Assembly: GCA_900472675.1 (NCBI GenBank)
Contig: UCJA01000015.1
Span: 186,001-250,000, forward strand
DNA length: 64,000 bases
Origin: Hyphomicrobiales bacterium
GTDB lineage: Bacteria > Pseudomonadota > Alphaproteobacteria > Rhizobiales > Rhizobiaceae
Reading direction: 5' to 3'
A program made the position numbers and the translations under genes. Positions 1 through 64,000 of this stretch are shown piece after piece (the stretch's first letter is position 1; the number at the start of each line of letters is the position of its first letter). The notes beneath the pieces were generated by a model. It ran no database searches. It saw nothing but the letters and a program-made list of their open reading frames with translations, and was not told the origin of the DNA.

Positions 1-645
1 GACGCGCTGGCTGCAGAACACGGGCTTGCCGCCATCCGTTTCGATTACTCCGGACACGGGGCATCCGGCGGCGCATTTCGCGACGGCACGATCTCGCGGT
101 GGCTGGAAGAGACGATCGCCGTTCTGCAGCACATCAAGCCGAAGCGCATCGTGCTGGTCGGGTCCTCGATGGGCGGATGGATCGCGCTGCGGCTTGTGCA
201 GGAGCTCTCAAAACAAAAGCGCTCGCCCAAGGTTCAGGCCATGGTCCTGATTGCACCCGCACCCGACTTTACCTTCGAGCTGATCGAACCGAAGCTGACC
301 GAAGCCGAGCGTCAGTCGCTGGCCGAGAGAGGCTATTTCGAGGAGCCGTCGGACTACAGTCCCGAGCCGAACATCTACACGCGCGCACTGATGGAGGACG
401 GGAGCCGAAACCGGGTGATGACCGGCATCATCGAGGCCGGATGCCCCATCCATATTCTCCAGGGCATGGCGGACCCGGATGTGCCGTTCGGTCACGCCCT
501 GAAGCTGGTGGAATTCCTGCCGGGAGACGACGTGGTGCTGACGCTGATCCGGGACGGCGACCACCGGCTGTCGCGGCCGCAGGACCTGGAAAAGCTGAAG
601 GCGGTTATTTCGGCATTAGTTCTTAATGATCAAAAATTGGGCTGA
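1..645 (+). CDS. alpha/beta hydrolase, 5' end outside the window
   Basis: The reading frame is open from base 1, so the N-terminus is missing; 214 residues are visible. It shows an alpha/beta hydrolase fold: an oxyanion-side segment DYSGHGASGG, a nucleophile elbow GSSMGG (Ser about residue 56 of the visible part), a late acidic residue in GMADPDVP and the catalytic His in GDGDHRLS. This gives a complete Ser-Asp-His triad. The layout resembles small ABHD10-like or serine aminopeptidase-like esterases. The substrate cannot be read from the sequence. The protein has no membrane segment in the visible part and is probably cytoplasmic. The gene stands alone, with a 120-base gap before the next gene. 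Confidence 0.85.
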   Translation, partial: DALAAEHGLAAIRFDYSGHGASGGAFRDGTISRWLEETIAVLQHIKPKRIVLVGSSMGGWIALRLVQELSKQKRSPKVQAMVLIAPAPDFTFELIEPKLTEAERQSLAERGYFEEPSDYSPEPNIYTRALMEDGSRNRVMTGIIEAGCPIHILQGMADPDVPFGHALKLVEFLPGDDVVLTLIRDGDHRLSRPQDLEKLKAVISALVLNDQKLG

Positions 646-730
646 TACTGAAATGCCGCAGTCTTAACCATATTCACAAACGCCATGTCTTAACAAAAGC
701 TGAACAATTGACTAACGGCACGTCCGGCCC

Positions 731-745
731 TTAACCTTTCGTTAG
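731..745. promoter_or_regulatory. possible CtrA-type site (TTAA-N7-TTAG)
   Basis: TTAA at 731-734 and TTAG at 742-745 are separated by 7 bases, one mismatch from the CtrA consensus TTAA-N7-TTAA known in alphaproteobacteria. The site lies about 20 bases before the ATG of the transglutaminase-like gene. Similar near-matches precede the TadD-like gene and cpaB. Binding is inferred only, and such a short motif can occur by chance. Confidence 0.25.
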
Positions 746-765
746 GATTTTAAGGGACGGGTCGA

Positions 766-1383
766 ATGAGAATAGCCTTTCTGGCACGGCGTCTTGCGGT
801 GGTCCTCCTGAGCACCCTCCTACCGGTGAGCGCGGCGATGCCCGCCGCGCGAACAATAGCCCCGTCCATGGTGACCGGCGCGATTACCTCGCAGCCCATC
901 GGCCATTATGATTTCTGCCAGCGCTATGCTGCCGAGTGCACCATCAAGAGCCGGTCGGCTCCGGCACCGCGGGTGACCGCACGAGGCTGGGAAGTGGTTC
1001 GCGAGATCAACCGCGCCGTCAACGCGCGCTATGTCGCCCGCACCGACATGGACGTCTACGGCCGGGAAGAGTTCTGGGAATATCCCACCGTCTACGCCGA
1101 TTGCGAGGACTTCGCGCTGGAGAAGCGCAAAGAACTGGCTGAAGCGGGCTTTGCCTATTCCGACCTGCTGATGACCGTGGTGCGCAAATCCGATGGTGAA
1201 GGCCATGCCGTGCTGACGCTGCGGACAGCCGAGGGCGACTTCGTTCTCGACAACCTGACGGACGAGGTGTTCGCCTGGTACGAGACGCCCTACACATTCC
1301 TGAAGCGCCAGGCGACCTTCAACACCGGCCGCTGGGTCACCATCGAAAACGGCCGCGATCTTCTGGTCGGCGCCCTGCGCTAG
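766..1383 (+). CDS. transglutaminase-like cysteine peptidase (BTLCP family)
   Basis: A 205-residue protein with an N-terminal signal peptide (basic MRIAFLARR, a hydrophobic core, and cleavage after about residue 28). The mature part matches bacterial transglutaminase-like cysteine proteinases (DUF920/PF06035). The catalytic triad is visible as Cys in ADCEDFAL, His in GEGHAVLT and Asp in FVLDNL. Family members are exported; in some bacteria they process large adhesins (LapG type), but no lapD or adhesin gene lies nearby, so that role is not assigned. The start is the first ATG after the purine-rich AAGGGACGG. A terminator follows at once. Confidence 0.9.
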   Translation: MRIAFLARRLAVVLLSTLLPVSAAMPAARTIAPSMVTGAITSQPIGHYDFCQRYAAECTIKSRSAPAPRVTARGWEVVREINRAVNARYVARTDMDVYGREEFWEYPTVYADCEDFALEKRKELAEAGFAYSDLLMTVVRKSDGEGHAVLTLRTAEGDFVLDNLTDEVFAWYETPYTFLKRQATFNTGRWVTIENGRDLLVGALR

Positions 1384-1410
1384 ACGTTTCGAGACGACGA
1401 TCAAAAAGCA

Positions 1411-1443
1411 AAGACCCGCCCTGCTTGCAGCGGCGGGTCTTTT
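1411..1443 (+). terminator. rho-independent terminator
   Basis: A 10-bp perfect stem (AAGACCCGCC at 1411-1420 with GGCGGGTCTT at 1432-1441) is followed by TTTCG. It lies 27 bases after the stop of the transglutaminase-like gene. Confidence 0.85.
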
Positions 1444-1548
1444 CGTTTGGGGAATTGATTGGGTGCCGGCCCTTCGCTTTAGGCTCAGGGCGTTCGAAGC
1501 TCAAAACGCTCCACTGGAGCGTTTTGCCGGCCTGGCGGCCGTCGCTTC

Positions 1549-2532
1549 TCACCCATTGCCGATGAGGATGCCGGCTGCCAGCACCAGACAGCCGCCGACC
1601 ACGACCTGGAAGACGGCCCGAACGAAGGGCGTTTCCATGTAGCGGTTCTGGATGAAGGCGATCGCCCATAGTTCGAAGAAGACGACAATGGCGGCAACGA
1701 TGGTCGCCGTCCAGAACTCCGGAATCAGGTAGGGAAGCGCGTGACCGAGGCCGCCGACCGTCGTCATAATACCGCAGGCGAGGCCGCGCTTGATCGGCGA
1801 GCCGCGTCCGGAAATCTTGCCATCGTCATGCGCGGCTTCGGTGAAGCCCATGGAAATGCCGGCGCCCACGGAAGCCGAGAGGCCGATCAGGAATGTCGAC
1901 CAGGTGTTCTGGGTGGCAAAGGCGGCCGCAAAGATCGGCGCCAGCGTCGAGACAGATCCATCCATCAGGCCGGCCAGGCCGGGCTGCACATAGGTCAGCA
2001 CGAACTGGCGGTGAGCGGCCGTGTGTTCCTCGGCCGCGACATCCTCCGTCACATGCTTGTCCGACAGCATGCGGGCGATGTCTTCATGCCCTTCTTCGGC
2101 AAGCGCCAGGTCGCCCAGAAGCTTGCGGGTCTGGGCGTCCGATACGCGCTTTGCGGCCTCGCGATAGAAACGCGCCGACTGGACTTCCATGGCCTCGGTC
2201 TCGGCCCGGATCGAGTCCAGCGTCAGATTGTTGCGCAGCCAATCAGGCTTGCGGTCATAGAAGCCGCGCACGTGCTCGCGCCGGATCAGCGGAATGCGTT
2301 CCCCGAACCGCGACCGGAAGATGTCGATCAGCGTATTCTTGTGGGCCTGCTCGACTTCCGCCATATCCTCGAAAACCTTTGCAGAACCGGGGTACTGAGC
2401 CCTCAGGTTGTCGGCATAGGCGAGGTAGATGCGTGCATCCTCCTCCTCCGAGGCAATCGCCAGCGCCAGGATCTCCTGTTCGCTCAGACTGTCGAAGGAT
2501 CGTTTCGAATTGGGCAGCAGCCGACCGAGCAT
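1549..2532 (-). CDS. mbfA: membrane-bound ferritin/iron exporter MbfA
   Basis: A 327-residue fusion. Residues about 15-165 form a rubrerythrin/ferritin-like helical domain rich in metal-ligand motifs (EEEDARIY, EVEQAH, EEGHED). Residues about 175-327 form a VIT1/CCC1-like membrane domain with several hydrophobic segments and the motif SVGAGISMGF. In Agrobacterium and Bradyrhizobium this architecture is MbfA, an inner-membrane iron exporter that protects against iron and peroxide stress and is repressed by Irr. The Irr-type palindrome just upstream (2556-2572) supports that identity and the chosen ATG. The gene is monocistronic on the minus strand. Confidence 0.93.
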   Translation of the reverse strand: MLGRLLPNSKRSFDSLSEQEILALAIASEEEDARIYLAYADNLRAQYPGSAKVFEDMAEVEQAHKNTLIDIFRSRFGERIPLIRREHVRGFYDRKPDWLRNNLTLDSIRAETEAMEVQSARFYREAAKRVSDAQTRKLLGDLALAEEGHEDIARMLSDKHVTEDVAAEEHTAAHRQFVLTYVQPGLAGLMDGSVSTLAPIFAAAFATQNTWSTFLIGLSASVGAGISMGFTEAAHDDGKISGRGSPIKRGLACGIMTTVGGLGHALPYLIPEFWTATIVAAIVVFFELWAIAFIQNRYMETPFVRAVFQVVVGGCLVLAAGILIGNG

Positions 2533-2555
2533 TGCAGTTTCCTTGAGTCTTTCTT

Positions 2556-2572
2556 GTTAGAACGGTTCTAAA
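2556..2572 (-). promoter_or_regulatory. Irr/ICE-type operator upstream of mbfA
   Basis: The plus strand reads GTTAGAACGGTTCTAAA. It contains a perfect inverted repeat (TTAGAAC / GTTCTAA around one base) and matches the rhizobial iron control element TTTAGAA-N3-TTCTAAA at all but one outer base. It lies 24-40 bases upstream of the mbfA ATG, where bound Irr would block transcription under low iron. Confidence 0.75.
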
Positions 2573-2724
2573 CTAATCCATCCGCTGGAGAGATCAAGTG
2601 CAGGGACGCCTCACCCGGCATGATTTCCGCAGCCCGGCGGCTGGCGCAATTTTTGGGCCTAACCTACGGCTTCCACGCAATCTTTAGCAATTTCCGCTTG
2701 CCGTTCGTGAAACGAAGGTTTTAA

Positions 2725-3873
<1,149 letters not shown>

Positions 3874-3880
3874 AGCCTGC

Positions 3881-3910
3881 GGCAAGCCCGGGTGGAGATC
3901 CGGGCTTGCC
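3881..3910 (+). terminator. strong hairpin after the TRAP receptor gene
   Basis: GGCAAGCCCGG (3881-3891) pairs perfectly with CCGGGCTTGCC (3900-3910) around an 8-base loop, 8 bases after the stop codon. There is no U-tract, so it may stabilise the mRNA end or act as a weak terminator. Confidence 0.6.
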
Positions 3911-4049
3911 AAGGGGCCGCACACACGGCACAAGGCGTGTATTGCTGCTTCGAATCTCCGGTGCCGCATCGGACGCGCGCCCAGCGCCTCTGATGCCCGT
4001 GCAAACCGGTGGATTTGGTGCTGCTGCCAAATAAGTTGGCTTCCCTTCA

Positions 4050-4077
4050 TTGCTTATCTATGATTTGCAGCTATATT
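4050..4077 (+). promoter_or_regulatory. candidate promoter of the cold-shock gene with long 5' leader
   Basis: TTGCTT (4050-4055), a 16-base spacer and TATATT (4072-4077) resemble a sigma-70 promoter in an unusually AT-rich patch. Initiation there would leave a leader of about 115 bases before the cold-shock ATG, as is common for csp mRNAs. The 3911-4198 interval contains no supported gene; a small GC-rich hairpin lies at about 4157-4175 near the ribosome site. Confidence 0.4.
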
Positions 4078-4198
4078 GGCCGCATCGAAGATTGGTTGCG
4101 ACCTTTGTCGACGCGCATGTTGCTCCGTCAGATTTCCTCTCAAATATCGATTACCCGGGCTGCAATTGCCAGCCCACGACCGATAGAAGGAAATCCCC

Positions 4199-4407
4199 AT
4201 GAGCACGGGCATCGTGAAATGGTTCAATGGCACCAAGGGCTTCGGCTTCATCCAGCCGGATGACGGCACGACCGATGTGTTTGTTCACGTCTCTGCCGTC
4301 GAGCGCGCTGGATTGGGTTCGCTGCAGGAAGGCCAGAAAATCTCCTACGAGATTGTTCGGACCGCAAGTCCGGCAAGGATTCAGCCGACAACCTTCGCGC
4401 CGAATAG
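4199..4407 (+). pseudogene. CspA-family cold-shock protein with apparent -1 frameshift near its C-terminus
   Basis: The N-terminal 54 residues are a textbook cold-shock domain: [17 protein letters not shown] (RNP1) and VFVHVSAVE (RNP2). After the codon for Arg54 (4358-4360) the frame departs from the family. Adding one base between 4360 and 4361 would restore the usual tail ([15 protein letters not shown]) and end at TAG 4405-4407, giving 69 residues, the normal length. Without the correction, translation runs to 4429 with an unrelated tail (76 residues). It could be a sequencing or assembly error, or a real recent mutation of one csp copy. Most of the nucleic-acid-binding surface is retained either way. 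The product would act as a single-stranded RNA/DNA chaperone. A terminator follows. Confidence 0.8.
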
Positions 4408-4468
4408 GGCATGTCATTCGCGCCGCTGACCACGGATGTACTGGCAGTGACGCTTGAACGACGGGAAG

Positions 4469-4494
4469 AGGTCGGGTCAGATCCCGGCCTTTTT
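4469..4494 (+). terminator. rho-independent terminator of the cold-shock gene
   Basis: AGGTCGGG (4469-4476) pairs with CCCGGCCT (4483-4490, one G-T pair) around a 6-base loop, followed directly by TTTT. Confidence 0.8.
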
Positions 4495-4533
4495 GCTTGA
4501 TGTGCGGCCAGCGGCCGATTTTAGGAGGAAGAG

Positions 4534-4827
4534 ATGAGCCCCCAGACTTATGTCGTTGGCGATTGGCTCGTCTTGAAAGCCGGCTTGACGCGAACAGCGG
4601 TTGGCGATCGCACCTGCCGTGTGGTAGGCCTGCTGCCGAACGCCGATCGCGGCGAACAGCAGTATCGGGTCCGGTTCGGAAACGAGAATTTTGAACGGCG
4701 TATCGTCGAAAGCGATATCGACCGAACAGAGACCGAGACAACGACGACCGAGATCACGGTCGATGTCGGATCAAAGACTCCCGGCGGGCCATGGCTCAAG
4801 CCCGGCAGCCTCCGCATCGGCAAATAA
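4534..4827 (+). CDS. hypothetical 97-residue protein
   Basis: The start is supported by a strong Shine-Dalgarno (AGGAGG, 6 bases before ATG). The small soluble protein has a beta-rich N-terminal half (VVGDWLVLKAG...CRVVGLLP...YRVRFGN) that could form an SH3-like barrel, then a Thr/Glu-rich linker and a C-terminal PGSLRIGK. It has no signal peptide or membrane segment. It sits between a cold-shock gene and rpsU, which suggests a link to translation or cold adaptation, but this is only context. I do not recognise a named family. Confidence 0.75.
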   Translation: MSPQTYVVGDWLVLKAGLTRTAVGDRTCRVVGLLPNADRGEQQYRVRFGNENFERRIVESDIDRTETETTTTEITVDVGSKTPGGPWLKPGSLRIGK

Positions 4828-4870
4828 CTAATTCGAGGAAGCGGGACTTCCCGCATGGAAAGGAAATAGC

Positions 4871-5116
4871 TTGCAGGTTCTGGTTAGAGATAACAACGTC
4901 GATCAGGCACTTCGGGTGCTCAAGAAGAAGATGCAGCGCGAAGGCCTCTTCCGCGAGATGAAGGCACGCAGCGCCTACGAAAAGCCTTCGGAAAAGCGCG
5001 CACGCGAGAAGGCTGAAGCCGTCCGCCGCTCGCGCAAGCTCGCTCGCAAGAAGATGCAGCGCGAAGGCCTGTTGCCCATGCCGAAGAAGGCAGTGGCACC
5101 GACCCGTAGCCGCTAG
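4871..5116 (+). CDS. rpsU: 30S ribosomal protein S21
   Basis: An 81-residue basic protein with the S21 signature [18 protein letters not shown], followed by [17 protein letters not shown]21 helps the 30S subunit engage mRNA during initiation. The start codon is TTG at 4871, because the conserved MQVLVRDNN terminus begins there; the upstream AAAGGAAA serves as ribosome site. The extended Lys/Arg-rich tail repeats the segment KKMQREGL, seen at about residues 18-26 and again near 58-66. It is the central gene of a small cluster with two short hypothetical proteins. Confidence 0.95.
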
Positions 5117-5156
5117 CACTCGTACCGACTCTCCGGGAAACTCGAAGGAGGATGCC

Positions 5157-5369
5157 ATGACTGCTACCAAGGACGAATTCTTCAATCCCGCGAAGCTTTC
5201 CGCACGCGACAAAGCTGCCGTGACCGATCATACGGCACGCTCCATCATTGCCGCGGAAGCCGTGGAGCGGGAAAAGAAGACCGAGAAATTGAAGCTGCTC
5301 CGCATGGAGCGGGAGGTGGCCAAGCCCGCCGCACCCCGCGCCAAGGGCAAAAAGCCTTCGACCGACTAG
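5157..5369 (+). CDS. small hypothetical protein downstream of rpsU
   Basis: A 70-residue hydrophilic protein with a good ribosome site (GAAGGAGG) 7 bases before its ATG. The middle is a predicted charged helix (VEREKKTEKLKLLRMERE), and the Lys/Pro/Ala-rich tail looks disordered and nucleic-acid friendly. It lies 40 bases after rpsU with no terminator between, so it is probably co-transcribed. No named family was recognised. Confidence 0.75.
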   Translation: MTATKDEFFNPAKLSARDKAAVTDHTARSIIAAEAVEREKKTEKLKLLRMEREVAKPAAPRAKGKKPSTD

Positions 5370-5370
5370 T

Positions 5371-5408
5371 AAACCATAAGGCCCGGCATCGTCCGGGCCT
5401 TATGGTTT
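5371..5408. terminator. long bidirectional terminator
   Basis: AAACCATAAGGCCCGG (5371-5386) pairs perfectly over 16 bp with 5393-5408 around a 6-base loop, with TTTTC on the plus side and A-rich sequence on the other. It directly follows the stop of the preceding gene. Confidence 0.9.
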
Positions 5409-5470
5409 TCAACGCCAGGCCGCGGGAGGAACAGGCGCACAACGCGTGTTCCAACACTCTGCAAATGCAA

Positions 5471-5493
5471 AAGCCCCGCACGAGGCGGGGCTT
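5471..5493 (-). terminator. rho-independent terminator for the 5528-5701 gene
   Basis: AAGCCCCGC (5471-5479) pairs with GCGGGGCTT (5485-5493). On the minus strand the stem is followed by TTTTGCATTTGC. Confidence 0.8.
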
Positions 5494-5527
5494 CAATAAG
5501 CTCCGAATAGCCGGTTACGACGGAAGT

Positions 5528-5701
5528 CTAGTTGCTGCCGTCGTTCGGGCGCGCCTTGCCGCCGCCATCCTCACGCGTCGTCGCGGTCTTGGCATCCGGC
5601 TGCTGGCCGAGGGACGTGCCGCCAAGGTGGCCGCCGGCGCTGGTGCGTTCCACCTGCTGCTCGGCCTTCTTCTGGGTTTCCTGCGGGTCGCTCTTGCTCA
5701 T
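5528..5701 (-). CDS. small hydrophilic hypothetical protein
   Basis: A 57-residue polar protein starting MSKSDPQETQKK. This internal ATG is chosen over a longer upstream frame because AAAGGAG lies 6 bases before it and because the upstream extension looks non-coding. The composition (Gln, Lys, Glu, Gly, Asp, Asn; almost no hydrophobics) suggests an intrinsically disordered protein. It has its own terminator, so it is a single-gene unit. No family was recognised. Confidence 0.65.
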   Translation of the reverse strand: MSKSDPQETQKKAEQQVERTSAGGHLGGTSLGQQPDAKTATTREDGGGKARPNDGSN

Positions 5702-5844
5702 GATGGTCTCCTTTGCTTGGGGTGACTGAGGGGCTAACCCCGGTCTGCGGCCTAGGTTCCGCAAAATCCTTTCCCATCCAGACTTGACGTTCGTCATCCG
5801 TCACTCTATTTGGGAACGATCATTTCCTATTTGTGGCATCTATC

Positions 5845-6459
5845 ATGACCAGCAGCCAGCCCATCTCCCGCACGCCCGGGCGACCGCGAGAATTCGAGAT
5901 CGACGAGGCGCTCGACAAGGCGATCGTGGTGTTTTCCGAACGCGGCTACCACGGCACCTCCATTTCCGACCTCAAGGAGAGCATGGGGCTCGCGGCCGGA
6001 AGCCTTTACAAGGCGTTCAAGGACAAGAAGGCGATCTTCCTGGCCGCCTTCGACCGGTACAAGCAGGTGCGCAACGGCGTGCTGGACGGCGAGCTGGCGC
6101 TCGGCACCGACGGCCGCGACAAGGTGTTGCGCATGCTGCGGGTCTATGCCGACGCTTCGCTCGGCGAGGCTGGTCGGCGCGGCTGCCTGGTGGTTGGAAC
6201 AGCGGTCGAACTGGCTGCCTATGATGCCGAGGCCGCAGAGCGGGTGCATCGCTCCATGAGCCGGACCGAGGCGCAGTTGGAGGCGCTGATCCGCGAAGGC
6301 CAGAACGACGGGTCGATTGCCGCGGCCACGGATCCGCACGCCATCGCGCGCCTGCTGCTGTCGCTTGCCTATGGCATGCGGGTGCTGGGCAAGACGGGCC
6401 CTACCCGCGAACAGTCCTATTGCGTGGTGGATGCGGCGATGACGCTGCTGGACCGCTGA
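5845..6459 (+). CDS. TetR/AcrR-family transcriptional regulator
   Basis: About 204 residues. The N-terminal helix-turn-helix is typical of TetR: GRPREFEIDEALDKAIVVF, then GYHGTSISDLKESMGLAAGSLYKAFKDK. The C-terminal ligand domain contains GRRGCLVVGTAVELA, as in the AcrR/TetR_C_16-like branch. An in-frame GTG at 5833 is an alternative start; ATG 5845 is preferred, although neither has a strong ribosome site. It lies 76 bases upstream of an MFS exporter in the same direction and probably represses it in the absence of an inducer. Confidence 0.88.
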   Translation: MTSSQPISRTPGRPREFEIDEALDKAIVVFSERGYHGTSISDLKESMGLAAGSLYKAFKDKKAIFLAAFDRYKQVRNGVLDGELALGTDGRDKVLRMLRVYADASLGEAGRRGCLVVGTAVELAAYDAEAAERVHRSMSRTEAQLEALIREGQNDGSIAAATDPHAIARLLLSLAYGMRVLGKTGPTREQSYCVVDAAMTLLDR

Positions 6460-6535
6460 GGTCTCCTGTCGTCCGCGCCTGCTTCTCCGCCCTTCCCTTC
6501 CCTTCTTTTATCGCATCCTCTTTAGGAGTTCTTCC

Positions 6536-7738
6536 ATGACAAGCACAGCGGCTACGGCTGATCCGATGCCGTCTGCCATGTCTGCCGGCATGACATTCAT
6601 GATGGCGGCGGCCTGTGGGCTGATCGTCGCCAATCTCTATTACGCCCAGCCGCTGGCCGGCCCGATCGCGGCGGCTATCGGTCTTCCGGCGAGCGCCGCC
6701 GGGCTGATCGTCACCCTGACCCAGATCGGTTACGGGCTGGGTCTGCTGCTGATCGTGCCGCTCGGCGACCTGGTCGAGAACCGGCGGCTGATCCTGGTCA
6801 TGGTGGCGGCTTCCGCGATTGCGCTTCTGGGGGCTGCCATCTCCACCACGCCCGGTCCCTTCCTTGCCGCGTCGCTTGCCATCGGGCTTGCCTCGACAGC
6901 CGTGCAGATGATCGTTCCGCTTGCCGCAAGCCTTGCGCCCGACGCCGTGCGCGGACGGGTGGTCGGCAATGTCATGAGCGGCCTGATGATCGGCATCATG
7001 ATGGCGCGGCCGGTCGCGAGCTTCGTCGCCCGCTTCTCCTCGTGGCATCTGGTCTTCTTCCTGTCGTCCGGCGTGATGGTGCTGGTCGGGATCATGCTCG
7101 CCTACCGCCTGCCGAAGCGCCTGCCGCAGACGAGGCTGAGCTACGGCGCCCTGCTTGCCTCGATGGGCAAGCTCTACGCGAGCCAGCCGGTGCTGCGTCG
7201 CCGCGCCTGCTACCAGGCGTGCCAGTTCGCGAGTTTCAGTCTGTTCTGGACGGTGACGCCGCTGGTGCTGGCGGGCCCGGCCTTCCAGCTCACCCAGGCC
7301 GGCATCGCGCTGTTTGCCCTGGCGGGCGTCGCGGGTGCCATTGCCTCGCCGATTGCGGGACGGCTCGCTGACCGGGACCTCAGCCAGCCGGCCACACTGT
7401 TCGGCATATTGTCGGTCGCCGCCGCCTATGTCATCACGCACATCGCGCCCGAGGGCTCCACGCTTGCGCTGGCGCTGCTGACGATCGCCGCCATCCTGCT
7501 CGACTTCGGCGTCACCATGACGCTGGTGATCGGCCAGCGGGCGATCTTCGGGCTGGGGGCAGACCTGCGGTCCCGGCTGAACGGCCTCTTCATGGCGACC
7601 TTCTTCATCGGCGGTGCATTGGGGTCGGCCATTGGCGCCTGGGCCTTTGCGCAAGGCGGCTGGCTGCTCGCCTCCTCGCTCGGGGTCGCACTTCCCATCA
7701 TCGCGCTCGTCTATTCGCTGACGGAAAAGCGCGCCTGA
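6536..7738 (+). CDS. MFS transporter (drug/metabolite efflux type)
   Basis: A 400-residue inner-membrane protein with about twelve hydrophobic helices. The loop 2-3 motif GDLVENRR is the MFS signature, and a second cytoplasmic loop GRLADRDLS marks the C-terminal half. The sequence NLYYAQPLAGPIA near the N-terminus is typical of the AraJ/YnfM-like proton-coupled efflux group. The substrate is unknown. The ribosome site AGGAG precedes the ATG. Together with the TetR regulator it forms a regulator-exporter unit. Confidence 0.88.
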   Translation: MTSTAATADPMPSAMSAGMTFMMAAACGLIVANLYYAQPLAGPIAAAIGLPASAAGLIVTLTQIGYGLGLLLIVPLGDLVENRRLILVMVAASAIALLGAAISTTPGPFLAASLAIGLASTAVQMIVPLAASLAPDAVRGRVVGNVMSGLMIGIMMARPVASFVARFSSWHLVFFLSSGVMVLVGIMLAYRLPKRLPQTRLSYGALLASMGKLYASQPVLRRRACYQACQFASFSLFWTVTPLVLAGPAFQLTQAGIALFALAGVAGAIASPIAGRLADRDLSQPATLFGILSVAAAYVITHIAPEGSTLALALLTIAAILLDFGVTMTLVIGQRAIFGLGADLRSRLNGLFMATFFIGGALGSAIGAWAFAQGGWLLASSLGVALPIIALVYSLTEKRA

Positions 7739-7752
7739 AACCCCTCGCAAAC

Positions 7753-7796
7753 GACCTGGATCATGTTCGAGGCCGTCCTTGAACGTCATCCAGGTC
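7753..7796. repeat. 44-base near-perfect hairpin in an intergenic region
   Basis: GACCTGGAT (7753-7761) pairs with ATCCAGGTC (7788-7796), and inside it GTTCGAGG (7765-7772) pairs with CCTTGAAC (7777-7784, one G-T pair) around a 4-base loop. Only one opposed pair in the 3-base joint fails to match. There is no T-run on either side. It lies between the MFS stop and the next ATG, so it may be a transcript end, an RNA regulatory element or a palindromic repeat copy. Confidence 0.6.
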
Positions 7797-7851
7797 GATC
7801 CTGCCGCCACTTTCCCGCCAAGGTCGGCCATCGTTCACCACGGAGGCCACC

Positions 7852-8919
7852 ATGCGATCGACCCACATTCTTCTCGCCCTTTCCCTTCACACTATCGCCA
7901 CGCCGCTCCTCGCCGCCGACCCGGTCGGGATTGCCAAGATCAGCGTCGTCTCGCAGGACAATTCGCGGCCGCTTGCCGTCACCGTCTGGTACCCGGCAGC
8001 CGCCGCCGGGGCGCCGAGCCCGACCGCGCAGGACCGTATCTTCGAGATCCCCCCGGCCACCCGGGATGCGCCGATCCGCGCCGGCCGCTTCCCGCTTATC
8101 CTCCTGTCGCACGGCTCCGGTTCGCGGGCCGAGGGCATGGGCTGGATCGCCGCCGAGCTGGCACAGGCCGGCTTCATCGTCGCCGGACCCAATCACCCCG
8201 GCACGACAAGCGGCGATTCCACACCAGCGGCAACGCCGAAGATTTGGGAACGGACCTCTGACCTGTCCGCCGTCATCACCGCGCTTTCGATCGCACCGCA
8301 ATGGCGGGCATCGATCGATCCGGCGCATATCGGAGCTCTCGGCTTTTCGCTCGGCGGCAGCACGGTTCTGGAACTGGCGGGTGCCCGCCCCGATCTCTCG
8401 GCCTATATCCGCTATTGCCAGGACCATCCTCAAATGATGGACTGCCACTGGTTTGCGGGCGGTCGCGGCTATGCCGGCGGCGAGCAGGTCGCTGTCGAAC
8501 CCTTCGACCTCTCGAGCGTCGACAGGACCAAGTTCGAACAGTCCAACCGGGACCCACGGATCACTGCGGTCGTGGCCGTCGATCCGGGCCTTGCGACCGT
8601 GATCAAACCGGAAAGTCTCAAGGAGGTCACCACACCGCTGACCCTCATCAATCTGGGCAGTCGCGGCCAGGTCCCGATCGCCGTGCTGTCGGATCGATTG
8701 GCAACACAGATCGCCGGCGCGACCTATGCCCAGGTCGACGGATCCAACCATTTCAGCTTTCTGCCGGTCTGCAAGGCAGGGGCATCCGACTTTCTGAAAT
8801 CGGTCGGAGAGGAAGATCCGATCTGCGAGGACACTGCCCGACCGAGGGCTGATATTCACGCCGAGCTGGTGCGTATGATCACCCGCGCATTTAAGGCGAC
8901 CTTGTCGCCCGGCCAGTGA
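7852..8919 (+). CDS. secreted alpha/beta hydrolase, predicted dienelactone hydrolase family
   Basis: 355 residues with a signal peptide (MRSTHILLALSLHTIATPLLAAD). The hydrolase core shows LLSHGSGSRAEG (oxyanion region), a nucleophile elbow GFSLGG, and a late catalytic His in GSNHFSF. Length and layout match COG4188 predicted dienelactone hydrolases, which are periplasmic or lipid-associated esterases. An insertion with paired cysteines (YCQDHPQMMDCHW) and a late Cys pair suggest disulphides, consistent with export. The natural ester is unknown. It stands alone. Confidence 0.85.
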   Translation: MRSTHILLALSLHTIATPLLAADPVGIAKISVVSQDNSRPLAVTVWYPAAAAGAPSPTAQDRIFEIPPATRDAPIRAGRFPLILLSHGSGSRAEGMGWIAAELAQAGFIVAGPNHPGTTSGDSTPAATPKIWERTSDLSAVITALSIAPQWRASIDPAHIGALGFSLGGSTVLELAGARPDLSAYIRYCQDHPQMMDCHWFAGGRGYAGGEQVAVEPFDLSSVDRTKFEQSNRDPRITAVVAVDPGLATVIKPESLKEVTTPLTLINLGSRGQVPIAVLSDRLATQIAGATYAQVDGSNHFSFLPVCKAGASDFLKSVGEEDPICEDTARPRADIHAELVRMITRAFKATLSPGQ

Positions 8920-8928
8920 GCCCAAGCC

Positions 8929-8951
8929 GCGCGGGAGTTTGCCTCCCGCGC
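8929..8951. terminator. hairpin between convergent genes
   Basis: GCGCGGGAG (8929-8937) pairs with CTCCCGCGC (8943-8951) around a 5-base loop. It lies in the 36-base gap between the hydrolase stop and the end of the convergent GNAT gene and could serve both directions. There is no clear T-run. Confidence 0.6.
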
Positions 8952-8955
8952 CGCT

Positions 8956-9477
8956 TCAGCCGATGCGCTTGTAGAACAACGTCGTGCCGCAGAAACCACC
9001 CTGCGGCCACATCGCATAATCGGGGATGACGCCCACCCGCTCCCAGCCGAAGCGCGGATAGATGCTTTCGGCTGGGCTGCCGGTTGCCGTATCGAGCACC
9101 AGAAGTGTGCGGCCGCGGCTTGCCGCCTCCGCCTCCACTGTCTCCATCAGCGTGCGCGACAGGCCAAGCCCACGCGCAGAGCGGTGTACCAAGAGCTTCA
9201 TCAGGTCGCCGCGGTGCGGCTGGTTGGCTCTCGACGCAAGTCCCACCTGGACCGTACCGACCACTTTTCCGTCCACCTCTGCCACAGCCAGGATGATCGA
9301 GCCCGCCTCAATCGCCTGAGCAATCTCCCGCCAGTAGGCTTCGGCGTCCTTCGTGTCGAACGGCAGCATGAATCCGAGCGAGGCACCGCCGGCGACGCAA
9401 TCGACCAGCACGTCCGACAGGTTTGGAATGGCGGCACGGGCGTCTTCGGCGCCCAGTATGCGGAAGGTGGCGGTCAT
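8956..9477 (-). CDS. GNAT-family N-acetyltransferase
   Basis: A 173-residue acetyltransferase of the GNAT fold. The acetyl-CoA loop is visible as LLVHRSARGLGLSRTLM (a variant of the R/Q-x-x-G-x-G/A motif), followed by the beta-5 strand LLVLDTATGSPAE and YPRFGWERVG. The start MTATFRI follows a GAAAGAGAG ribosome site and lies 20 bases after the XRE regulator stop, so the two form an operon. The pairing suggests the regulator controls this acetyltransferase; the acceptor is unknown. Confidence 0.88.
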   Translation of the reverse strand: MTATFRILGAEDARAAIPNLSDVLVDCVAGGASLGFMLPFDTKDAEAYWREIAQAIEAGSIILAVAEVDGKVVGTVQVGLASRANQPHRGDLMKLLVHRSARGLGLSRTLMETVEAEAASRGRTLLVLDTATGSPAESIYPRFGWERVGVIPDYAMWPQGGFCGTTLFYKRIG

Positions 9478-9497
9478 GGTCTCTCTTTCGTTTATTG

Positions 9498-10073
9498 CTA
9501 ATGGCCGCGGTCGAGGATGACCGCGTAACGGGTCGGCTTGTCGGACGGATTGTGAAAATCGAAGGCGTCGCCGATATGCATGAACAGGCAATCGCCCGGG
9601 TGGAGCGTGTGTACTGTCTCGCCGATGATCATCTCGAGCTCGCCCTCGAACAGCCAGACATGCTGGGTCATCACCCGGCTCTCCTCCCGCGGCGGAAAGC
9701 TGACCCGCGCATGCGGCGGAAAATCCACCTCGACGATATCGATCCGGCTCGGCACGCCGGGCGGCGAAACAGACCGGCGCAGGTAGCCGGTGTGAGGGTC
9801 GCGCCATAGTTTCTGGCTCGCCTTGCGGCTGACCGGCGAGGCTTCCGCCTCACCGTCTTCAGCGAAAAATGCCGAGAGCGAAAGGCCGAGCGCTTCCGAC
9901 AGGCGCGCCAGCAGGGCGGCCGTCGGGCTCGCCTCTGCCCGCTCGATGCGGGATATCATCGCCCGGCTGACGCCCGACCTTGTGGCCAGCTCGTCCAGAG
10001 TCAGGCCATTGGAAGCACGCAGCGCTTTTAGCCGCGCTCCGATCGCAAGATCTGTCTCATCCGTTTGTTCCAT
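9498..10073 (-). CDS. XRE-family regulator with C-terminal cupin sensor
   Basis: 191 residues. The N-terminal HTH spans about residues 10-65 (LKALRASNGLTLDELATRSGVSR...). A cupin domain at about 105-190 contains QHVWLFEGELEMIIG and LHPGDCLFMHIGDAFDFHN. Regulators of this build (PuuR/SutR type) sense small metabolites through the cupin barrel. It is the first gene of a two-gene operon with the GNAT enzyme. A short palindrome overlaps its own start codon and could mediate autoregulation. Confidence 0.9.
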   Translation of the reverse strand: MEQTDETDLAIGARLKALRASNGLTLDELATRSGVSRAMISRIERAEASPTAALLARLSEALGLSLSAFFAEDGEAEASPVSRKASQKLWRDPHTGYLRRSVSPPGVPSRIDIVEVDFPPHARVSFPPREESRVMTQHVWLFEGELEMIIGETVHTLHPGDCLFMHIGDAFDFHNPSDKPTRYAVILDRGH

Positions 10074-10083
10074 TATCTGATAA
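10073..10083. promoter_or_regulatory. possible XRE operator
   Basis: TTATCTGATAA is a perfect inverted repeat around one base and overlaps the start codon of the XRE-cupin gene. A second half-site TTATC lies at 10094-10098. Placement suits autorepression, but there is no binding evidence. Confidence 0.35.
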
Positions 10084-10240
10084 TTTCATTCTCTTATCGT
10101 GGAATCAAGTGCGAAATGGATGCTGCTGATTTTTCCGTGCGGTGGCGTTTCCGCGATAGCGTCGGCGGCCCGCGATCCGCTATGAGAGCACATCTTGCCT
10201 GTCGGGCCCTGCTCCGACGCCCATTTGCCGGAACAGAGCC

Positions 10241-11497
10241 ATGAACGGGCACGCCACCGAGACTGCCTCACCCTTTTCGATTGCCAGCATCGTCTTTTCG
10301 ATGACGCTTGCGGCGATCGGCAGCGGCGTTATGTTCGCTAATGTCCCCTTCATGCTGACGCATTCGGCAGCGCCCTCCTGGGCTGCGGGTGGCGCCGTGA
10401 CGGCCGTCGCCTTCGGCGGACTGGTCGGTTGCGTCGTGGGCGGACCGCTGATCCGCCGCGTGGGCCATGCGCGCCTGTTTGCCTGCTCCATGGCGATGGT
10501 CATCCTCGCTGCCGTGATGATCGCGGCCGACCTGCCGCCGCTCTGGTGGATCTTTGCGCGCGCGATCTATGGTGCTGCCGCCAACGTCAACTTCATCATC
10601 GCCCAGAGCTGGCTCAACCACGCGGCCTCCAACGAGTGGCGCGGGCGGGCCATGTCGTTCTTCTACATGGCCTATGTTCTGGGTCTTGGCTGCGGCGCCT
10701 GGATCTTCGGGCAGATCCCGACCGACGGCAATCTTGCGCCGCTGGCGGTGGTGTTCTTCACGGCGCTCGCCATTCTGCCGATCGGGCTCACCCGCCTGCC
10801 CAATCCACCGGCGCCGGCGCGCGTCAATGTCGACATCAAGATGGCCTGGCGCATCTCGCCGGTCGGCCTGATCGGGGTGCTGGCATCGGGCGGCCTGTCC
10901 ATGGTGGTGCAGGGGTACGTGCCAATCTATGCCGCCACCAACCAGGTGCAGCAGACCGACGTGGCGATGCTGATGTTCGTGATGCAGACCGGGCTGCTGT
11001 TCGTGCAATATCCGCTCGGCATCCTGTCGGACCGCATGGATCGCCGTTATGTGTTGCTGATCGCCTGCGCGATCATCGTGGCGGCCGGGTTTGCCGCACT
11101 GTTTTCGTCCTTCAGCCACCTCTACCTGCTGATGTTCGTGTTCATGGTGTTCGGCGGGTCCGTCGAGACGGTCTATTCGATCGGCAATGCGCACGCGAAC
11201 GACCGCGCCGATCCGGGCGATTTCGTTCCCTTGTCTTCCACGCTGCTTGTTGCCTGGTCGACGGCGGCCACCATCGTGCCGCTTGCGGTGACGCTGCTGA
11301 CCCCCATGCTTGGCGACCGCACCTTCATTGGCGCCGCGATGGCGGTGGCGGTGGCCTATGCAATCTTCGTCGTCCGCCGCCTCAGCGAACGGGGACCGGC
11401 GCCGGAGGCGGACCGCGAAACCTTCGAGGTGCGCAGCGCGCAGATTCCAAACGCTGCAATGCTGACCGAGCCCGGAGCGGGGAAACCCGACAACTAA
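10241..11497 (+). CDS. MFS transporter, YcaD-like
   Basis: 418 residues with about twelve transmembrane helices. The inter-helix loops show [12 protein letters not shown] in the N-half and [13 protein letters not shown] in the C-half, the paired MFS motif A. The overall pattern ([15 protein letters not shown]-like segment, [15 protein letters not shown]) resembles the YcaD/sugar-efflux-like group. The polar C-terminal tail is long. It is divergent from the XRE-GNAT operon and shares the 167-base intergenic region with it, so it may be a target of that regulator. The substrate is unknown. Confidence 0.87.
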
Positions 11498-11567
11498 GGG
11501 ATTTCATCCTCAACGAAGGGTTATTTCTGCTTTGCGGCAGGGAACTGCGCTGCTATATGCGCCAGCC

Positions 11568-13391
11568 ATGAGCACCACTTCGCGCACCCCACTCGACCAT
11601 ATCCGCAACTTCTCGATCGTCGCGCATATCGACCACGGCAAATCGACGCTGGCCGACCGTCTGATTCAGACGACCGGCGGCCTTGCCGAACGCGACATGT
11701 CCGAGCAGGTGCTGGACTCGATGGATATCGAGCGCGAACGGGGCATCACCATCAAGGCCCAAACGGTGCGCCTGCACTATATCGCCAACAATGGCGAGAC
11801 CTACGTCCTCAACCTGATCGACACGCCCGGCCACGTGGACTTTGCCTACGAAGTGTCGCGATCGCTGTCGGCCTGCGAAGGCTCGCTGCTGGTGGTGGAT
11901 GCCAGCCAGGGCGTGGAAGCGCAGACGCTCGCCAACGTCTACCAGGCGATCGACAACAACCACGAGATCGTCACCGTCCTCAACAAGATCGACCTGCCGG
12001 CGGCCGAGCCCGAGCGGATCAAGGAACAGATCGAGGAAGTGATCGGCATCGATGCGTCGCAGGCCGTGCTGATCTCGGCCAAGACTGGTCTCGGCATTCC
12101 CGATGTTCTGGAAGCCATTGTTCACCAGCTTCCGCCGCCCAAGAGCGAGATGGGCGACAAGGGCCCGCTCAAGGCGCTGCTGGTCGACAGCTGGTACGAC
12201 ACCTATCTCGGCGTCATGGTTCTGGTCCGCATCCTGGACGGCGTGCTGACCAAGGGCCAGACCATCCGCATGATGGGCACCGATGCCAAGTATCAGGTGG
12301 AACGCGTCGGCGTGCTGACGCCGAAGATGCTCGCCGTCGATAGCCTTGGCCCGGGCGAGATCGGCTTTTTCACCGGTTCGATCAAGGAAGTGGCCGATAC
12401 CCGCGTCGGCGATACGATTACCGAAGACAAGAAGCCGACGGCCAAGGCGCTGCCAGGCTTCAAGCCGGCCCAGCCGGTGGTGTTCTGCGGGCTGTTCCCC
12501 GTGGACGCGGCCGACTTCGAGGACCTGCGGGCCGCCATGGGCAAGCTGCGCCTCAACGACGCGTCCTTCTCCTTCGAAATGGAAAGCTCGGCGGCTCTGG
12601 GCTTCGGCTTCCGCTGCGGCTTCCTCGGGCTGCTGCATCTCGAAATCATCCAGGAGCGTCTGGAGCGCGAGTTCAATCTCGATCTCATCGCGACCGCCCC
12701 TTCGGTGGTCTACCAGTTGACGATGAGCGACGGTTCCGAGCGCGAACTGCACAACCCTGCCGATATGCCGGATGTGGTGCGCATTTCCGAGATCCGCGAG
12801 CCATGGATCAAGGCGACCATCCTGACGCCGGACGACTATCTCGGCGGCATCCTCAAGCTTTGCCAGGACCGGCGCGGCATCCAGACCGAGCTCACCTATG
12901 TGGGCAAGCGCGCCATGCTGACCTATGAGCTGCCGCTCAACGAAGTGGTGTTCGATTTCTACGATCGCTTGAAGTCGATCTCCAAGGGCTATGCCTCGTT
13001 CGATTACAATCTGCATGGCTACCGCGAGGGCAATCTCGTGAAGATGTCGATCATGGTGAACGGCGAGCCGGTCGATGCGCTGTCCATGCTGGTTCACCGG
13101 ACCGCTGCCGAAAAGCGTGGCCGCGACATGTGTGAGAAGCTGAAGGACCTGATCCCGCGGCACATGTTCAAAATCCCGATCCAGGCAGCCATCGGCGGCA
13201 ACGTGATCGCGCGCGAGACGATTTCGGCCATGCGCAAGGACGTGACCGCCAAGTGCTACGGCGGCGACGCCACCCGCAAGCGCAAGCTGCTGGACAAGCA
13301 GAAGGAAGGCAAAAAGCGCATGCGGCAGTTCGGCAAGGTCGACATTCCGCAAGAGGCCTTCATCGCCGCTCTGAAGATGAAGGACGACTGA
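11568..13391 (+). CDS. lepA: elongation factor 4 (LepA), ribosomal back-translocase GTPase
   Basis: 607 residues, full length. GTPase motifs are G1 AHIDHGKST (residues 19-27), G2 RERGITI, G3 DTPGHVDF, G4 NKIDLP and G5 SAKTG. The EF-G-like domains and the LepA-specific C-terminus ([27 protein letters not shown]) are intact. The start is the ATG at 11568, which gives the conserved N-terminus; an upstream in-frame start at 11532 is less likely. LepA acts on stalled or mistranslocated ribosomes. Unusually, the gene lacks its own terminator; a lepA-like remnant with one lies about 0.9 kb downstream. Confidence 0.97.
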
Positions 13392-13574
13392 GGGCATCAA
13401 TAGGTCGGGTTGAACCGCAACTTCGGTCTCCCGGCTCTGTTTGTCGGCCTCGTGGAAAAATGCCAGCTCTCGGCAGCAGGATGTTGCTTAGCCGGAGTTC
13501 GCTTGCTCATCGCTTGCTGATTTCGGCGACTGGATTTACGCATTTAGCTGTCCATAGCGCCAGGTGCTTCCCGC

Positions 13575-14201
13575 ATGAAGCCTTTTTTGACGACTGTCAC
13601 ATTGCTGCTCAGCGACCTTGCTGCGAGCCTGGTATTTGTCATCGTTTTTTCGGCCACGGACGATCCCGTGTTGTCCGCCTGCGTGGGCATGTTCATCGGG
13701 ATCAGCCAGCTTGCCGTGCAATTGATCCGCAAAACACCGATCGACAGCATGCAGTGGCTGAGCCTCGGGCTCGTTCTTGTCTCCGGCGCGGCCACGATGC
13801 TGACGGGGGATCCTCGCTTTGTCCTGTTCAAGCCCAGCGTCATCTACCTGATCATCGGCGCCGCCATGCTGAAGCCCGGCTGGATGAACCGCTACCTGCC
13901 GGCCATCGTGAAAGCTGTTGCCGCCGATATCGGCATGCTAACTGGCTATGCCTGGGCGGGCCTGATGTTTGCTTCTGCGGCCCTCAATGCCTATCTCGCC
14001 GTCAGCACCGATGTGGCGATCTGGGCGCTGACGATGGCGAGCTTTGCAATCGCCAGCAAAGTGGTTCTCTTCCTCGGCGGGTTCGGGGCCATACGGCTGG
14101 TCACGCGTGCACGCGTTCGCGCCATGCCAGCCGACCAGCGAGATGCGTTGCTGATATCGATCGGGTTGACGCCGACGGCGCGGCCGCCCGCCTCGGCGTG
14201 A
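13575..14201 (+). CDS. YciB/IspZ-like inner-membrane protein
   Basis: 208 residues with about five or six hydrophobic helices. The segment GDPRFVLFKPSVIYLIIGAAML matches the septation protein A (YciB/IspZ) pattern of a charged FVxxKPTxxY stretch between membrane helices. Family members help organise cell division and envelope synthesis in other bacteria, but this is a divergent copy and the role here is uncertain. It is bracketed by intact lepA upstream and a lepA remnant downstream, which suggests it arrived at this spot by recombination. No good Shine-Dalgarno was seen. Confidence 0.7.
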   Translation: MKPFLTTVTLLLSDLAASLVFVIVFSATDDPVLSACVGMFIGISQLAVQLIRKTPIDSMQWLSLGLVLVSGAATMLTGDPRFVLFKPSVIYLIIGAAMLKPGWMNRYLPAIVKAVAADIGMLTGYAWAGLMFASAALNAYLAVSTDVAIWALTMASFAIASKVVLFLGGFGAIRLVTRARVRAMPADQRDALLISIGLTPTARPPASA

Positions 14202-14272
14202 CGACCCCGTGCGGTTGCCGCCAGAGGTCGAATGGGCCTAAGCTGGCGCACAACCATGGAAATCAGACACCG

Positions 14273-14385
14273 CAAAACCCGGCTGACATGCCGGATGTGC
14301 TACCGCGAGGGTAATCTCGTGAAGATGTCGATCATGGTGAACGGCGAGCCGGTCGATGCGCTGAAGATGAAAGACTACTGAGGGC
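14273..14385 (+). pseudogene. mosaic remnant of the lepA 3' half
   Basis: Three pieces of lepA are joined in order with the intervening parts deleted. Bases 14273-14298 match lepA around 12752-12777 (NPADMPDV). Bases 14299-14363 match 13018-13082 at all but one position ([20 protein letters not shown]). Bases 14358-14385 match 13368-13395 with three differences, through the TGA stop. The joints lack a shared frame, so no LepA product is possible. It lies immediately before a terminator hairpin. Confidence 0.85.
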
Positions 14386-14398
14386 GATTAGCCCTCAG
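14378..14398 (+). terminator. hairpin overlapping the remnant lepA stop codon
   Basis: CTGAGGGC (14378-14385) pairs perfectly with GCCCTCAG (14391-14398) around GATTA. The left arm contains the remnant stop codon. The intact lepA shares only the left arm (CTGAGGGC), so this may be the original lepA terminator. Confidence 0.6.
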
Positions 14399-14524
14399 CT
14401 TCCAACCTATCCGCCGCTCACCCAGGTACTGCTGCCGCTTATAGCGTCTCACAACCACGCAGACGCGTGGCGGATGGATCCCGGCTCAAGGCCAGGATAA
14501 CGGCGGCGAGCTTGGCGTCCCGCC

Positions 14525-15028
14525 TCAGGCCTGCGGCACGGTACCGTCGGGCGTCAGCCCGTCCACGGCGTCGGGCAGGTTGCGCGACAGGCGGCGCAGA
14601 ACTTCAGCTTCCGTCAACCCGGTCTTTTCCGCCACATCGCGCACCACATCGGGGCCGAGCGCTGCGTGTAGCTCGTTGTCGTCGATCGGTTCGTTGGCGC
14701 CTGTGTTGACCCAGCTTTCGGCCTTTTTGGCCTGACCCGTCTGGCGGAACTGATCGAGCAGATCGTTCAATCCACCATTCAGGATCGAACCAAGGCCACC
14801 GGCCGCCAGGCCGCCGCGCAGCTTATCCATAATGTCGTCAAGACCGCTTACCGGACGAGCGGCGGCCGCATCTTCGGTTGACGCCTCGCCGGGGGGCTGG
14901 GACGACGCGCCCGGCGTCTGCCGCGGGCGCTCGGACATGCCCTTCAGGATCTCGGCGATCTTGTCACGGTTCTGATAGCCTGCCACCGCGAGCGTCGCGA
15001 GTAGCGCCTTTAATGGTCCACGCTGCAT
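14525..15028 (-). CDS. YidB family protein (DUF937)
   Basis: 167 residues. The start at the ATG in front of QRGPLKALLA is chosen because AAGGAGG lies 5 bases upstream; a longer frame would extend into the divergent promoter. The middle shows GGLAAGGLGSILNGGLNDLLDQFR, and the C-terminal half IDDNELHAALGPDVVRDVAEKTGLTEAEVL is the YidB domain. The function of the family is unknown; it is soluble and conserved in Proteobacteria. It is divergent from the DEAD-box helicase. Confidence 0.85.
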   Translation of the reverse strand: MQRGPLKALLATLAVAGYQNRDKIAEILKGMSERPRQTPGASSQPPGEASTEDAAAARPVSGLDDIMDKLRGGLAAGGLGSILNGGLNDLLDQFRQTGQAKKAESWVNTGANEPIDDNELHAALGPDVVRDVAEKTGLTEAEVLRRLSRNLPDAVDGLTPDGTVPQA

Positions 15029-15213
15029 GATGTCCTCCTTGGCTTTTCTATCCCATCCCAACGGAAGCGAGCAAAATGGGTTCCTCTTTAGCACGCGCAG
15101 GCGAGGCCTGCTTTGACATTTGACCGGCAAATGCGTAGGAGAAAGACAATATTCGGCCGCGGTGGTTTGCGGCCCGGCCCTAGTGCCGCACTCCAAATCC
15201 GAAAGACAGGCAG

Positions 15214-17064
15214 ATGACCGATTTTCCCGGCGCCGTTCCGGCGATCGCAAAGGCGTTGGCAAAACGCGGCTACGACACCCTCACCCCCGTTCAGACCGCC
15301 ATGCTCGACCCGGCGCTTGCCGATGCCGACGCGCTGGTTTCAGCCCAGACCGGCTCCGGCAAGACAGTGGCTTTCGGCATCGCCATTGCGCCCACCCTGC
15401 TTCAGGGCCGCGACCAGCTTGAGCGCGCCAATAAGCCCCTGGCCCTGGTGATTGCCCCGACGCGCGAGCTGGCCCTGCAGGTGAAGCGGGAGCTCGAATG
15501 GCTTTACGAGCCGACCGGTGCGGTCATCGCCTCCTGCGTCGGTGGCATGGACATCCGCGCCGAGCGGCGCGTGCTGGAACGCGGCGTGCACATCGTCGTC
15601 GGTACGCCCGGCCGCCTCAGCGACCACATCCGCCGCAATGCGCTCGACATGTCGCAGCTGAAGGTGGCGGTGCTCGACGAAGCCGACGAAATGCTGGATC
15701 TCGGCTTCCGCGAAGACCTGGAATTCATCCTTGATTCGGCTCCCAAGGAACGCCGCACGCTGATGTTCTCGGCGACCGTGCCTTCCGCGATTGCCAAGCT
15801 TGCCAAGAGCTACCAGCGCAATGCGGTGCGCGTCGCGACGCAGGCCGAGGAAAAGCAGCATCTCGACATCGAGTATCGCGCGCTGTCCGTCGCACCTTCC
15901 GACCGGGAAAATGCGATCATCAACGTGCTGCGTTACTATGAGGCACCGAACGCCATCGTGTTCTGCTCCACCCGTGCTGCCGTCAACCATCTGACGGCGC
16001 GGCTGAGCAACCGTAACTTCTCTGTGGTCGCGCTCTCCGGCGAACTGACACAGAACGAACGCACCCATGCGCTGCAGGCCATGCGCGACGGACGCGCCCG
16101 CGTCTGCATCGCGACCGACGTTGCGGCCCGCGGCATCGACCTTCCGGGCCTCGAGCTCGTCATCCATGCGGACCTGCCGACCAATTCCGACACGCTGCTG
16201 CACCGCAGCGGTCGCACAGGGCGTGCCGGCCGCAAGGGTATCAGCGCACTGATCGTGCCGCTCAATGCGCGCCGCAAGGCGGAACGGCTGCTCGGCGGCG
16301 CCGGCATTAACGCCACCTGGGTGCGCCCGCCCTCTGCCGAGGACGTGATCGTGCGCGACGACGAGCGCCTGCTTGCCGATCCGGTGTTTTCCGAAGCTCC
16401 GCCCGAAGAGGCCCAGGAGCTGGTGCAGCGACTGGTGTCCACGCATGGCGCCGATCGGCTGGCTGCAGCCTTCATCAGCCTTTATCGCAGCAAGCATACG
16501 CCGCCGGAGGACCTGTTCGAGGTGTCCGCGCAGGCGGAATCGCGCAAGCCGCGCGAGCGCTCCGAAGGCAGCAACGAGTTTGCCGACACACCGCGCACGC
16601 CGCGCGGCGAATTCGGCCCGGCCGTCTGGTTCTCCCTGTCGGTGGGACGCAAGCAGAATGCCGAGCCGCGCTGGCTGATCCCGATGCTGTGCCGCAACGG
16701 GAACCTCACCAAGCGCGAGATCGGCGCCATCAAGATGCAGCCGGACCAGACGTTCGTGGAGATCTCGGCCGATCACGCCGATGCCTTCATGGATGCCATC
16801 GGCAAGGACAAGGTGCTGGAGCGCGGCGTCCGCGTCACGCGGCTTGAGGGTACACCGGATCTCAATGCCGCCCCGCGCGCGCCGAGCAACCGGCCGCCTC
16901 GTGACGGCGACAAGCCCGAGTGGAAGTCCAAGGCGCCCCGCAAGCCTGAGGGCGGCGACTATGCCGGTGCCGGCGCCAAGCCCAAGCGCCCAGGCGATGC
17001 GGATCGCTATCCGGCCAAGGGCAAGCCTGCCGGTCCGAAGAAGAAGAACACCTGGCCGGATTGA
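15214..17064 (+). CDS. DEAD-box ATP-dependent RNA helicase with DbpA-like C-terminal domain
   Basis: 616 residues. Helicase motifs run in order: Q motif (GYDTLTPVQ), I AQTGSGKT, Ia PTRELA, Ib TPGR, II DEAD, III SAT, V ATDVAARGID and VI HRSGRTGRAGR. A C-terminal RNA-binding domain follows at about residues 470-550 (WFSLSVGRKQNAEPRWLIPMLCRNG...IGAIKMQ). This DbpA/DeaD-type fold recognises structured RNA. The last 60 residues are Lys/Pro/Gly rich and probably disordered. It probably remodels rRNA or mRNA, perhaps in the cold. Confidence 0.95.
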   Translation: MTDFPGAVPAIAKALAKRGYDTLTPVQTAMLDPALADADALVSAQTGSGKTVAFGIAIAPTLLQGRDQLERANKPLALVIAPTRELALQVKRELEWLYEPTGAVIASCVGGMDIRAERRVLERGVHIVVGTPGRLSDHIRRNALDMSQLKVAVLDEADEMLDLGFREDLEFILDSAPKERRTLMFSATVPSAIAKLAKSYQRNAVRVATQAEEKQHLDIEYRALSVAPSDRENAIINVLRYYEAPNAIVFCSTRAAVNHLTARLSNRNFSVVALSGELTQNERTHALQAMRDGRARVCIATDVAARGIDLPGLELVIHADLPTNSDTLLHRSGRTGRAGRKGISALIVPLNARRKAERLLGGAGINATWVRPPSAEDVIVRDDERLLADPVFSEAPPEEAQELVQRLVSTHGADRLAAAFISLYRSKHTPPEDLFEVSAQAESRKPRERSEGSNEFADTPRTPRGEFGPAVWFSLSVGRKQNAEPRWLIPMLCRNGNLTKREIGAIKMQPDQTFVEISADHADAFMDAIGKDKVLERGVRVTRLEGTPDLNAAPRAPSNRPPRDGDKPEWKSKAPRKPEGGDYAGAGAKPKRPGDADRYPAKGKPAGPKKKNTWPD

Positions 17065-17082
17065 TCAGCCCGTATTCGACTG

Positions 17083-17103
17083 GGCCCGGCTGAGCCGGGC
17101 CTT
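17083..17103 (+). terminator. terminator-like hairpin after the helicase gene
   Basis: GGCCCGGCT (17083-17091) pairs perfectly with AGCCGGGCC (17093-17101), leaving a very short loop, followed by TT. It lies 18 bases after the stop codon. Confidence 0.65.
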
Positions 17104-17141
17104 CATGTCGAACATGCTGTATTCTCCTTGACGCAAAAGAA

Positions 17142-17171
17142 AAGCCGCCTGCCCGTAAGGGCAAGCGGCTT
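17142..17171 (-). terminator. terminator of the 17199-17492 gene
   Basis: AAGCCGC-C-TGCCC pairs with GGGCA-A-GCGGCTT around GTAA. On the minus strand it is followed by TTTTCTTTTG, a good U-tract, 27 bases after the gene's stop. Confidence 0.85.
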
Positions 17172-17198
17172 CATTTATATGCGCTTGAGTTTAAGCGA

Positions 17199-17492
17199 TT
17201 ACGGCTGGGTGGTCGTGCCGCCCGTGGCAGGAGCCGGGGTCGCCGGTGCCGGAGTTGCAGGCGCCGGAGTGGCCGGTGCTGCCGGAGGCGTCGGGGCCGT
17301 CTCAGCGGGAGCCGTCGTGGACGAGGTCGTCGTTGCGTCGCTCGGTGCTCCGCCCATCTGCGACCAAACAAAGGCGCCGATGACGACAACGGCCAGGATC
17401 GCGACCCAAGCCATCCATCCGGAGCTGCGGCGAGCTACCGGTGTGGTGCGCAGATCAGGGCGTGGTTCTTTGGAATTGGGATCATATGCCAT
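17199..17492 (-). CDS. small single-pass membrane protein with Pro/Ala/Thr-rich repeat tail
   Basis: 97 residues from an ATG preceded by AGGAGG. A polar N-terminus of about 25 residues is followed by one transmembrane helix (GWMAWVAILAVVVIGAFVW) and a low-complexity tail with the repeat PATPA occurring several times. The tail probably lies in the periplasm as an extended linker. A second protein of the same build is encoded at 53833-54165. No domain or function is recognised. Confidence 0.7.
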   Translation of the reverse strand: MAYDPNSKEPRPDLRTTPVARRSSGWMAWVAILAVVVIGAFVWSQMGGAPSDATTTSSTTAPAETAPTPPAAPATPAPATPAPATPAPATGGTTTQP

Positions 17493-17738
17493 GTATTGGT
17501 CCTCCTGTTCTGGCCGGTCAATGCAGGACCGTCGGATTTTGTTCCCATAATTTATGGCGCGGCTTTCCCGCATCCCGTGCCGATCTTTCGCTGACACCAC
17601 CTTCGACGCGACGGGACTGCCTTCGCCCACGCCAGCGGGAGCGCCTTTCGGGCTTGCCTTCAGCCGGTGCCCGCGTGCAGGAATAGGGCCAACAGCGGCC
17701 CGGCTTTCGGTGTTCGCCACAAGGGAGGCAGGTTGACC

Positions 17739-18602
17739 ATGGAGCGCATCGGGATCGCAGGGCTCGGCCGCATGGGCAGCGCAATGGCACGCAGGCTAGC
17801 GGCGCAGGGATTCCAGGTCAGCGGCTGGAGCCGTCGGCCGCCGGAACCACAGAGTTCCGAAGAACTGGCAGGCGTTGCGCTGGTGCCCGATCTTGCGCGC
17901 CTGTCCGAGGCGAGCGACATTATCATCCTCTCGCTGCTGGACGATGGGGCCGTGGAGACCGTTCTCGACGGGCTTGCCGCCACGCCGCTCCAGGGCCGCC
18001 TCATCGTCGATACCAGCACCGTCAGCCCGCAGCTGCTGCGCGACCGCGAGGCAGGCTTCCTGGGGCTCGGAGCGCAGCTGCTGGACTCTCCCATCGCCGG
18101 CGGCCCCGAAATGCTGCTGGAGGGCAAGGTGGGCCTCTATATTGGCGGGAGGGGCGAAGACTACCTGCGCTTCCTGCCCGTCGCAGAAGTCCTGTCGGAT
18201 CGCATCCTTCATGTCGGCCGGCTTGGAGACGGTGCTGCGGCCAAGCTCGTCAACAACATGATGCTGATGGGACTATGGCAAAGCCTGAAGGAAGCCCTGC
18301 TCTTAGGCAAGAAAGCGGGCCTTCCCTCCAGCACGATCCTGGAGATCCTTTCCGGCAGCCCGGCCGCAAGCCCCGCGTTCAAGAGCCGCCTGCCGGTGAT
18401 TCGCGGCGAGACGACGGCGGTCGGCTTCCCGGTCTCGGGTGCCATCAAGGATGCACGGGTGGTGCGCGAGCTTGCAGCGCAGCTCAACGTAGCGCTTCCC
18501 GCGATTTCCGCATCGCTCTCCAGCTTTGAAGCCGCCGCTGCGGCCGGATATGGCGACGCCGATCTCGCCACCATGGTTCGGCTCGTGGCCGAATCGGACT
18601 GA
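17739..18602 (+). CDS. NAD(P)-dependent oxidoreductase of the 3-hydroxyisobutyrate dehydrogenase family
   Basis: 287 residues. A Rossmann N-terminus shows GIAGLGRMGSAMARRL with a likely NADP preference (WSRRP after the second strand). The substrate motif LDSPIAGGPEM corresponds to the DAPVSGG element, and the catalytic Lys lies in GDGAAAKLVNNMM. Such enzymes oxidise beta-hydroxyacids or reduce semialdehydes. The start at ATG 17739 follows GGGAGG and gives the standard N-terminus. A SelW-like protein follows 20 bases later, apparently in the same operon. Confidence 0.9.
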   Translation: MERIGIAGLGRMGSAMARRLAAQGFQVSGWSRRPPEPQSSEELAGVALVPDLARLSEASDIIILSLLDDGAVETVLDGLAATPLQGRLIVDTSTVSPQLLRDREAGFLGLGAQLLDSPIAGGPEMLLEGKVGLYIGGRGEDYLRFLPVAEVLSDRILHVGRLGDGAAAKLVNNMMLMGLWQSLKEALLLGKKAGLPSSTILEILSGSPAASPAFKSRLPVIRGETTAVGFPVSGAIKDARVVRELAAQLNVALPAISASLSSFEAAAAAGYGDADLATMVRLVAESD

Positions 18603-18622
18603 AACATGAGGAAACCAGCACG

Positions 18623-18934
18623 ATGAGCGACGGACCACACATCACCATTCTCTATTGCACCCAGTGCAACTGGCTGCTGCGGGCCGGCTGGATGGCGCAG
18701 GAACTGCTGCAGACCTTTGGCTCCTCGCTGGGTGAAGTGGGCCTCGTGCCGGGCACCGGCGGCGTGTTCGAGATTCGCCTCAACGGCGAACTCCTCTGGG
18801 AGCGCAAGCGCGACGGCGGTTTTCCGGGTCCGAAGGAGCTGAAGCAGCGGGTGCGCGACCTGATCGACCCGGAGCGGGACCTCGGTCACCTGGACCGCAC
18901 ATCGACGGAAAGCGGTTCATCTGGAGCAGCTTGA
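18623..18934 (+). CDS. SelW/Rdx family thioredoxin-like protein (cysteine homologue)
   Basis: 103 residues, normal for the family. The redox motif CTQC follows the first strand (ITILYCTQCNW), and the C-terminal half shows GGVFEIRLNGELLWERKRDGGFPGPKELK, the selenoprotein W pattern. Cys occupies the position used by selenocysteine in some homologues; no in-frame TGA is present. It may reduce partner proteins or detoxify oxidants. It is co-directional with, and 20 bases from, the dehydrogenase gene. Confidence 0.9.
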   Translation: MSDGPHITILYCTQCNWLLRAGWMAQELLQTFGSSLGEVGLVPGTGGVFEIRLNGELLWERKRDGGFPGPKELKQRVRDLIDPERDLGHLDRTSTESGSSGAA

Positions 18935-18987
18935 GACCCACTTGCTGAAGTTTTTTGTCCACTGACATGGAAAGTTCAAAAACCCGG

Positions 18988-19016
18988 TTGACAGGAGGAG
19001 GCCCCACCCGTACATC
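18988..19016 (+). promoter_or_regulatory. promoter of tRNA-Leu
   Basis: A consensus TTGACA (18988-18993), a 17-base spacer and TACATC (19011-19016) lie 10 bases before the tRNA 5' end, as expected for a strong stable-RNA promoter. Confidence 0.65.
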
Positions 19017-19026
19017 GCTCTCCGTC

Positions 19027-19113
19027 GCCCAGATGGCGGAATTGGTAGACGCGCCAGCTTCAGGTGCTGGTACCCGAAAGGGTGTGGAGGTTCGAGTCCT
19101 CTTCTGGGCACCA
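19027..19113 (+). tRNA. tRNA-Leu (anticodon CAG)
   Basis: The 87-base gene has acceptor arms GCCCAGA and TCTGGGC, followed by an A discriminator and an encoded CCA. The anticodon stem CCAGC/GCTGG encloses the loop TTCAGGT, giving CAG. The long variable arm (TACCCGAAAGGGTG) and the T arm GGAGGTTCGAGTCCTC fit a class II leucine tRNA. A compact hairpin at 19173-19190 downstream may help end the transcript. Confidence 0.95.
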
Positions 19114-19211
19114 TTCCGATTGATCTCTACCAGGATCAATAACTTACACGAAAAATCGCCGATCCTATCGCACCGCTGCCCAGGCAGCGGGCGGTGGGTC
19201 GTCGGCGTTTC

Positions 19212-19574
19212 TCAGCGCGGCAGGTCGCGCGGGTTGAGGCCCGGTACCCACTGGGTGTTGGGCATCTCGGTACCCGTATAGGTCACGCCACTTTCCGTCG
19301 TACAATGGTAGACGCGCCGCGGCATCGTATCGCCGAACAGCGTGTCGAAGCGGCCGCGGCCGATATAGACTTGGGCGATATCGCTGGTGCAGCGATAGGC
19401 ATCCCGATCGACCCGCTGCTCCGGCGGGACAACGCCCGGCAGATCCTTGTAGACGCTGTCGGGCATGCGCAGCGGCGCGCGAGGCTCAGCTGCGAAGGAC
19501 GCGGTCGGAGCAAGGGCCGCCAAGACCACGGCCGCCCGCATGATGGCGGCAAAAATCGAGTTGCCTTTCAACAT
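19212..19574 (-). CDS. hypothetical exported protein
   Basis: 120 residues with a clear signal peptide (IFAAIMRAAVVLAALAPTASFAAE). The mature part has two cysteines (YRCTSDIAQ and YHCTTESG) that probably form a disulphide, and ends in MPNTQWVPGLNPRDLPR. No known domain is recognised. It is monocistronic on the minus strand, with its end facing the tRNA-Leu gene. Confidence 0.75.
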   Translation of the reverse strand: MLKGNSIFAAIMRAAVVLAALAPTASFAAEPRAPLRMPDSVYKDLPGVVPPEQRVDRDAYRCTSDIAQVYIGRGRFDTLFGDTMPRRVYHCTTESGVTYTGTEMPNTQWVPGLNPRDLPR

Positions 19575-19714
19575 TCAAAGTCTCCCAGGCTGCAGACCGT
19601 GCAGCACACTCCAAAGATAGGCATGGCTGCCCGTCCATTCCATGGTTGCGGCGGTGATTGGCGCGGCTTGCTCACCCGGCCTGCGGGACGCCTCTCCAGA
19701 CGCCCGCATGTTCG

Positions 19715-20566
19715 TCACAGCGGTCGCCGGTAGCCGGTCGGGCGATCATAGAGCCAGCCGATCCGCTCTATCGCCGCGTCGAGGTTTTCGCGGGCGACGC
19801 TCATCGTGTGGCCATTGGCGTGGAGGAGCGTCTCCTCGTTCTCCATGATGCCCACGTGGCCCTTCCAGAACACCAGGTCTCCGCGCCGCAGCTCTTCCCG
19901 GGCAATCTCCGTTCCGAAGCCTGCCTGCATGTCGGAATCGCGCGGGGCTGCCTTGCCGACCATCATCATGGACAGCTGAACGAGGCCGGAGCAATCAATG
20001 CCAAAGCCCGATCGCCCACCCCAGAGATAGGGTGTCTCGGCGAAGGTTTGCGCGACCGACACATAGTCCGCGCCGACGACCTCGCCGACCGGACGACAAT
20101 GGCGGGCGATGACGGCGCCGCCGTCGGCCAGTAGGCAATAGCGGGTGCCGCGGGTTTCCGCCTCGCCGGTGACCGTGATTCGGCTGCCCATCGACAGGGC
20201 AGCCATCGGCACCTGGCGCAGTTCGGCCTGCGGGTAAACGAAGGTGCGAGGAACGGTCACCCAGTGGGTGGGCTCCTGCGGCAGGCCGAGCAGGGTCTCC
20301 GGCAGGTAGCCCACGTAGCCGTCCTGGTCGGCCTTGACCCAGGCAAAGCCCCCGGCCCGGTCAAAGACCCGCACCGTCTCGCCCATCAACAGTTCGGTAT
20401 CGATGCCGCGGGCAAGATCGGGTGCCGGCCGCAGCGGCGCCACGGGCACGATAATCCGTGCCGGTTCGCCCGCCACGAAACGGGCGGCCTCGACCTGGCC
20501 TTCCAGCGCGGCATCGGCAAGATCAGGGCGAAAGGCATGCAGGCGTCGGTCGAGGTTTATGGTCAT
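19715..20566 (-). CDS. NlpC/P60 family (C40) peptidase with SH3-like domains
   Basis: 283 residues. Two SH3-like modules occupy about residues 45-165 (LLMGETVRVFDRAGGFAWVKADQDGYVGYL; MGSRITVTG). The C-terminal NlpC/P60 domain shows the catalytic Cys in GIDCSGLVQ, His in WKGHVGIM and a third residue in LHANGH. It probably cleaves gamma-D-Glu-diaminopimelate bonds in peptidoglycan fragments. No signal peptide is seen, which suggests a cytoplasmic muropeptide-recycling role. It is the last gene of the aminopeptidase-MarR operon, 19 bases after marR. Confidence 0.9.
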   Translation of the reverse strand: MTINLDRRLHAFRPDLADAALEGQVEAARFVAGEPARIIVPVAPLRPAPDLARGIDTELLMGETVRVFDRAGGFAWVKADQDGYVGYLPETLLGLPQEPTHWVTVPRTFVYPQAELRQVPMAALSMGSRITVTGEAETRGTRYCLLADGGAVIARHCRPVGEVVGADYVSVAQTFAETPYLWGGRSGFGIDCSGLVQLSMMMVGKAAPRDSDMQAGFGTEIAREELRRGDLVFWKGHVGIMENEETLLHANGHTMSVARENLDAAIERIGWLYDRPTGYRRPL

Positions 20567-20585
20567 GGTCGTCTGTCCATAGGGT

Positions 20586-20933
20586 TCATCGGCGGGCGGC
20601 GGCGATGATCCGGTCGCCGAGCTTTTCCAGAAAGAGCGCGCCGGCCAGCGTGCGCTTGATCACCACGTTGCGGCGGTCACGTTCATCGCGCTGCCGGTCC
20701 ACCAGCCCCATGCCCCCCATGGAATCCAGGGCGCGGGTGATGACGGGCTTGGTGACGCCGAGCGTTGCGGCCAGATCACGGACCGAATGGGGCGGCGGCA
20801 CGAGATAGATATGCAGCAGGATCGCCATCTGGCGCAATGTCAGATCGGGACCGTCGCGGCGCACCTGCTCCAGCGATACATCGTGCCAGAGGCCAAGTGC
20901 CTCCGTCGCCGTCAACTCCACCGCCATGATCAT
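20586..20933 (-). CDS. small MarR-family transcriptional regulator
   Basis: 115 residues with a winged helix: LTLRQMAILLHIYLVPPPHSVRDLAATLGVTKPVITRALDSMGGMGLVDRQRDERDRRNV. The recognition helix and the wing DERDRRN are typical of MarR. It is shorter than average and lacks the usual long C-terminal dimer helix extension. It lies between a leucyl aminopeptidase gene and an NlpC/P60 gene in one operon and probably regulates that unit. Confidence 0.88.
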   Translation of the reverse strand: MIMAVELTATEALGLWHDVSLEQVRRDGPDLTLRQMAILLHIYLVPPPHSVRDLAATLGVTKPVITRALDSMGGMGLVDRQRDERDRRNVVIKRTLAGALFLEKLGDRIIAAARR

Positions 20934-20985
20934 CCTCGGCTCGAGATCCTGATGCGCAGGACCTTAGCCGCGAGTTCTTACCGCT

Positions 20986-22404
20986 TTACTTCTGCGCCAT
21001 GTCGCGGATGACCCGGTAGAGAGCGCGGATGGCGAAGGCCTCGCCACCCACCGGTGCATGCGGTTTATCAGCCAGTACCCAGCCGTAGATATCGAAATGG
21101 GCCCAGGTGCGGGTCTCCGTGACGAAGCGCTTGAGGAAGAGCGCCGCCGTGATGGCACCGGCCATGCCGCCGGAGGGCGAGTTGGTGATATCGGCCGCAC
21201 GGGCACGGATATCCTTGTCGTAGCCCATCCACAGCGGAAGCCGCCACAAGGGATCCGCTTCGCTCTTTGATGCCTGCATCAGGCTGTTGGACAGGTTCTC
21301 GTCGTCGGTGAAGAAAGGCGCAAGCTCCGACCCGACCGCCACCCGGGCGGCACCGGTCAGCGTGGCCATGTCGATCATCAGGTCCGGCGGCGTCTCGTCG
21401 GCATAGGCGAGAGCGTCAGCGAGGACCAGCCTTCCCTCAGCGTCGGTGTTGTCGATCTGCACCGTGATGCCCTTGCGGCTGCGGTAGATATCGCCGGGGC
21501 GGAACGCATTGCCGGCGATGGAATTCTCGACCGCTGGCACCAGAACCTGCAGGTCGACCTTCAACCCGGCATCCATGATCATCAGCGCCAGGCCCATGAC
21601 GTTGGCGGCACCGCCCATGTCCTTCTTCATCAGGGCCATGTTGGCCGCACCCTTGATGTCCAGGCCGCCCGTATCGAAGCAGACGCCCTTGCCGACAAGA
21701 GTGACGCGCGGATGGCCCTTTTCGCCCCAGCGCAGCTCCAGAAGCCGGGGGGCGCCCGTGCTGGCACGGCCGACGGTGTGGATCAGCGGGAAATTCTGGG
21801 TGAGCAAGTCGTCGCCGACAATGGAGGTGACGGTTGCGCCGTAATGCGCGCCGAGAGCCCGGAAGGCGTCCTCGAGCTCGGGTGGCCCCATGTCGTTGGT
21901 CGGCGTGTTGATGAGATCGCGCGCCAGGAAGACGGCCGCGAGCTGGCGCTCGAGCTCTGACCGATCAACGCCGCCGGGAACCGCCAGGCGGACATCCTTG
22001 TGCTTCTCGGACTTGTAGCGATCGAAGAAATAGGTGCCGAGTCCAAAGCCGAGCGCCAGATGCTCCGCAGCGGGACCGACGGCCTCCAGGTGCCAATCGC
22101 CGGCGGGCAGAAGCTTCGACAGCTTGCCAGTGCCGAAGGGCGTTTGAGCGGGCTCGCTGCCGAGACCGAAGAGTGCGGCAGACACAGGTGCACCCGTTTC
22201 GCCTGCCTTTTCGCCTTCAGGACCGGGGACGAGCAGAAGGCTTCCCGCCTCTGCCTTAAACCCTGCTGCAGTGGCCCATGCTCGCGTCTGCGCGTCCAGG
22301 CTCCCATCGTTGAGACCGGCGGGTGTAACGGCATGAATTGCGCGGGTGGCGGTGCCCTCGGCTGCAAAAACCGAGGGGCGGGTGACATATTGGTAAGGGG
22401 TCAT
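20986..22404 (-). CDS. leucyl aminopeptidase family protein (M17)
   Basis: 472 residues. The C-terminal catalytic domain is complete: GKGVCFDTGGLDIKG, MKKDMGGAA and the signature NTDAEGRLVLAD, supplying the two-zinc ligands and catalytic Lys/Arg. The N-terminal about 150 residues form the variable domain. It cleaves N-terminal residues from peptides in the cytoplasm. It is the first gene of a three-gene operon with a MarR regulator and an NlpC/P60 peptidase, which suggests joint processing of peptides, perhaps from peptidoglycan turnover. PepB-like rather than classic PepA. Confidence 0.93.
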   Translation of the reverse strand: MTPYQYVTRPSVFAAEGTATRAIHAVTPAGLNDGSLDAQTRAWATAAGFKAEAGSLLLVPGPEGEKAGETGAPVSAALFGLGSEPAQTPFGTGKLSKLLPAGDWHLEAVGPAAEHLALGFGLGTYFFDRYKSEKHKDVRLAVPGGVDRSELERQLAAVFLARDLINTPTNDMGPPELEDAFRALGAHYGATVTSIVGDDLLTQNFPLIHTVGRASTGAPRLLELRWGEKGHPRVTLVGKGVCFDTGGLDIKGAANMALMKKDMGGAANVMGLALMIMDAGLKVDLQVLVPAVENSIAGNAFRPGDIYRSRKGITVQIDNTDAEGRLVLADALAYADETPPDLMIDMATLTGAARVAVGSELAPFFTDDENLSNSLMQASKSEADPLWRLPLWMGYDKDIRARAADITNSPSGGMAGAITAALFLKRFVTETRTWAHFDIYGWVLADKPHAPVGGEAFAIRALYRVIRDMAQK

Positions 22405-22436
22405 GGGCAGCTCTCAAGCACGGGGAATCGTTCGGC

Positions 22437-22457
22437 TTAACGGTCTGTTAGGGTTAA
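22437..22457. promoter_or_regulatory. possible CtrA-type site upstream of the TadD-like gene
   Basis: TTAA (22437-22440), 7 bases and TTAG (22448-22451) are one mismatch from TTAA-N7-TTAA, and another TTAA follows at 22454-22457. The site is about 90 bases before the TPR lipoprotein ATG. CtrA control of pilus genes is known from Caulobacter; here it is inferred. Confidence 0.3.
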
Positions 22458-22544
22458 CAGTTTATTTCTGGAGTGGAAATGCGCGATGCGTCATCCGCCT
22501 GCTCGAAGCCTGGCGGCCGACCTGATCCCAAGAGACCGCCAACC

Positions 22545-23399
22545 ATGATTGCTTCCGCTGCCGCCGTTTATCCTTCCAACACCCGGTCTGCTTCCAGGAC
22601 CAGGCTCGCCCAGGCTGCGCTTCTGTCGCTGCTTGTGGCTTCCCTTGCCGGATGTGCCAGCACGAAGCGCGATGCGATCACCACCGGTTCCATTCCGACG
22701 CGGGTATCGACCGCCTCGCTCGACACGATGACGGCATCACAGCTTGCCGAAGCTGAACGATCGCTGGGCGCCAGCTATGTGCGGGATCCGCGCAACAGGG
22801 ATATCGGCCTGCGCTACGCCAGAATTCTCAGCATGACGGGCAAGGGTAGCCAGGCGCTCGCCGTGATGCAGCAGGTGGCGATTGCCCATCCGGCCGATCG
22901 CGAAGTTCTGTCCGCCTATGGCAAGGCCCAGGCCGCTGCCGGCCAGCTCGAACAGGCGCTCGCCACCATCGACCGGGCGCAGACGCCCGACCATCCGGAC
23001 TGGCGCCTTTATTCCGCGCAGGGTGCGGTGCTCGACCAGCTCGGCCGCTCCCAGGATGCCCGGGCGAAGTATCGCCAGGCGCTGGAAGCGCAACCCAACG
23101 AGCCGAGCGTGATGTCCAACCTCGGCATGTCTTATGTGCTTTCGGGCGACCTGAAGACCGCCGAGTCCTACATGCGCACGGCTGCCACGCAGCCGAACGC
23201 CGACAGCCGCGTGCGGCAGAACCTTGCGCTGGTGGTCGGCCTGCAGGGCCGCTTCTCCGACGCTGAGGACATTGCCCGGAAGGAACTGTCGCAGCAGCAG
23301 GCAGATGCCAACGTCACCTATCTGCGCTCCATGCTCTCGCAGCAGAATTCCTGGTCGAAGCTTGCCGCGCAGGACGCAAAGAAGCCTTCCACAAACTAA
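22545..23399 (+). CDS. TPR-repeat lipoprotein, TadD-like
   Basis: 284 residues. The ATG at 22545 gives a lipoprotein signal with lipobox SLAGC (hydrophobic QAALLSLLVASLAGC). The mature protein has about four tetratricopeptide repeats (for example DWRLYSAQGAVLDQLGRSQDARAKYRQALE and PSVMSNLGMSYVLSGDLKTAE). TadD of Tad pilus systems has this architecture and assists secretin assembly at the outer membrane. The main Tad locus lies 1 kb further on, on the opposite strand, which supports the assignment. Confidence 0.82.
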   Translation: MIASAAAVYPSNTRSASRTRLAQAALLSLLVASLAGCASTKRDAITTGSIPTRVSTASLDTMTASQLAEAERSLGASYVRDPRNRDIGLRYARILSMTGKGSQALAVMQQVAIAHPADREVLSAYGKAQAAAGQLEQALATIDRAQTPDHPDWRLYSAQGAVLDQLGRSQDARAKYRQALEAQPNEPSVMSNLGMSYVLSGDLKTAESYMRTAATQPNADSRVRQNLALVVGLQGRFSDAEDIARKELSQQQADANVTYLRSMLSQQNSWSKLAAQDAKKPSTN

Positions 23400-23498
23400 A
23401 GCGTGTCGCAATCTTTCAGATTCGCTCCTCACGCTTTACGTTTCTGCTTGATCGCATGTCGTTATCGCAAAACCGCTGCACACTTTTGCGCGACATGC
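23395..23498. repeat. RIME-like palindromic intergenic element
   Basis: Two adjacent palindromes lie directly after the TPR gene. The first is bounded by AAAGCGTG (about 23398) and CACGCTTT (about 23430). The second has GCATGTCG (23454-23461) and CGCAAAA (23466-23472) pairing with TTTTGCG (23484-23490) and CGACATGC (23491-23498). Layout and sequence recall the rhizobial intergenic mosaic element. The rest of the 300-base interval up to 23699 holds nothing else I can support. Confidence 0.7.
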
Positions 23499-23699
23499 TT
23501 CAGATCACTTCCGAACGTCACGCGGCGTTTCCCAACCGTGCCGCAGACCGGGCTGACACCGCACATGCCTCGTGCCCGCAATCCACAGCCGATCTTGCGA
23601 CAACCGTAATTTAGTTAACGGACCGCCGCCTTCAGTTTCCTTTCAGCTTGGTGGTGCATAGCCGGCTGGCCATCAAGGCTTGGCGGGGACGACTGGTGC

Positions 23700-24278
23700 A
23701 TGCGCAAGACCCTTACATGGACTGCCCTTGCTTTCGCGAGCCCCTTGGCTGCACTGGGTCTTTACGTCTCGGTTTTGCAGATCGGTGGCAATTTTCATGA
23801 GGTCTTGCCGGGAGAGCTGTACCGTTCCGCGCAGCCGTCGCCGATACAGCTGGACTCCTATATCAAGCGTTATGGCATCAAAACGGTCATCAACCTGCGC
23901 GGACCGAGCGACCGGCAGTGGTATCGGGACGAGGTGGCGATCACGACCAAGCTTTCGGCCGGGCTTGTGGATTTCAGAATGAAGGCAGACCGCCAACTGA
24001 CCCTGGCCGAGGGCGAGCAGCTGATCACGCTCCTCAAAAATGCACCCAAGCCTATCCTGATCCACTGCCGGGCCGGATCAGACCGCACAGGTCTCGCCTC
24101 GATGATCTACCTGCAGCAGATTGCCGGTATTAACGAGGAAACCGCGGAGTGGCAGCTCTCCCCCTACTACGGTCACTTTGCCCTGCCGTTCATGGGCTCC
24201 TATGCCATGGACCGGACATGGCTCGGCCTGGAGCAGGCGCTCGGTATCGAGCCTGAGACGACCGCCTCCATCAACTGA
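23700..24278 (+). CDS. dual-specificity/tyrosine phosphatase-like protein with N-terminal membrane anchor
   Basis: 192 residues. A hydrophobic N-terminus (WTALAFASPLAALGLYVSVLQ) anchors or exports the protein. The catalytic loop HCRAGSDRTG matches the C-x5-R phosphatase signature, and an upstream Asp-containing region (NLRGPSDRQWYRDE) fits the general-acid loop of the DSP/PTP superfamily. The substrate is unknown. It converges on tadC, with 36 bases between them, and is the only gene between the RIME-like element and the pilus locus. Confidence 0.85.
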   Translation: MRKTLTWTALAFASPLAALGLYVSVLQIGGNFHEVLPGELYRSAQPSPIQLDSYIKRYGIKTVINLRGPSDRQWYRDEVAITTKLSAGLVDFRMKADRQLTLAEGEQLITLLKNAPKPILIHCRAGSDRTGLASMIYLQQIAGINEETAEWQLSPYYGHFALPFMGSYAMDRTWLGLEQALGIEPETTASIN

Positions 24279-24314
24279 CGCGCCTGTGGGATTCGTGACG
24301 GCGGGTGCTGGTCC

Positions 24315-25292
24315 TTAGAAGCGGTCGGACACCTGGATTCCGGCGGGCCCTAGAATGACCGCAATCAGCACCGGCAGAAAGAACAGGATCATCGGTACGG
24401 TGAGCTTGGGGGGAAGTGCCGCGGCCTTCTTTTCGGCCTCGTTCATGCGTTCGTCGCGTCCCTCCTGCGCCAGAACGCGCAGGGCCTGCGCCACCGGCGT
24501 ACCGTAGCGGTCGGCCTGCATCAGCGCCTGCGTCACTGCCTTTACGATATCGATCTGGGTGCGGTTGCCGAGGTTTTCCAGTGCGGTGCGCCGGTCCTGC
24601 AAAAACGAGAGTTCCGCCGTCGTCAGCGCCAGTTCCTCTGCCAGCTCGGGCGATTGCGTGCCGATTTCCTCGGCGGCCCGCCGCATGGCCGCCTCGATCG
24701 AAATGCCCGATTCGACGCAGATCAGCATGAGGTCCAGCGCATCGGGCCAGGCCCGCTTGATCGACAGCTGGCGCTTGGTGATGCGGTTGGAGATGTAGAT
24801 GTTTGGGGCATAGAAGCCGACATAGGCAAAGCCGATGGCCGCCAGCATGCGGATGGGCAGTGGCCGCGTTGCCATGTTGCCCAGCACGAAGATCCAGAAC
24901 ACGGCACCGGCCAGGAACAGGAAGGGCAGAAGGAAGCGAGCGACCAGGAAGACGTTGAGCGCGTTCTGGGTGCGCAGGCCCGCCGCCCGCAGCCTGCCCA
25001 TGGTGTTGTCGTCGACCAGCGCCTTGCGCAGATTGAACTTGTCGACGATCTGGCGGACCGACTGGTTGTTCTGGTTGCGCAGCGTGGTCTTCGACTGGTC
25101 GGCATTCATGCGCGCCCTTTCCCGGGCCCGGATCTGTTCGCGTTCGGTCGACACCGCCTTCATGCGCTTGTCGAGATCCCCCTTCTCGAAGAAGGGGGTG
25201 ACAAGCGTGTAGAATGTGGCGAACACAGCGACCGAGACCAGAATGGCCAGCAGCATGGCCGGGTCGGTGAGGAGTGCGGCAAGGTCCTTCAT
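24315..25292 (-). CDS. tadC: Tad pilus platform protein TadC (type II secretion F family)
   Basis: 325 residues with an N-terminal helix, a cytoplasmic linker rich in charged residues, and a T2SSF domain (KRAWPDALDLMLICVESGISIEAAMRRAAEEIG) followed by C-terminal helices. In Tad/Flp systems TadB and TadC form the inner-membrane platform driven by the TadA/CpaF ATPase. It ends the minus-strand pilus operon, 12 bases after tadB, and is shorter than TadB as usual. Confidence 0.92.
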   Translation of the reverse strand: MKDLAALLTDPAMLLAILVSVAVFATFYTLVTPFFEKGDLDKRMKAVSTEREQIRARERARMNADQSKTTLRNQNNQSVRQIVDKFNLRKALVDDNTMGRLRAAGLRTQNALNVFLVARFLLPFLFLAGAVFWIFVLGNMATRPLPIRMLAAIGFAYVGFYAPNIYISNRITKRQLSIKRAWPDALDLMLICVESGISIEAAMRRAAEEIGTQSPELAEELALTTAELSFLQDRRTALENLGNRTQIDIVKAVTQALMQADRYGTPVAQALRVLAQEGRDERMNEAEKKAAALPPKLTVPMILFFLPVLIAVILGPAGIQVSDRF

Positions 25293-25304
25293 GTTCCGTC
25301 GTCC

Positions 25305-26318
25305 TCAGATGTCAAAGTTGATCATGTTGCGCATGACCAGGATCCCGAACGACATCCAGACGCCGGCTGCCAGCAGGATGAGGTGACCGCGCGGATCGGT
25401 GAAGAGGATCATCATGTAAGTCGGTGACGTCATGTAGACGAGCAGCGACACGATGAAGGGCAAGGCGCCGATGATGACAGCGGAGGCCTTGGCCTCCATG
25501 GAAAGCGCCTTGACCTTGGCCTTCATCTTCTTGCGCTCGCGCAGGACCTTGGAAAGATTGCCGAGCGCTTCGGACAGATTGCCGCCGGCCTGGCCCTGGA
25601 TGGTGATGACGATGGCAAAGAAGTTCACCTCCGCCAGCGGCATGGTCTGCATCATGCGCACGCAGGCCTCGGGAATGCTCAAGCCGATCTGCTGCGATTC
25701 CACCGCCCGGCGGAACTCGGTCTTGACCGGTTCCTGGCCGTCGGCGGCGATAAGGCGCAGCGCGTCGTTGAGCGGCAGGCCCGACTTGATGGAGCGAACC
25801 ATGATGTCGAGCGCATTGGGAAATTCCTCGAGGAACTTCTTCTGGCGCCGCTTGATGAGGAAGCCGACGACCCATCGGGGAAGGCCGATGCCGGCCACGA
25901 AGGCAGCACCGAAGGCGGCCAGCAAGGGCATGCCGGCAATAAACGCGACCAGCAGCACGAAGAACCCGAACCCGCCGCTGGCCAGATAGAAATGGGTGAG
26001 GGTCAGGGACATGCCGGTCTGGCCGAGGCGCGACTTGAGGCTGCCGTCTCCGAGCTTCTTGGTCTTCTCTTCCTGCTTCTTTTCAAGGTCCTTCAGCGAG
26101 TCCTGCACCGACTTGCGGCGTTTCGAGAGCTCCTGCACGCGATCGCGCGCCGCCTTTGTCCTCTCGCGATCGTTTTCTGCGCTCTTGATGCGGCTCAGGC
26201 GAACGCCGGATTTCTTTTCCACCTCCAGGCGGCTGAACATGAAGCCGTAGCAGACCGCGCCCGCAGCCAGGGCTGCCAGACCGATGATCGCGACGATGTT
26301 GATATCCAGCCCGAACAT
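25305..26318 (-). CDS. tadB: Tad pilus platform protein TadB (type II secretion F family)
   Basis: 337 residues with an N-terminal membrane helix (IVAIIGLAALAAGAVCYGFMF), a long basic coiled linker (KKSGVRLSRIKSAENDRERTK...), and the T2SSF domain (FPNALDIMVRSIKSGLPLNDALRLIAADGQEPV). The C-terminal helices complete the platform. It follows cpaF by 21 bases and precedes tadC by 12, so the three are one transcriptional block. Confidence 0.92.
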   Translation of the reverse strand: MFGLDINIVAIIGLAALAAGAVCYGFMFSRLEVEKKSGVRLSRIKSAENDRERTKAARDRVQELSKRRKSVQDSLKDLEKKQEEKTKKLGDGSLKSRLGQTGMSLTLTHFYLASGGFGFFVLLVAFIAGMPLLAAFGAAFVAGIGLPRWVVGFLIKRRQKKFLEEFPNALDIMVRSIKSGLPLNDALRLIAADGQEPVKTEFRRAVESQQIGLSIPEACVRMMQTMPLAEVNFFAIVITIQGQAGGNLSEALGNLSKVLRERKKMKAKVKALSMEAKASAVIIGALPFIVSLLVYMTSPTYMMILFTDPRGHLILLAAGVWMSFGILVMRNMINFDI

Positions 26319-26339
26319 GGATTGGTTGCTCCCGGGCCC

Positions 26340-27830
26340 TTAGCCCTTGCTGATTTCCATGGCATCGATAGCAGCAGCCAGACGCCGCTCCTCGTTGTAG
26401 TAGCGGGCCCGATCCCAGAAGTGCGGCTTTGCGATGCCGGTCGAGAGGTGCCGCCCGATCAGCTTGCCGTTGGCATCCTCCCCGTCGATCTCGTAGCGCA
26501 TCAGGTCCTGGGTGACGATCACGTCGCCTTCCATGCCGATCACCTCGGTGATCTGGGTGATGCGGCGCGAGCCGTCGCGCAGGCGGGCCGCCTGGATGAT
26601 GATATCGACCGAGCCGGAAATGATTTCGCGCACGGTCTTTGCGGGTAGCGAGAAGCCGCCCATGGCGATCATGGACTCCATGCGGCTCAAGCATTCGCGC
26701 GGGGTGTTGGCGTGGATCGTCCCCATCGAGCCGTCGTGACCGGTGTTCATCGCCTGCAGAAGGTCGAAAACTTCCGGTCCACGCACTTCGCCGACGATGA
26801 TACGTTCGGGGCGCATACGCAGGCAGTTCTTGACGAGATCGCGCATGGTGATCTCGCCCTCGCCCTCGATGTTCGGCGGGCGGGTTTCGAGGCGCACCAC
26901 ATGCGGCTGCTGCAGCTGGAGTTCGGCCGTGTCCTCGCAGGTGATGACGCGTTCTTCGCGGTCGATGTAGTTGGTGAGGCAGTTCAGCAGCGTGGTCTTG
27001 CCCGAGCCGGTACCGCCGGAGATGACGATATTGCAGCGGACGCGGCCGATGATCTGCAAAAGGACGGCGCCTTCGGGCGTGATCGCACCGAATTTGACCA
27101 GTTGGTCGAGGGTAAGCTTGTCCTTCTTGAACTTGCGGATGGTGAGTGCGGGACCGTCGAGCGCCAAGGGCGGTGCGATAACGTTGACACGCGAGCCATC
27201 GGGCAGGCGGGCGTCGCAGATCGGCGATGATTCGTCGACGCGGCGGCCGACCTGGCTGACGATGCGCTGGCAGATGGAGAGAAGCTGCGCATTGTCGCGG
27301 AAGCGGATCTCAGACTCGATCGTCTTGCCGCCCACTTCGATGAAGGTCTGGCCGGCGCCGTTGACCATGATGTCGGCAATGTCGTCACGGGCGAGCAGAG
27401 GCTCGAGCGGGCCATAGCCGAGCACGTCGTTGCAGATGTCCTCGAGCAGTTCCTCCTGCTCGGAGATGGACATCGCGAAGTTCTTGATGGTGATGATGTC
27501 GTTGACAATGTCGCGGATTTCTTCGCGCGCGCTTTCGCCGTCCAGCTTGGCGAGCTGCGACAGATCGATGGTATCGATCAGTGCCGAGAAGACCTGGCTC
27601 TTGGTATCGTAATACTGCTCGGTGCGCTGCGGGCGCTTGCGACCAGCGGCCGTCGGCGCGATCGGCGGCGGCGCAACCGGCTGGCGATTGGTGGCCGAGT
27701 CGCGCAGGGGTTCGGCAAAGACTTCCGGCCCGGTGGGAGCTGCCTGAACGGCAGGCGGCGTCAGGGGTGCCGGCGGCGCTGCCACGCCCCCTCCCCGCCC
27801 AAAGCCCTCGTTTCCGCGTTTACCGAACAT
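26340..27830 (-). CDS. cpaF: CpaF/TadA secretion ATPase
   Basis: 496 residues. The N-terminal 90 residues are Pro-rich and variable. The catalytic part shows Walker [15 protein letters not shown], an Asp box ([14 protein letters not shown]), Walker [13 protein letters not shown] and a His box ([16 protein letters not shown]). This is the GspE-superfamily motor that powers Flp pilus assembly and, in Caulobacter, retraction. It lies between cpaE and tadB. Confidence 0.95.
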
Positions 27831-27858
27831 GGTGCGTTCCCGTTCTCATCCGTCTGGC

Positions 27859-29148
27859 CTACTTGCGTCCCAGCATTCCGAGCATTGCGCCCAGGCCGCC
27901 CTTCTTGGCCTTCTTCAGCGCCACCCGGCCGGTCACCACATGGGCAATCTGCGCGAAGGTTTCCGCGGCTGCAGACTTGGCATCGATCTCGGAAATCATC
28001 CGGCCGCTGTTGGCAGCATTGCCGAACAGCTGGGCGTCGAACGGCAGGATCGCGATCGGCTCGATCTCCAGCGGCTCGATAAAGTCGGCCGGGGCAATCT
28101 CGGGACGCTTGGGCATGCCCACCTGGTTGAGAACAAGGTGGGGCGGCCGATCATTGGGCCGCAGCTTCTTCAGCGCATCGAGCATGTTCTTGGTGTTGCG
28201 CAGGTTGGCGAGATCCGGAACCGCGCAGATGATGATTTCATCCACATCCGCCAGCACCGAACGCGTCCATTCCGTCCAGCCATGCGGCACGTCGAGAACC
28301 GCCACAGGCGCGCTGCGCTGCAGGAGTTCGATAATCGGCAGGAAGGCACCGCTTTCGAAATCATAGGCGCGATCGAGAAGCGAGGGCGCAGCGAGCAGGG
28401 ACAGGTGGTCCGAGCACTTCGTCAGCAGGCGGTCGAGGAAGACCTCGTCCAGGCGGTCCGGCGCAAAGACGGCTTCCGCAATGCCCTGGGCGGGATCCTG
28501 GTCGAAATCGATATTGGCCGTGCCGAACGGAAGGTCGAGATCAGCCAGGATGGTCTCGGTGGAAAACAGGTTCGAGATCCCGAACGCGCAGTTATGCGCG
28601 ATGGTGGAGGAGCCGACGCCGCCTTTTGCGCCGATCACCGCAATGGAGCGGCCGAGCGGCTCGGCATCCGGATCGACGAAGATGGATGACACGGAGGCCA
28701 AAAGGTCGGCCATCGGCACGGGCCCCACCAGATACTCCGAAATGCCGTTGCGGATGAGCTCGCGGTAGAGCGCGATATCATTGTGGCGGCCGATGACGAT
28801 GACCCGGGTCGAGGCGTCGCAGACTTCGGCCAGCGGCGCCAGTTCGGTCAGCAGGCTCTTCGGCTCGGCGTCCGTCTCGAGGATGATGAGGTTCGGGGTG
28901 GGCGTGGAGGCGAACATGTTGGCGGCCGCAGCGACGCTGCCGCTGGTGACGCGCAGGTTGACCTTGGCGAGCCTTCTGTCACGCGCCATGCGGTCCATCA
29001 TCTTCTGCATGGCCTCGCTTTCGCAGAAGGCATGAATGGAGATGCGCGGCAGCGGGCGCAGGACCCCCATCTCGGCGGCGCGATCGACCTCTTCGCCGAG
29101 GGCTTCGCCGTTGTCTGGCGTGCGGATATCGTAGTTGATCGCGCTCAT
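27859..29148 (-). CDS. cpaE: CpaE/TadZ pilus localisation ATPase
   Basis: 429 residues. An atypical receiver-like domain occupies about residues 50-160, followed by a MinD/ParA-type ATPase with the deviant Walker A IGAKGGVGSSTIAHN and the switch region VLDVPHGWTEW. TadZ/CpaE proteins place the pilus machine at the cell pole. It is separated from cpaD by 12 bases and from cpaF by 28. Confidence 0.93.
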   Translation of the reverse strand: MSAINYDIRTPDNGEALGEEVDRAAEMGVLRPLPRISIHAFCESEAMQKMMDRMARDRRLAKVNLRVTSGSVAAAANMFASTPTPNLIILETDAEPKSLLTELAPLAEVCDASTRVIVIGRHNDIALYRELIRNGISEYLVGPVPMADLLASVSSIFVDPDAEPLGRSIAVIGAKGGVGSSTIAHNCAFGISNLFSTETILADLDLPFGTANIDFDQDPAQGIAEAVFAPDRLDEVFLDRLLTKCSDHLSLLAAPSLLDRAYDFESGAFLPIIELLQRSAPVAVLDVPHGWTEWTRSVLADVDEIIICAVPDLANLRNTKNMLDALKKLRPNDRPPHLVLNQVGMPKRPEIAPADFIEPLEIEPIAILPFDAQLFGNAANSGRMISEIDAKSAAAETFAQIAHVVTGRVALKKAKKGGLGAMLGMLGRK

Positions 29149-29160
29149 CGCCTGGATCCG

Positions 29161-29913
29161 TTAGTTGCCGTTGATGGTGATCGTGGTGCCGCTGTCGCTG
29201 CCGGTGCTTTCACCACGATAGGTGCTGATGACCTTCGCCCGCTGCACCGCGTCGATGGGCGTCATGGCCCGCGGCGCGATGAGATCGGAAGGATTGGCGA
29301 TCTGGGCGGCGAGGTTGTTCTGGCTCGCGCAGCCGAAATTATACCAGTTCTTGTTGGCGTAGGTGTTGTCGGACAGGTCTTCCGGCCAGTTGCCGCACTG
29401 GCTGGTCATGGCCTTGGTGGTGACGAAGGACAGGCGGATGGGCGCCGCATCGCCGCTGGGAGAGGCGGCATAGCTGCTCATCAGGATCCTCTGCTGGCGG
29501 ATGCCGGCTTCGTTCAGGGTGCGGCGGACGTCACCGGCCAGCGTGGAGGCGGCACCGGCATTGTAGGAGCCGTGCGGCACCTGGATCTGGATGACGCCGG
29601 CAGGCGAGGCCACGAACTTTTGCGCAAAGCCACGCACCATGTCCTTCAGCCCGGTCGACAGCCGGATATCGCCGGAGGCGACGGGGACGTCGAGCGCGCT
29701 CTGGCCCTCGGCGAGCACGATCGGATGGCGCGTCCGGTAGTCGTCGGGAATGGAGCCGGTGGTCATCTGGCTATTGCCGCACGAGGCGAGCAAGCCGGCC
29801 CATGTGGCAACGAGGGCGATGGACGCCAGTCGCCTGGCCACGGGGCGATGCTTGTGCTGCTGCATGAGGGTCCAGCCTTTGCGGGTGGTGATTGCCATGG
29901 TTTGCGTGCTCAT
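29161..29913 (-). CDS. cpaD: CpaD family pilus lipoprotein
   Basis: About 250 residues. The start is taken at MSTQTM (29913), 14 bases after the cpaC stop; a GTG overlapping that stop (29931) or the internal MQQHKH are alternatives. A hydrophobic stretch with lipobox LLASC (ATWAGLLASCGNSQ) marks a lipoprotein. The mature part contains the CpaD-type cysteine-bearing segments (TSQCGNWPED and YNFGCASQNN). It assists the CpaC secretin at the outer membrane. Confidence 0.88.
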   Translation of the reverse strand: MSTQTMAITTRKGWTLMQQHKHRPVARRLASIALVATWAGLLASCGNSQMTTGSIPDDYRTRHPIVLAEGQSALDVPVASGDIRLSTGLKDMVRGFAQKFVASPAGVIQIQVPHGSYNAGAASTLAGDVRRTLNEAGIRQQRILMSSYAASPSGDAAPIRLSFVTTKAMTSQCGNWPEDLSDNTYANKNWYNFGCASQNNLAAQIANPSDLIAPRAMTPIDAVQRAKVISTYRGESTGSDSGTTITINGN

Positions 29914-29927
29914 TGGCTGTCCGTGCC

Positions 29928-31481
29928 TCACTTGTAGATGAAGCCGACGGCGCCGTGGTATTGACCGGTTGCGACGTTTTCCTTGCGGCCGTAGATCTTG
30001 TTGACGCGGTTGAGGAAGAAGGTCGCGCCATCGCTATCCGGATTGAAGTTGTCGTCCGGACGGGCGATCTCGCTGCGGGCCACGGGCCGCACCAGGTAAG
30101 GCGTGGCGATAATGACCAGCTCGGTTTCGTTGCGGACGAAATCCTTGCTGCGGAACAGCGTGCCGAAGATCGGGATCTTCGACATGCCGGGAAGCCCGGA
30201 CATGGCCTGGCGGACATTGTCCTGCACGAGGCCCGCCATCACGATCGAACCGCCCGAGGGCAGTTCGACGGTGGTCGACGCCTCGCGCTTGCGGATCGAC
30301 ATGTAAGTGTTGCCCTGGATTCTCGGGCTGCTGTCGTTGCCGGTGACGGCCGAGCCTTCATAGGTGGGCTCGGAGACATTGGTTTCGATGTTGAGGCTGA
30401 TCCGGCCCGGAGACAGGACGACCGGCTTGAAGTTCAGCTCGATGCCGTAGTTGACCGAGTTGACCGTGCGGGTGACCGTTGGCCGGTTGGTTTCCTCATC
30501 GATCTGCACCTCCTGCTCACCTGGCAGGCGGAATTCGCCGCCGACGTAGAACTTGGCCTGCTGGCCGGAGATGGCGGTGAGGCTCGGTTCAGCCAGCGTG
30601 CGCATGACACCGGCCTGCTCCATGGCATTCATGTAGCTGACGATGCTTGTCGCGCCGAGGGTGCCAGACAGGCTCGACATCCCGAAGGTGCTGACCGCGT
30701 TGCCGAGGTTGGACGGGTTGGCGAAGGAGATGCCACCCTTGCTGCCGCTGATCGAGCCGTTAAAGCCGAGCTGCTTCATCACCTGGCGGCTGACTTCAGC
30801 CACCGTGACCTTGAGCGTGACCTGGTCCTCGCCCTCGATGGTGAGAAGGTTGACGATCTGCGAGGTCTGCCGGTTTTCAGCAAAGATGTCGGCGTCGCCG
30901 TTGTTGCCCTGGGCGGTAATGTTGCGGGTCGTCGCCTCGCCGCCCTTGAGGAAGGCCTTGGCCAGCTTTTCGGCCTGGGTCGAATCCTGCGGGGTGCGGA
31001 CGTTTCCGGAGAGGACGATGTTGTCCGAGATGATCTCGACCTTGACGTCGCTGTCGGGCAGGAAGCGCTTCAGATTGTCCTGAAGGCCGGAGATGTCGCG
31101 CTCGATCTGGACGTCGAGGCTGACAATCTCCTCGCCATTGGCGCCGAAGACGAAGATGTTGGTCTGCCCGACGGTCTTGCCGAAGAGGTAGATGCGCCGC
31201 GATGTGCGGGTCACGGCATCGGCCATGCTCGGATCGGCGACCAGGATGTCATGCGCATCGGCCGGAAGATCGACCACCAGAGCCTTGTTGAGGCCGAGGT
31301 TGAGGCGCTTCTGGACGCCTGGGCCACCTTGGGTGATACGGATCAGGCTGGCATCGCCGGCCATTGCCTGCGAAACGCCGGTGCCGAGCGGCGCGATGGG
31401 GCCGGGCAGGCCGGATACAGCAAGGCAGACGCCCATGCTGGCCGCCGCGACGCTGCGAAATCTCACTTTAAGACTGGTCAC
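29928..31481 (-). CDS. cpaC: CpaC/RcpA secretin of the Flp pilus
   Basis: 517 residues from a GTG start (VTSLKVRF), chosen because a GGGAG site precedes it and the upstream in-frame extension crosses the cpaB stop. A signal peptide follows. The N-terminal pilus-formation domain (ALVVDLPADAHDILVADPSMADAV) and BON-like region precede the secretin core (PSLTAISGQQAKFYVGGEF; SGLPGMSKIPIFGTLFRSKDF, the secretin signature region). It forms the outer-membrane channel for the pilus. A short protein with the same N-terminal domain is encoded at 33595. Confidence 0.94.
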   Translation of the reverse strand: MTSLKVRFRSVAAASMGVCLAVSGLPGPIAPLGTGVSQAMAGDASLIRITQGGPGVQKRLNLGLNKALVVDLPADAHDILVADPSMADAVTRTSRRIYLFGKTVGQTNIFVFGANGEEIVSLDVQIERDISGLQDNLKRFLPDSDVKVEIISDNIVLSGNVRTPQDSTQAEKLAKAFLKGGEATTRNITAQGNNGDADIFAENRQTSQIVNLLTIEGEDQVTLKVTVAEVSRQVMKQLGFNGSISGSKGGISFANPSNLGNAVSTFGMSSLSGTLGATSIVSYMNAMEQAGVMRTLAEPSLTAISGQQAKFYVGGEFRLPGEQEVQIDEETNRPTVTRTVNSVNYGIELNFKPVVLSPGRISLNIETNVSEPTYEGSAVTGNDSSPRIQGNTYMSIRKREASTTVELPSGGSIVMAGLVQDNVRQAMSGLPGMSKIPIFGTLFRSKDFVRNETELVIIATPYLVRPVARSEIARPDDNFNPDSDGATFFLNRVNKIYGRKENVATGQYHGAVGFIYK

Positions 31482-31494
31482 GTGCCGCTCCCGT

Positions 31495-32301
31495 TCACTT
31501 CGCCTGCTGCGTCGTCGTGCCCTTGACGATCGCTCCTGATTTGATGACCTGCACTTCCCCCTTGCCACCGCCGTGCAGCAGGTAGTCGGCGGAAACGGTA
31601 TCGGGCTCCTGGGCGTCGGCTATGGAACGAAGCGCCAGGGTCAGGCGTGCGGCCATCTGCTGTGCCACGGTAATTACCTTGGCCTGGTCCGGCGTAAGCT
31701 CGAGCGTTGCGGTGGTGCCGACCACGGCCTTGCCGCCGTCCGGGGCTTCCTGGATCTGCTGGTCGATCGCCAGCACCCGCACGTTGTTCAATACGGTTTC
31801 GGTGACGAGGCCGCCTTCGTCCTTCATGTCCCGCACCATGATGACATCGACGCGGTCGTTCGGAAGAACGAAGCCGCCGGCGCCGGTGGCGACCGAGATT
31901 TCGGTGGCGACGGCGCGTTTGCCCGAGGGCAGCAGGGAAGACATGATGCGGCTCGAGGAGTCTGCCACTTTTTCCGCGCGGATCGGCTCGCCCTTAAATA
32001 TCGGCAGGCGCACGATGGAACCGGTCAGTTGCTGGACGGCTTCGGGGCGGGTGTCATTGGTGATGAAGCCCTCGACCAGACCACCCTTCGGCCATTCCAT
32101 CCATTCGAAGGACTTGTCGTTGAGGCGGCTGCCCACGGGAAGGCTCTCCGAGGAGACCAGCACCTTGGTCGTCGGCTCCTTCTGGATGATCGTTTCCACC
32201 ATGTCCGGAGCCTTGGCTCCAGAAAGGCGCATCGCCAGCAGTCCGGCGAGACCGGCTGCCACAACGGCGACTGCAAGGATGATGACGCGAGCGGGTTTCA
32301 T
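31495..32301 (-). CDS. cpaB: CpaB/RcpC pilus assembly protein
   Basis: 268 residues with an N-terminal membrane helix (VIILAVAVVAAGLAGLLAM) and a SAF-type domain (TKVLVSSESLPVGSRLNDKSFEWMEWP...), as in Flp pilus assembly protein CpaB. It is the first gene of the cpaBCDEF-tadBC operon; cpaC begins 13 bases after its stop. The 113-base gap before it (32302-32415) should hold a promoter and includes a CtrA-like motif. Confidence 0.92.
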   Translation of the reverse strand: MKPARVIILAVAVVAAGLAGLLAMRLSGAKAPDMVETIIQKEPTTKVLVSSESLPVGSRLNDKSFEWMEWPKGGLVEGFITNDTRPEAVQQLTGSIVRLPIFKGEPIRAEKVADSSSRIMSSLLPSGKRAVATEISVATGAGGFVLPNDRVDVIMVRDMKDEGGLVTETVLNNVRVLAIDQQIQEAPDGGKAVVGTTATLELTPDQAKVITVAQQMAARLTLALRSIADAQEPDTVSADYLLHGGGKGEVQVIKSGAIVKGTTTQQAK

Positions 32302-32385
32302 GACCTTCCCCGGAGGAATTCAATTCTGTCCGGAGAATGGGCTTGAAAGGTGTAATTAAGGTTAATGAGCCGCTTACGCGTTTGG

Positions 32386-32400
32386 TTAACGCGGCGTTAC
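32386..32400. promoter_or_regulatory. possible CtrA-type site upstream of cpaB
   Basis: TTAA (32386-32389), 7 bases and TTAC (32397-32400) differ from TTAA-N7-TTAA at one base. The region upstream of cpaB is locally AT-rich with further TTAA words at about 32355-32365. A CtrA role is inferred from Caulobacter only. Confidence 0.3.
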
Positions 32401-32415
32401 CAGCCAACCGCTGGT

Positions 32416-32934
32416 CTATCCCAGCATATGCATGGCAAGTCCGACGATCGGCGCATCCTGGAAGCTCAGGAAACCGCCGATGGCAATGGCAATACCATAG
32501 GGTATCTTGCGGGCTGTGACGACGGATGCGGGCAGCGGAATGCCCATGGCGAGCACCGTCGTTGCCTGCGATCGGATCAGCAGGAACAGCAGCGTTACAC
32601 CGCCGCCGACATAGGCAACCGTAACCAGAAACACGAGAAGGGAATGGTCGAAGCCGAACCAGACGGCTGCGGCGGTCAGAAGCTTTGCATCACCGCCGCC
32701 CATGATGTTGAGGGCAAACAGCGCAAAGCAGGCGGAAAACACTGCAAGGGCAGCAAGAATGCTTAACCCGATCGCCGGCCAGGGCATCCCGGACAGGGGC
32801 GCAAGAACGAGGAACGCGATGACGGCGGCCGCGGAGACGCGGTTCGGAATCGTCATCGAGAGGAAGTCCGTGATTGCAGCAGTCGCCAGGCAGAATGGCA
32901 GGATCAGAAGGATTGCGAACGAGATGATGATCAC
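32416..32934 (-). CDS. cpaA: CpaA/TadV prepilin peptidase
   Basis: 172 residues with about five or six transmembrane helices. The two catalytic aspartates of A24A peptidases are visible in ITDFLSMTIPNR and GGGDAKLL. It cleaves the short leader of the Flp pilin and of TadE-like pseudopilins. The start codon is GTG at 32934. It lies 90 bases after pilA with a hairpin between, so it is probably expressed at a lower level from the pilA promoter. Confidence 0.92.
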   Translation of the reverse strand: MIIISFAILLILPFCLATAAITDFLSMTIPNRVSAAAVIAFLVLAPLSGMPWPAIGLSILAALAVFSACFALFALNIMGGGDAKLLTAAAVWFGFDHSLLVFLVTVAYVGGGVTLLFLLIRSQATTVLAMGIPLPASVVTARKIPYGIAIAIGGFLSFQDAPIVGLAMHMLG

Positions 32935-32986
32935 GACGGTGCCCCAACGATCTGCGGGAACTGGCGACCCGCTGCAAGCATGGCAG

Positions 32987-33010
32987 ATAGCCGCCCCTGC
33001 GAGCGGCTAT
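32987..33010 (-). terminator. hairpin between pilA and cpaA
   Basis: ATAGCCGC (32987-32994) pairs perfectly with GCGGCTAT (33003-33010) around 8 bases, starting 15 bases after the pilin stop on the minus strand. There is no U-tract, so partial termination or 3' mRNA protection is more likely than full termination. Confidence 0.45.
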
Positions 33011-33024
33011 GATATCGGCCCAGC

Positions 33025-33195
33025 TTACTTTGCGTTCAGCTTCGTGGAGATGTTCACGAACTGAGTGTTCAGAGCAGTGCCGAGCGTGGTGGCGCCGGCA
33101 ATGAGGGCAACGGAAATCAGAGCGGCGATCAGACCATATTCAATGGCGGTCGCGCCGGACTCATCTTTCATGAAACGAGCAAAAATCTTAGACAT
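33025..33195 (-). CDS. pilA: Flp/Fap type IVb pilin
   Basis: A 56-residue protein starting MSKIFARFMKDESG, with the Flp processing motif: cleavage after Gly14, then ATAIEYGLIAALISVALIA with Glu at +5 and Tyr at +6 of the mature pilin. The hydrophobic helix and short polar C-terminus (NISTKLNAK) are typical. AGGAG precedes the ATG. This is the major structural subunit of the Tad pilus. The gene reads away from the 33196-33594 intergenic region. Confidence 0.93.
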   Translation of the reverse strand: MSKIFARFMKDESGATAIEYGLIAALISVALIAGATTLGTALNTQFVNISTKLNAK

Positions 33196-33594
33196 GGAAA
33201 CTCCTACTCCACACGATGTTGTTCAGCACTTCCCGACAACTGTTTCCGCTGTTCGGATGAGGGCAAACCTACAGCGCAAGCCTTGCTAGCCGCTTAAGGG
33301 AGAGGGTTACCAAGGTCTTAACGGTTGATCTGCGTTAGTTCTGGTAAATAAATCTTCCAGTAAAAACGCGGTATTCTATGGTTCGCCAAAACTCACGCTT
33401 TCAGGCCATTTTTCTTTTCTGAATCAATTGTTTATGCTTTTCTATCGAGAGCCTGACAGACAGATTTCCAGGACATAGCTGCCATTCACCTGTCTCGGAG
33501 CGGCTCGCCATGCCCCTCGCCGGCGGCCGCTTAAGCATTGATTCACCACTTTCCGGCATGCTCGGTCACAAATTATCAATCGAAGGCCTCCCTA
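33196..33594. other. 399-base divergent promoter region of the pilus locus
   Basis: No gene is supported here. The part next to pilA contains a T/A-rich stretch (about 33340-33440) suited to promoters, and scattered TTAA words (about 33292 and 33320). The part next to 33595 is mixed. It should contain the divergent promoters for pilA-cpaA and for the three plus-strand pilus genes. Confidence 0.5.
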
Positions 33595-34017
33595 ATGGTG
33601 TTGCGCAGTTTTCTCGTCACACTCGCCGCCCTGTGCGCATTGGTGGCCCTTCCGGTGAATGCTGCAGACGAGCAACTGCTTCGGGTGTTTATGAACCATG
33701 CGCGGGTGCTGAAGCTCGATCGCCCCGTGGCCAAGGTCATCGTGGGCAATTCCGAAGTCGCCGACGCCACCGTTGCAGATCCCATGACCATCGTGCTGAC
33801 CGGGCGGGCCTTTGGCACGACCAACCTCGTGCTGCTTGACGCAGACGGCAATGCGATTGCGGACGAGCGCATCCTGGTCTCGATCGACGAAGGCAATACG
33901 GTTCGTGTCTACCGGCAGACCGCGCGGTCGGTGCTGTCGTGCACGCCCAACTGCGAGCAGCATGCCACGTTCACCAATTCGGCCGGGGCCAGCGGCAGCA
34001 CGGGCACTGCTCCCTGA
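33595..34017 (+). CDS. exported protein with pilus-formation N-terminal domain (PF13629-like)
   Basis: 140 residues with a signal peptide ending VNAAD. The rest is a stand-alone version of the domain at the N-terminus of CpaC-type secretins (VLKLDRPVAKVIVGNSEVADATVADPMTIVLTGRAFGTTNLVLLDADG). A C-terminal CTPNC motif and a short Ser/Gly/Thr tail follow. It probably helps the secretin or pilus in the periplasm. The start is MVLRSFL at 33595. Confidence 0.85.
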   Translation: MVLRSFLVTLAALCALVALPVNAADEQLLRVFMNHARVLKLDRPVAKVIVGNSEVADATVADPMTIVLTGRAFGTTNLVLLDADGNAIADERILVSIDEGNTVRVYRQTARSVLSCTPNCEQHATFTNSAGASGSTGTAP

Positions 34018-34164
34018 CCATCCCATGGGCGCTCCGGCACCGGCGTGTCCCGTATCTTTCGGCCTGTTCGGGGCTGGGACGTCAATAAATTGCCATCGGC
34101 GGTAGAAACGGAATCTCAACAATCGACCTCTAGGATCCGGCTCTGCACTGATCGGGACGGGACC

Positions 34165-34803
34165 ATGAGTCGGGACCATGAAGAAACACCCTGTGGCTCT
34201 GCTTCAGGCCAAGCCGGCCGGGGACACCTGCGCCGTCTGCTGCGATCCCGCGACGGCGCTGCGGCGATCGAATTTGCGATCCTCGCCATCCCCTATTTCC
34301 TGATCGTCTTTGCCATCATCGAGACCTTCGTGGCCTACACGGGCGAGCAGCTCGTCGGCAATGCGGTGGAGACGATGGGCCGCAAACTGCGGACCGGCAA
34401 TATTACCTATGCCCGCACCCCTGCCACGGACAAGGATCGCACGGCCTTCCGGCAGGCCTTCTGCGACGAGATCTCCATTCTGATCAAGTGCAGCTCCACC
34501 GAGGCGGTGACGCCCGACAAGCTCTGGATCGACGCGAGAAGCTTTACCAGCTTTGCTTCAATTCCGACCACGGTGCCGCGCTCGCCCGCCAATTCCACCT
34601 ATGGGGACCTCGACACCTCCAGCATCGGCTACGCCCCCGGCGGACCGAAGACCATCAACATGCTGCGGGTCTATTACAAGTGGGACATCATCACGGACCT
34701 GATCCGGCCCTATATCAGCAATGTGCGCCCCGCCGACGGCTCGCGACCCTCGTATTTCCTGATTGTTGAAACCGCTGCCTACCAGAACGAGGATTACCCG
34801 TGA
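34165..34803 (+). CDS. TadE-family pseudopilin
   Basis: 212 residues. After a polar N-terminus comes the TadE motif RSRDGAAAIEFAILAIPYFLIVFAIIETF, with a prepilin peptidase site after Gly and Glu at the +5 position. The soluble part contains a cysteine pair (AFCDEIS; IKCSS). TadE/F minor pilins are processed by CpaA/TadV. The upstream in-frame start at 34045 is less likely. The next gene overlaps by one base. Confidence 0.85.
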   Translation: MSRDHEETPCGSASGQAGRGHLRRLLRSRDGAAAIEFAILAIPYFLIVFAIIETFVAYTGEQLVGNAVETMGRKLRTGNITYARTPATDKDRTAFRQAFCDEISILIKCSSTEAVTPDKLWIDARSFTSFASIPTTVPRSPANSTYGDLDTSSIGYAPGGPKTINMLRVYYKWDIITDLIRPYISNVRPADGSRPSYFLIVETAAYQNEDYP

Positions 34804-35396
34804 TGGACGCAAGTGCCGCGCAGCCTGGCCGCATGACCGGCATCCTCCTGCGCCTCAGGGCGTTGTGGCAGGATCGCAGCGGCGTCGGCGCCGTGGAATT
34901 CGCGTTGATCGCGCCGCTTCTGCTGTGCCTCTACATCACCGCCTTCGAGCTGACGATCGGCCTTAGCATGTCCAAGCGCACGACGCGCACTGCCAGCACG
35001 GTCGCCGACCTTGTGACGCAGCAGTCGTCGGTGACACCGACGGTGCTTGCGACCATGAAGGATGTCGCGAACAGCCTTTTTGCGCCCTATTCGCCGCAGA
35101 ACCTGACCATCAAGATCACCGGCATCACGATCGATGCCAGCGGCAACCCGACCGTTGCCTGGTCCTGGGACCAGCTGAATGGCCGGCCCTATGCGGTAGG
35201 GACCGCCGTCACCAGCGTGCCGACCGACATGCGCACGCCCAGCACCTTCCTCGTGCGCGCCGAGATTTCCGTCACGCACCAGTTGTTCATGGTGATGCCG
35301 GGGCTTCTGCCAAGCCAGCTGAAAACCATCACCATGGGGCGCCAGTACTTCTATCGTCAGCGCGTGGGAACCAGCATCGCCTGCACCGGCTGCTGA
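34803..35396 (+). CDS. second TadE/TadF-like pseudopilin
   Basis: About 197 residues. It shows the processing motif RSGVGAVEFALIAPLLLCLYITAFELTIG and a soluble domain with VADLVTQQSSVTP, typical of TadE/TadF proteins. The C-terminus ends in CTGC, perhaps a redox or structural pair. The ATG at 34803 overlaps the stop of the preceding tadE (TGATG), so translation is coupled. A GTG at 34800 is an alternative start. Together with the previous gene it completes the minor pilin set. Confidence 0.83.
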   Translation: MDASAAQPGRMTGILLRLRALWQDRSGVGAVEFALIAPLLLCLYITAFELTIGLSMSKRTTRTASTVADLVTQQSSVTPTVLATMKDVANSLFAPYSPQNLTIKITGITIDASGNPTVAWSWDQLNGRPYAVGTAVTSVPTDMRTPSTFLVRAEISVTHQLFMVMPGLLPSQLKTITMGRQYFYRQRVGTSIACTGC

Positions 35397-35489
35397 GCTT
35401 ACCCTTTGCCAAGTAGCAGCGGTGACTATATTAGCGCCACTGCCTGCCGCTGAACTGCGACCGGCCCCAACCCGAGCCCAGGATCACCG

Positions 35490-36710
35490 ATGCCGCGCGC
35501 CTTCTTGTTCGTACTTGATTCCTTCGGCGTCGGCGGCGCGCGCGACGGGGCAGATTACGGTGACCTCGGAGCCGATACGCTGGGGCATATCGCCGAGTTT
35601 TGCGCAGCCGGGGTCGGCGACCGGGCCGGATTGCGCCAGGGACCGCTTAGCCTGCCCAATATGTCATCGCTCGGCCTGCTCGAGATTGCCAGGCTCGCCA
35701 GCGGCGCCTATCCGCTCGGCATGCCCCTGCCCGAGCGGATTTTCGGCCTGCATGGTGCCGCCAGCGAGATCTCCCGCGGCAAGGATACGCCGTCGGGCCA
35801 CTGGGAGATTGCAGGCACGCCCGTCCTGTTCGACTGGGGATATTTCCCGACGGAGGGCGAAGCCTTTCCGGCAGACCTGGTGGAGGCCATCTGCGCAGAG
35901 GGCGAGGTGCCCGGCATCCTTGGCAATTGCCATGCCTCCGGCACCGAGATCATCAGCCGGCTTGGCGAGGAGCACATCCGGACCAGAAAGCCGATCTGCT
36001 ACACCTCCAGCGATTCCGTGTTCCAGATCGCCGCCCACGAGGAGCACTTCGGGTTGGACCGCCTGATGGCGCTATCGGCCACCGTGCGCCGCCTGCTCGA
36101 CCCGCTCAACATCGGCCGGGTGATTGCACGCCCCTTCCTCGGCGAAACCCCAGAGACGTTCGAGCGCACCGGCAACCGGCGCGACTTTTCGGTTCTGCCG
36201 CCGGAGCCGACGCTGCTCGACCGCCTGGTCGAGGCCGGACGCCAGGTGCATGCGGTCGGCAAGATCGGCGATATCTTTGCCCACCAGGGCATCAGCCGGG
36301 TGATCAAGGCAAACGGCAACATGGCGCTGATGCAGGCGACGCTCACTGCCATGGCGGAGGCTGAGGACGGGGACCTGGTGTTTACGAACTTCGTCGATTT
36401 CGACATGCTCTACGGCCACCGCCGCGATGTGCCGGGATATGCAGCCGCGCTGGAAGCCTTTGATCTGAGCCTGCCGGACGTGCACCGTCGCCTGAAGCCG
36501 GGCGACCTCGTCATCCTGACCGCCGACCACGGCTGCGACCCCACCTGGCGGGGCACCGACCACACACGCGAACGGGTGCCGGTCATGGCGTTCGGCCCGG
36601 GTATCCGGTCCCGCTCGATCGGCATCAGATCGACCTATGCCGACATTGGGGAAACCGTTGCGGCGCATCTCGGGATCGCGCCCGGCCCGCATGGCAGGAG
36701 CTTCCTGTGA
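35490..36710 (+). CDS. deoB: phosphopentomutase
   Basis: 406 residues, the usual length. Metal and phosphate motifs of the alkaline-phosphatase superfamily are visible: LDSFGVGG near the N-terminus, the phosphorylated Thr in [10 protein letters not shown], and [18 protein letters not shown] near the C-terminus. It interconverts (deoxy)ribose 1- and 5-phosphates and links nucleoside phosphorolysis to central metabolism. It is the first gene of deoB-add-upp; its stop overlaps the add start by 4 bases. Confidence 0.96.
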
Positions 36711-37711
36711 CCCGGCATCTCCTCAAGGCCGAAATCCACTGCCATCTCGAAGGCGCCGCACCGCCGGACCTGACGCGCGCGCAGGCGCAGAAGTACGGCG
36801 TCGACGTCAGCAGCATTCTCGACGAGAACGGCTATGTCTGGTCTGACTTCTCCGCGTTCTTGGTCTGCTACGACGCGGTCGCGAGCCTGTTTCGCACGGC
36901 GGATGATTACGCGAAGCTCACCGAGAGCTACCTTGCCGAGCTTGCGGCGGTAAATACGATCTATAGCGAGATCATCGTGTCTCCCGACCATGGCGACCGG
37001 ATCGGGCTCGGTGCCGATGCCTATCTCGCCGGAGTGTGCGACGGCATCCATGCGGCCCGCGAGGCGACGGGGATCGAGGCGCGCATCATCGTCACCGGGG
37101 AGCGCCATTTCGGCCCGGAGCGGGTGATCGCGGCGGCTCAATACGCGGCGCGGGCACGCAATCCGCTGGTCACCGGCTTCAACATGGCGGGCGAGGAGCG
37201 CATGGGACGCGTGGCGGACTATGCGCGCGCCTTCGACATTGCCCGCGATGCCGGGCTTGGCCTTACCATCCACGCCGGCGAAGTCTGCGGCGCATCTAGC
37301 GTGCGGGATGCGCTCGACGTTGTGCGCCCATCCCGCATCGGCCACGGGGTGCGGGCGATCGAGGACACGGCTCTTGTCGAGCGACTGGCAGAACTTGGCA
37401 CCGTGCTCGAGGTTTGCCCCGGCTCCAACATCGCGCTCAAGGTATTTCCCGATTTCGACAGCCATTCCCTGCGGGCGCTCAAGGCTGCGGGCGTGCGGGT
37501 CTGCCTTAACTCGGACGACCCGCCGTTCTTCCGCACGTCGCTTGCGCGGGAATACGAGATCGCCTCCAGCGCCATGGGTTTTAGCGATGCGGAGATCAAC
37601 GGCATGACACGCACTGCGATCGAGGCGGCCTTCGTGGACGAGGCGACACGGGTGCGACTGCTTTCGCGGCTCGATGCCGAGACTGGGGACGACGGCAGGA
37701 AACCTGCCTGA
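36707..37711 (+). CDS. add: adenosine deaminase
   Basis: 334 residues from a GTG start overlapping the deoB stop (GTGA). Zinc ligands and catalytic residues are visible: HCHLEG near the N-terminus, HAGE in the middle, SRIGHGVRA and LNSDDPPFF near the C-terminus. It deaminates adenosine and deoxyadenosine to inosine forms that feed the purine nucleoside phosphorylase encoded nearby. Translational coupling with deoB suggests balanced expression. Confidence 0.95.
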
Positions 37712-37770
37712 CGTCTTGCGAAGCCCGCAATTTTCCTGAATGAAGAGAGAAACAACGACGAGGAAAGTTC

Positions 37771-38400
37771 ATGGACGGCGTCACTGTCATCGATCATCCG
37801 CTGGTGCAGCACAAGCTGACCATCATGCGCAAGAAGGAGACATCGACGGCCGGCTTCCGGCGGCTGCTGCGCGAGATCTCCATGCTGCTCTGCTATGAGG
37901 TGACGCGCGACCTCGAGCTTACGCTTGAGACCATCGAGACGCCGCTCACCCAGATGCAGGCGCCGATCGTGGAAGGCAAGAAGCTGGTCTTCGTGTCGAT
38001 CCTGCGGGCCGGCAACGGCCTTCTCGAAGGCATGCTGGAGCTGGTACCCTCGGCGCGTGTCTCGCACATCGGCCTCTACCGGGACCATGAGACGCTGCAG
38101 CCCATCGAATATTACTTCAAGGCTCCCGAGGATCTCAACGAGCGCCTGCTGATCGTGGTCGACCCCATGCTGGCAACCGGCAATTCGGCGATTGCCGCGA
38201 TCGAGAAGCTGAAGGAGCGCGGCGCCAGGAATATCCGTTTCCTCTGCCTGCTGGCGGCGCCGGAAGGCATCCGCAACTTCCAGGCGGCGCATCCGGATGT
38301 GAAGGTCTATACGGCTTCGATCGACAGCCATCTCAACGAGAAGGGCTATATCATGCCCGGTCTCGGCGATGCGGGCGACCGAATGTACGGCACCAAGTAG
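37771..38400 (+). CDS. upp: uracil phosphoribosyltransferase
   Basis: 209 residues. The N-terminus [19 protein letters not shown] and the PRPP loop [12 protein letters not shown] are diagnostic, as is the C-terminal [14 protein letters not shown] uracil-binding end. It makes UMP from uracil and PRPP and recovers the uracil released by nucleoside phosphorolysis. A GAGGAAAG ribosome site precedes the ATG. It is 59 bases after add. An imperfect hairpin at about 38435-38462 follows. Confidence 0.96.
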
Positions 38401-38518
38401 ATCTTCAGGGATCGCTTACCACGCTGCCAGTTGACGCGGCCCGTTTCGCGAGAACGGCCCGCTTCGTTCAAGATTTTGCGCTAGGGTTACTCGGTTCCGT
38501 CGAAGCGAGACACTCCGA

Positions 38519-39043
38519 ATGCTCCTGCGCACCGTCATTGTTGCAGCCCTGATCGCCCTTGCGGCGACGCAGATCCCTGCCCTGATCGCACCCTGGCTTG
38601 CGCCGGCTTCCGCGCCAGCAGCGGCCCTGAAGGCCGATGCCGACCTGACACCAGTTCCGGTCGCGCTCGGCGCAGGTCGGGTTCGGCTGCCATCCGACAG
38701 CCGCGGCCACTTCAACGGCACGTTCCGGATCAACGGCAAGGCGGTCGATGGCGTGGTCGATACGGGCGCATCGCTGGTCGCGATCAACGAAAGCACCGCC
38801 CGCCGACTTGGCTTTACCGGAAACGGGCTGGACTTTCGCTATACGGTCAACACGGCAAATGGCACGACCGATGCCGCCCATGTGGTGCTCGACCGGGTGG
38901 AGATCGGTTCCGTGCGGGTGAAGGACGTGGACGCCTTTGTGATGCGCGACAAAGCACTAAGCGACACCCTGGTCGGCATGAGCTTTCTCAAGAAGCTGAA
39001 GTCCTACCAGGCAGAGGGCGGCAGCCTGACGCTCAACCAGTGA
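38519..39043 (+). CDS. retropepsin-like aspartic protease (TIGR02281 type)
   Basis: 174 residues with an N-terminal hydrophobic segment (TVIVAALIALAATQIPALIAPWL) that anchors or exports it. The protease part shows the single catalytic motif GVVDTGASLVAI, with flap-like and hydrophobic-Gly segments (LVGMSFLKKL). Such one-domain bacterial proteases must dimerise to make an active site. Their substrates are largely unknown. It sits between upp and the convergent deoA gene, with its stop one base from deoA. Confidence 0.88.
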   Translation: MLLRTVIVAALIALAATQIPALIAPWLAPASAPAAALKADADLTPVPVALGAGRVRLPSDSRGHFNGTFRINGKAVDGVVDTGASLVAINESTARRLGFTGNGLDFRYTVNTANGTTDAAHVVLDRVEIGSVRVKDVDAFVMRDKALSDTLVGMSFLKKLKSYQAEGGSLTLNQ

Positions 39044-40354
39044 TCAGGCGATACGGCTGACGACGACCGGCAAGAGTTCCGGCGGCTGGTCCGCGATGGC
39101 GTAGAGACGCTGGATTTCGCTTGCCACCCTTTCCGCCTCCCCTTCCGTCGCGGCATGGACGGTGGCGATCGGCTGGCCCTTTTCCACCCACGACCCCAGC
39201 GGCAGCAGGTCGGCGATCCCGACACGATGATCGATGCGATCGGCCGCCTGCCGACGACCGCCACCAAGCTCGACGACGGCCATGCCGAGCGCCCGCGTTT
39301 CGCAGGTGCTCAGGTAGCCACTCGCTGGTGCAGCAACAGCCTTTTGAACCGGAGCTTTTGCCAGATAGGCCTCAGGGCGCTCGCAAAAATCCGCCGGCCC
39401 GCCGAGGCCATGCACCATCCGCCCGAAGCGTTCCATGGCGCCGCCCGAGGAGAGTGCGCGGGCAGCCATACGTTCGGCGTCGCCGAGGTCCGGCATTACG
39501 CCCGCCTGTACGAGGATCTCGGCGGCAAGCGCGAGCACCACGGCCTCCAGCCGGCTGCCCGACGTCTTCCCGTCAAGGAACTGCAGGCAGTTTATAACTT
39601 CCAGCGAATTGCCAGCCGCATCTCCGAGCGGCTGGTTCATGTCGGTGATCAGCGCGGTGGTCTTCAGGCCCGCGCCATTGGCAACCTCGACCAGCGAGCG
39701 CGCCAGGGTTTCGGCCTCCTGCCGGCTTTGCATGAAGGCGCCGTTACCCAGTTTAACGTCCAGAACCAGCGTATGCAGGCCGGCCGCCAGCTTCTTCGAC
39801 AGGATCGAGGCGGTGATCATGGGCACCGATTCAACCGTCGCCGTCACGTCGCGCACAGAGTAAAGGCGCCGGTCGGCTGGCGCCAGATCCGCCGTCTGCC
39901 CGACGATGGCGCAGCCGACATCGCGCACCACGCGGCGGAAGACAGTCTCGTCCTGAGCGATCTCATAGCCGGGAATGGCCTCAAGCTTGTCCAGCGTTCC
40001 GCCTGTGTGACCAAGGCCGCGGCCGGAAATCATCGGCACGGCCAAGCCGCAGGCGGCTAGGATCGGCGCCAGCATGAGCGAGACATTATCGCCGACGCCG
40101 CCGGTGGAATGCTTGTCGGCCACGGGCACGGAAAGATCCGACCAGTCGAGGACTGTGCCGGAATCGCGCATCGCCAAGGTGAGCGCAATCGTCTCATCGC
40201 GGGACATGCCCCGGAAAAACACAGCCATGGCCAGCGCCGCGGCCTGCGCATCGGAGACATCGCCCCCGGTGATACCGGCCACGAAGCCGGCGATGTCGGC
40301 AGCGGCCAGGTTCTCGCCGTCACGCTTTCTGCGGATGATCTCCTGCGGGAGCAT
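39044..40354 (-). CDS. deoA: thymidine phosphorylase
   Basis: 436 residues, family length. Signature motifs: DKHSTGGVGDNVSLMLAPI (phosphate and pyrimidine site), SGRGLGHTGGTLDKLE, and a C-terminal domain. It splits thymidine and deoxyuridine to base and deoxyribose 1-phosphate. It ends the minus-strand nucleoside unit, 5 bases after deoC. Confidence 0.96.
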   Translation of the reverse strand: MLPQEIIRRKRDGENLAAADIAGFVAGITGGDVSDAQAAALAMAVFFRGMSRDETIALTLAMRDSGTVLDWSDLSVPVADKHSTGGVGDNVSLMLAPILAACGLAVPMISGRGLGHTGGTLDKLEAIPGYEIAQDETVFRRVVRDVGCAIVGQTADLAPADRRLYSVRDVTATVESVPMITASILSKKLAAGLHTLVLDVKLGNGAFMQSRQEAETLARSLVEVANGAGLKTTALITDMNQPLGDAAGNSLEVINCLQFLDGKTSGSRLEAVVLALAAEILVQAGVMPDLGDAERMAARALSSGGAMERFGRMVHGLGGPADFCERPEAYLAKAPVQKAVAAPASGYLSTCETRALGMAVVELGGGRRQAADRIDHRVGIADLLPLGSWVEKGQPIATVHAATEGEAERVASEIQRLYAIADQPPELLPVVVSRIA

Positions 40355-40359
40355 GCCCG

Positions 40360-41130
40360 TCAGTAGCCCGCCGAAGCGCGCATGGTGGTGCTGCCGCCCA
40401 GCACGGAGAGAATGTCGTCCAGCAGGCCGGAGGCCCCGAAGCGGAAGGTGGACGGCATGATCCAGTTGGGACCCATCACGGTTTCGGCGAGGCGCAGGTA
40501 GAGGTCGGCATCGGCCACAGTCGCGACGCCGCCGGCGGGCTTGAAGCCGACGCGCCGCTTGCTGTCGCGGATAACCTGCAGCATGACGTCGGCAGCCTCC
40601 AGGGTCGCATTGACGGTCACCTTGCCGGTGGAGGTCTTGATGAAATCGGCGCCCGCATCGATCGCCAGATGGGAGGCGCGGCGAATGAGGCTACTCTCCT
40701 TCAACTCGCCGGTTTCCAGAATGGTCTTCAAGCAGGACTGCGGACAGGCCTTGCGCACCGCTTCCACCATGGATGTCACAGCCGCTTCATCGCCCGCCAT
40801 CAGCGCCCGGTACGGAATGACCAGGTCGATCTCGTCTGCGCCGTCTTCCACCGCGCGGCGCGTTTCATGCAGCACTTCGCCCTGCGACAGCGCGCCGGAG
40901 GGAAAATTGACGACGGTCGCGATCCGCACGGCCGAGTTGGGTCCAAGCAACCGTCTTGCCAAGGTTACGAAGCGCGGCCAGATGCAGATGGCGGCGACAT
41001 TGCCGAAGGACGTCTGGGCGCGCGCGCACAGGGCTTCGATGGCGGCATCGTCGCAATCGTCGCGCAGATTGGTCAGATCGAGAAGAGACAGTGCGAAAGC
41101 CGCAGCCTCGCGCGGGCTATGAAGTTCCAT
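40360..41130 (-). CDS. deoC: deoxyribose-phosphate aldolase
   Basis: 256 residues. The Schiff-base Lys lies in DFIKTSTGKV, and VVNFPSGALSQGE and GFKPAGGV are typical DeoC segments. It cleaves deoxyribose 5-phosphate to glyceraldehyde 3-phosphate and acetaldehyde. It follows the purine nucleoside phosphorylase gene after a 118-base gap (41131-41248), the longest break in this unit, which could hold a promoter. Confidence 0.95.
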   Translation of the reverse strand: MELHSPREAAAFALSLLDLTNLRDDCDDAAIEALCARAQTSFGNVAAICIWPRFVTLARRLLGPNSAVRIATVVNFPSGALSQGEVLHETRRAVEDGADEIDLVIPYRALMAGDEAAVTSMVEAVRKACPQSCLKTILETGELKESSLIRRASHLAIDAGADFIKTSTGKVTVNATLEAADVMLQVIRDSKRRVGFKPAGGVATVADADLYLRLAETVMGPNWIMPSTFRFGASGLLDDILSVLGGSTTMRASAGY

Positions 41131-41248
41131 GGTCGGCCTCCCCTTGCTTCGGATAGGCCGCCATATTTATCGTCCAGCCAGTCAGATGCAAGCCGCCTCG
41201 ACCGCTCCGCTAGAGTGGCGCTGTTAGCGGGCGGACATGTGGGGGAGC

Positions 41249-42037
41249 TTAAGCCAGCATTTCCTTGAGGATGGCCGCGAGATGCGCGCCACCGATCGGT
41301 GCCACATCCTTGGTTTCCTCATGGCTGAGTTCGGCACCGGTCATGCCGGCCGCATAGTTGGTGACGACGGAGGCGGCCGCGACCTTGAGGCCGAGATAGC
41401 GGGCCAGAATCACCTCCGGCACCGTCGACATGCCGACCGCATCGGCGCCAAGAATCCGGGCCATGCGGATCTCGGCCGGCGTTTCGAAGCTCGGGCCGGA
41501 AAACCACATGTAGACGCCGCCAAACAGCGGCAGGCCGCAGCGGATTGCGGCGTTGCGCATCGCCACCGACAGGTCTGCATCATAGGCGTTGGTCATGCCC
41601 ACGAAGCGGTCGTCGCCCTCTTCACCGATCAGCGGGTTCATGCCGGAGTAATTGATGTGGTCGGTGATCTGCATCACGGAGCCGGGCGGCATGTCCTCCC
41701 GCACCGAGCCGGCTGAATTGGTGAGGATGAGCGAGTGAACCCCGAGGCCTGCCAGCACCTGCAGCGGCAGGCGCATGGCGCGAGCGTCACCCTTTTCGTA
41801 ATAATGCGACCGGCCCGACAGCATGATGACCGGTTCACGGCCGAGATAGCCAGCGACTAATTCCCCGGCATGGCCCGTGACACCGCTTGTCGGAAAGCCG
41901 GCAAGTTCGCTGTAGGGTACGCGTACCTGATCGGTCACCTGATCGACCAGCGTGCCGAGGCCAGAGCCGAGCACCACGGCATGGCGGGGCACGAGGCCAT
42001 CCAGCCGTTCGATCAGCAGGTCGATGATACGTCTCAT
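41249..42037 (-). CDS. purine-nucleoside phosphorylase (trimeric, PNP class)
   Basis: 262 residues. GSGLG near the N-terminus binds phosphate, GRSHYYEKG, TNSAGSV and MSTVPEVILAR are family motifs, and the late TNYAAGM carries the base-contact Asn. It converts inosine, guanosine and deoxy forms to base plus (deoxy)ribose 1-phosphate. The start overlaps the cdd stop (ATGA), so the genes are coupled. A longer upstream in-frame extension lies within cdd and is not used. Confidence 0.93.
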   Translation of the reverse strand: MRRIIDLLIERLDGLVPRHAVVLGSGLGTLVDQVTDQVRVPYSELAGFPTSGVTGHAGELVAGYLGREPVIMLSGRSHYYEKGDARAMRLPLQVLAGLGVHSLILTNSAGSVREDMPPGSVMQITDHINYSGMNPLIGEEGDDRFVGMTNAYDADLSVAMRNAAIRCGLPLFGGVYMWFSGPSFETPAEIRMARILGADAVGMSTVPEVILARYLGLKVAAASVVTNYAAGMTGAELSHEETKDVAPIGGAHLAAILKEMLA

Positions 42038-42441
42038 CCGATTACGTCCGTGTCGAAAGCGTAGGGCAGAAGCTCTGCCATGGTCACGGTCTTCTGGACG
42101 CCTGCGTCGTCGCAGAGATAGATGCGGGTGCTTGCCGAGGCGAATTCGGCGATCTTCTGCCGGCAGCCGCCGCAGGGCGAGCAGAGCGCCAGCTTTTCGG
42201 CGATCACAGCGAGTTCCACGATCTTCTTTCCGCCGCCCATGATCATTGCGCCGATGGCGGTCGGCTCCGCACACCAGCCCTGCGGGAAGGAGAGGTTCTC
42301 GATGTTGGCGCCGAGATAGACCTTACCGTCATCGGCGCGAAGGGCGACGCCGACCGGGAACTTCGAATAGGGCGCATGGGCCTTGGACATGGCGCCGCGC
42401 GCCGCCTCAAACAGTTCGTTCGGCGAGATTTGGTCGGACAT
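42034..42441 (-). CDS. cdd: cytidine deaminase
   Basis: 135 residues. Zinc and catalytic motifs are CAEPTAI and PCGGCRQ, and the N-terminus APYSKFPVGVAL is conserved. It converts cytidine and deoxycytidine to uridine forms. It follows the ABC permease by 3 bases and overlaps the phosphorylase gene by 4. Confidence 0.96.
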   Translation of the reverse strand: MSDQISPNELFEAARGAMSKAHAPYSKFPVGVALRADDGKVYLGANIENLSFPQGWCAEPTAIGAMIMGGGKKIVELAVIAEKLALCSPCGGCRQKIAEFASASTRIYLCDDAGVQKTVTMAELLPYAFDTDVIG

Positions 42442-42444
42442 GAA

Positions 42445-43416
42445 TTACCGCTCCTTGGTATAGGGGACGCCGCCGGCTCTGGGTGGCCGCGCTGTGCCGA
42501 TAAAGCCCGCCAGCAGCACGCAAGTCAGGATATAGGGCAGCGCCTGGAAGATCTGCACCGGAACCTCGCCGATCAGCGGCACGGACTTGCCCTGCATGAA
42601 GTTGGCAAAGGCATCGAGGAAGCCGAACAGCAGGCAGGCGAACATGACCGGCACCGGCTTCCACTTGGCGAAGATGAGGGCGGCAAGCGCGATATAGCCC
42701 TTGCCGGCGGACATGTTGCTGATGAAGGCGGCCGACTGGGCGATCGCCAGATAGGTGCCAGCAAAGCCTGCCAGGAAGCCGGTGACGATCAGCGCGCGGT
42801 AGCGCAGCCAGGCCACCGAGACGCCGGCCGTATCGACGGCGCCGGGGTTTTCACCGACGGCGCGCAGCCGCAGGCCGAAGCGCGTGCGGTAGAGCACCCA
42901 CCAGGACAGCGGCACCATGAGAAAGGCGATGTAGGTGAGGATGTTATTGCCGGAAATGACATTGGCGTAGAGCGGGCCGATGAAGGGCACGCTGCGGATC
43001 TCATCGGCGCCCGGCAGGATGATCGGGGAAAAGCGCCCCTGCGCCGGAACCTGGGGGGTGCGACCGCCCTGGCCGAACCAGGCCTGGCCCAGCACGACGG
43101 TCAATCCGGCCGCCACGAAATTCAGAGCCACGCCCGAGACGATCTGATTGCCGCGATTGGTGATCGAGGCGAAGCCGTGAACGAGGGAGACGAGGATCGA
43201 CACGGCGATGCCCGCGGAAAGGCCGAGCCATGGGTCGGCCGTCAAATGCGCGACGCAGGCGGCCGCAAAGGCCGAAGCGAGCATCTTGCCTTCCAGGCCG
43301 ATATCGAAAATGCCGGCACGCTCGGAAAACAGCCCTGCCAGCGCTGTGAACAGAAGCGGGATGGACAGCCGGATGGCCGAGCCGAGGATGCTGATGAGGA
43401 TATCGAAGTAATCCAT
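42445..43416 (-). CDS. nucleoside ABC transporter permease (BPD_transp_2 family, second permease)
   Basis: 323 residues with about nine or ten membrane helices and LFSERAGIFDIGLEGKML near the N-terminus, the signature of NupC/YufQ-like permeases in BMP-type nucleoside ABC systems. It pairs with the permease just upstream (3-base gap) to form the membrane channel. The next gene is cdd. Uptake of nucleosides rather than other BMP ligands is inferred from the linked salvage genes. Confidence 0.92.
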   Translation of the reverse strand: MDYFDILISILGSAIRLSIPLLFTALAGLFSERAGIFDIGLEGKMLASAFAAACVAHLTADPWLGLSAGIAVSILVSLVHGFASITNRGNQIVSGVALNFVAAGLTVVLGQAWFGQGGRTPQVPAQGRFSPIILPGADEIRSVPFIGPLYANVISGNNILTYIAFLMVPLSWWVLYRTRFGLRLRAVGENPGAVDTAGVSVAWLRYRALIVTGFLAGFAGTYLAIAQSAAFISNMSAGKGYIALAALIFAKWKPVPVMFACLLFGFLDAFANFMQGKSVPLIGEVPVQIFQALPYILTCVLLAGFIGTARPPRAGGVPYTKER

Positions 43417-43419
43417 GAC

Positions 43420-44526
43420 CTATCTGCCTCCTGCGACCTGCTGGTAGAGCCGGACGATGGCCGGGCGCAGCATGTATTCCAGTGCACCGGCAAACAGGAT
43501 CACCAGCCCCTGGATGACGACGATCATGTCGCGGGTGATGCTCGGCATATCAAAGGAGAGCTCGGCGCCGCCCTGGTAGAGAATCCCGAACAGCAGGGCC
43601 GAAAGCACGATGCCGGCGGGATGGTTGCGTCCCATCAGGGAAACAGCGATGCCGACGAAACCCGCGCCGCCGACGAATTCGATCTGCAGGCGTCCGGAGG
43701 CGCCCATGACCGGGTTCAGCGCCATCATGCCGGCGAGACCGCCGGAGATCAGCATGGTGATCATGACGATCTTTGCATAGGGGATGCCGGCATAGGCCGC
43801 GGCAGAGGGGCTGATGCCGAGCGTGCGCATCTCATAGCCGAGCTTGGTGCGCCAGATCAGCACCCAGACCAGAAAGCACATGACGAGCGCGATCAGGAAG
43901 GAGACGTTGAGGGGTGCTGCCCCTAGCTTGCCGCCGAACATGGCAATCAGCCAATCCAGCTTCGGCAGTTGGCCGCCCGGCAGGAAGGTGCGGGTTTCCG
44001 GCGCCATCTTGCCGGGCACGATCAGCAGGTGCACCAGCACGTAGTTCATCAGCGACGAGGTGATGAAATTGAACATGATGGTGGTGATAACGATGTGGCT
44101 GCCGCGCTTGGCCTGCAGCCATGCCGGAACCGCGGCGCAGGCGGCCCCAAACAGGGCGGCGCCGATGATCGCAAACGGCATGGTCACATACCAGGGCACG
44201 TAGCGATCGAGCGACAGCGCGACCAGTGCTGCACCCAGTCCACCCAGATAGGCCTGGCCTTCCGAGCCGATATTGAAGAGACCGGCGTGGATGGCCACCG
44301 CGACGGACAGGCCGGTGAAGATGAAGCTCGTCGTGTAGAAGAGCGTAAAGCCGATCCCCTCGCCGCGCCCGAGCGCACCAGCGACCAGCAATTGCAGGGC
44401 CTCCCACGGGCTTTCGCCGATCGCCCAGACCACGAGGCCCGAACACACGAAGGCAAGGACGAGATTGATCAGCGGAATGGCGCCGTAGTTGATCCAGCGC
44501 GGCAGCTGAACGGATGCCGTACTCAT
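43420..44526 (-). CDS. nucleoside ABC transporter permease (first permease)
   Basis: 368 residues from ATG 44526 (MSTASVQLPRW). About ten membrane helices are seen, with ATPase-contact and family segments AIHAGLFNIGSEGQAYLGG and VGIAVSLMGRNHPAGIV typical of NupB/YufP-like permeases. An in-frame upstream extension to 44613 lacks coding character. The genes on both sides are the ATPase and the second permease. Confidence 0.92.
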   Translation of the reverse strand: MSTASVQLPRWINYGAIPLINLVLAFVCSGLVVWAIGESPWEALQLLVAGALGRGEGIGFTLFYTTSFIFTGLSVAVAIHAGLFNIGSEGQAYLGGLGAALVALSLDRYVPWYVTMPFAIIGAALFGAACAAVPAWLQAKRGSHIVITTIMFNFITSSLMNYVLVHLLIVPGKMAPETRTFLPGGQLPKLDWLIAMFGGKLGAAPLNVSFLIALVMCFLVWVLIWRTKLGYEMRTLGISPSAAAYAGIPYAKIVMITMLISGGLAGMMALNPVMGASGRLQIEFVGGAGFVGIAVSLMGRNHPAGIVLSALLFGILYQGGAELSFDMPSITRDMIVVIQGLVILFAGALEYMLRPAIVRLYQQVAGGR

Positions 44527-44602
44527 GCGGCGCCTCCCCTGCATGCGGGCAAGGCACAGTGGGCAATCTCGGAAACCATCAGCACCATCATTTCCTTGCG
44601 CC

Positions 44603-46168
44603 TCATGCGGCAATCCCGGCCATCATCAGGCCCAGCATCTGCTCGCTTGCATCACCGGACTTTTCGCCGACGATCTTGCCCGCGAACATGACCAGGATGC
44701 GGTCCGACAGGGAACGTACTTCGTCCAGCTCAACGGAGACCAGGAGAACGGCCTTGCCGGCGTCGCGCATGTCGATGATGCGCTTGTGGATGAATTCGAT
44801 CGCGCCGATATCGACGCCACGGGTCGGCTGGCCGACCAGCAGGAGCTTCGGATCCCGCTCGATTTCCCGTGCGACGACGATCTTCTGCTGGTTGCCGCCG
44901 GAGAAATTGGCGGTGCGCAGGCGCGGGTTGGGCGGGCGAATATCGTATTTGGCGATCTTCTCTTCGGCTTCCTCGCGGATGGCGTCGAGATCGAGCAGGT
45001 AGCCGCGTCCGTAACGAGGGTCGCGGTGATAGCCGAGGATGGCGTTTTCATATTCCTCGAACTTCAGGACCAGGCCCATGTGGTGCCGGTCCTCGGGGAT
45101 ATGGGCAAGGCCCAGCTCGCGCAGCCCACGCGGATCGATTCCCGCCGCCGGCTTGCCGTCGATCCAGATTTCTCCCGAGGTGGGTTTTCGGATGCCGGCG
45201 ATGGCCTCCAGCAGCTCCGACTGGCCGTTGCCCGCGACGCCGGCAATGCCGACGATTTCCCCGGCCCGAACGTCAAACGACACGTTGTCGACCATGACGA
45301 CGCCGCGGCTGTCCTTGACGGTGAGGTTGCGCACCGAGAGGAGCACATTGCCCGGGGCCGCATCGCCCTTTTCCACGCGCAGCAGCACCCGGCGTCCGAC
45401 CATGAGTTCGGCCAGCTCTTCGACGGTGGTCTCGGAGGTCGTGCGCGTCGCCACCATTTCGCCGCGGCGCATGACGGACACCGTGTCGGTGATCGCCATG
45501 ATCTCGCGCAGCTTGTGGGTGATGAGGATGATCGTCTTGCCCTGGTCGCGCAGCACGCGCAGCACCTTGAACAGGTGGTCGGCTTCCGGCGGCGTCAGCA
45601 CGCCGGTCGGCTCGTCCAGGATGAGGATCTCGGCACCGCGATAGAGCGCTTTGAGGATTTCCACGCGCTGCTGCGTGCCGACCGGCAGTTCCTCGACCAC
45701 CGCATCGGGATCGACTTCCATGCCGTAGTCACTCTCAAGACGCTTCAGTTCCTTGCGGGCATGGCTGGTGCCCTTGGCCAGGAGCTGGCCGCCTTCTGCG
45801 CCGAGCATGACGTTTTCCAGCACGGTGAAATCTTCGACCAGCATGAAATGCTGATGGACCATGCCGATGCCGGCGGCAATGGCTGCCTGGCTGTCGCGGA
45901 TCGCGACCGGCCGGCCGGAGATGCGGATCTCGCCCTGATCGGCTTGGTAAAAGCCGTAGAGGATCGACATCAGCGTCGACTTGCCCGCGCCGTTCTCGCC
46001 GATGATGCCATGGATCGTGCCCTTGGCGACGGTCAGGTTGATGTTCTTGTTCGCGTGAACCGCGCCGAACTTCTTATCGATTCCGACAAGCTCGATCGCA
46101 GGCTCGCTTGCAGATCCGAGGCCCAATGCTTCGCCTTTCCGCCCTTTATTACGAAAAAAGGGGCGCAT
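44603..46168 (-). CDS. nucleoside ABC transporter ATP-binding protein (two nucleotide-binding domains)
   Basis: About 521 residues. The first ATPase domain has Walker A GENGAGKST and the LPVGTQQRVEI signature with Walker B LILDEPTG. The second has a degenerate Walker A (GVAGNGQSELLE) but a normal signature (FSGGNQQKIVVARE), as in NupA/YufO and RbsA-type proteins. The start is uncertain: ATGs at 46183 and 46168 lie inside a terminator hairpin, while a TTG at 46126 preceded by GGAAAGG would fall after it and fits the usual family N-terminus. Confidence 0.92.
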   Translation of the reverse strand: MRPFFRNKGRKGEALGLGSASEPAIELVGIDKKFGAVHANKNINLTVAKGTIHGIIGENGAGKSTLMSILYGFYQADQGEIRISGRPVAIRDSQAAIAAGIGMVHQHFMLVEDFTVLENVMLGAEGGQLLAKGTSHARKELKRLESDYGMEVDPDAVVEELPVGTQQRVEILKALYRGAEILILDEPTGVLTPPEADHLFKVLRVLRDQGKTIILITHKLREIMAITDTVSVMRRGEMVATRTTSETTVEELAELMVGRRVLLRVEKGDAAPGNVLLSVRNLTVKDSRGVVMVDNVSFDVRAGEIVGIAGVAGNGQSELLEAIAGIRKPTSGEIWIDGKPAAGIDPRGLRELGLAHIPEDRHHMGLVLKFEEYENAILGYHRDPRYGRGYLLDLDAIREEAEEKIAKYDIRPPNPRLRTANFSGGNQQKIVVAREIERDPKLLLVGQPTRGVDIGAIEFIHKRIIDMRDAGKAVLLVSVELDEVRSLSDRILVMFAGKIVGEKSGDASEQMLGLMMAGIAA

Positions 46169-46190
46169 GACCGCTCCGGCCATGCGCCCC
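46154..46190 (-). terminator. intra-operon rho-independent terminator after bmpA
   Basis: GGGGCGCATG (46160-46169) pairs perfectly with CATGCGCCCC (46181-46190), with a further partly paired apex. Read on the minus strand the stem is followed by six Ts (46159-46154). It lies 13 bases after the bmpA stop and overlaps candidate start codons of the ATPase gene. It probably lowers downstream expression relative to the binding protein. Confidence 0.85.
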
Positions 46191-46203
46191 CCATATCAAT
46201 GCC

Positions 46204-47196
46204 TCACTTCGGGCAGGCGTTGTCGGCCATGTAGTCATGGACCTTGACGCTGCCGGAGATGATGTCGGCCTTCGCCTTGTCGACGGCTGCCTGCATTTCC
46301 GGCGTGATCAGCGACTTGTTGTTGTCGTCGATGGCTGCGGCGACGCCGTCTTCCTTGACGCCCAGCGACTGAACGCCGGCGGTGAACTTGTCTTCCTTAG
46401 TGTCCTTGAAGGCATTGTAGACCGCGAGGTCGACGCGCTTGACCATGGAGGTCAGGACGGAGCCCGGATGCAGGAAGTTCTGGTTGGAGTCGACGCCGAT
46501 CGACAGCTTCTTGTTGTCTGCTGCCGTCTGCAGGACGCCGAGACCAGTGGCACCGGCTGCCGCGTAGACCACGTCGGCACCCTGGTCGATCTGGTTCTTG
46601 GTGAGTTCGCCGCCGCGTACCGGATCGTTCCAGGCCGCACCGGTGGTGCCGGTCATGTTCTGGAAGACCTGCGCGTCAGGCTTGGCCGCCTTGACGCCCT
46701 GAACATAGCCGCAGCCGAACTTGCGGATCAGCGGGATGTCCATGCCGCCGATGAAGCCGACCTTGCCGGTCTTGGAGGCCATGCCGGCCAGGACGCCCAC
46801 GAGGTAGGAGCCCTCTTCTTCCTTGTAGAGCACCGAGCGGACGTTCTTCAGGTCGACGGAAGCGTCAACGATGGCGAACTTGGTGTCCGGGAATTCGGCG
46901 GCGACCTTTTCCATGGCCGAGGTCCAGGCGAAGGAGACGGCAACCACCGGGTTGAAGCCGCGGCTGGCGAAGTTGCGGATCGCCTGCTCGCCCTGCGTAT
47001 CGCTGGTCGGCTCGAAATCGCGGTATTCCGTGCCGGTTTCCTTCTTGAATTTCTCGGCGCCTGCGTAGGCAGCCTCGTTGAAGGACTTGTCGAACTTGCC
47101 GCCGGTACCATAGACCAGCGCCGGCTTCACATCGGCCGCAATCGCGGTGGTCGACATGGCGGCCATGGCAAGAAGGCTTAAAAGGGTTTTCTTCAT
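46204..47196 (-). CDS. bmpA: BMP-family nucleoside-binding lipoprotein/periplasmic protein
   Basis: 330 residues with a signal peptide (MKKTLLSLLAMAAMSTTAIAAD). The receptor shows ALVYGTGGKFDKSFNEAAYAG, IDASVDLKNVRSVLYKEEEGSYL and VGFIGGMDIPLIRKFGCGYVQG, the Bmp/Med (PnrA-like) pattern that binds nucleosides. No lipobox Cys is evident, so it is a soluble periplasmic receptor. It is the first and probably most expressed gene of the unit; a terminator follows it. Confidence 0.93.
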   Translation of the reverse strand: MKKTLLSLLAMAAMSTTAIAADVKPALVYGTGGKFDKSFNEAAYAGAEKFKKETGTEYRDFEPTSDTQGEQAIRNFASRGFNPVVAVSFAWTSAMEKVAAEFPDTKFAIVDASVDLKNVRSVLYKEEEGSYLVGVLAGMASKTGKVGFIGGMDIPLIRKFGCGYVQGVKAAKPDAQVFQNMTGTTGAAWNDPVRGGELTKNQIDQGADVVYAAAGATGLGVLQTAADNKKLSIGVDSNQNFLHPGSVLTSMVKRVDLAVYNAFKDTKEDKFTAGVQSLGVKEDGVAAAIDDNNKSLITPEMQAAVDKAKADIISGSVKVHDYMADNACPK

Positions 47197-47326
47197 CGTG
47201 CAGCCCTGTTTTCTCTTGTTTAGGTTCTGCCGCAGACAGCCGAAGACGCCCATCCGCGGTCACCTGCCCCCCTCTACGAAGGCTTGGCTGGAGCGCACTC
47301 TTGCATGCGCGTTGGAAAATTTCACC

Positions 47327-47361
47327 CGATTTTTTTCATCTGGTAAAAATCGTTCATCTGG
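47327..47361. promoter_or_regulatory. operator-like repeats upstream of bmpA
   Basis: A perfect 8-bp inverted repeat CGATTTTT (47327-47334) / AAAAATCG (47345-47352) is spaced by 10 bases, and a direct repeat TTCATCTGG occurs at 47335-47343 and 47353-47361. The block is 130-165 bases before the bmpA ATG, in the 236-base gap shared with the msrA terminator. It is a good candidate operator for a nucleoside-responsive repressor, which is not encoded in this window. Confidence 0.5.
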
Positions 47362-47378
47362 CTGACATGAAATACGAA

Positions 47379-47410
47379 AACGCCGCGGCGTTGTTCACGG
47401 CCGCGGCGTT
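47379..47410 (-). terminator. rho-independent terminator of msrA
   Basis: AACGCCGCGGC (47379-47389) pairs perfectly with GCCGCGGCGTT (47400-47410). On the minus strand TTTTCG follows. It lies 24 bases after the msrA stop. Confidence 0.85.
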
Positions 47411-47433
47411 TGGAAGGGCATTCCGCTCAAGAT

Positions 47434-48084
47434 TTAGCCGACCGGGCAGGCGACGCCGGTGCCGCGAAGGCCGCAATAGCCGCCTGGGTTCTTGGCCAGA
47501 TACTGCTGGTGGTAATCCTCGGCGTAATAGAATTCCTCAAGCGGCCCGATCTCGGTGGTGATGGGCGTCTTTCGGCCGGCCTTGTCGAGTGCCGCCTGGA
47601 AGTCATCCCGGGCCTGCCTTGCCTCGTCCGCCTGCGCGGGCGTGGTGGTGTAGAGCGCCGAGCGATAGGTGGTGCCGATGTCATTGCCCTGGCGCATGCC
47701 CTGGGTCGGGTCGTGCTCCTCGAAGAAGACCTTCAGCAGCTGGCGATAGCTCACCACGGCGGGATCGAAGACGACCTTGACCATTTCTGCGTGACCGGTG
47801 AGGCCCGTGGTGGTTTCATTGTAGGTGGGATTGGGCGTGACGCCGCCGGCATAACCGACAGCCGTGACGTAGACGCCGGGGATCGTCCAGTATAGACGCT
47901 CGGCGCCCCAGAAACAGCCCATGCCGAGGTAGGTCACCTCAAGCCCGGCCGGATAAGGGCCCTGCAAAGGCTTGCCGTTGACGAAGTGGGTATCGCCGGC
48001 GTTAAGCGGCGTGCTTCGTCCGGGCAGTGCCGTGTCCGCGGAGGGCATTACCGTCTTCTTGTTGAACATGTCGATCAGGAACAT
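47434..48084 (-). CDS. msrA: peptide-methionine (S)-S-oxide reductase MsrA
   Basis: 216 residues. The catalytic motif GCFWGAE with nucleophile Cys lies at about residue 57, and recycling cysteines occur in the C-terminal [35 protein letters not shown] is conserved. It repairs oxidised methionine in proteins. The N-terminal 45 residues are a family-typical extension without a clear signal peptide. TAGGAGG precedes the ATG. Monocistronic. Confidence 0.95.
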
Positions 48085-48122
48085 TCTTGCCTCCTAGCTT
48101 GGCAGATCACCGCACGTGCCGA

Positions 48123-48554
48123 CTATGCCGAGAACCGTCCCGCGAAGCGCTCCCGCCTGTAGCCGACGATCCAGAAGATCAGGGCAAGCACGAGGAAGAC
48201 GGCGAACGCGGGTTGGGCCAGCAAAGGTGCGATATACGGCCGCCATATGTCTGCGCTGATATAGGCATCGGCATTGAACTCTGCCAGTGTCAGGCTTTCG
48301 GGATCAAGGCTCAGCCAGGCATTGCCGAGGCTCGTCAGCACGGGCGTGGATGCAGACACGGACTGAATGGAATCCACCGTGCCGGCAACGATGGCCGCTG
48401 CCAGCGCCAGAAAACTCAAAGCATGCAAGAAGAACCGCACCACTGCCACAAGGCTCTCCATGTGCGCAGTTCGCGCCGCATTGTCGATGAAGATGGGAGG
48501 ATAGCCGGACCGTCCCGGGATGGCAATGACAGGCTCTTCAACGGCAGCTGTCAA
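48123..48554 (-). CDS. hypothetical membrane protein with two transmembrane helices
   Basis: 143 residues from a possible TTG start after AAGGAAA; an internal ATG at 48461 would remove the first 31 residues. Two hydrophobic helices ([18 protein letters not shown] and [23 protein letters not shown]) flank a polar, probably periplasmic loop with [11 protein letters not shown], and the basic tail RRERFAGRF is cytoplasmic. No family was recognised. It stands 38 bases after msrA on the same strand order and may be independent. Confidence 0.65.
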
Positions 48555-48572
48555 ATTTCCTTCAGATTCGGG

Positions 48573-48600
48573 TTGATCCCACAGGAATCCTCGGTATATA
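48573..48600 (+). promoter_or_regulatory. candidate promoter of tRNA-Ser
   Basis: TTGATC (48573-48578), a 16-base spacer and TATATA (48595-48600) lie 50 bases upstream of tRNA-Ser. Confidence 0.4.
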
Positions 48601-48650
48601 TCGCGCCGACCGCTGCTTCGCCTCCTGGCAGGCAGCCCTTATGTGCATAA

Positions 48651-48740
48651 GGACAGGTGGCCGAGTGGTTGAAGGCGCACGCCTGGAAAGTGTGTATACG
48701 TGGAAGCGTATCGCGGGTTCGAATCCCGCTCTGTCCGCCA
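48651..48740 (+). tRNA. tRNA-Ser (anticodon GGA)
   Basis: The 90-base class II tRNA has the acceptor arms GGACAGG and TCTGTCC, a G discriminator and an encoded CCA. The anticodon stem CACGC/GTGTG encloses CTGGAAA, giving GGA. The long variable arm (TATACGTGGAAGCGTATC) and T arm GCGGGTTCGAATCCCGC fit serine. No integrated element or 3' tRNA duplicate is seen next to it. Confidence 0.95.
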
Positions 48741-48888
48741 CTTTCTTTCGTCTGCACAGGCTTGCCCGCGTTGTGGCACTGGCTTATGTGCCGGATTTCT
48801 ACTTAACCTTTGACAATCTTTATTCGGCACGCTTTCTGCGAGGATAGCGCGACAACGGCGTCGCCAAGGCTGCGTCTAAGGAGTTCCG

Positions 48889-49149
48889 ATGCCCAAGAAG
48901 CCGCAAACCGAGCATTCCGAATTCTCCGGTGAATTCGAAGACGACGGCGTCACCGTTCTCGTCGACATCTTCCGCACGGCCGGCACCCAGGGCGACTGGA
49001 CCATGGAAGTGATCTCGCAGACCGAAGTGGTCACCACCTGGGAAGAACCTTTCGCGACCGACCAGGAAGCCTGGGAAGAATTCCTGGCGACCGCCGAACG
49101 GGACGGGCTCAAGAGCTTCCTGGAAGACAGCGACCCTTCCGTTCACTGA
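48889..49149 (+). CDS. hypothetical acidic small protein
   Basis: 86 residues with a good ribosome site (AAGGAG). The protein is acidic and soluble, with alternating hydrophobic strands (VTVLVDIFRTAG, WTMEVISQTEVVTTW) and a C-terminal helix (DQEAWEEFLATAERDGLKSFLED). It has no signal peptide or recognised domain. The 148-base gap from the tRNA contains a possible TTGACA at about 48811. Confidence 0.75.
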   Translation: MPKKPQTEHSEFSGEFEDDGVTVLVDIFRTAGTQGDWTMEVISQTEVVTTWEEPFATDQEAWEEFLATAERDGLKSFLEDSDPSVH

Positions 49150-49321
49150 CGATCCGGCCTGTCCAAGCGCGCCTTCTGGCCCGCAACCTCCCACCGTCTG
49201 AATTCGTTGCGGGAGGACAAAGCCACAGGCATGGAAAACCCGCGTAGGGTCGCGTGCAACGATTCGCGGGCTCAAGGTGTTATTCCCGGTCCCCGATGCC
49301 GAAGCCTGGAGCCACCAGCGG

Positions 49322-50017
49322 ATGCTCACGACCGAAAACACTCTTCTTCAGACACTGAACGACGCAGACCTGCAGATGCTGGAGCCGCATGTGGAGCGCA
49401 TCGCGCTGGAGCGGGGACAGGACCTCTACGAGGCGTTTCGTCCGATCGAGTACGTCTATTTCATGGAGAGCGGGCTGTCGTCTGAGATCATTCGCAACAA
49501 CGCCGGCAAGGGCATCGAGGTCGGTTGCGTGGGACGGGAGGGTTTCTCCGGTCTTCCTGTGGTGCTCGGCGTCGACCAGACGCCGCATCATGGCTTCATG
49601 CAGTCGGACGCCGTTGCCTTGCGCATGCCCGCCGACGTCGTGCAGAAGGCGATGGCGGCGAGCCCTGCGCTCAGCCGCCTGCTCCTGAAATTCGTGCATG
49701 TATTCATGACCCAGATCGCGACCTCTGCGCTTGCCGATGGGCGCTATGGGGTGGAACAGCGCCTGGCCCGTTGGCTGCTGATGTCGCACGACCGACTGAG
49801 CGACACATTGCCTCTGACCCACGAGTTCCTGGGGCTGATGCTGGGTGTGCGGCGGCCGAGCGTGACAGATGCGCTGCATCTACTCGAAGGCAAGCAACTG
49901 ATCCGAGCCGAGCGCGGCCTCATTACCGTACGGGACCGGAAAGGCCTGGAGGAGCTGGCCGGCGACGCCTATGGCGTGCCGGAAGCGGAATACCGTCGGG
50001 TGATCCTCGGCCAGTGA
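49322..50017 (+). CDS. Crp/Fnr-family transcriptional regulator
   Basis: 231 residues. The N-terminal cyclic-nucleotide-binding-like domain shows LERGQDLYEAFRPIEYVYFMESGLSS and CVGREGFSGLPVVLG. The C-terminal HTH is LPLTHEFLGLMLGVRRPSVTDALHLLEGKQLI. It lacks the Fnr-type cysteine cluster, so it is not an oxygen sensor of that sort; the ligand is unknown. The ATG at 49322 is preceded by GGAG; a GTG at 49277 is possible. Paralogues are numerous in rhizobia. Confidence 0.88.
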   Translation: MLTTENTLLQTLNDADLQMLEPHVERIALERGQDLYEAFRPIEYVYFMESGLSSEIIRNNAGKGIEVGCVGREGFSGLPVVLGVDQTPHHGFMQSDAVALRMPADVVQKAMAASPALSRLLLKFVHVFMTQIATSALADGRYGVEQRLARWLLMSHDRLSDTLPLTHEFLGLMLGVRRPSVTDALHLLEGKQLIRAERGLITVRDRKGLEELAGDAYGVPEAEYRRVILGQ

Positions 50018-50145
50018 TCGCTGGTCTTCAGCGGTGAATTCAGCAAAGCTGAGCGCTATTCACTTTGCTGTTTCCTTCCCCTAAGGTGGCGACCGGCGGA
50101 CCACCATAGCTGTCGCCGTCACGTCGACCCACGACGTGTACGGCA

Positions 50146-50175
50146 AAGGAAGACCTGCCACGGCAGGCCTTCCTT
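50146..50175. terminator. hairpin between convergent genes
   Basis: AAGGAAG-A-CCTGCC pairs with GGCAGG-C-CTTCCTT around 2-4 bases, one mismatch, followed by pyrimidines. It lies between the Crp/Fnr gene and the convergent epimerase gene. The left part of this 188-base gap shows nothing further. Confidence 0.75.
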
Positions 50176-50205
50176 CTCTCTGCCGCTTTTAGCAGAGGAG
50201 GCGGA

Positions 50206-51213
50206 TCAGCCGATTTCGTGCTCGTGCTGCCGATACCATTCCAGAAATTCGCCAACGCCTACGCTTAGCGTCGTTTCCGGCTTGCGGCCTGTGAGTGCGA
50301 GCAGGAGGTCCGGGCTGGCGAAGGTGCGCGGAACATCACCCTTCTGCATGGGCAGCATCTTGCGCCTGGCCGGCTTGGCCATAATGGTCTCGATGGTTTC
50401 GATGAAGTCGAGCAGGCCGATCGGCTGGCCGCCGCCGATGTTGACCAGCCGGAACGGTCCCTGGAGGGAGAGCGTATCGATCTCGGGAACGCGGTTGTCC
50501 TCGGCGGGCACGACGGCCGACAGGTCGATGATCGAATCCACCAGATCGTCGATATAGGTGAAGTCGCGGCTCATCTTGCCTTCGCCGTAGATCTCGATTT
50601 CCTGATCCTCGGTCATGGCCTTCACGAACTTGAACAGGGCCATGTCGGGGCGTCCCCAGGGGCCGTAGACCGTGAAGAAGCGGAAGGCAGTGGTCGGGAT
50701 CTTGTGAAGATGGGCATAGCTATGCGCCATCAGTTCCATGGCCTTCTTGGTGGCGGCATAGAAGGTCAGCGGCTCGTCGGCCTTGTCCGTCTCGTGGAAG
50801 GGAATTCCGGGGCTGGCGCCATAGACGGAAGAGGTGGAGGCAAGCATCAGATGACCGACGCCCACCTCGCGCGCCGCCTCCAGCACATTCCAGGAGCCGA
50901 CGAGGTTGGAATCGAGATAGGCCTTCGGGTTTTCCAGGCTATAGCGAACGCCGGCCTGTGCCGCGAGATGGATGATGACGTCGGGGCGAAAGGCGGCGAT
51001 CGAATCCTTCACGAGCGTGCCATCTTCCAGCATGCCCATCACCGCATGAAAGGATGGAAACTGGACGAGGGCGGCATTGCGCGCCTCCTTGAGGCGAAGG
51101 CTGTAGTAGGGCGTCATACCGTCAAAGCCGACCACCTCATGCCCTTCTTCCAGCAACCGCCGTGCGAGGTGAAAGCCGATGAAGCCTGCCGTTCCGGTGA
51201 TGAAATAACGCAT
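50206..51213 (-). CDS. NAD-dependent epimerase, UDP-glucuronate 4-epimerase type
   Basis: 335 residues. A Rossmann motif [18 protein letters not shown], the [14 protein letters not shown] segment of GAE/LpsL-type enzymes, and the catalytic YAATKK with upstream Ser/Thr (ASTSSVYG) are visible. It converts UDP-glucuronate to UDP-galacturonate for surface polysaccharide. In rhizobia the comparable gene is lpsL. It follows a response regulator gene by 12 bases, so the two share an operon. Confidence 0.92.
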
Positions 51214-51225
51214 GATAATTCCGGC

Positions 51226-51621
51226 TTAGTGGAACAGGCGAAGGCGTGCCGGCGGTGTGCCCGGCCGGCCGTTCTTGCGGTCGACTGCAAACTGGATCAG
51301 GTCCATGGAGGCCTGGTCCGTCAGCGGCTTTGCCATGACGCCGACAACTCCAGTCAGACCCGTTGCGATGAGGCCTGGGTTGCCGGTGATCATGATCACC
51401 ACGATGCCGAACTGCGCCAGGGTTTCGGCGATGGCGGGGCCGGTTTCGCCATCCGCCAGCCGCACGTCGACAAAAGCGATATCGGTTTCGCGCGTATAAT
51501 TCAGCGCAACCTTCATGTCCGGGGCGATACCCACGACGTCATGACCGCTGCGATGCACGGCGTCTTCGATGTCCATCGCTACCAGCAAACTGTCCTCGAC
51601 GATCAGGAAACGATATTCCAC
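51226..51621 (-). CDS. single-domain response regulator (receiver only)
   Basis: 131 residues from a GTG (VEYRFLIVEDS) with GGAGGG just upstream; longer in-frame extensions run into non-coding sequence. The receiver has the acidic pair ED, the phosphoacceptor Asp in IAFVDVRLADG, Thr in MITGNP and Lys in MAKPL, so it can be phosphorylated. No output domain follows. Its coupling to a polysaccharide epimerase suggests a role in surface regulation, or simply co-transcription. Confidence 0.88.
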   Translation of the reverse strand: MEYRFLIVEDSLLVAMDIEDAVHRSGHDVVGIAPDMKVALNYTRETDIAFVDVRLADGETGPAIAETLAQFGIVVIMITGNPGLIATGLTGVVGVMAKPLTDQASMDLIQFAVDRKNGRPGTPPARLRLFH

Positions 51622-51889
51622 GGCGAGCCCTCCAAATTTTGACTGACAAATAGACTTGGTACCGGGCGATGCAAGTGTCGATTGCTCATGGGTGCGACTT
51701 TTGCCCCATTCGTGGGGCTTTGCGAGACCGGTAATCGTCTTGCGGAGCATGCGGAGCGCTGAAAAACCTTTGTAATCCGGCCTCCCTTAAGCTTTCAGCT
51801 GCTTACGAAATGTGAGTGCTGCACAGGAACCGTCCCGAGTCTGGAGAATTGTTGCTGAGACGTTTGACGACTGACGACGGAGATACTTC

Positions 51890-52285
51890 ATGAACAAGAT
51901 CATTCTCGCTTCTGCCCTTCTCGCAGTCTCCCTCGCCACAGGCGCCAGCGCCCAAGAGGGCACGGTGACCGGTGCGGCCGGCGGCGCAGTGACTGGCGCC
52001 ATTGTCGGTGGGCCTGTCGGTGCAGCAGTCGGTGGCGTCGTGGGCGCCGTTGCCGGTACCGCCATCGACCCGCCGCCTCACGAAGTCGTGACCTATGTCC
52101 AGGAGCAGCCCGCCCCGACGGCGGCGATCACGATCGAACAGCCGATCGTCGTCGGGAAGTCGATCCCGGAAACGGTCGTCCTAACGCCGGTACCGACCAA
52201 CACCCGGTATTCCTACGCAGTCGTCAACGAGCAGCGAGTGATCGTCGATCCGAAAACCAATACGGTGGTCCAGATCGTCGAATAG
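51890..52285 (+). CDS. exported glycine-zipper protein, DUF1236-like
   Basis: 131 residues with a signal peptide ending ASAQE. A glycine-zipper stretch (GAAGGAVTGAIVGGPVGAAVGGVVGAVAG) suggests insertion into or across the outer membrane. The C-terminal part (YSYAVVNEQRVIVDPKTNTVVQIVE) matches the DUF1236 ending. AGGAACCG lies in the upstream region. Function unknown; monocistronic. The 268-base divergent gap before it holds no other gene. Confidence 0.85.
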   Translation: MNKIILASALLAVSLATGASAQEGTVTGAAGGAVTGAIVGGPVGAAVGGVVGAVAGTAIDPPPHEVVTYVQEQPAPTAAITIEQPIVVGKSIPETVVLTPVPTNTRYSYAVVNEQRVIVDPKTNTVVQIVE

Positions 52286-52324
52286 GATTTGCCGTAAGAA
52301 ACAGCTGTTACGACGCAGCTGTCG

Positions 52325-53629
52325 CTAGACGAGGACCGCCTGATCGACCCGGTCTTCCTGGCCGAAGAACTGCAGGTACCGCTGAACTTCGGCAGGATCC
52401 CCGGTTGCTTTCTGGGGATTGTCGGAGAGCTTGACGGCCGGACGGCCGTTGGCATGGGTCACCTTGCATACGACCGATATGGGCTTCAGGCCGTCGATCG
52501 CCTTGGGGGCGCAGCCGGCGAAATCGTTCGTGAGGTTGGTGCCCCAACCGAAACTCATGCGCACCCGGCCCTCGAAATGCCGATAGGTATCGACGATCGC
52601 CTCCGCATCCAGGCCATCGGAGAAGATCAGCAGTTTTTCCTTCGGGTCGCGCCCCATCTTCTGCCACCACGCAACGATCTTCTCGCCGCCCTCAATCGGC
52701 GGGGCGCTGTCGGGGCGGAAGCCTGTCCAGTCCGCTACCCAATCCGGCGCGTCGCGCAGGAAGGCGGCGGTTCCGAAGGCATCGGGCAGTACGATCAGCA
52801 GGTTGCCGTGGTAGAGTCGGTTCCAATCCTTCAGCACCTGATAGGGTGCCGCGCGTAGTTCCTCGTCGCTGCGGGCGAGAGCAGCGGCCACCATGGGCAG
52901 CTCGTGCGCATTGGTGCCAACTGCTTCGAGGTCGGAATCCATGGCGAGCAGGACATTGCTGGTGCCGGTAAAGGCCGGGCCGATGCCTTCCTTCAAGGCC
53001 TCGACGCACCAGCGCTGCCACATGAAGCTGTGGCGGCGACGCGTTCCGAAATCGGAGATCCGCAGCCCCGGCAGGGTGCGCAACAGCTCCACCTTCTCCC
53101 ACATCTTGGCCTTGGCGCGCGCATAGAGAACATCGAGCGTGAAATAGCCGAGCGAGCGCATGGCCGAGCGCGAGCGCATCTCATTGATGATGGCAAGCGC
53201 CGGGATTTCCCACAAGGTGGTATCCATCCACTTGCCATGGAAGGTCAGCTCGTATTGTCCATCGTGCTTGGAAAGCTCGTATTCCGGCAGTTTGTAGGTC
53301 GACAGCCAGTTCAGGAACTCCGGCTCGAAGATCTGCTTGCGGCCGTAGAAGGTGTTGCCGGCGAGCCAGATCATCTCCTTCTTGGACAGGGAGACTGTGC
53401 GGGCATGATCGAGCTGTTCACGCAGCGCGCCCTCGTCGATCTCTTCGGCGAGCTTGACGCGGCTGGTGCGATTGATCAGCGAAAAAGTGACATCGACGTC
53501 CGGGTACAGCTTCCAGATCATCTGCAGCATGAGCAGCTTGTAAAAGTCCGTGTCGATCAGACTGCGGATGATGGGATCGAGCTTCCAGGTGTGGTTGTAG
53601 ACTCGAGTCGCAATATCGGTCTTGGTCAT
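52325..53629 (-). CDS. pncB: nicotinate phosphoribosyltransferase
   Basis: 434 residues, full length. The start [11 protein letters not shown] is conserved; upstream extension is not used. Family motifs include [28 protein letters not shown] and [10 protein letters not shown], and the C-terminal [10 protein letters not shown] and GWGTNLTND. It makes nicotinate mononucleotide from nicotinate and PRPP for NAD salvage, with ATP stimulating through a phosphohistidine. Single gene, convergent with the glycine-zipper gene. Confidence 0.96.
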
Positions 53630-53747
53630 GCCTGCCCCTGGTCCGATCCTCCCGGGATCAGCTGCTGAGTCCACCCTATTGAAGACGTCTGTGAGAGCGC
53701 CTTCTGGCCGAACATATGGGAAATTAGGCCCGATATGTCCAGACGGC

Positions 53748-53775
53748 AAATCGGCCGCAGAACTGCGGCCGATTT
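53748..53775 (-). terminator. terminator of the 53833-54165 gene
   Basis: AAATCGGCCGCAG (53748-53760) pairs perfectly with CTGCGGCCGATTT (53763-53775), 57 bases after the stop of the minus-strand gene. Confidence 0.75.
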
Positions 53776-53832
53776 ATATCAAGATCCCGCACTGAGAATG
53801 GCGGCTGATGCCGCCAATCCGCTCGCCTGCGA

Positions 53833-54165
53833 TCAGTTGCTGTTCGCGGGGTTGGCGCCCGAAGTAGACGGCACCGGCTCGGCGGTTGGATTTGCGGCTG
53901 GCGCGAAGGTCGGATTGACAGGCGTGTTGTCGCCGGCTGGCGGCGTCGCTGTCTGCTCGGCCGGCGGTGCAGTCGATTCACCCCACCATTCGGCACCGCC
54001 CCAGGCGATGGCCGCCAGAACGAGGCCTGCGATCAGAACCATCAGAACAGGCCGGCCCGTGTTGCCTTGACGAGCCTCGGTTCCGGTAATCGGCTGCTCG
54101 GCGGCAGCGCCCGGACGGCTGGTGCCGCGGGTTGACGTCTGGTCCGGATCGCGTGGGGTGTTCAT
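53833..54165 (-). CDS. small single-pass membrane protein with Pro/Ala/Thr-rich tail
   Basis: 110 residues. A polar 40-residue N-terminus, one transmembrane helix (PVLMVLIAGLVLAAIAWGG), then a low-complexity Pro/Ala/Thr/Asn tail. The build matches the protein at 17199-17492 (polar head, helix, proline-rich tail), although the sequences share little beyond composition. GAGGAGCG precedes the ATG. Function unknown. Confidence 0.7.
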   Translation of the reverse strand: MNTPRDPDQTSTRGTSRPGAAAEQPITGTEARQGNTGRPVLMVLIAGLVLAAIAWGGAEWWGESTAPPAEQTATPPAGDNTPVNPTFAPAANPTAEPVPSTSGANPANSN

Positions 54166-54260
54166 GATGTCGCTCCTCGTGCGCCGGATCAGCCGGCTGT
54201 TGCACGAGGAACGGGTGGTGCGGACGAATGTTCCCTGGGTCAGGGCAAGCCGCAGAGCGG

Positions 54261-55211
54261 TCAGTAGCCGGACTTGCGGTCCACCACATGCTGGAGCGGT
54301 TCGCCGGCCTCGTGCCGCTCCATCTGGACTTCGGCATTGCGGAACAGTGCCTTGACGTCGGATGCCGATGCCGCATGGGGCGTGATCAGCACAGTGTCCA
54401 TCACCCAGAGCGGGCTTGCCGTATCCAGCGGCTCCGTCTCGAACACGTCCAGCGAGGCGCCGGCCAAAGTGCCGGAGTTGAGCGCTGTCGCCAGATCCGT
54501 CTCCACCTGGCTGCCGCCACGGCCGGCATTGATAAACACTGGGCCGCTCGTCGGGCCGGTCCGGTGAAGCTTGTTAAACAGGGAGGCATTGAAGATGCCG
54601 CGCGTCTGCGGGGTTAGCGGCAGGAGACCGACGAGAATGTCCGTCCGCTCCAGAAACGCATCCAGGCCATCGGCATCGAAGGTTTCGATGCCCTCCAGCG
54701 ACTTGCGGCTGCGCGACCAGCCGATCACCGAAAAGCCCATCATCTTCAGCTTGTGCGCCGCATCCTGGCCGAGCACACCGAGGCCCATGATACCGACCGT
54801 GACCTCGCTTGCCTGCGGCTGCGGCCGCTCGTGCCACTGGCGTGCGCGCTGCTGTTTCAGGTAGGCCGGAACCTGCCGGAGATGTACGAGGCACTGCAGC
54901 ACGACCCATTCGCTCATGCGGGTCGTCAGTGTGTGGTCGACAAAGCGGACGATGGGGGTGTCCGGCAGTCCCGGCACGCCCAGAATGCTGTCCACGCCGG
55001 CGCCGCCCGAAAACAGGACTTCGAGCTTGGGGGCACGGACGAAGAGGTCGGGATCCGGCTTCCAGAGCACGGCATAGCGTGCCGAGCTAAGATCTGCGGA
55101 TTTGTCCGAAGCATGCAGGACCTGGCGTCCTGCAAAGGCTTGCTTCAACGCCTCCTCGACGTCATGGCGCCCGAACTTCAGGTCGATGACAACTGCACCC
55201 TTATCCAACAC
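54261..55211 (-). CDS. 2-hydroxyacid dehydrogenase, glyoxylate/hydroxypyruvate reductase A type
   Basis: 316 residues from a GTG start preceded by GAGGAA. NAD(P) motif GIMGLGVLGQDAAHKL, substrate Arg in FINAGRGG, Glu in DVFETEPLD and catalytic His in LITPHAASAS are visible, as in GhrA. It reduces glyoxylate or hydroxypyruvate with NADPH. It follows yejF by 17 bases, so it is probably the last gene of the yej operon. Confidence 0.9.
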   Translation of the reverse strand: MLDKGAVVIDLKFGRHDVEEALKQAFAGRQVLHASDKSADLSSARYAVLWKPDPDLFVRAPKLEVLFSGGAGVDSILGVPGLPDTPIVRFVDHTLTTRMSEWVVLQCLVHLRQVPAYLKQQRARQWHERPQPQASEVTVGIMGLGVLGQDAAHKLKMMGFSVIGWSRSRKSLEGIETFDADGLDAFLERTDILVGLLPLTPQTRGIFNASLFNKLHRTGPTSGPVFINAGRGGSQVETDLATALNSGTLAGASLDVFETEPLDTASPLWVMDTVLITPHAASASDVKALFRNAEVQMERHEAGEPLQHVVDRKSGY

Positions 55212-55228
55212 GGCTGTTCCTCACTTGG

Positions 55229-56857
55229 TCATTGCTCGACACCGCCATGCGCGACAGCTTCCAGGTTGAAAGCCGCTGCCGTGAGGGCGCGGGTATATTC
55301 GTGTTTCGGGGCCTGGAAGATCTGCTCCGCAGGGCCCTCCTCCACCACCTTGCCCAGCCGCATCACGATGACATGGTTGGCCAGCGCCTTTACCACCCGC
55401 AGGTCATGGCTGATGAAGAGGTAGGCGAGGTCGTGCTTCTTTTGCAGATCGCGCAGCAGATCCACCACCTGCGCCTGAACGGTCATATCCAGCGCCGAAG
55501 TCGGCTCGTCGAGCATGACGAAGCGCGGCTTCAGCACCATGGCGCGGGCAATTGCGATCCGCTGCCGCTGGCCTCCGGAGAATTCGTGCGGATAACGCCA
55601 GCGGGTGGCGGGATCGAGCCCGACTTCGTTCAGCGACCAGGCGACCCGCTCGTCCCGCTCGTCAGCGGAAAGCGCCCGTTCGTGGACCTTCAGACCCTCG
55701 GCAATGATATCACCCACCGACATGCGTGGGCTGAGCGACCCATAGGGATCCTGAAACACGACCTGGAGCCGGTCGCGCAGAGGCCGCATCTGTCCGGAGG
55801 TGTAACCATCGATCTGGTTGCCGATGAAGGCAATCCTGCCTTTCGAGCTGATGAGACGCGCCAGCGCCAGGCCGAGCGTGGTCTTGCCGGAACCGGATTC
55901 GCCGACGACGCCGAGCGTCTGGCCTGCCCGCAGGGTGAGGTCGACGCCATCGACCGCCTTCACATGGTCCACCACCCGGCGCATGAAGCCGGCCTTGATG
56001 GGGAACCAGACGCGGATATCGCGGCCTTCCATGACGACGGGGCCATCCGGATTGGGTGGAGGGGGCTCACCCCGCGGCTCGGATGCCAGCAGATGCTGGG
56101 TGTAGGCATGCTGCGGGTTCGTAAAGACGTCCTCGACCGTGCCGGTCTCGACGATCTTGCCCTTAGTCATGACGCAGACGCGGTCGGCGAACTTGCGCAC
56201 GATGCCGAGATCATGAGTGATGAACAGCATGGACATGCCATGGGCGCCCTTGAGATCCTTCAACAGCTCCAGGATCTGCGCCTGGACGGTCACGTCGAGG
56301 GCGGTCGTTGGCTCGTCGGCGATCAGCAGCTTGGGACGGTTGGCGAGCGCCATGGCGATCATGACGCGCTGGCGCTGGCCGCCCGAGAGCTCATGCGGAT
56401 AGGCCGTCAGCCGCTTTTCTGGATCGCGGATACCGACCTGGTTGAGCAGTTCCAGTGTCCGGGTTCGCAGGGCCTGGCCGCTCAAGCCCTTGTGGAGCTG
56501 CAGGATCTCGCCGATCTGCCTGTCCACCGGGTGCAGCGGATTGAGCGAGGTCATCGGCTCCTGGAAGATCATGGTGATATCGTTGCCGCGCACGTGGCGC
56601 AGGTCCGGCTCGCTTGCCTTGAGGAGATCATTACCCTCGAACAGGATTTCCCCGGACGGATGGCTTGCCGAGGGATAGGGCAGGAGCTTCAGGATGGAAT
56701 TGGCGGTGACCGACTTGCCGGAGCCGGATTCGCCCACAAGCGCCATGACCTCGCCCGGCAGGATGTCGAAGGAGACACGGTCGACGGCAAGGCTGGTATT
56801 GCCGCCCTGGTGGAAGGCAACGGACAGATCACGGATGGACAGCAGCGGGGCCGTCAT
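55229..56857 (-). CDS. yejF: peptide ABC transporter ATP-binding protein YejF (two ABC domains)
   Basis: 542 residues. Two complete ATPase domains in tandem: Walker [11 protein letters not shown] and GESGSGKTT, signatures LSGGQRQRV and FSGGQRQRI, Walker [13 protein letters not shown] and [12 protein letters not shown]. YejABEF takes up peptides including microcin C-like compounds in other bacteria. The ATG overlaps the stop of the PIN toxin gene by 4 bases (ATGA), so its translation is coupled to that gene. Confidence 0.94.
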
Positions 56858-57327
56858 TGGCTGAGACTTTCGATGAGGGACGACAGGGTCGGTTCGTCGG
56901 GCCGGAGAACAATCAGAGACATGGCATCAACGGGTGGCGAACCTATCCCCTTGTCGGCCGATAATATGTATGTGCAGCCTGACTGTATGGCCGTGGCGAC
57001 ATGAACTGCGTCCGGCAGCTTTCGGGACGGTGTCTGCGCTCTGAGCTCTGCGGCCTTTATGAGGATGTCACGCGTGGCTGGGCGGACATCAAGTCGGCTG
57101 TTGGATACCAGCAGTCCGGAATAGAGATTGACCAGCGTATAATTACTTGTTCGCATGGGCAGAACGAGAAGTTCGGCCAAGGTCAGTTCGCTTGTTACCA
57201 GCTTCTGCGGCAGCGCGACTGCTACCTCGGAAAGCAACCGTGCAGCTTTATCGGCCAGATTGCCCGTAGTTTCGAACGCGGCAATAAAGACGTTGGCGTC
57301 AATGTAAATACGACCAATGCCTTCCAT
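56854..57327 (-). CDS. PIN-domain toxin (VapC-like)
   Basis: 157 residues. The four acidic positions of active PIN ribonucleases are present: Asp in IYIDANVFIAAFE, Glu in TLAELLVL, Asp in LPDAVHVATA and Asp in LSADKGI. The ATG overlaps the antitoxin stop by one base (TGATG); a TTG at 57330 is also possible. VapC proteins cut tRNA or rRNA and are blocked by a partner encoded in the same pair. The gene is nested between yejE and yejF. Confidence 0.88.
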   Translation of the reverse strand: MEGIGRIYIDANVFIAAFETTGNLADKAARLLSEVAVALPQKLVTSELTLAELLVLPMRTSNYTLVNLYSGLLVSNSRLDVRPATRDILIKAAELRAQTPSRKLPDAVHVATAIQSGCTYILSADKGIGSPPVDAMSLIVLRPDEPTLSSLIESLSQ

Positions 57328-57605
57328 CAATCATCCCACTCGTCGCGCAGTTTACGTATCCTGGCAACGGCTTCTTCCATCGAGACGGACGGGCGGCCAT
57401 CGGCTAGTAGCTTACGCCGAAGTTCCATGATGTCCTCGGGCTTGATGGGCTTGGCGGACATGGCAACGTCGAACAATGAGCGGCTATCGGGTGCGAGGGT
57501 TTCAACTTCCACGACAACCCGCACAGTCGCATTCTGATCCAGTCCCTCCCGGAGATCCTCGGGAAGATTGGCTGCCGGGTAATGCTCCCTGATGATCCTG
57601 TTCAT
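57327..57605 (-). CDS. antitoxin partner of the PIN toxin
   Basis: 92 residues, the first gene of the pair. It is acidic and carries EHYPAANLPEDLREGL and a strand-rich segment VRVVVEVETL, then a charged C-terminal helix (EEAVARIRKLRDEWDD) that would clamp the toxin. The DNA-binding fold is not clear, but the order, overlap and size are those of type II antitoxins. It starts 61 bases after the yejE stop. Confidence 0.8.
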   Translation of the reverse strand: MNRIIREHYPAANLPEDLREGLDQNATVRVVVEVETLAPDSRSLFDVAMSAKPIKPEDIMELRRKLLADGRPSVSMEEAVARIRKLRDEWDD

Positions 57606-57666
57606 GATGCAGCTTCCTGACGCGTTTCTCTCACTCTAGCGCACTTCCTCGCCATGACGAACCGCT

Positions 57667-58827
57667 TCACCCGAAGGTCTTTCTGGGGTCGAAGGCATCG
57701 CGCACCGCCTCGCCGATGAAGATCAGCAACGAAAGCATGATCGACATGGTGAAGAAGGCGGTGAAGCCGAGCCAGGGCGCCTGCAGGTTGTTCTTGCCCT
57801 GCTGGATCATCTCGCCCAGCGAGGGCGAGCCGGGTGGCATGCCGAAGCCCAGGAAGTCGAGCGAGGTGAGCGTCGCGATCGATCCGGACAGGATGAAGGG
57901 CAGGAAGGTGAGCGTTGCCACCATGGCGTTCGGCAAAAGGTGCCGGGACATGATGGTGAGGCTGCCGACGCCGAGCGCACGGGCGGCGCGGACATATTCG
58001 AAATTTCGGGCGCGCAGGAATTCGGCGCGCACGACGCCGACCAGGCTGACCCAGGAAAAGAGAAGCAGGATGCCGAGCAGGATGAAGAAGCCCGGCGGCA
58101 GGATGGAGGCGATGATCAGCAGGATATAGAGGACCGGCATGGCCGACCAGATCTCGATGAACCGCTGCATCAGCAGATCCGTCCAGCCGCCGAAATAGCC
58201 CTGTAGGGCGCCTGCGCCAATGCCGATGATGGCCGAGCAGATCGTCAACGCCAGGCCGAACAGAACCGACAGGCGAAAGCCGTAGATCATGCGGGCCATG
58301 ACGTCTCGCGCCTGGTCGTCCGTGCCGAGCCAGTTGAGGTTGCCAAGCCTGCAGTTGGGATCCTCGCCCTTCAGCGCATAGCCGGCGCAGCGCTCCTCCC
58401 GGTCCATCAGCCAGAAGGGCTGGGTCGGGGCGGAATGAGGAATGTTGGAGTTGACCGTCTGGTAGGAATAGCGGATGGGCGGCCAGAGCATCCAGCCGTT
58501 CGCCTCGATCTCCTGGCTGATAAAGTCGGAGCGGTAATCCGTGGTCGCCAGGAAGCCGCCGAACTTGTCTTCCGGATAATCGACGAGGACGGGATACAGG
58601 ATCTCGCCCTTGTAGGAGGCGACGATCGGCCGGTCGTTGGCGATCAGTTCGGCAAACAGGCTCAAGACGAAGAGTACCATGAACAGCCAGAAGGACCAGT
58701 AGCCGCGCTTGTTGGCACGGAAATTGGCCAGTCGCCGGCGGTTCGTCGGCGTGATCCATGGGCGCTTCTGGGGTGGCGCCTTGGCAAGCGGTGCTTCGGC
58801 GGCGGGCGTTGCTGTGGATGCCTGCAT
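57667..58827 (-). CDS. yejE: peptide ABC transporter permease YejE
   Basis: 386 residues. A long N-terminal periplasmic insertion (KGEILYPVLVDYPEDKFGGFL; LNWLGTDDQARDVMARMIYG) precedes the binding-protein-dependent permease domain with the EAA-like loop EYVRAARALGVGSLTIMSRHLLPN. This long insertion distinguishes YejE from DppC. Its ATG overlaps the yejB stop by one base. The toxin-antitoxin pair follows where yejF would normally begin. Confidence 0.94.
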   Translation of the reverse strand: MQASTATPAAEAPLAKAPPQKRPWITPTNRRRLANFRANKRGYWSFWLFMVLFVLSLFAELIANDRPIVASYKGEILYPVLVDYPEDKFGGFLATTDYRSDFISQEIEANGWMLWPPIRYSYQTVNSNIPHSAPTQPFWLMDREERCAGYALKGEDPNCRLGNLNWLGTDDQARDVMARMIYGFRLSVLFGLALTICSAIIGIGAGALQGYFGGWTDLLMQRFIEIWSAMPVLYILLIIASILPPGFFILLGILLLFSWVSLVGVVRAEFLRARNFEYVRAARALGVGSLTIMSRHLLPNAMVATLTFLPFILSGSIATLTSLDFLGFGMPPGSPSLGEMIQQGKNNLQAPWLGFTAFFTMSIMLSLLIFIGEAVRDAFDPRKTFG

Positions 58828-59903
58828 CAGACATCCCTCCGCTCGAAGTCGATGCGCGGGTCGATCCAGGTGTAGATGAGGTCAGACACCAGGTTCACGA
58901 CCAGACCGAGCAGCGAAAAGATGAAGAGCGTACCGAAGACGATCGGATAGTCCCGATTGATGATCGCGAGATAGCCGAGGCGGCCAAGCCCATCCAGCGA
59001 GAAGATGTTTTCGATCAGCAGCGAGCCAGTGAAGAAGGCGGAAATGAAGGCGCTCGGAAAGCCTGCGATGACGATCAGCATGGCGTTGCGGAAGACGTGG
59101 CCATAGAGCACCTGGCGCTCCGTCAGGCCCTTGGCGCGGGCCGTGGTGACATACTGCTTCTTGATCTCGTCGATGAAGGAATTCTTGGTGAGCAGCGTGG
59201 TGGTGGCGAAGGCCGACAGCGCCATGGCGATCAGCGGCAGGGTGAGGTGCCAGAAGTAGTCGATGATCTTCTGCCACCAGGACAGGTCGGCGAAATTATC
59301 CGACACCAGGCCGCGCAAGGGAAACCAGTTGAAGAAGGAGCCGCCGGCAAACAGCACGATCAGTAGGATGCCGAACAGAAAGCTCGGCACCGCATAGCCG
59401 ATGATGACGATCCCCGAGGTCCAGACGTCGAAGGTCGATCCGTCCGTGACCGCCTTGCGGATGCCGAGCGGAATGGAGATCAGGTAGGAGGCCAAGAGGA
59501 TCCAGACTCCCAGCGAGACCGAGACCGGCATCTTGTCGAGGATCAGGTCCAGCACGGGCGTGTTGCGGAAGAAGCTTTCGCCGAAGTCGAAGCGGATGTA
59601 GTTCCACATCATCTGCAGGAAGCGGGTGAGCGGCGGCTTGTCGAAGCCGAACTGCTTTTCCAGCTTCTTGATCATCTCCGGGTCCATGCCTTGGGCGCCG
59701 CGATAGCGGCTGTCATCGCCGCCCTGGTTGAGCATGTCAGCGCTGCCCGAAAGCCGGTCGCCACTGTCCTGCCCTTGGATCTGGGCGATCACCTGCTCGA
59801 CGGGACCGCCTGGGGCGAACTGCACGACCAGGAACGAGATCGCCATGATGCCGACGATGGTCGGTATCATCAGCAGGATGCGGCGCAGGATATAGACGCC
59901 CAT
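58827..59903 (-). CDS. yejB: peptide ABC transporter permease YejB
   Basis: 358 residues with an N-terminal helix ([20 protein letters not shown]), a periplasmic loop with [21 protein letters not shown], and a permease core with [24 protein letters not shown]. This is the DppB/YejB family. It forms the membrane channel with YejE. It follows yejA after 140 bases that contain no other gene. Confidence 0.94.
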
Positions 59904-60043
59904 CAGTTAGTCCCGACGCTTGCGCCTGATTGCCGGCACGCGTTTTCCTGAGCGAGAACCAAGAGCCGTCTTCCCCGTGTCGTGCAAACTGTCATGCGAA
60001 TCATCGCGCCATTTGGACCAGTTGCCGGCCAAAGGCGCAAGCC

Positions 60044-61885
60044 TCACAGGGACGACTGCTTGGCCCACCAGATGTCGGGGAAGCCGATGCCGTATTCCGG
60101 CAGGGTTCCCGGGCGGTCGAACTTGTCCCAGTAGGCGATGCGCATGGCCATCATGTAGTACAGCGGCACCACATAGTGATGCGCAAGAAGGACACGATCA
60201 AGGGCGCGTGTGGCGGCAACAAGGCCTTCGCGGTCGGTTGCGAAGATCACCTTGTCGACGAGCGCATCGATGGCAGGATCGGCAATCCCGGCGTAGTTGC
60301 GGGTGCCTTCGGTTGTGGCGGCCTTGGAGCCCCAGTAGAACTGCTGCTCATTGCCGGGGTTGAGAGTCTGCGCCCAGACGACCCAGGTCATGTCGAAATC
60401 GAAGCTGCGCGTGCGGTTGGTGTACTGCGAGGGGTCCACGGTTCTCAGGCGCACCTCGATGCCGATCCGCTTCAGGGTCTGGACATAGGGCGACACGACG
60501 CGCTCGAGCTGCGGACTGCTCAGAAGGATCTCGAACGCAAAGGGGGCACCGGTCTTGGTGTTGACCATGGTGTTGCCCTTCAGGTCCCAGCCGGCAGCCT
60601 TCAGCAGCTGCACAGCCTGGCGCAGGTTGTCGCGCGCCTTTTGCGGGTCGCCTCCTACGGGATTGGCATAGGGCTTGGTGAACACATCGGCCGGAACCTG
60701 GTCCTTGAGGCTTTTCAGGAGGTCCAGCTCCTTGCCCTGCGGCAGGCCGGAAGACGCCAGTTCGGTGCCGAAGAAGAAGCTGTTGACGCGGGTGTACTGG
60801 CTGTACATCACCGTGCGGTTGATCTCCTCGAAGTCGAAGGCGAGGTTCAGCGCTTCCCTGACCCGTTCATCCTTGAAGAGATCACGACGGGTGTTGGGCA
60901 CGAGCGCCTGCATGATGCCGGTGGCCCGGAAGGGATTGGGAAGCTCCTCCCGCTTGACCTGCCCATTGCGGGCGGCGGGGAAATCGTAGCGCGTCGCCCA
61001 GCGGGTGGCCTGGGTTTCCTGCCAGAAATCCACATTGCCGCCACGGAAGGCTTCGAACTCCACGTCCCGGTCGGCAAAGAAGGTGTAGTTGATCGTGCGG
61101 AAGTTGTTGTGGCCGCGGCTGACCGGAATATCCTTGGCCCAGTAATCGTCACGCAGCTCGTAGCGCAGGGTCGATCCGGCGGCGAGACCGGCGATCTTGT
61201 AGGGGCCGGAGCCCAGGACCGGCTCCAGCGTGGTCCTTGAGATATCCCGCTGCTGGCCCTTGGCGTCCTTGCCTTCCCACCAGTGCTTCGGAACGATCAC
61301 AAGCTGGCCGACGATCGAGGGAAGCTCGCGGTTGTTTTTTTCGTCGAAGCGGAAGGTGACGTCGCGCTCGCCGGTCTTTTCGGCGGAGGACACCCGCCGG
61401 TAGTAGCCGGCCAGTTGCGGATTGAGCTCCTTGGCCTTGTCGAAGCTGAAGACTACGTCCTCCGGCGTGACAGGCTGGCCATCGGCCCATTTCGCCTCGG
61501 GGCGCAGTCGGAAGGTGGCGGAGGAGACATCCTGCGGATAGCTGACGCCAAGCGCCAGCAAGCCATAGGAGGTCGAGACCTCGTCCTCGCTCGGCTTCAG
61601 CAGGGTATCGAACACCATGGTAAGGCCGGCAGCCGGCGTGCCGCGCAGGGTGAGGATCGGATTGAAGCTGTCGTAGGTCCCTTCGGTCGAGAGGTTAAGG
61701 GTCCCGCCCTTTGGGGCGTCCGGATTGACATAAGGAAAGTTGGGAAAATCCGTGGGCAGCTTGGGTTCGCCCATCAGGGACACGCCGTGATGCCACTGCG
61801 GCTCCTCTGCCGCAGCACCGCTGACCCCGATTGCCACTGCCACGAGGGCGGCGGCAAGGCCGCGCTTCATCCAAGCCAAGTCCAT
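60044..61885 (-). CDS. yejA: peptide ABC transporter substrate-binding protein YejA
   Basis: 613 residues from ATG 61885, which places the signal peptide (LAAALVAVAIGVSGAAAEE) at the N-terminus; longer in-frame extension upstream is not used. It has the SBP_bac_5 pattern: GGTLNLSTEGTYDSFNPI, RPEAKWADGQPVTPEDVVFSF and PNTRRDLFKDERVREALNLAFDF. It delivers peptides to YejBEF. It is the first gene of the operon and divergent from mepA. Confidence 0.93.
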   Translation of the reverse strand: MDLAWMKRGLAAALVAVAIGVSGAAAEEPQWHHGVSLMGEPKLPTDFPNFPYVNPDAPKGGTLNLSTEGTYDSFNPILTLRGTPAAGLTMVFDTLLKPSEDEVSTSYGLLALGVSYPQDVSSATFRLRPEAKWADGQPVTPEDVVFSFDKAKELNPQLAGYYRRVSSAEKTGERDVTFRFDEKNNRELPSIVGQLVIVPKHWWEGKDAKGQQRDISRTTLEPVLGSGPYKIAGLAAGSTLRYELRDDYWAKDIPVSRGHNNFRTINYTFFADRDVEFEAFRGGNVDFWQETQATRWATRYDFPAARNGQVKREELPNPFRATGIMQALVPNTRRDLFKDERVREALNLAFDFEEINRTVMYSQYTRVNSFFFGTELASSGLPQGKELDLLKSLKDQVPADVFTKPYANPVGGDPQKARDNLRQAVQLLKAAGWDLKGNTMVNTKTGAPFAFEILLSSPQLERVVSPYVQTLKRIGIEVRLRTVDPSQYTNRTRSFDFDMTWVVWAQTLNPGNEQQFYWGSKAATTEGTRNYAGIADPAIDALVDKVIFATDREGLVAATRALDRVLLAHHYVVPLYYMMAMRIAYWDKFDRPGTLPEYGIGFPDIWWAKQSSL

Positions 61886-62027
61886 GCGAGATCCCTGTCT
61901 GTTTTCTTGTTGCAAGCATAGGGCAAAAGGCGACGAAAAACAGGAGCTGCGCCTCATAACCGTCTTATCTGCGCAACATATCTTCGATTCACGCGTCCTG
62001 CATTTCGCATTACACTGCAGGCAAACG

Positions 62028-63095
62028 ATGATTTGGCGGACCGGCATGACAGCGACTTCAGGAACACTCTTCAGACTGGCGGCAGCCAGCGTGGTATTCG
62101 GCATCCTTGCCGGTACCGTCCAGGCACAGGATGCGACGCCAGCAAAGCAGCTGTTCGGGGCGGCCAAGCTTCCGACGCAATCGGAAGCGGTGCCGATCGG
62201 CTTTTACGCAAAGGGGTGCATGGCAGGTGCTGTCGCTCTTCCAACCGACGGACCGACCTGGCAGGCCATGCGGCTGTCACGCAACCGGCGCTGGGGCAAC
62301 CCGGCGATGATCAGTTTCCTCGAGCAGTTCTCCGGCGATGCCGCGAGACTCGGCTGGGGCTCCGGCATTCTGGTCGGCGACATTTCCCAGCCGCGCGGCG
62401 GCCCGATGATCACCGGCCACGCCTCGCACCAGATCGGGCTCGATGCCGATATCTGGTTCACGCCCAAGCCTGCCCAGCCGCTCACCGTGCAGCAGCGCGA
62501 AAGCATGCCGTTCACCTCCATGCTCGACAAGAGCAAGTTCCTGACGGTCGACCCCAAGCGCTGGGGGAGCACGAACGCCCGGCTGGTCATGCAGGCGGCC
62601 AGCTATCCGCAGGTGGAACGCGTGTTCGTGAACCCCGCCATAAAGAAGAAGCTTTGCGAGACCTGGAGCGGCAATCGCGACCTGCTGAGCAAGGTCCGGC
62701 CTGTCTATGGCCATGACGAGCATTTCCACGTACGCCTCTCCTGCCCGCCCGGGTCCAGCAGCTGCCAGAAGCAGGCAGACACGCCGAGCACCGACGACTG
62801 CAACAGCAAGGCGCTGGCCTGGTGGTTCACCAAGGAACCCTGGGCACCGCCACCCAAGCCGGACCCGAACAAGAAGCCGGTCAAGCCGCGCCAGGTGATG
62901 CTCTCCGACCTGCCGAAGGCCTGTGCTGCCGTGCTTTCCGCGCCCGCCCGCTCCGAGGCCGAAGCAACCTACGGCGGAGGTACCATGGCCTATTCCGAAC
63001 GGGCACCGGTCAATGCCGCTGCGCGCAGCGTGGATGCGGTCGTGCAGCCCCCGCCGGCCGACGTGCCGCTGCCGAGCGAAAGGCCCCGGAATTAG
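62028..63095 (+). CDS. mepA: penicillin-insensitive murein endopeptidase
   Basis: 355 residues with a signal peptide (LAAASVVFGILAGTVQAQD). The zinc ligands of the MepA/LAS fold are visible in HASHQIGLDADIW and HDEHFHVRL, and disulphide cysteines (GCMAG, LCETW, SCPPG) are typical. It cuts D-Ala-mDAP crosslinks in peptidoglycan. The start may be 62028 or 62046. The C-terminal extension is proline-rich. Divergent from yejA with a 142-base gap. Confidence 0.93.
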   Translation: MIWRTGMTATSGTLFRLAAASVVFGILAGTVQAQDATPAKQLFGAAKLPTQSEAVPIGFYAKGCMAGAVALPTDGPTWQAMRLSRNRRWGNPAMISFLEQFSGDAARLGWGSGILVGDISQPRGGPMITGHASHQIGLDADIWFTPKPAQPLTVQQRESMPFTSMLDKSKFLTVDPKRWGSTNARLVMQAASYPQVERVFVNPAIKKKLCETWSGNRDLLSKVRPVYGHDEHFHVRLSCPPGSSSCQKQADTPSTDDCNSKALAWWFTKEPWAPPPKPDPNKKPVKPRQVMLSDLPKACAAVLSAPARSEAEATYGGGTMAYSERAPVNAAARSVDAVVQPPPADVPLPSERPRN

Positions 63096-63212
63096 GACCA
63101 CACAAGACCGGGATCCGGCCGTCGCGGAGTTTCCGCGATCCCATCTTTCCAACCGGGCTGCGGCAGGCTAGAAGGCCTGCACATATCAACGGACGTCTGG
63201 CGAGGAACCTTC

Positions 63213-63587
63213 ATGTCTGCCCAACCCTGCATTGCGCTCATCGCGCATGACCAGAAAAAGGATGACATGGCGGACTTTGCGCGCCAGCACCAGCTGGCCC
63301 TGCAGCGCTTCCGCCTGGTGGCCACCGGTACGACCGGCGGCCGCGTGCAGGATGCCTGCCCGGGCCTCGAAGTTACCCGTCTGAAAAGCGGCCCGGTGGG
63401 CGGCGACCAGCAGATCGGCGCCATGATCGCGACAGGCGAGGTGGACATGCTGATCTTCTTCATCGATCCCTTGAGCGCCCTGCCGCACGACGTCGACGTC
63501 AAGGCCTTGACGCGGCTTGCCACAGTCTACGACATTCCCATGGCGCTGAACCGCGCTACCGCCGAGAAGTTTATCGACTTCCAATGA
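63213..63587 (+). CDS. mgsA: methylglyoxal synthase
   Basis: 124 residues. The family motifs are AHDQKKDDM near the N-terminus, TGTTGGRV for phosphate, [14 protein letters not shown] with the catalytic Asp, and PHDVDVKAL with the active-site His. It converts dihydroxyacetone phosphate to methylglyoxal, bypassing lower glycolysis. It precedes glucokinase by 19 bases in the same direction. Confidence 0.95.
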
Positions 63588-63606
63588 GGAAGGATTCCAT
63601 CCGCGC

Positions 63607-64000
63607 ATGCCCGACGCTCTCACCGAAGCCATGCCGTTTCCGATCCTGATCGGCGACATCGGCGGCACCAATGCCCGCTTCTCCATTCTTGCCGATGCGC
63701 AAGCAGAGCCGGTCGAATTTCCGACCGTGCAGACGGCCAATTTCGCCACCATCGACGATGCCATTCGTGCGGTTGTGCTGGACGTAACGTCCGTGCATCC
63801 GCGCTCCGCTATCCTTGCGGTGGCAGGCCCGATCGACGGCGACGAGATCGACCTGACGAACTGCGACTGGGTCGTGAAGCCAAAGACGATGATTGCCGAA
63901 CTCGGTTTCGAAGACGTGCTGGTTCTCAATGACTTCGAGGCGCAGGCGCTTGCCGTCGCGACGCTGCCGGCGGAGTACCGTGAGCCGCTCGGAACCGCGG
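63607..64000 (+). CDS. glk: glucokinase, 3' end outside the window
   Basis: The frame is open from ATG 63607 to the window edge, giving 131 visible residues. The phosphate-1 motif [13 protein letters not shown] and the connecting [19 protein letters not shown] and [13 protein letters not shown] match bacterial glucokinases of the Glk family. It phosphorylates glucose with ATP. AGGAAGG lies upstream. With mgsA it may form a sugar-phosphate unit. Confidence 0.93.

Follow-up and report, generated by a model that had tools for sequence, protein, structure and literature searches.

The 64,000-nucleotide stretch of DNA analysed here (the window), which forms part of contig C18 in a genome of 5.4 Mb (G000), raises the question of how a single additional gene came to lie between lepA and yidB, and how pieces of lepA came to recur on its far side. 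Intact lepA, encoding translation elongation factor 4 (TIGR01393, 968 bits against a cut-off of 534, together with our reading of the sequence), occupies positions 11568-13391 of the plus strand, and yidB (PF20159, 1.9e-28), the right-hand neighbour of the old junction, lies on the minus strand at positions 14525-15028. Between the two stands an inserted segment of about 990 bp (13396-14385, plus strand) that contains a YciB-like gene followed by a scar in which three pieces of lepA recur in their lepA order and run into a hairpin. We consider it probable that this arrangement arose through an integration anchored in lepA, either by a single crossover with a homologous fragment that was truncated or by homology-facilitated illegitimate recombination, and that two internal deletions then reduced the duplicated part of lepA.

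Three collinear fragments of lepA had been proposed by a sequence-only reading of this locus, and the alignments bear them out. All three lie on the plus strand: the first (14269-14299, with a core at 14276-14299) corresponds to lepA positions 12746-12776 (E 1e-5); the second (14299-14363) corresponds to positions 13018-13082, with 64 of 65 bases identical (E 9e-26); the third (14361-14381 after trimming) is the 3' end of lepA including its stop codon, as seen in a match of 14353-14381 to 13363-13391 (E 9e-5). Judged by these E-values against the resident lepA, each piece is beyond chance by itself, and a chance repeat was rejected on this ground. A scan of the entire window for direct repeats of 40 bp or longer, no more than 5 kb apart and with an exact seed of 14 bases, reported a single family, formed by lepA and the scar. 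Pieces two and three are in frame with one another, while piece one is out of frame with piece two; an open reading frame of 41 codons (14256-14381) extends across the scar. Relative to lepA, the duplicate appears to have lost about 242 bp between the first two pieces and about 291 bp between the second and third; reading by eye, we found a CTG triplet at each end of the second putative deletion and almost no microhomology at the first. Duplicated reads would not explain the scar either: the assembly shows 6 differences between the two copies over 110 positions, and an artefact of this kind was likewise rejected.

That new DNA was inserted behind lepA, as the sequence-only reading had also held, is confirmed by the relative G031, in which the insert is absent and lepA leads into a hairpin, then a short repeat, then yidB. 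The lepA gene of G031 ends in GACTGAGGGC-TAGCCCTC and is followed by a short repeat-like stretch, with the match to yidB beginning 131 bp past the lepA stop codon. The scar has ACTGAGGGC-GATTAGCCCTCAG at this point, and comparable repeat-like DNA and yidB come next; when the 3' end of the scar and the hairpin are aligned with the end of G031 lepA, 111 of 179 aligned bases are identical. The intact lepA of the window retains GACTGAGGGC, after which unrelated DNA begins. The exact ends of the insert are ambiguous within the repeated CTGAGGGC. Its left-hand spacer (13396-13574, plus strand) makes up most of the 183 bp that separate the end of lepA from the YciB-like gene, and a further stretch of about 70 bp separates that gene from the scar. 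A search of the lepA loci of 56 relatives at E 0.01 gave no hit to either spacer, and the left-hand one was likewise unmatched in the 59 other genomes searched. Used as a query against the whole genome, the insert matched only itself and lepA.

The insert divides the old hairpin in such a way that the left arm stays with intact lepA and the whole hairpin is found on the scar. This element (14378-14398) reads CTGAGGGC-GATTA-GCCCTCAG, has an 8-bp stem and folds on both strands, with predicted energies of -16.5 on the plus strand (z -3.2) and -17.4 kcal/mol on the minus strand (z -5.5). Its left arm coincides with the stop region of lepA and is present behind the intact gene as well (13388-13395, plus strand), where, as the comparison with G031 illustrates, the right arm alone is missing. 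The description of a terminator hairpin that intact lepA lacks is thus correct for the right arm but not for the left; moreover, the hairpin has no T-run on the plus strand, and a terminator scan places it on the minus strand only, that is, on the yidB side. The counterpart in G031 is shorter and pairs in the predicted fold, within a stretch that is no more stable than shuffled sequences (z -0.64). As read from these sequences, the hairpin is a component of the old lepA-yidB junction and was not gained by the scar. The terminator scan reported six terminator-like sites between positions 13300 and 14600 against 0.8 expected; the four on the plus strand, which fall within the YciB-like gene or at its beginning, were not taken as evidence.

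Two observations concern the region to the right of the scar. A stretch at positions 14454-14510, beside the 3' end of yidB, recurs at scattered sites in various genomes of the genus (several copies, for example, in G032 and in G031) but within G000 matches only itself at E 0.001; it probably belongs to a family of palindromic intergenic repeats. A tRNA-Leu (cag) is located at positions 19027-19113, about 4.6 kb beyond the scar.

When 57 species of the genus were searched with the scar region, 55 of the 56 other species yielded a single match to the second scar piece, located at lepA, and the remaining one (G019) yielded none at E 0.001. Among the 12 candidates scored per genome, no second lepA-like match was present in any of the 56.

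A whole gene, an insert, a 5'-truncated duplicate and then the old downstream DNA is the order expected from a single crossover with truncated homology. In the mechanism that we favour, the incoming DNA would have carried the YciB-like gene next to a 3' segment of lepA and would have integrated at the resident lepA. One end would have been joined through homologous pairing in lepA, such that the new gene came to lie behind a complete lepA, while a 5'-truncated lepA segment, reaching from about position 12753 to the end of lepA, remained on its far side, attached to the old hairpin and yidB. Two routes might yield such an outcome. In one, a circularised fragment carrying the truncated part of lepA would have entered by a single crossover; in the other, homology-facilitated illegitimate recombination would have joined the non-homologous end inside lepA. 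Four Ku-domain matches are present in the genome, two each on contigs C10 and C16, so end joining is possible. The redundant lepA segment would afterwards have lost the two stretches described above. We also considered whether lepA itself carries a trace of the event. In FastTree phylogenies the closest relative of G000 changes between the 5' part of the gene (G033) and the 3' part (G031), but AU tests rejected neither placement (p 0.33 to 0.51; 29 of 57 rows), and a breakpoint within lepA was therefore dropped as evidence. Entry through recombination in lepA, as initially suggested, remains the best inference.

The same final order would result if the 3' end of lepA had first been duplicated in tandem and the YciB-like gene had entered the junction later, or had served as filler during end-joining repair; the presence of CTGAGGGC on both sides of the insert and the four Ku-domain matches would suit this course of events as well. 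It requires two events, however, and it makes a prediction about the sequence of the scar, which should then be a copy of the genome's own lepA. Over the trimmed, aligned pieces, 6 of 110 positions differ between the scar and the resident lepA (a count in which four scar bases enter twice where pieces overlap); the scar also differs from G031 at six positions, and from the next nearest relative at nine. Without trimming, 11 of 125 positions differ from the resident lepA, the ends of the pieces being partly non-homologous. The trimmed alignment took in 56 relatives, and the comparison site by site 55 of them, leaving aside G008, where a contig end restricts the match to 27% of lepA.

Third codon positions hold five of the six differences between scar and lepA, and at four of the six sites the base of the scar is also seen in relatives. 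At positions 12758 and 12764 it is the scar, not the resident lepA, that has the majority base of the genus; at 13031 only G031 has the scar base too, and at 13382 six relatives do. The scar bases at 12761 and 13386 occur in none of the 55 relatives. The one first-position change in the scar, from D to Y, affects a site that is G in all 55 relatives compared. Given the five third-position changes and the four bases shared with relatives, the scar is easier to reconcile with a second functional allele than with a decayed copy of the resident gene. The numbers are small, and when only the four changes on the scar side are counted, three of four are at third positions, which is not significant; still, the scar has the look of another lepA allele, diverged as a working gene, rather than of a fresh duplicate. 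As a scale for such divergence, 155 of 607 third positions are different between the resident lepA and that of G033. A tandem duplication as the first step, for which bases of relatives and mostly third-position changes are unexpected, is hence unlikely in our view. Decay of a lepA duplicate, as previously put forward, agrees with the form of the scar, whereas an origin of this duplicate as a fresh copy of the resident gene is disfavoured. Nor do the data support a recent event, for which the single difference among 65 bases in the middle piece had been cited: this piece is a conserved patch, and the difference grows to 6 of 110 over the trimmed pieces.

The short collinear pieces and their abrupt joins might also call for a scar made in a single step, by template switching during repair and without later deletions. 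Template switching on the resident lepA should have produced identity, yet the six differences follow a codon-like pattern, and we regard this course as quite improbable. A further thought is that the scar was retained for a function, as a peptide of 41 amino acids or as a regulatory RNA, given that its second and third pieces are in frame and that the reading frame across it is open. It is found in one genome only, however, its D to Y change affects an invariant site, and no sigma-70-like promoter match was detected between positions 13300 and 14600 in a scan that covers the sigma-70 type; a retained function is thus very improbable. An integration anchored in lepA, with deletions following integration, agrees better with the features of the scar, and we turn now to the gene that would have been introduced.

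The YciB-like gene (13575-14201, plus strand) encodes a predicted membrane protein of 208 amino acids with hydrophobic segments, which belongs to the YciB/IspA family according to its match to PF04279 (1.6e-14; 54.9 bits against a cut-off of 28.7). Another gene of the YciB family is located on contig C37 of the same genome and scores 190 bits, compared with about 55 bits for the inserted one. With the best NCBIfam models for the IspZ/septation protein A equivalogs, the inserted gene attains 60.3 bits against a cut-off of 180 and 57.4 bits against 165.2; because these scores lie so far under the cut-offs, we view it as a divergent extra copy. A role in the membrane or the envelope may be envisaged from its family membership. 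A comparison of base composition had been suggested as a means to recognise foreign DNA, but GC content gave no such sign: the YciB-like gene (61.6%; GC3 78.0%) resembles lepA (61.8%; GC3 85.2%) and the window (62.9%), and composition is not diagnostic here.

Within the genus, the YciB-like gene is present in 2 of 57 species, namely G000 and G015, whose copy is 64% identical and resides in a different neighbourhood, near putative cobS/cobT and aroB genes (names read from the translations). A search seeded by exact short peptide patterns, which recovers close relatives only, identified 32 loci of named genomes encoding relatives of the YciB-like protein, among them loci from Bradyrhizobium, Enhydrobacter, Reyranella and Phenylobacterium. 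In none of the 32, with flanks of up to 5 kb per side and shorter ones in some, was lepA found beside the YciB-like gene, as it might be in a donor. Two plasmid records, both of Cupriavidus metallidurans, contain relatives with 39% identity.

A transposon or an integrase could have delivered the gene with a short target duplication, for which the direct repeat of CTGAGGGC at both ends and the position of the insertion within a hairpin might be cited. Yet the insert contains no recombinase gene, its only family-matched gene being the YciB-like one, without a match to phage families; its ends lack terminal inverted repeats of at least 16 nt, the length covered by the scan; and the presence of more than 100 bp of lepA by the right end would be left unexplained. 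We give this explanation scarcely any credence. What the locus preserves is a legible record of the entry of one gene into the chromosome with no mobile element in sight.

Variation in the lepA-yidB interval extends beyond this genome. Within the downstream stretch that we read, yidB was found in 8 of 56 relatives and not in the other 48. Its match lies 43 to 44 bp from lepA in G027, G022 and G065, and as far away as 1957 bp in G016, 2483 bp in G066, 2904 bp in G034 and 4770 bp in G061. Both the length of the gap and its open reading frames thus vary across species (G000, G031, G066, G061, G034 and G016), among the eight relatives with yidB in reach; read by eye, the open reading frames of the four long gaps are unlike one another. 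When the first 1.3 kb after lepA were clustered, G000 stood alone, and G061, G034, G016 and G066 fell into four different groups; single linkage merged 35 of the 57 genomes via mixed open reading frames, and the clustering was used solely for this grouping of G000 and the long gaps. Just 0.4 to 2.8 kb of downstream sequence was available for G068, G004 and G025, and the lepA stop codon of G075 is misplaced in the downstream map. A short leader after the lepA stop codon is shared by G002, G063, G077, G062, G079, G001, G015 and G071; in G001, G015 and G002, which were read to 150 bp, it enters the start of an open reading frame that appears to resemble a CcdA-like antitoxin.

In their gene content between lepA and yidB, which differs among related genomes, these loci resemble minimal mobile elements, defined as a pair of conserved genes that enclose differing cassettes (PMC3082526). 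Unlike that system, the comparison made here is across species and not strains, and the lepA scar was found in no other species of the genus that was searched. It is tempting, though doubtful, to view the 3' flank of lepA as a site at which small cassettes are exchanged in this genus through recombination in lepA, with an unfinished exchange in G000 leaving both alleles visible. Among the matches listed in a literature search, judged by titles and the opening parts of abstracts, there was no account of such a lepA arrangement. Both proposed routes are already known, and we regard the locus as a plain, rather unexceptional record of a gene acquired by recombination. Homology-facilitated illegitimate recombination has been proposed in Vibrio for displaced 3' ends of effector genes and the orphan immunity genes left behind (PMC5361080); as in the cases described there and in PMC3240628, the lepA locus would combine a homologous anchor on one side with a non-homologous join on the other, and its insertion measures about 1 kb, but here lepA survives whole. 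The single-crossover route with truncated homology has its counterpart in lacZ of Escherichia coli, where duplications of 109 to 950 bp were present in 14 sequenced clones (PMC3240628). As in lacZ, the target gene stands on one side of the insert and an incomplete direct duplicate on the other, and this duplicate would here have measured about 640 bp before deletion; unlike the lacZ clones, the lepA case is a natural one, has apparently had time to diverge and would have been shortened by two deletions. The locus adds to the instances of gene gain by known routes and points to the lepA-yidB gap as a variable site in the genus. It also permits a direct comparison with the uninterrupted site of a relative, and between two copies of the anchor gene that appear to be different alleles.
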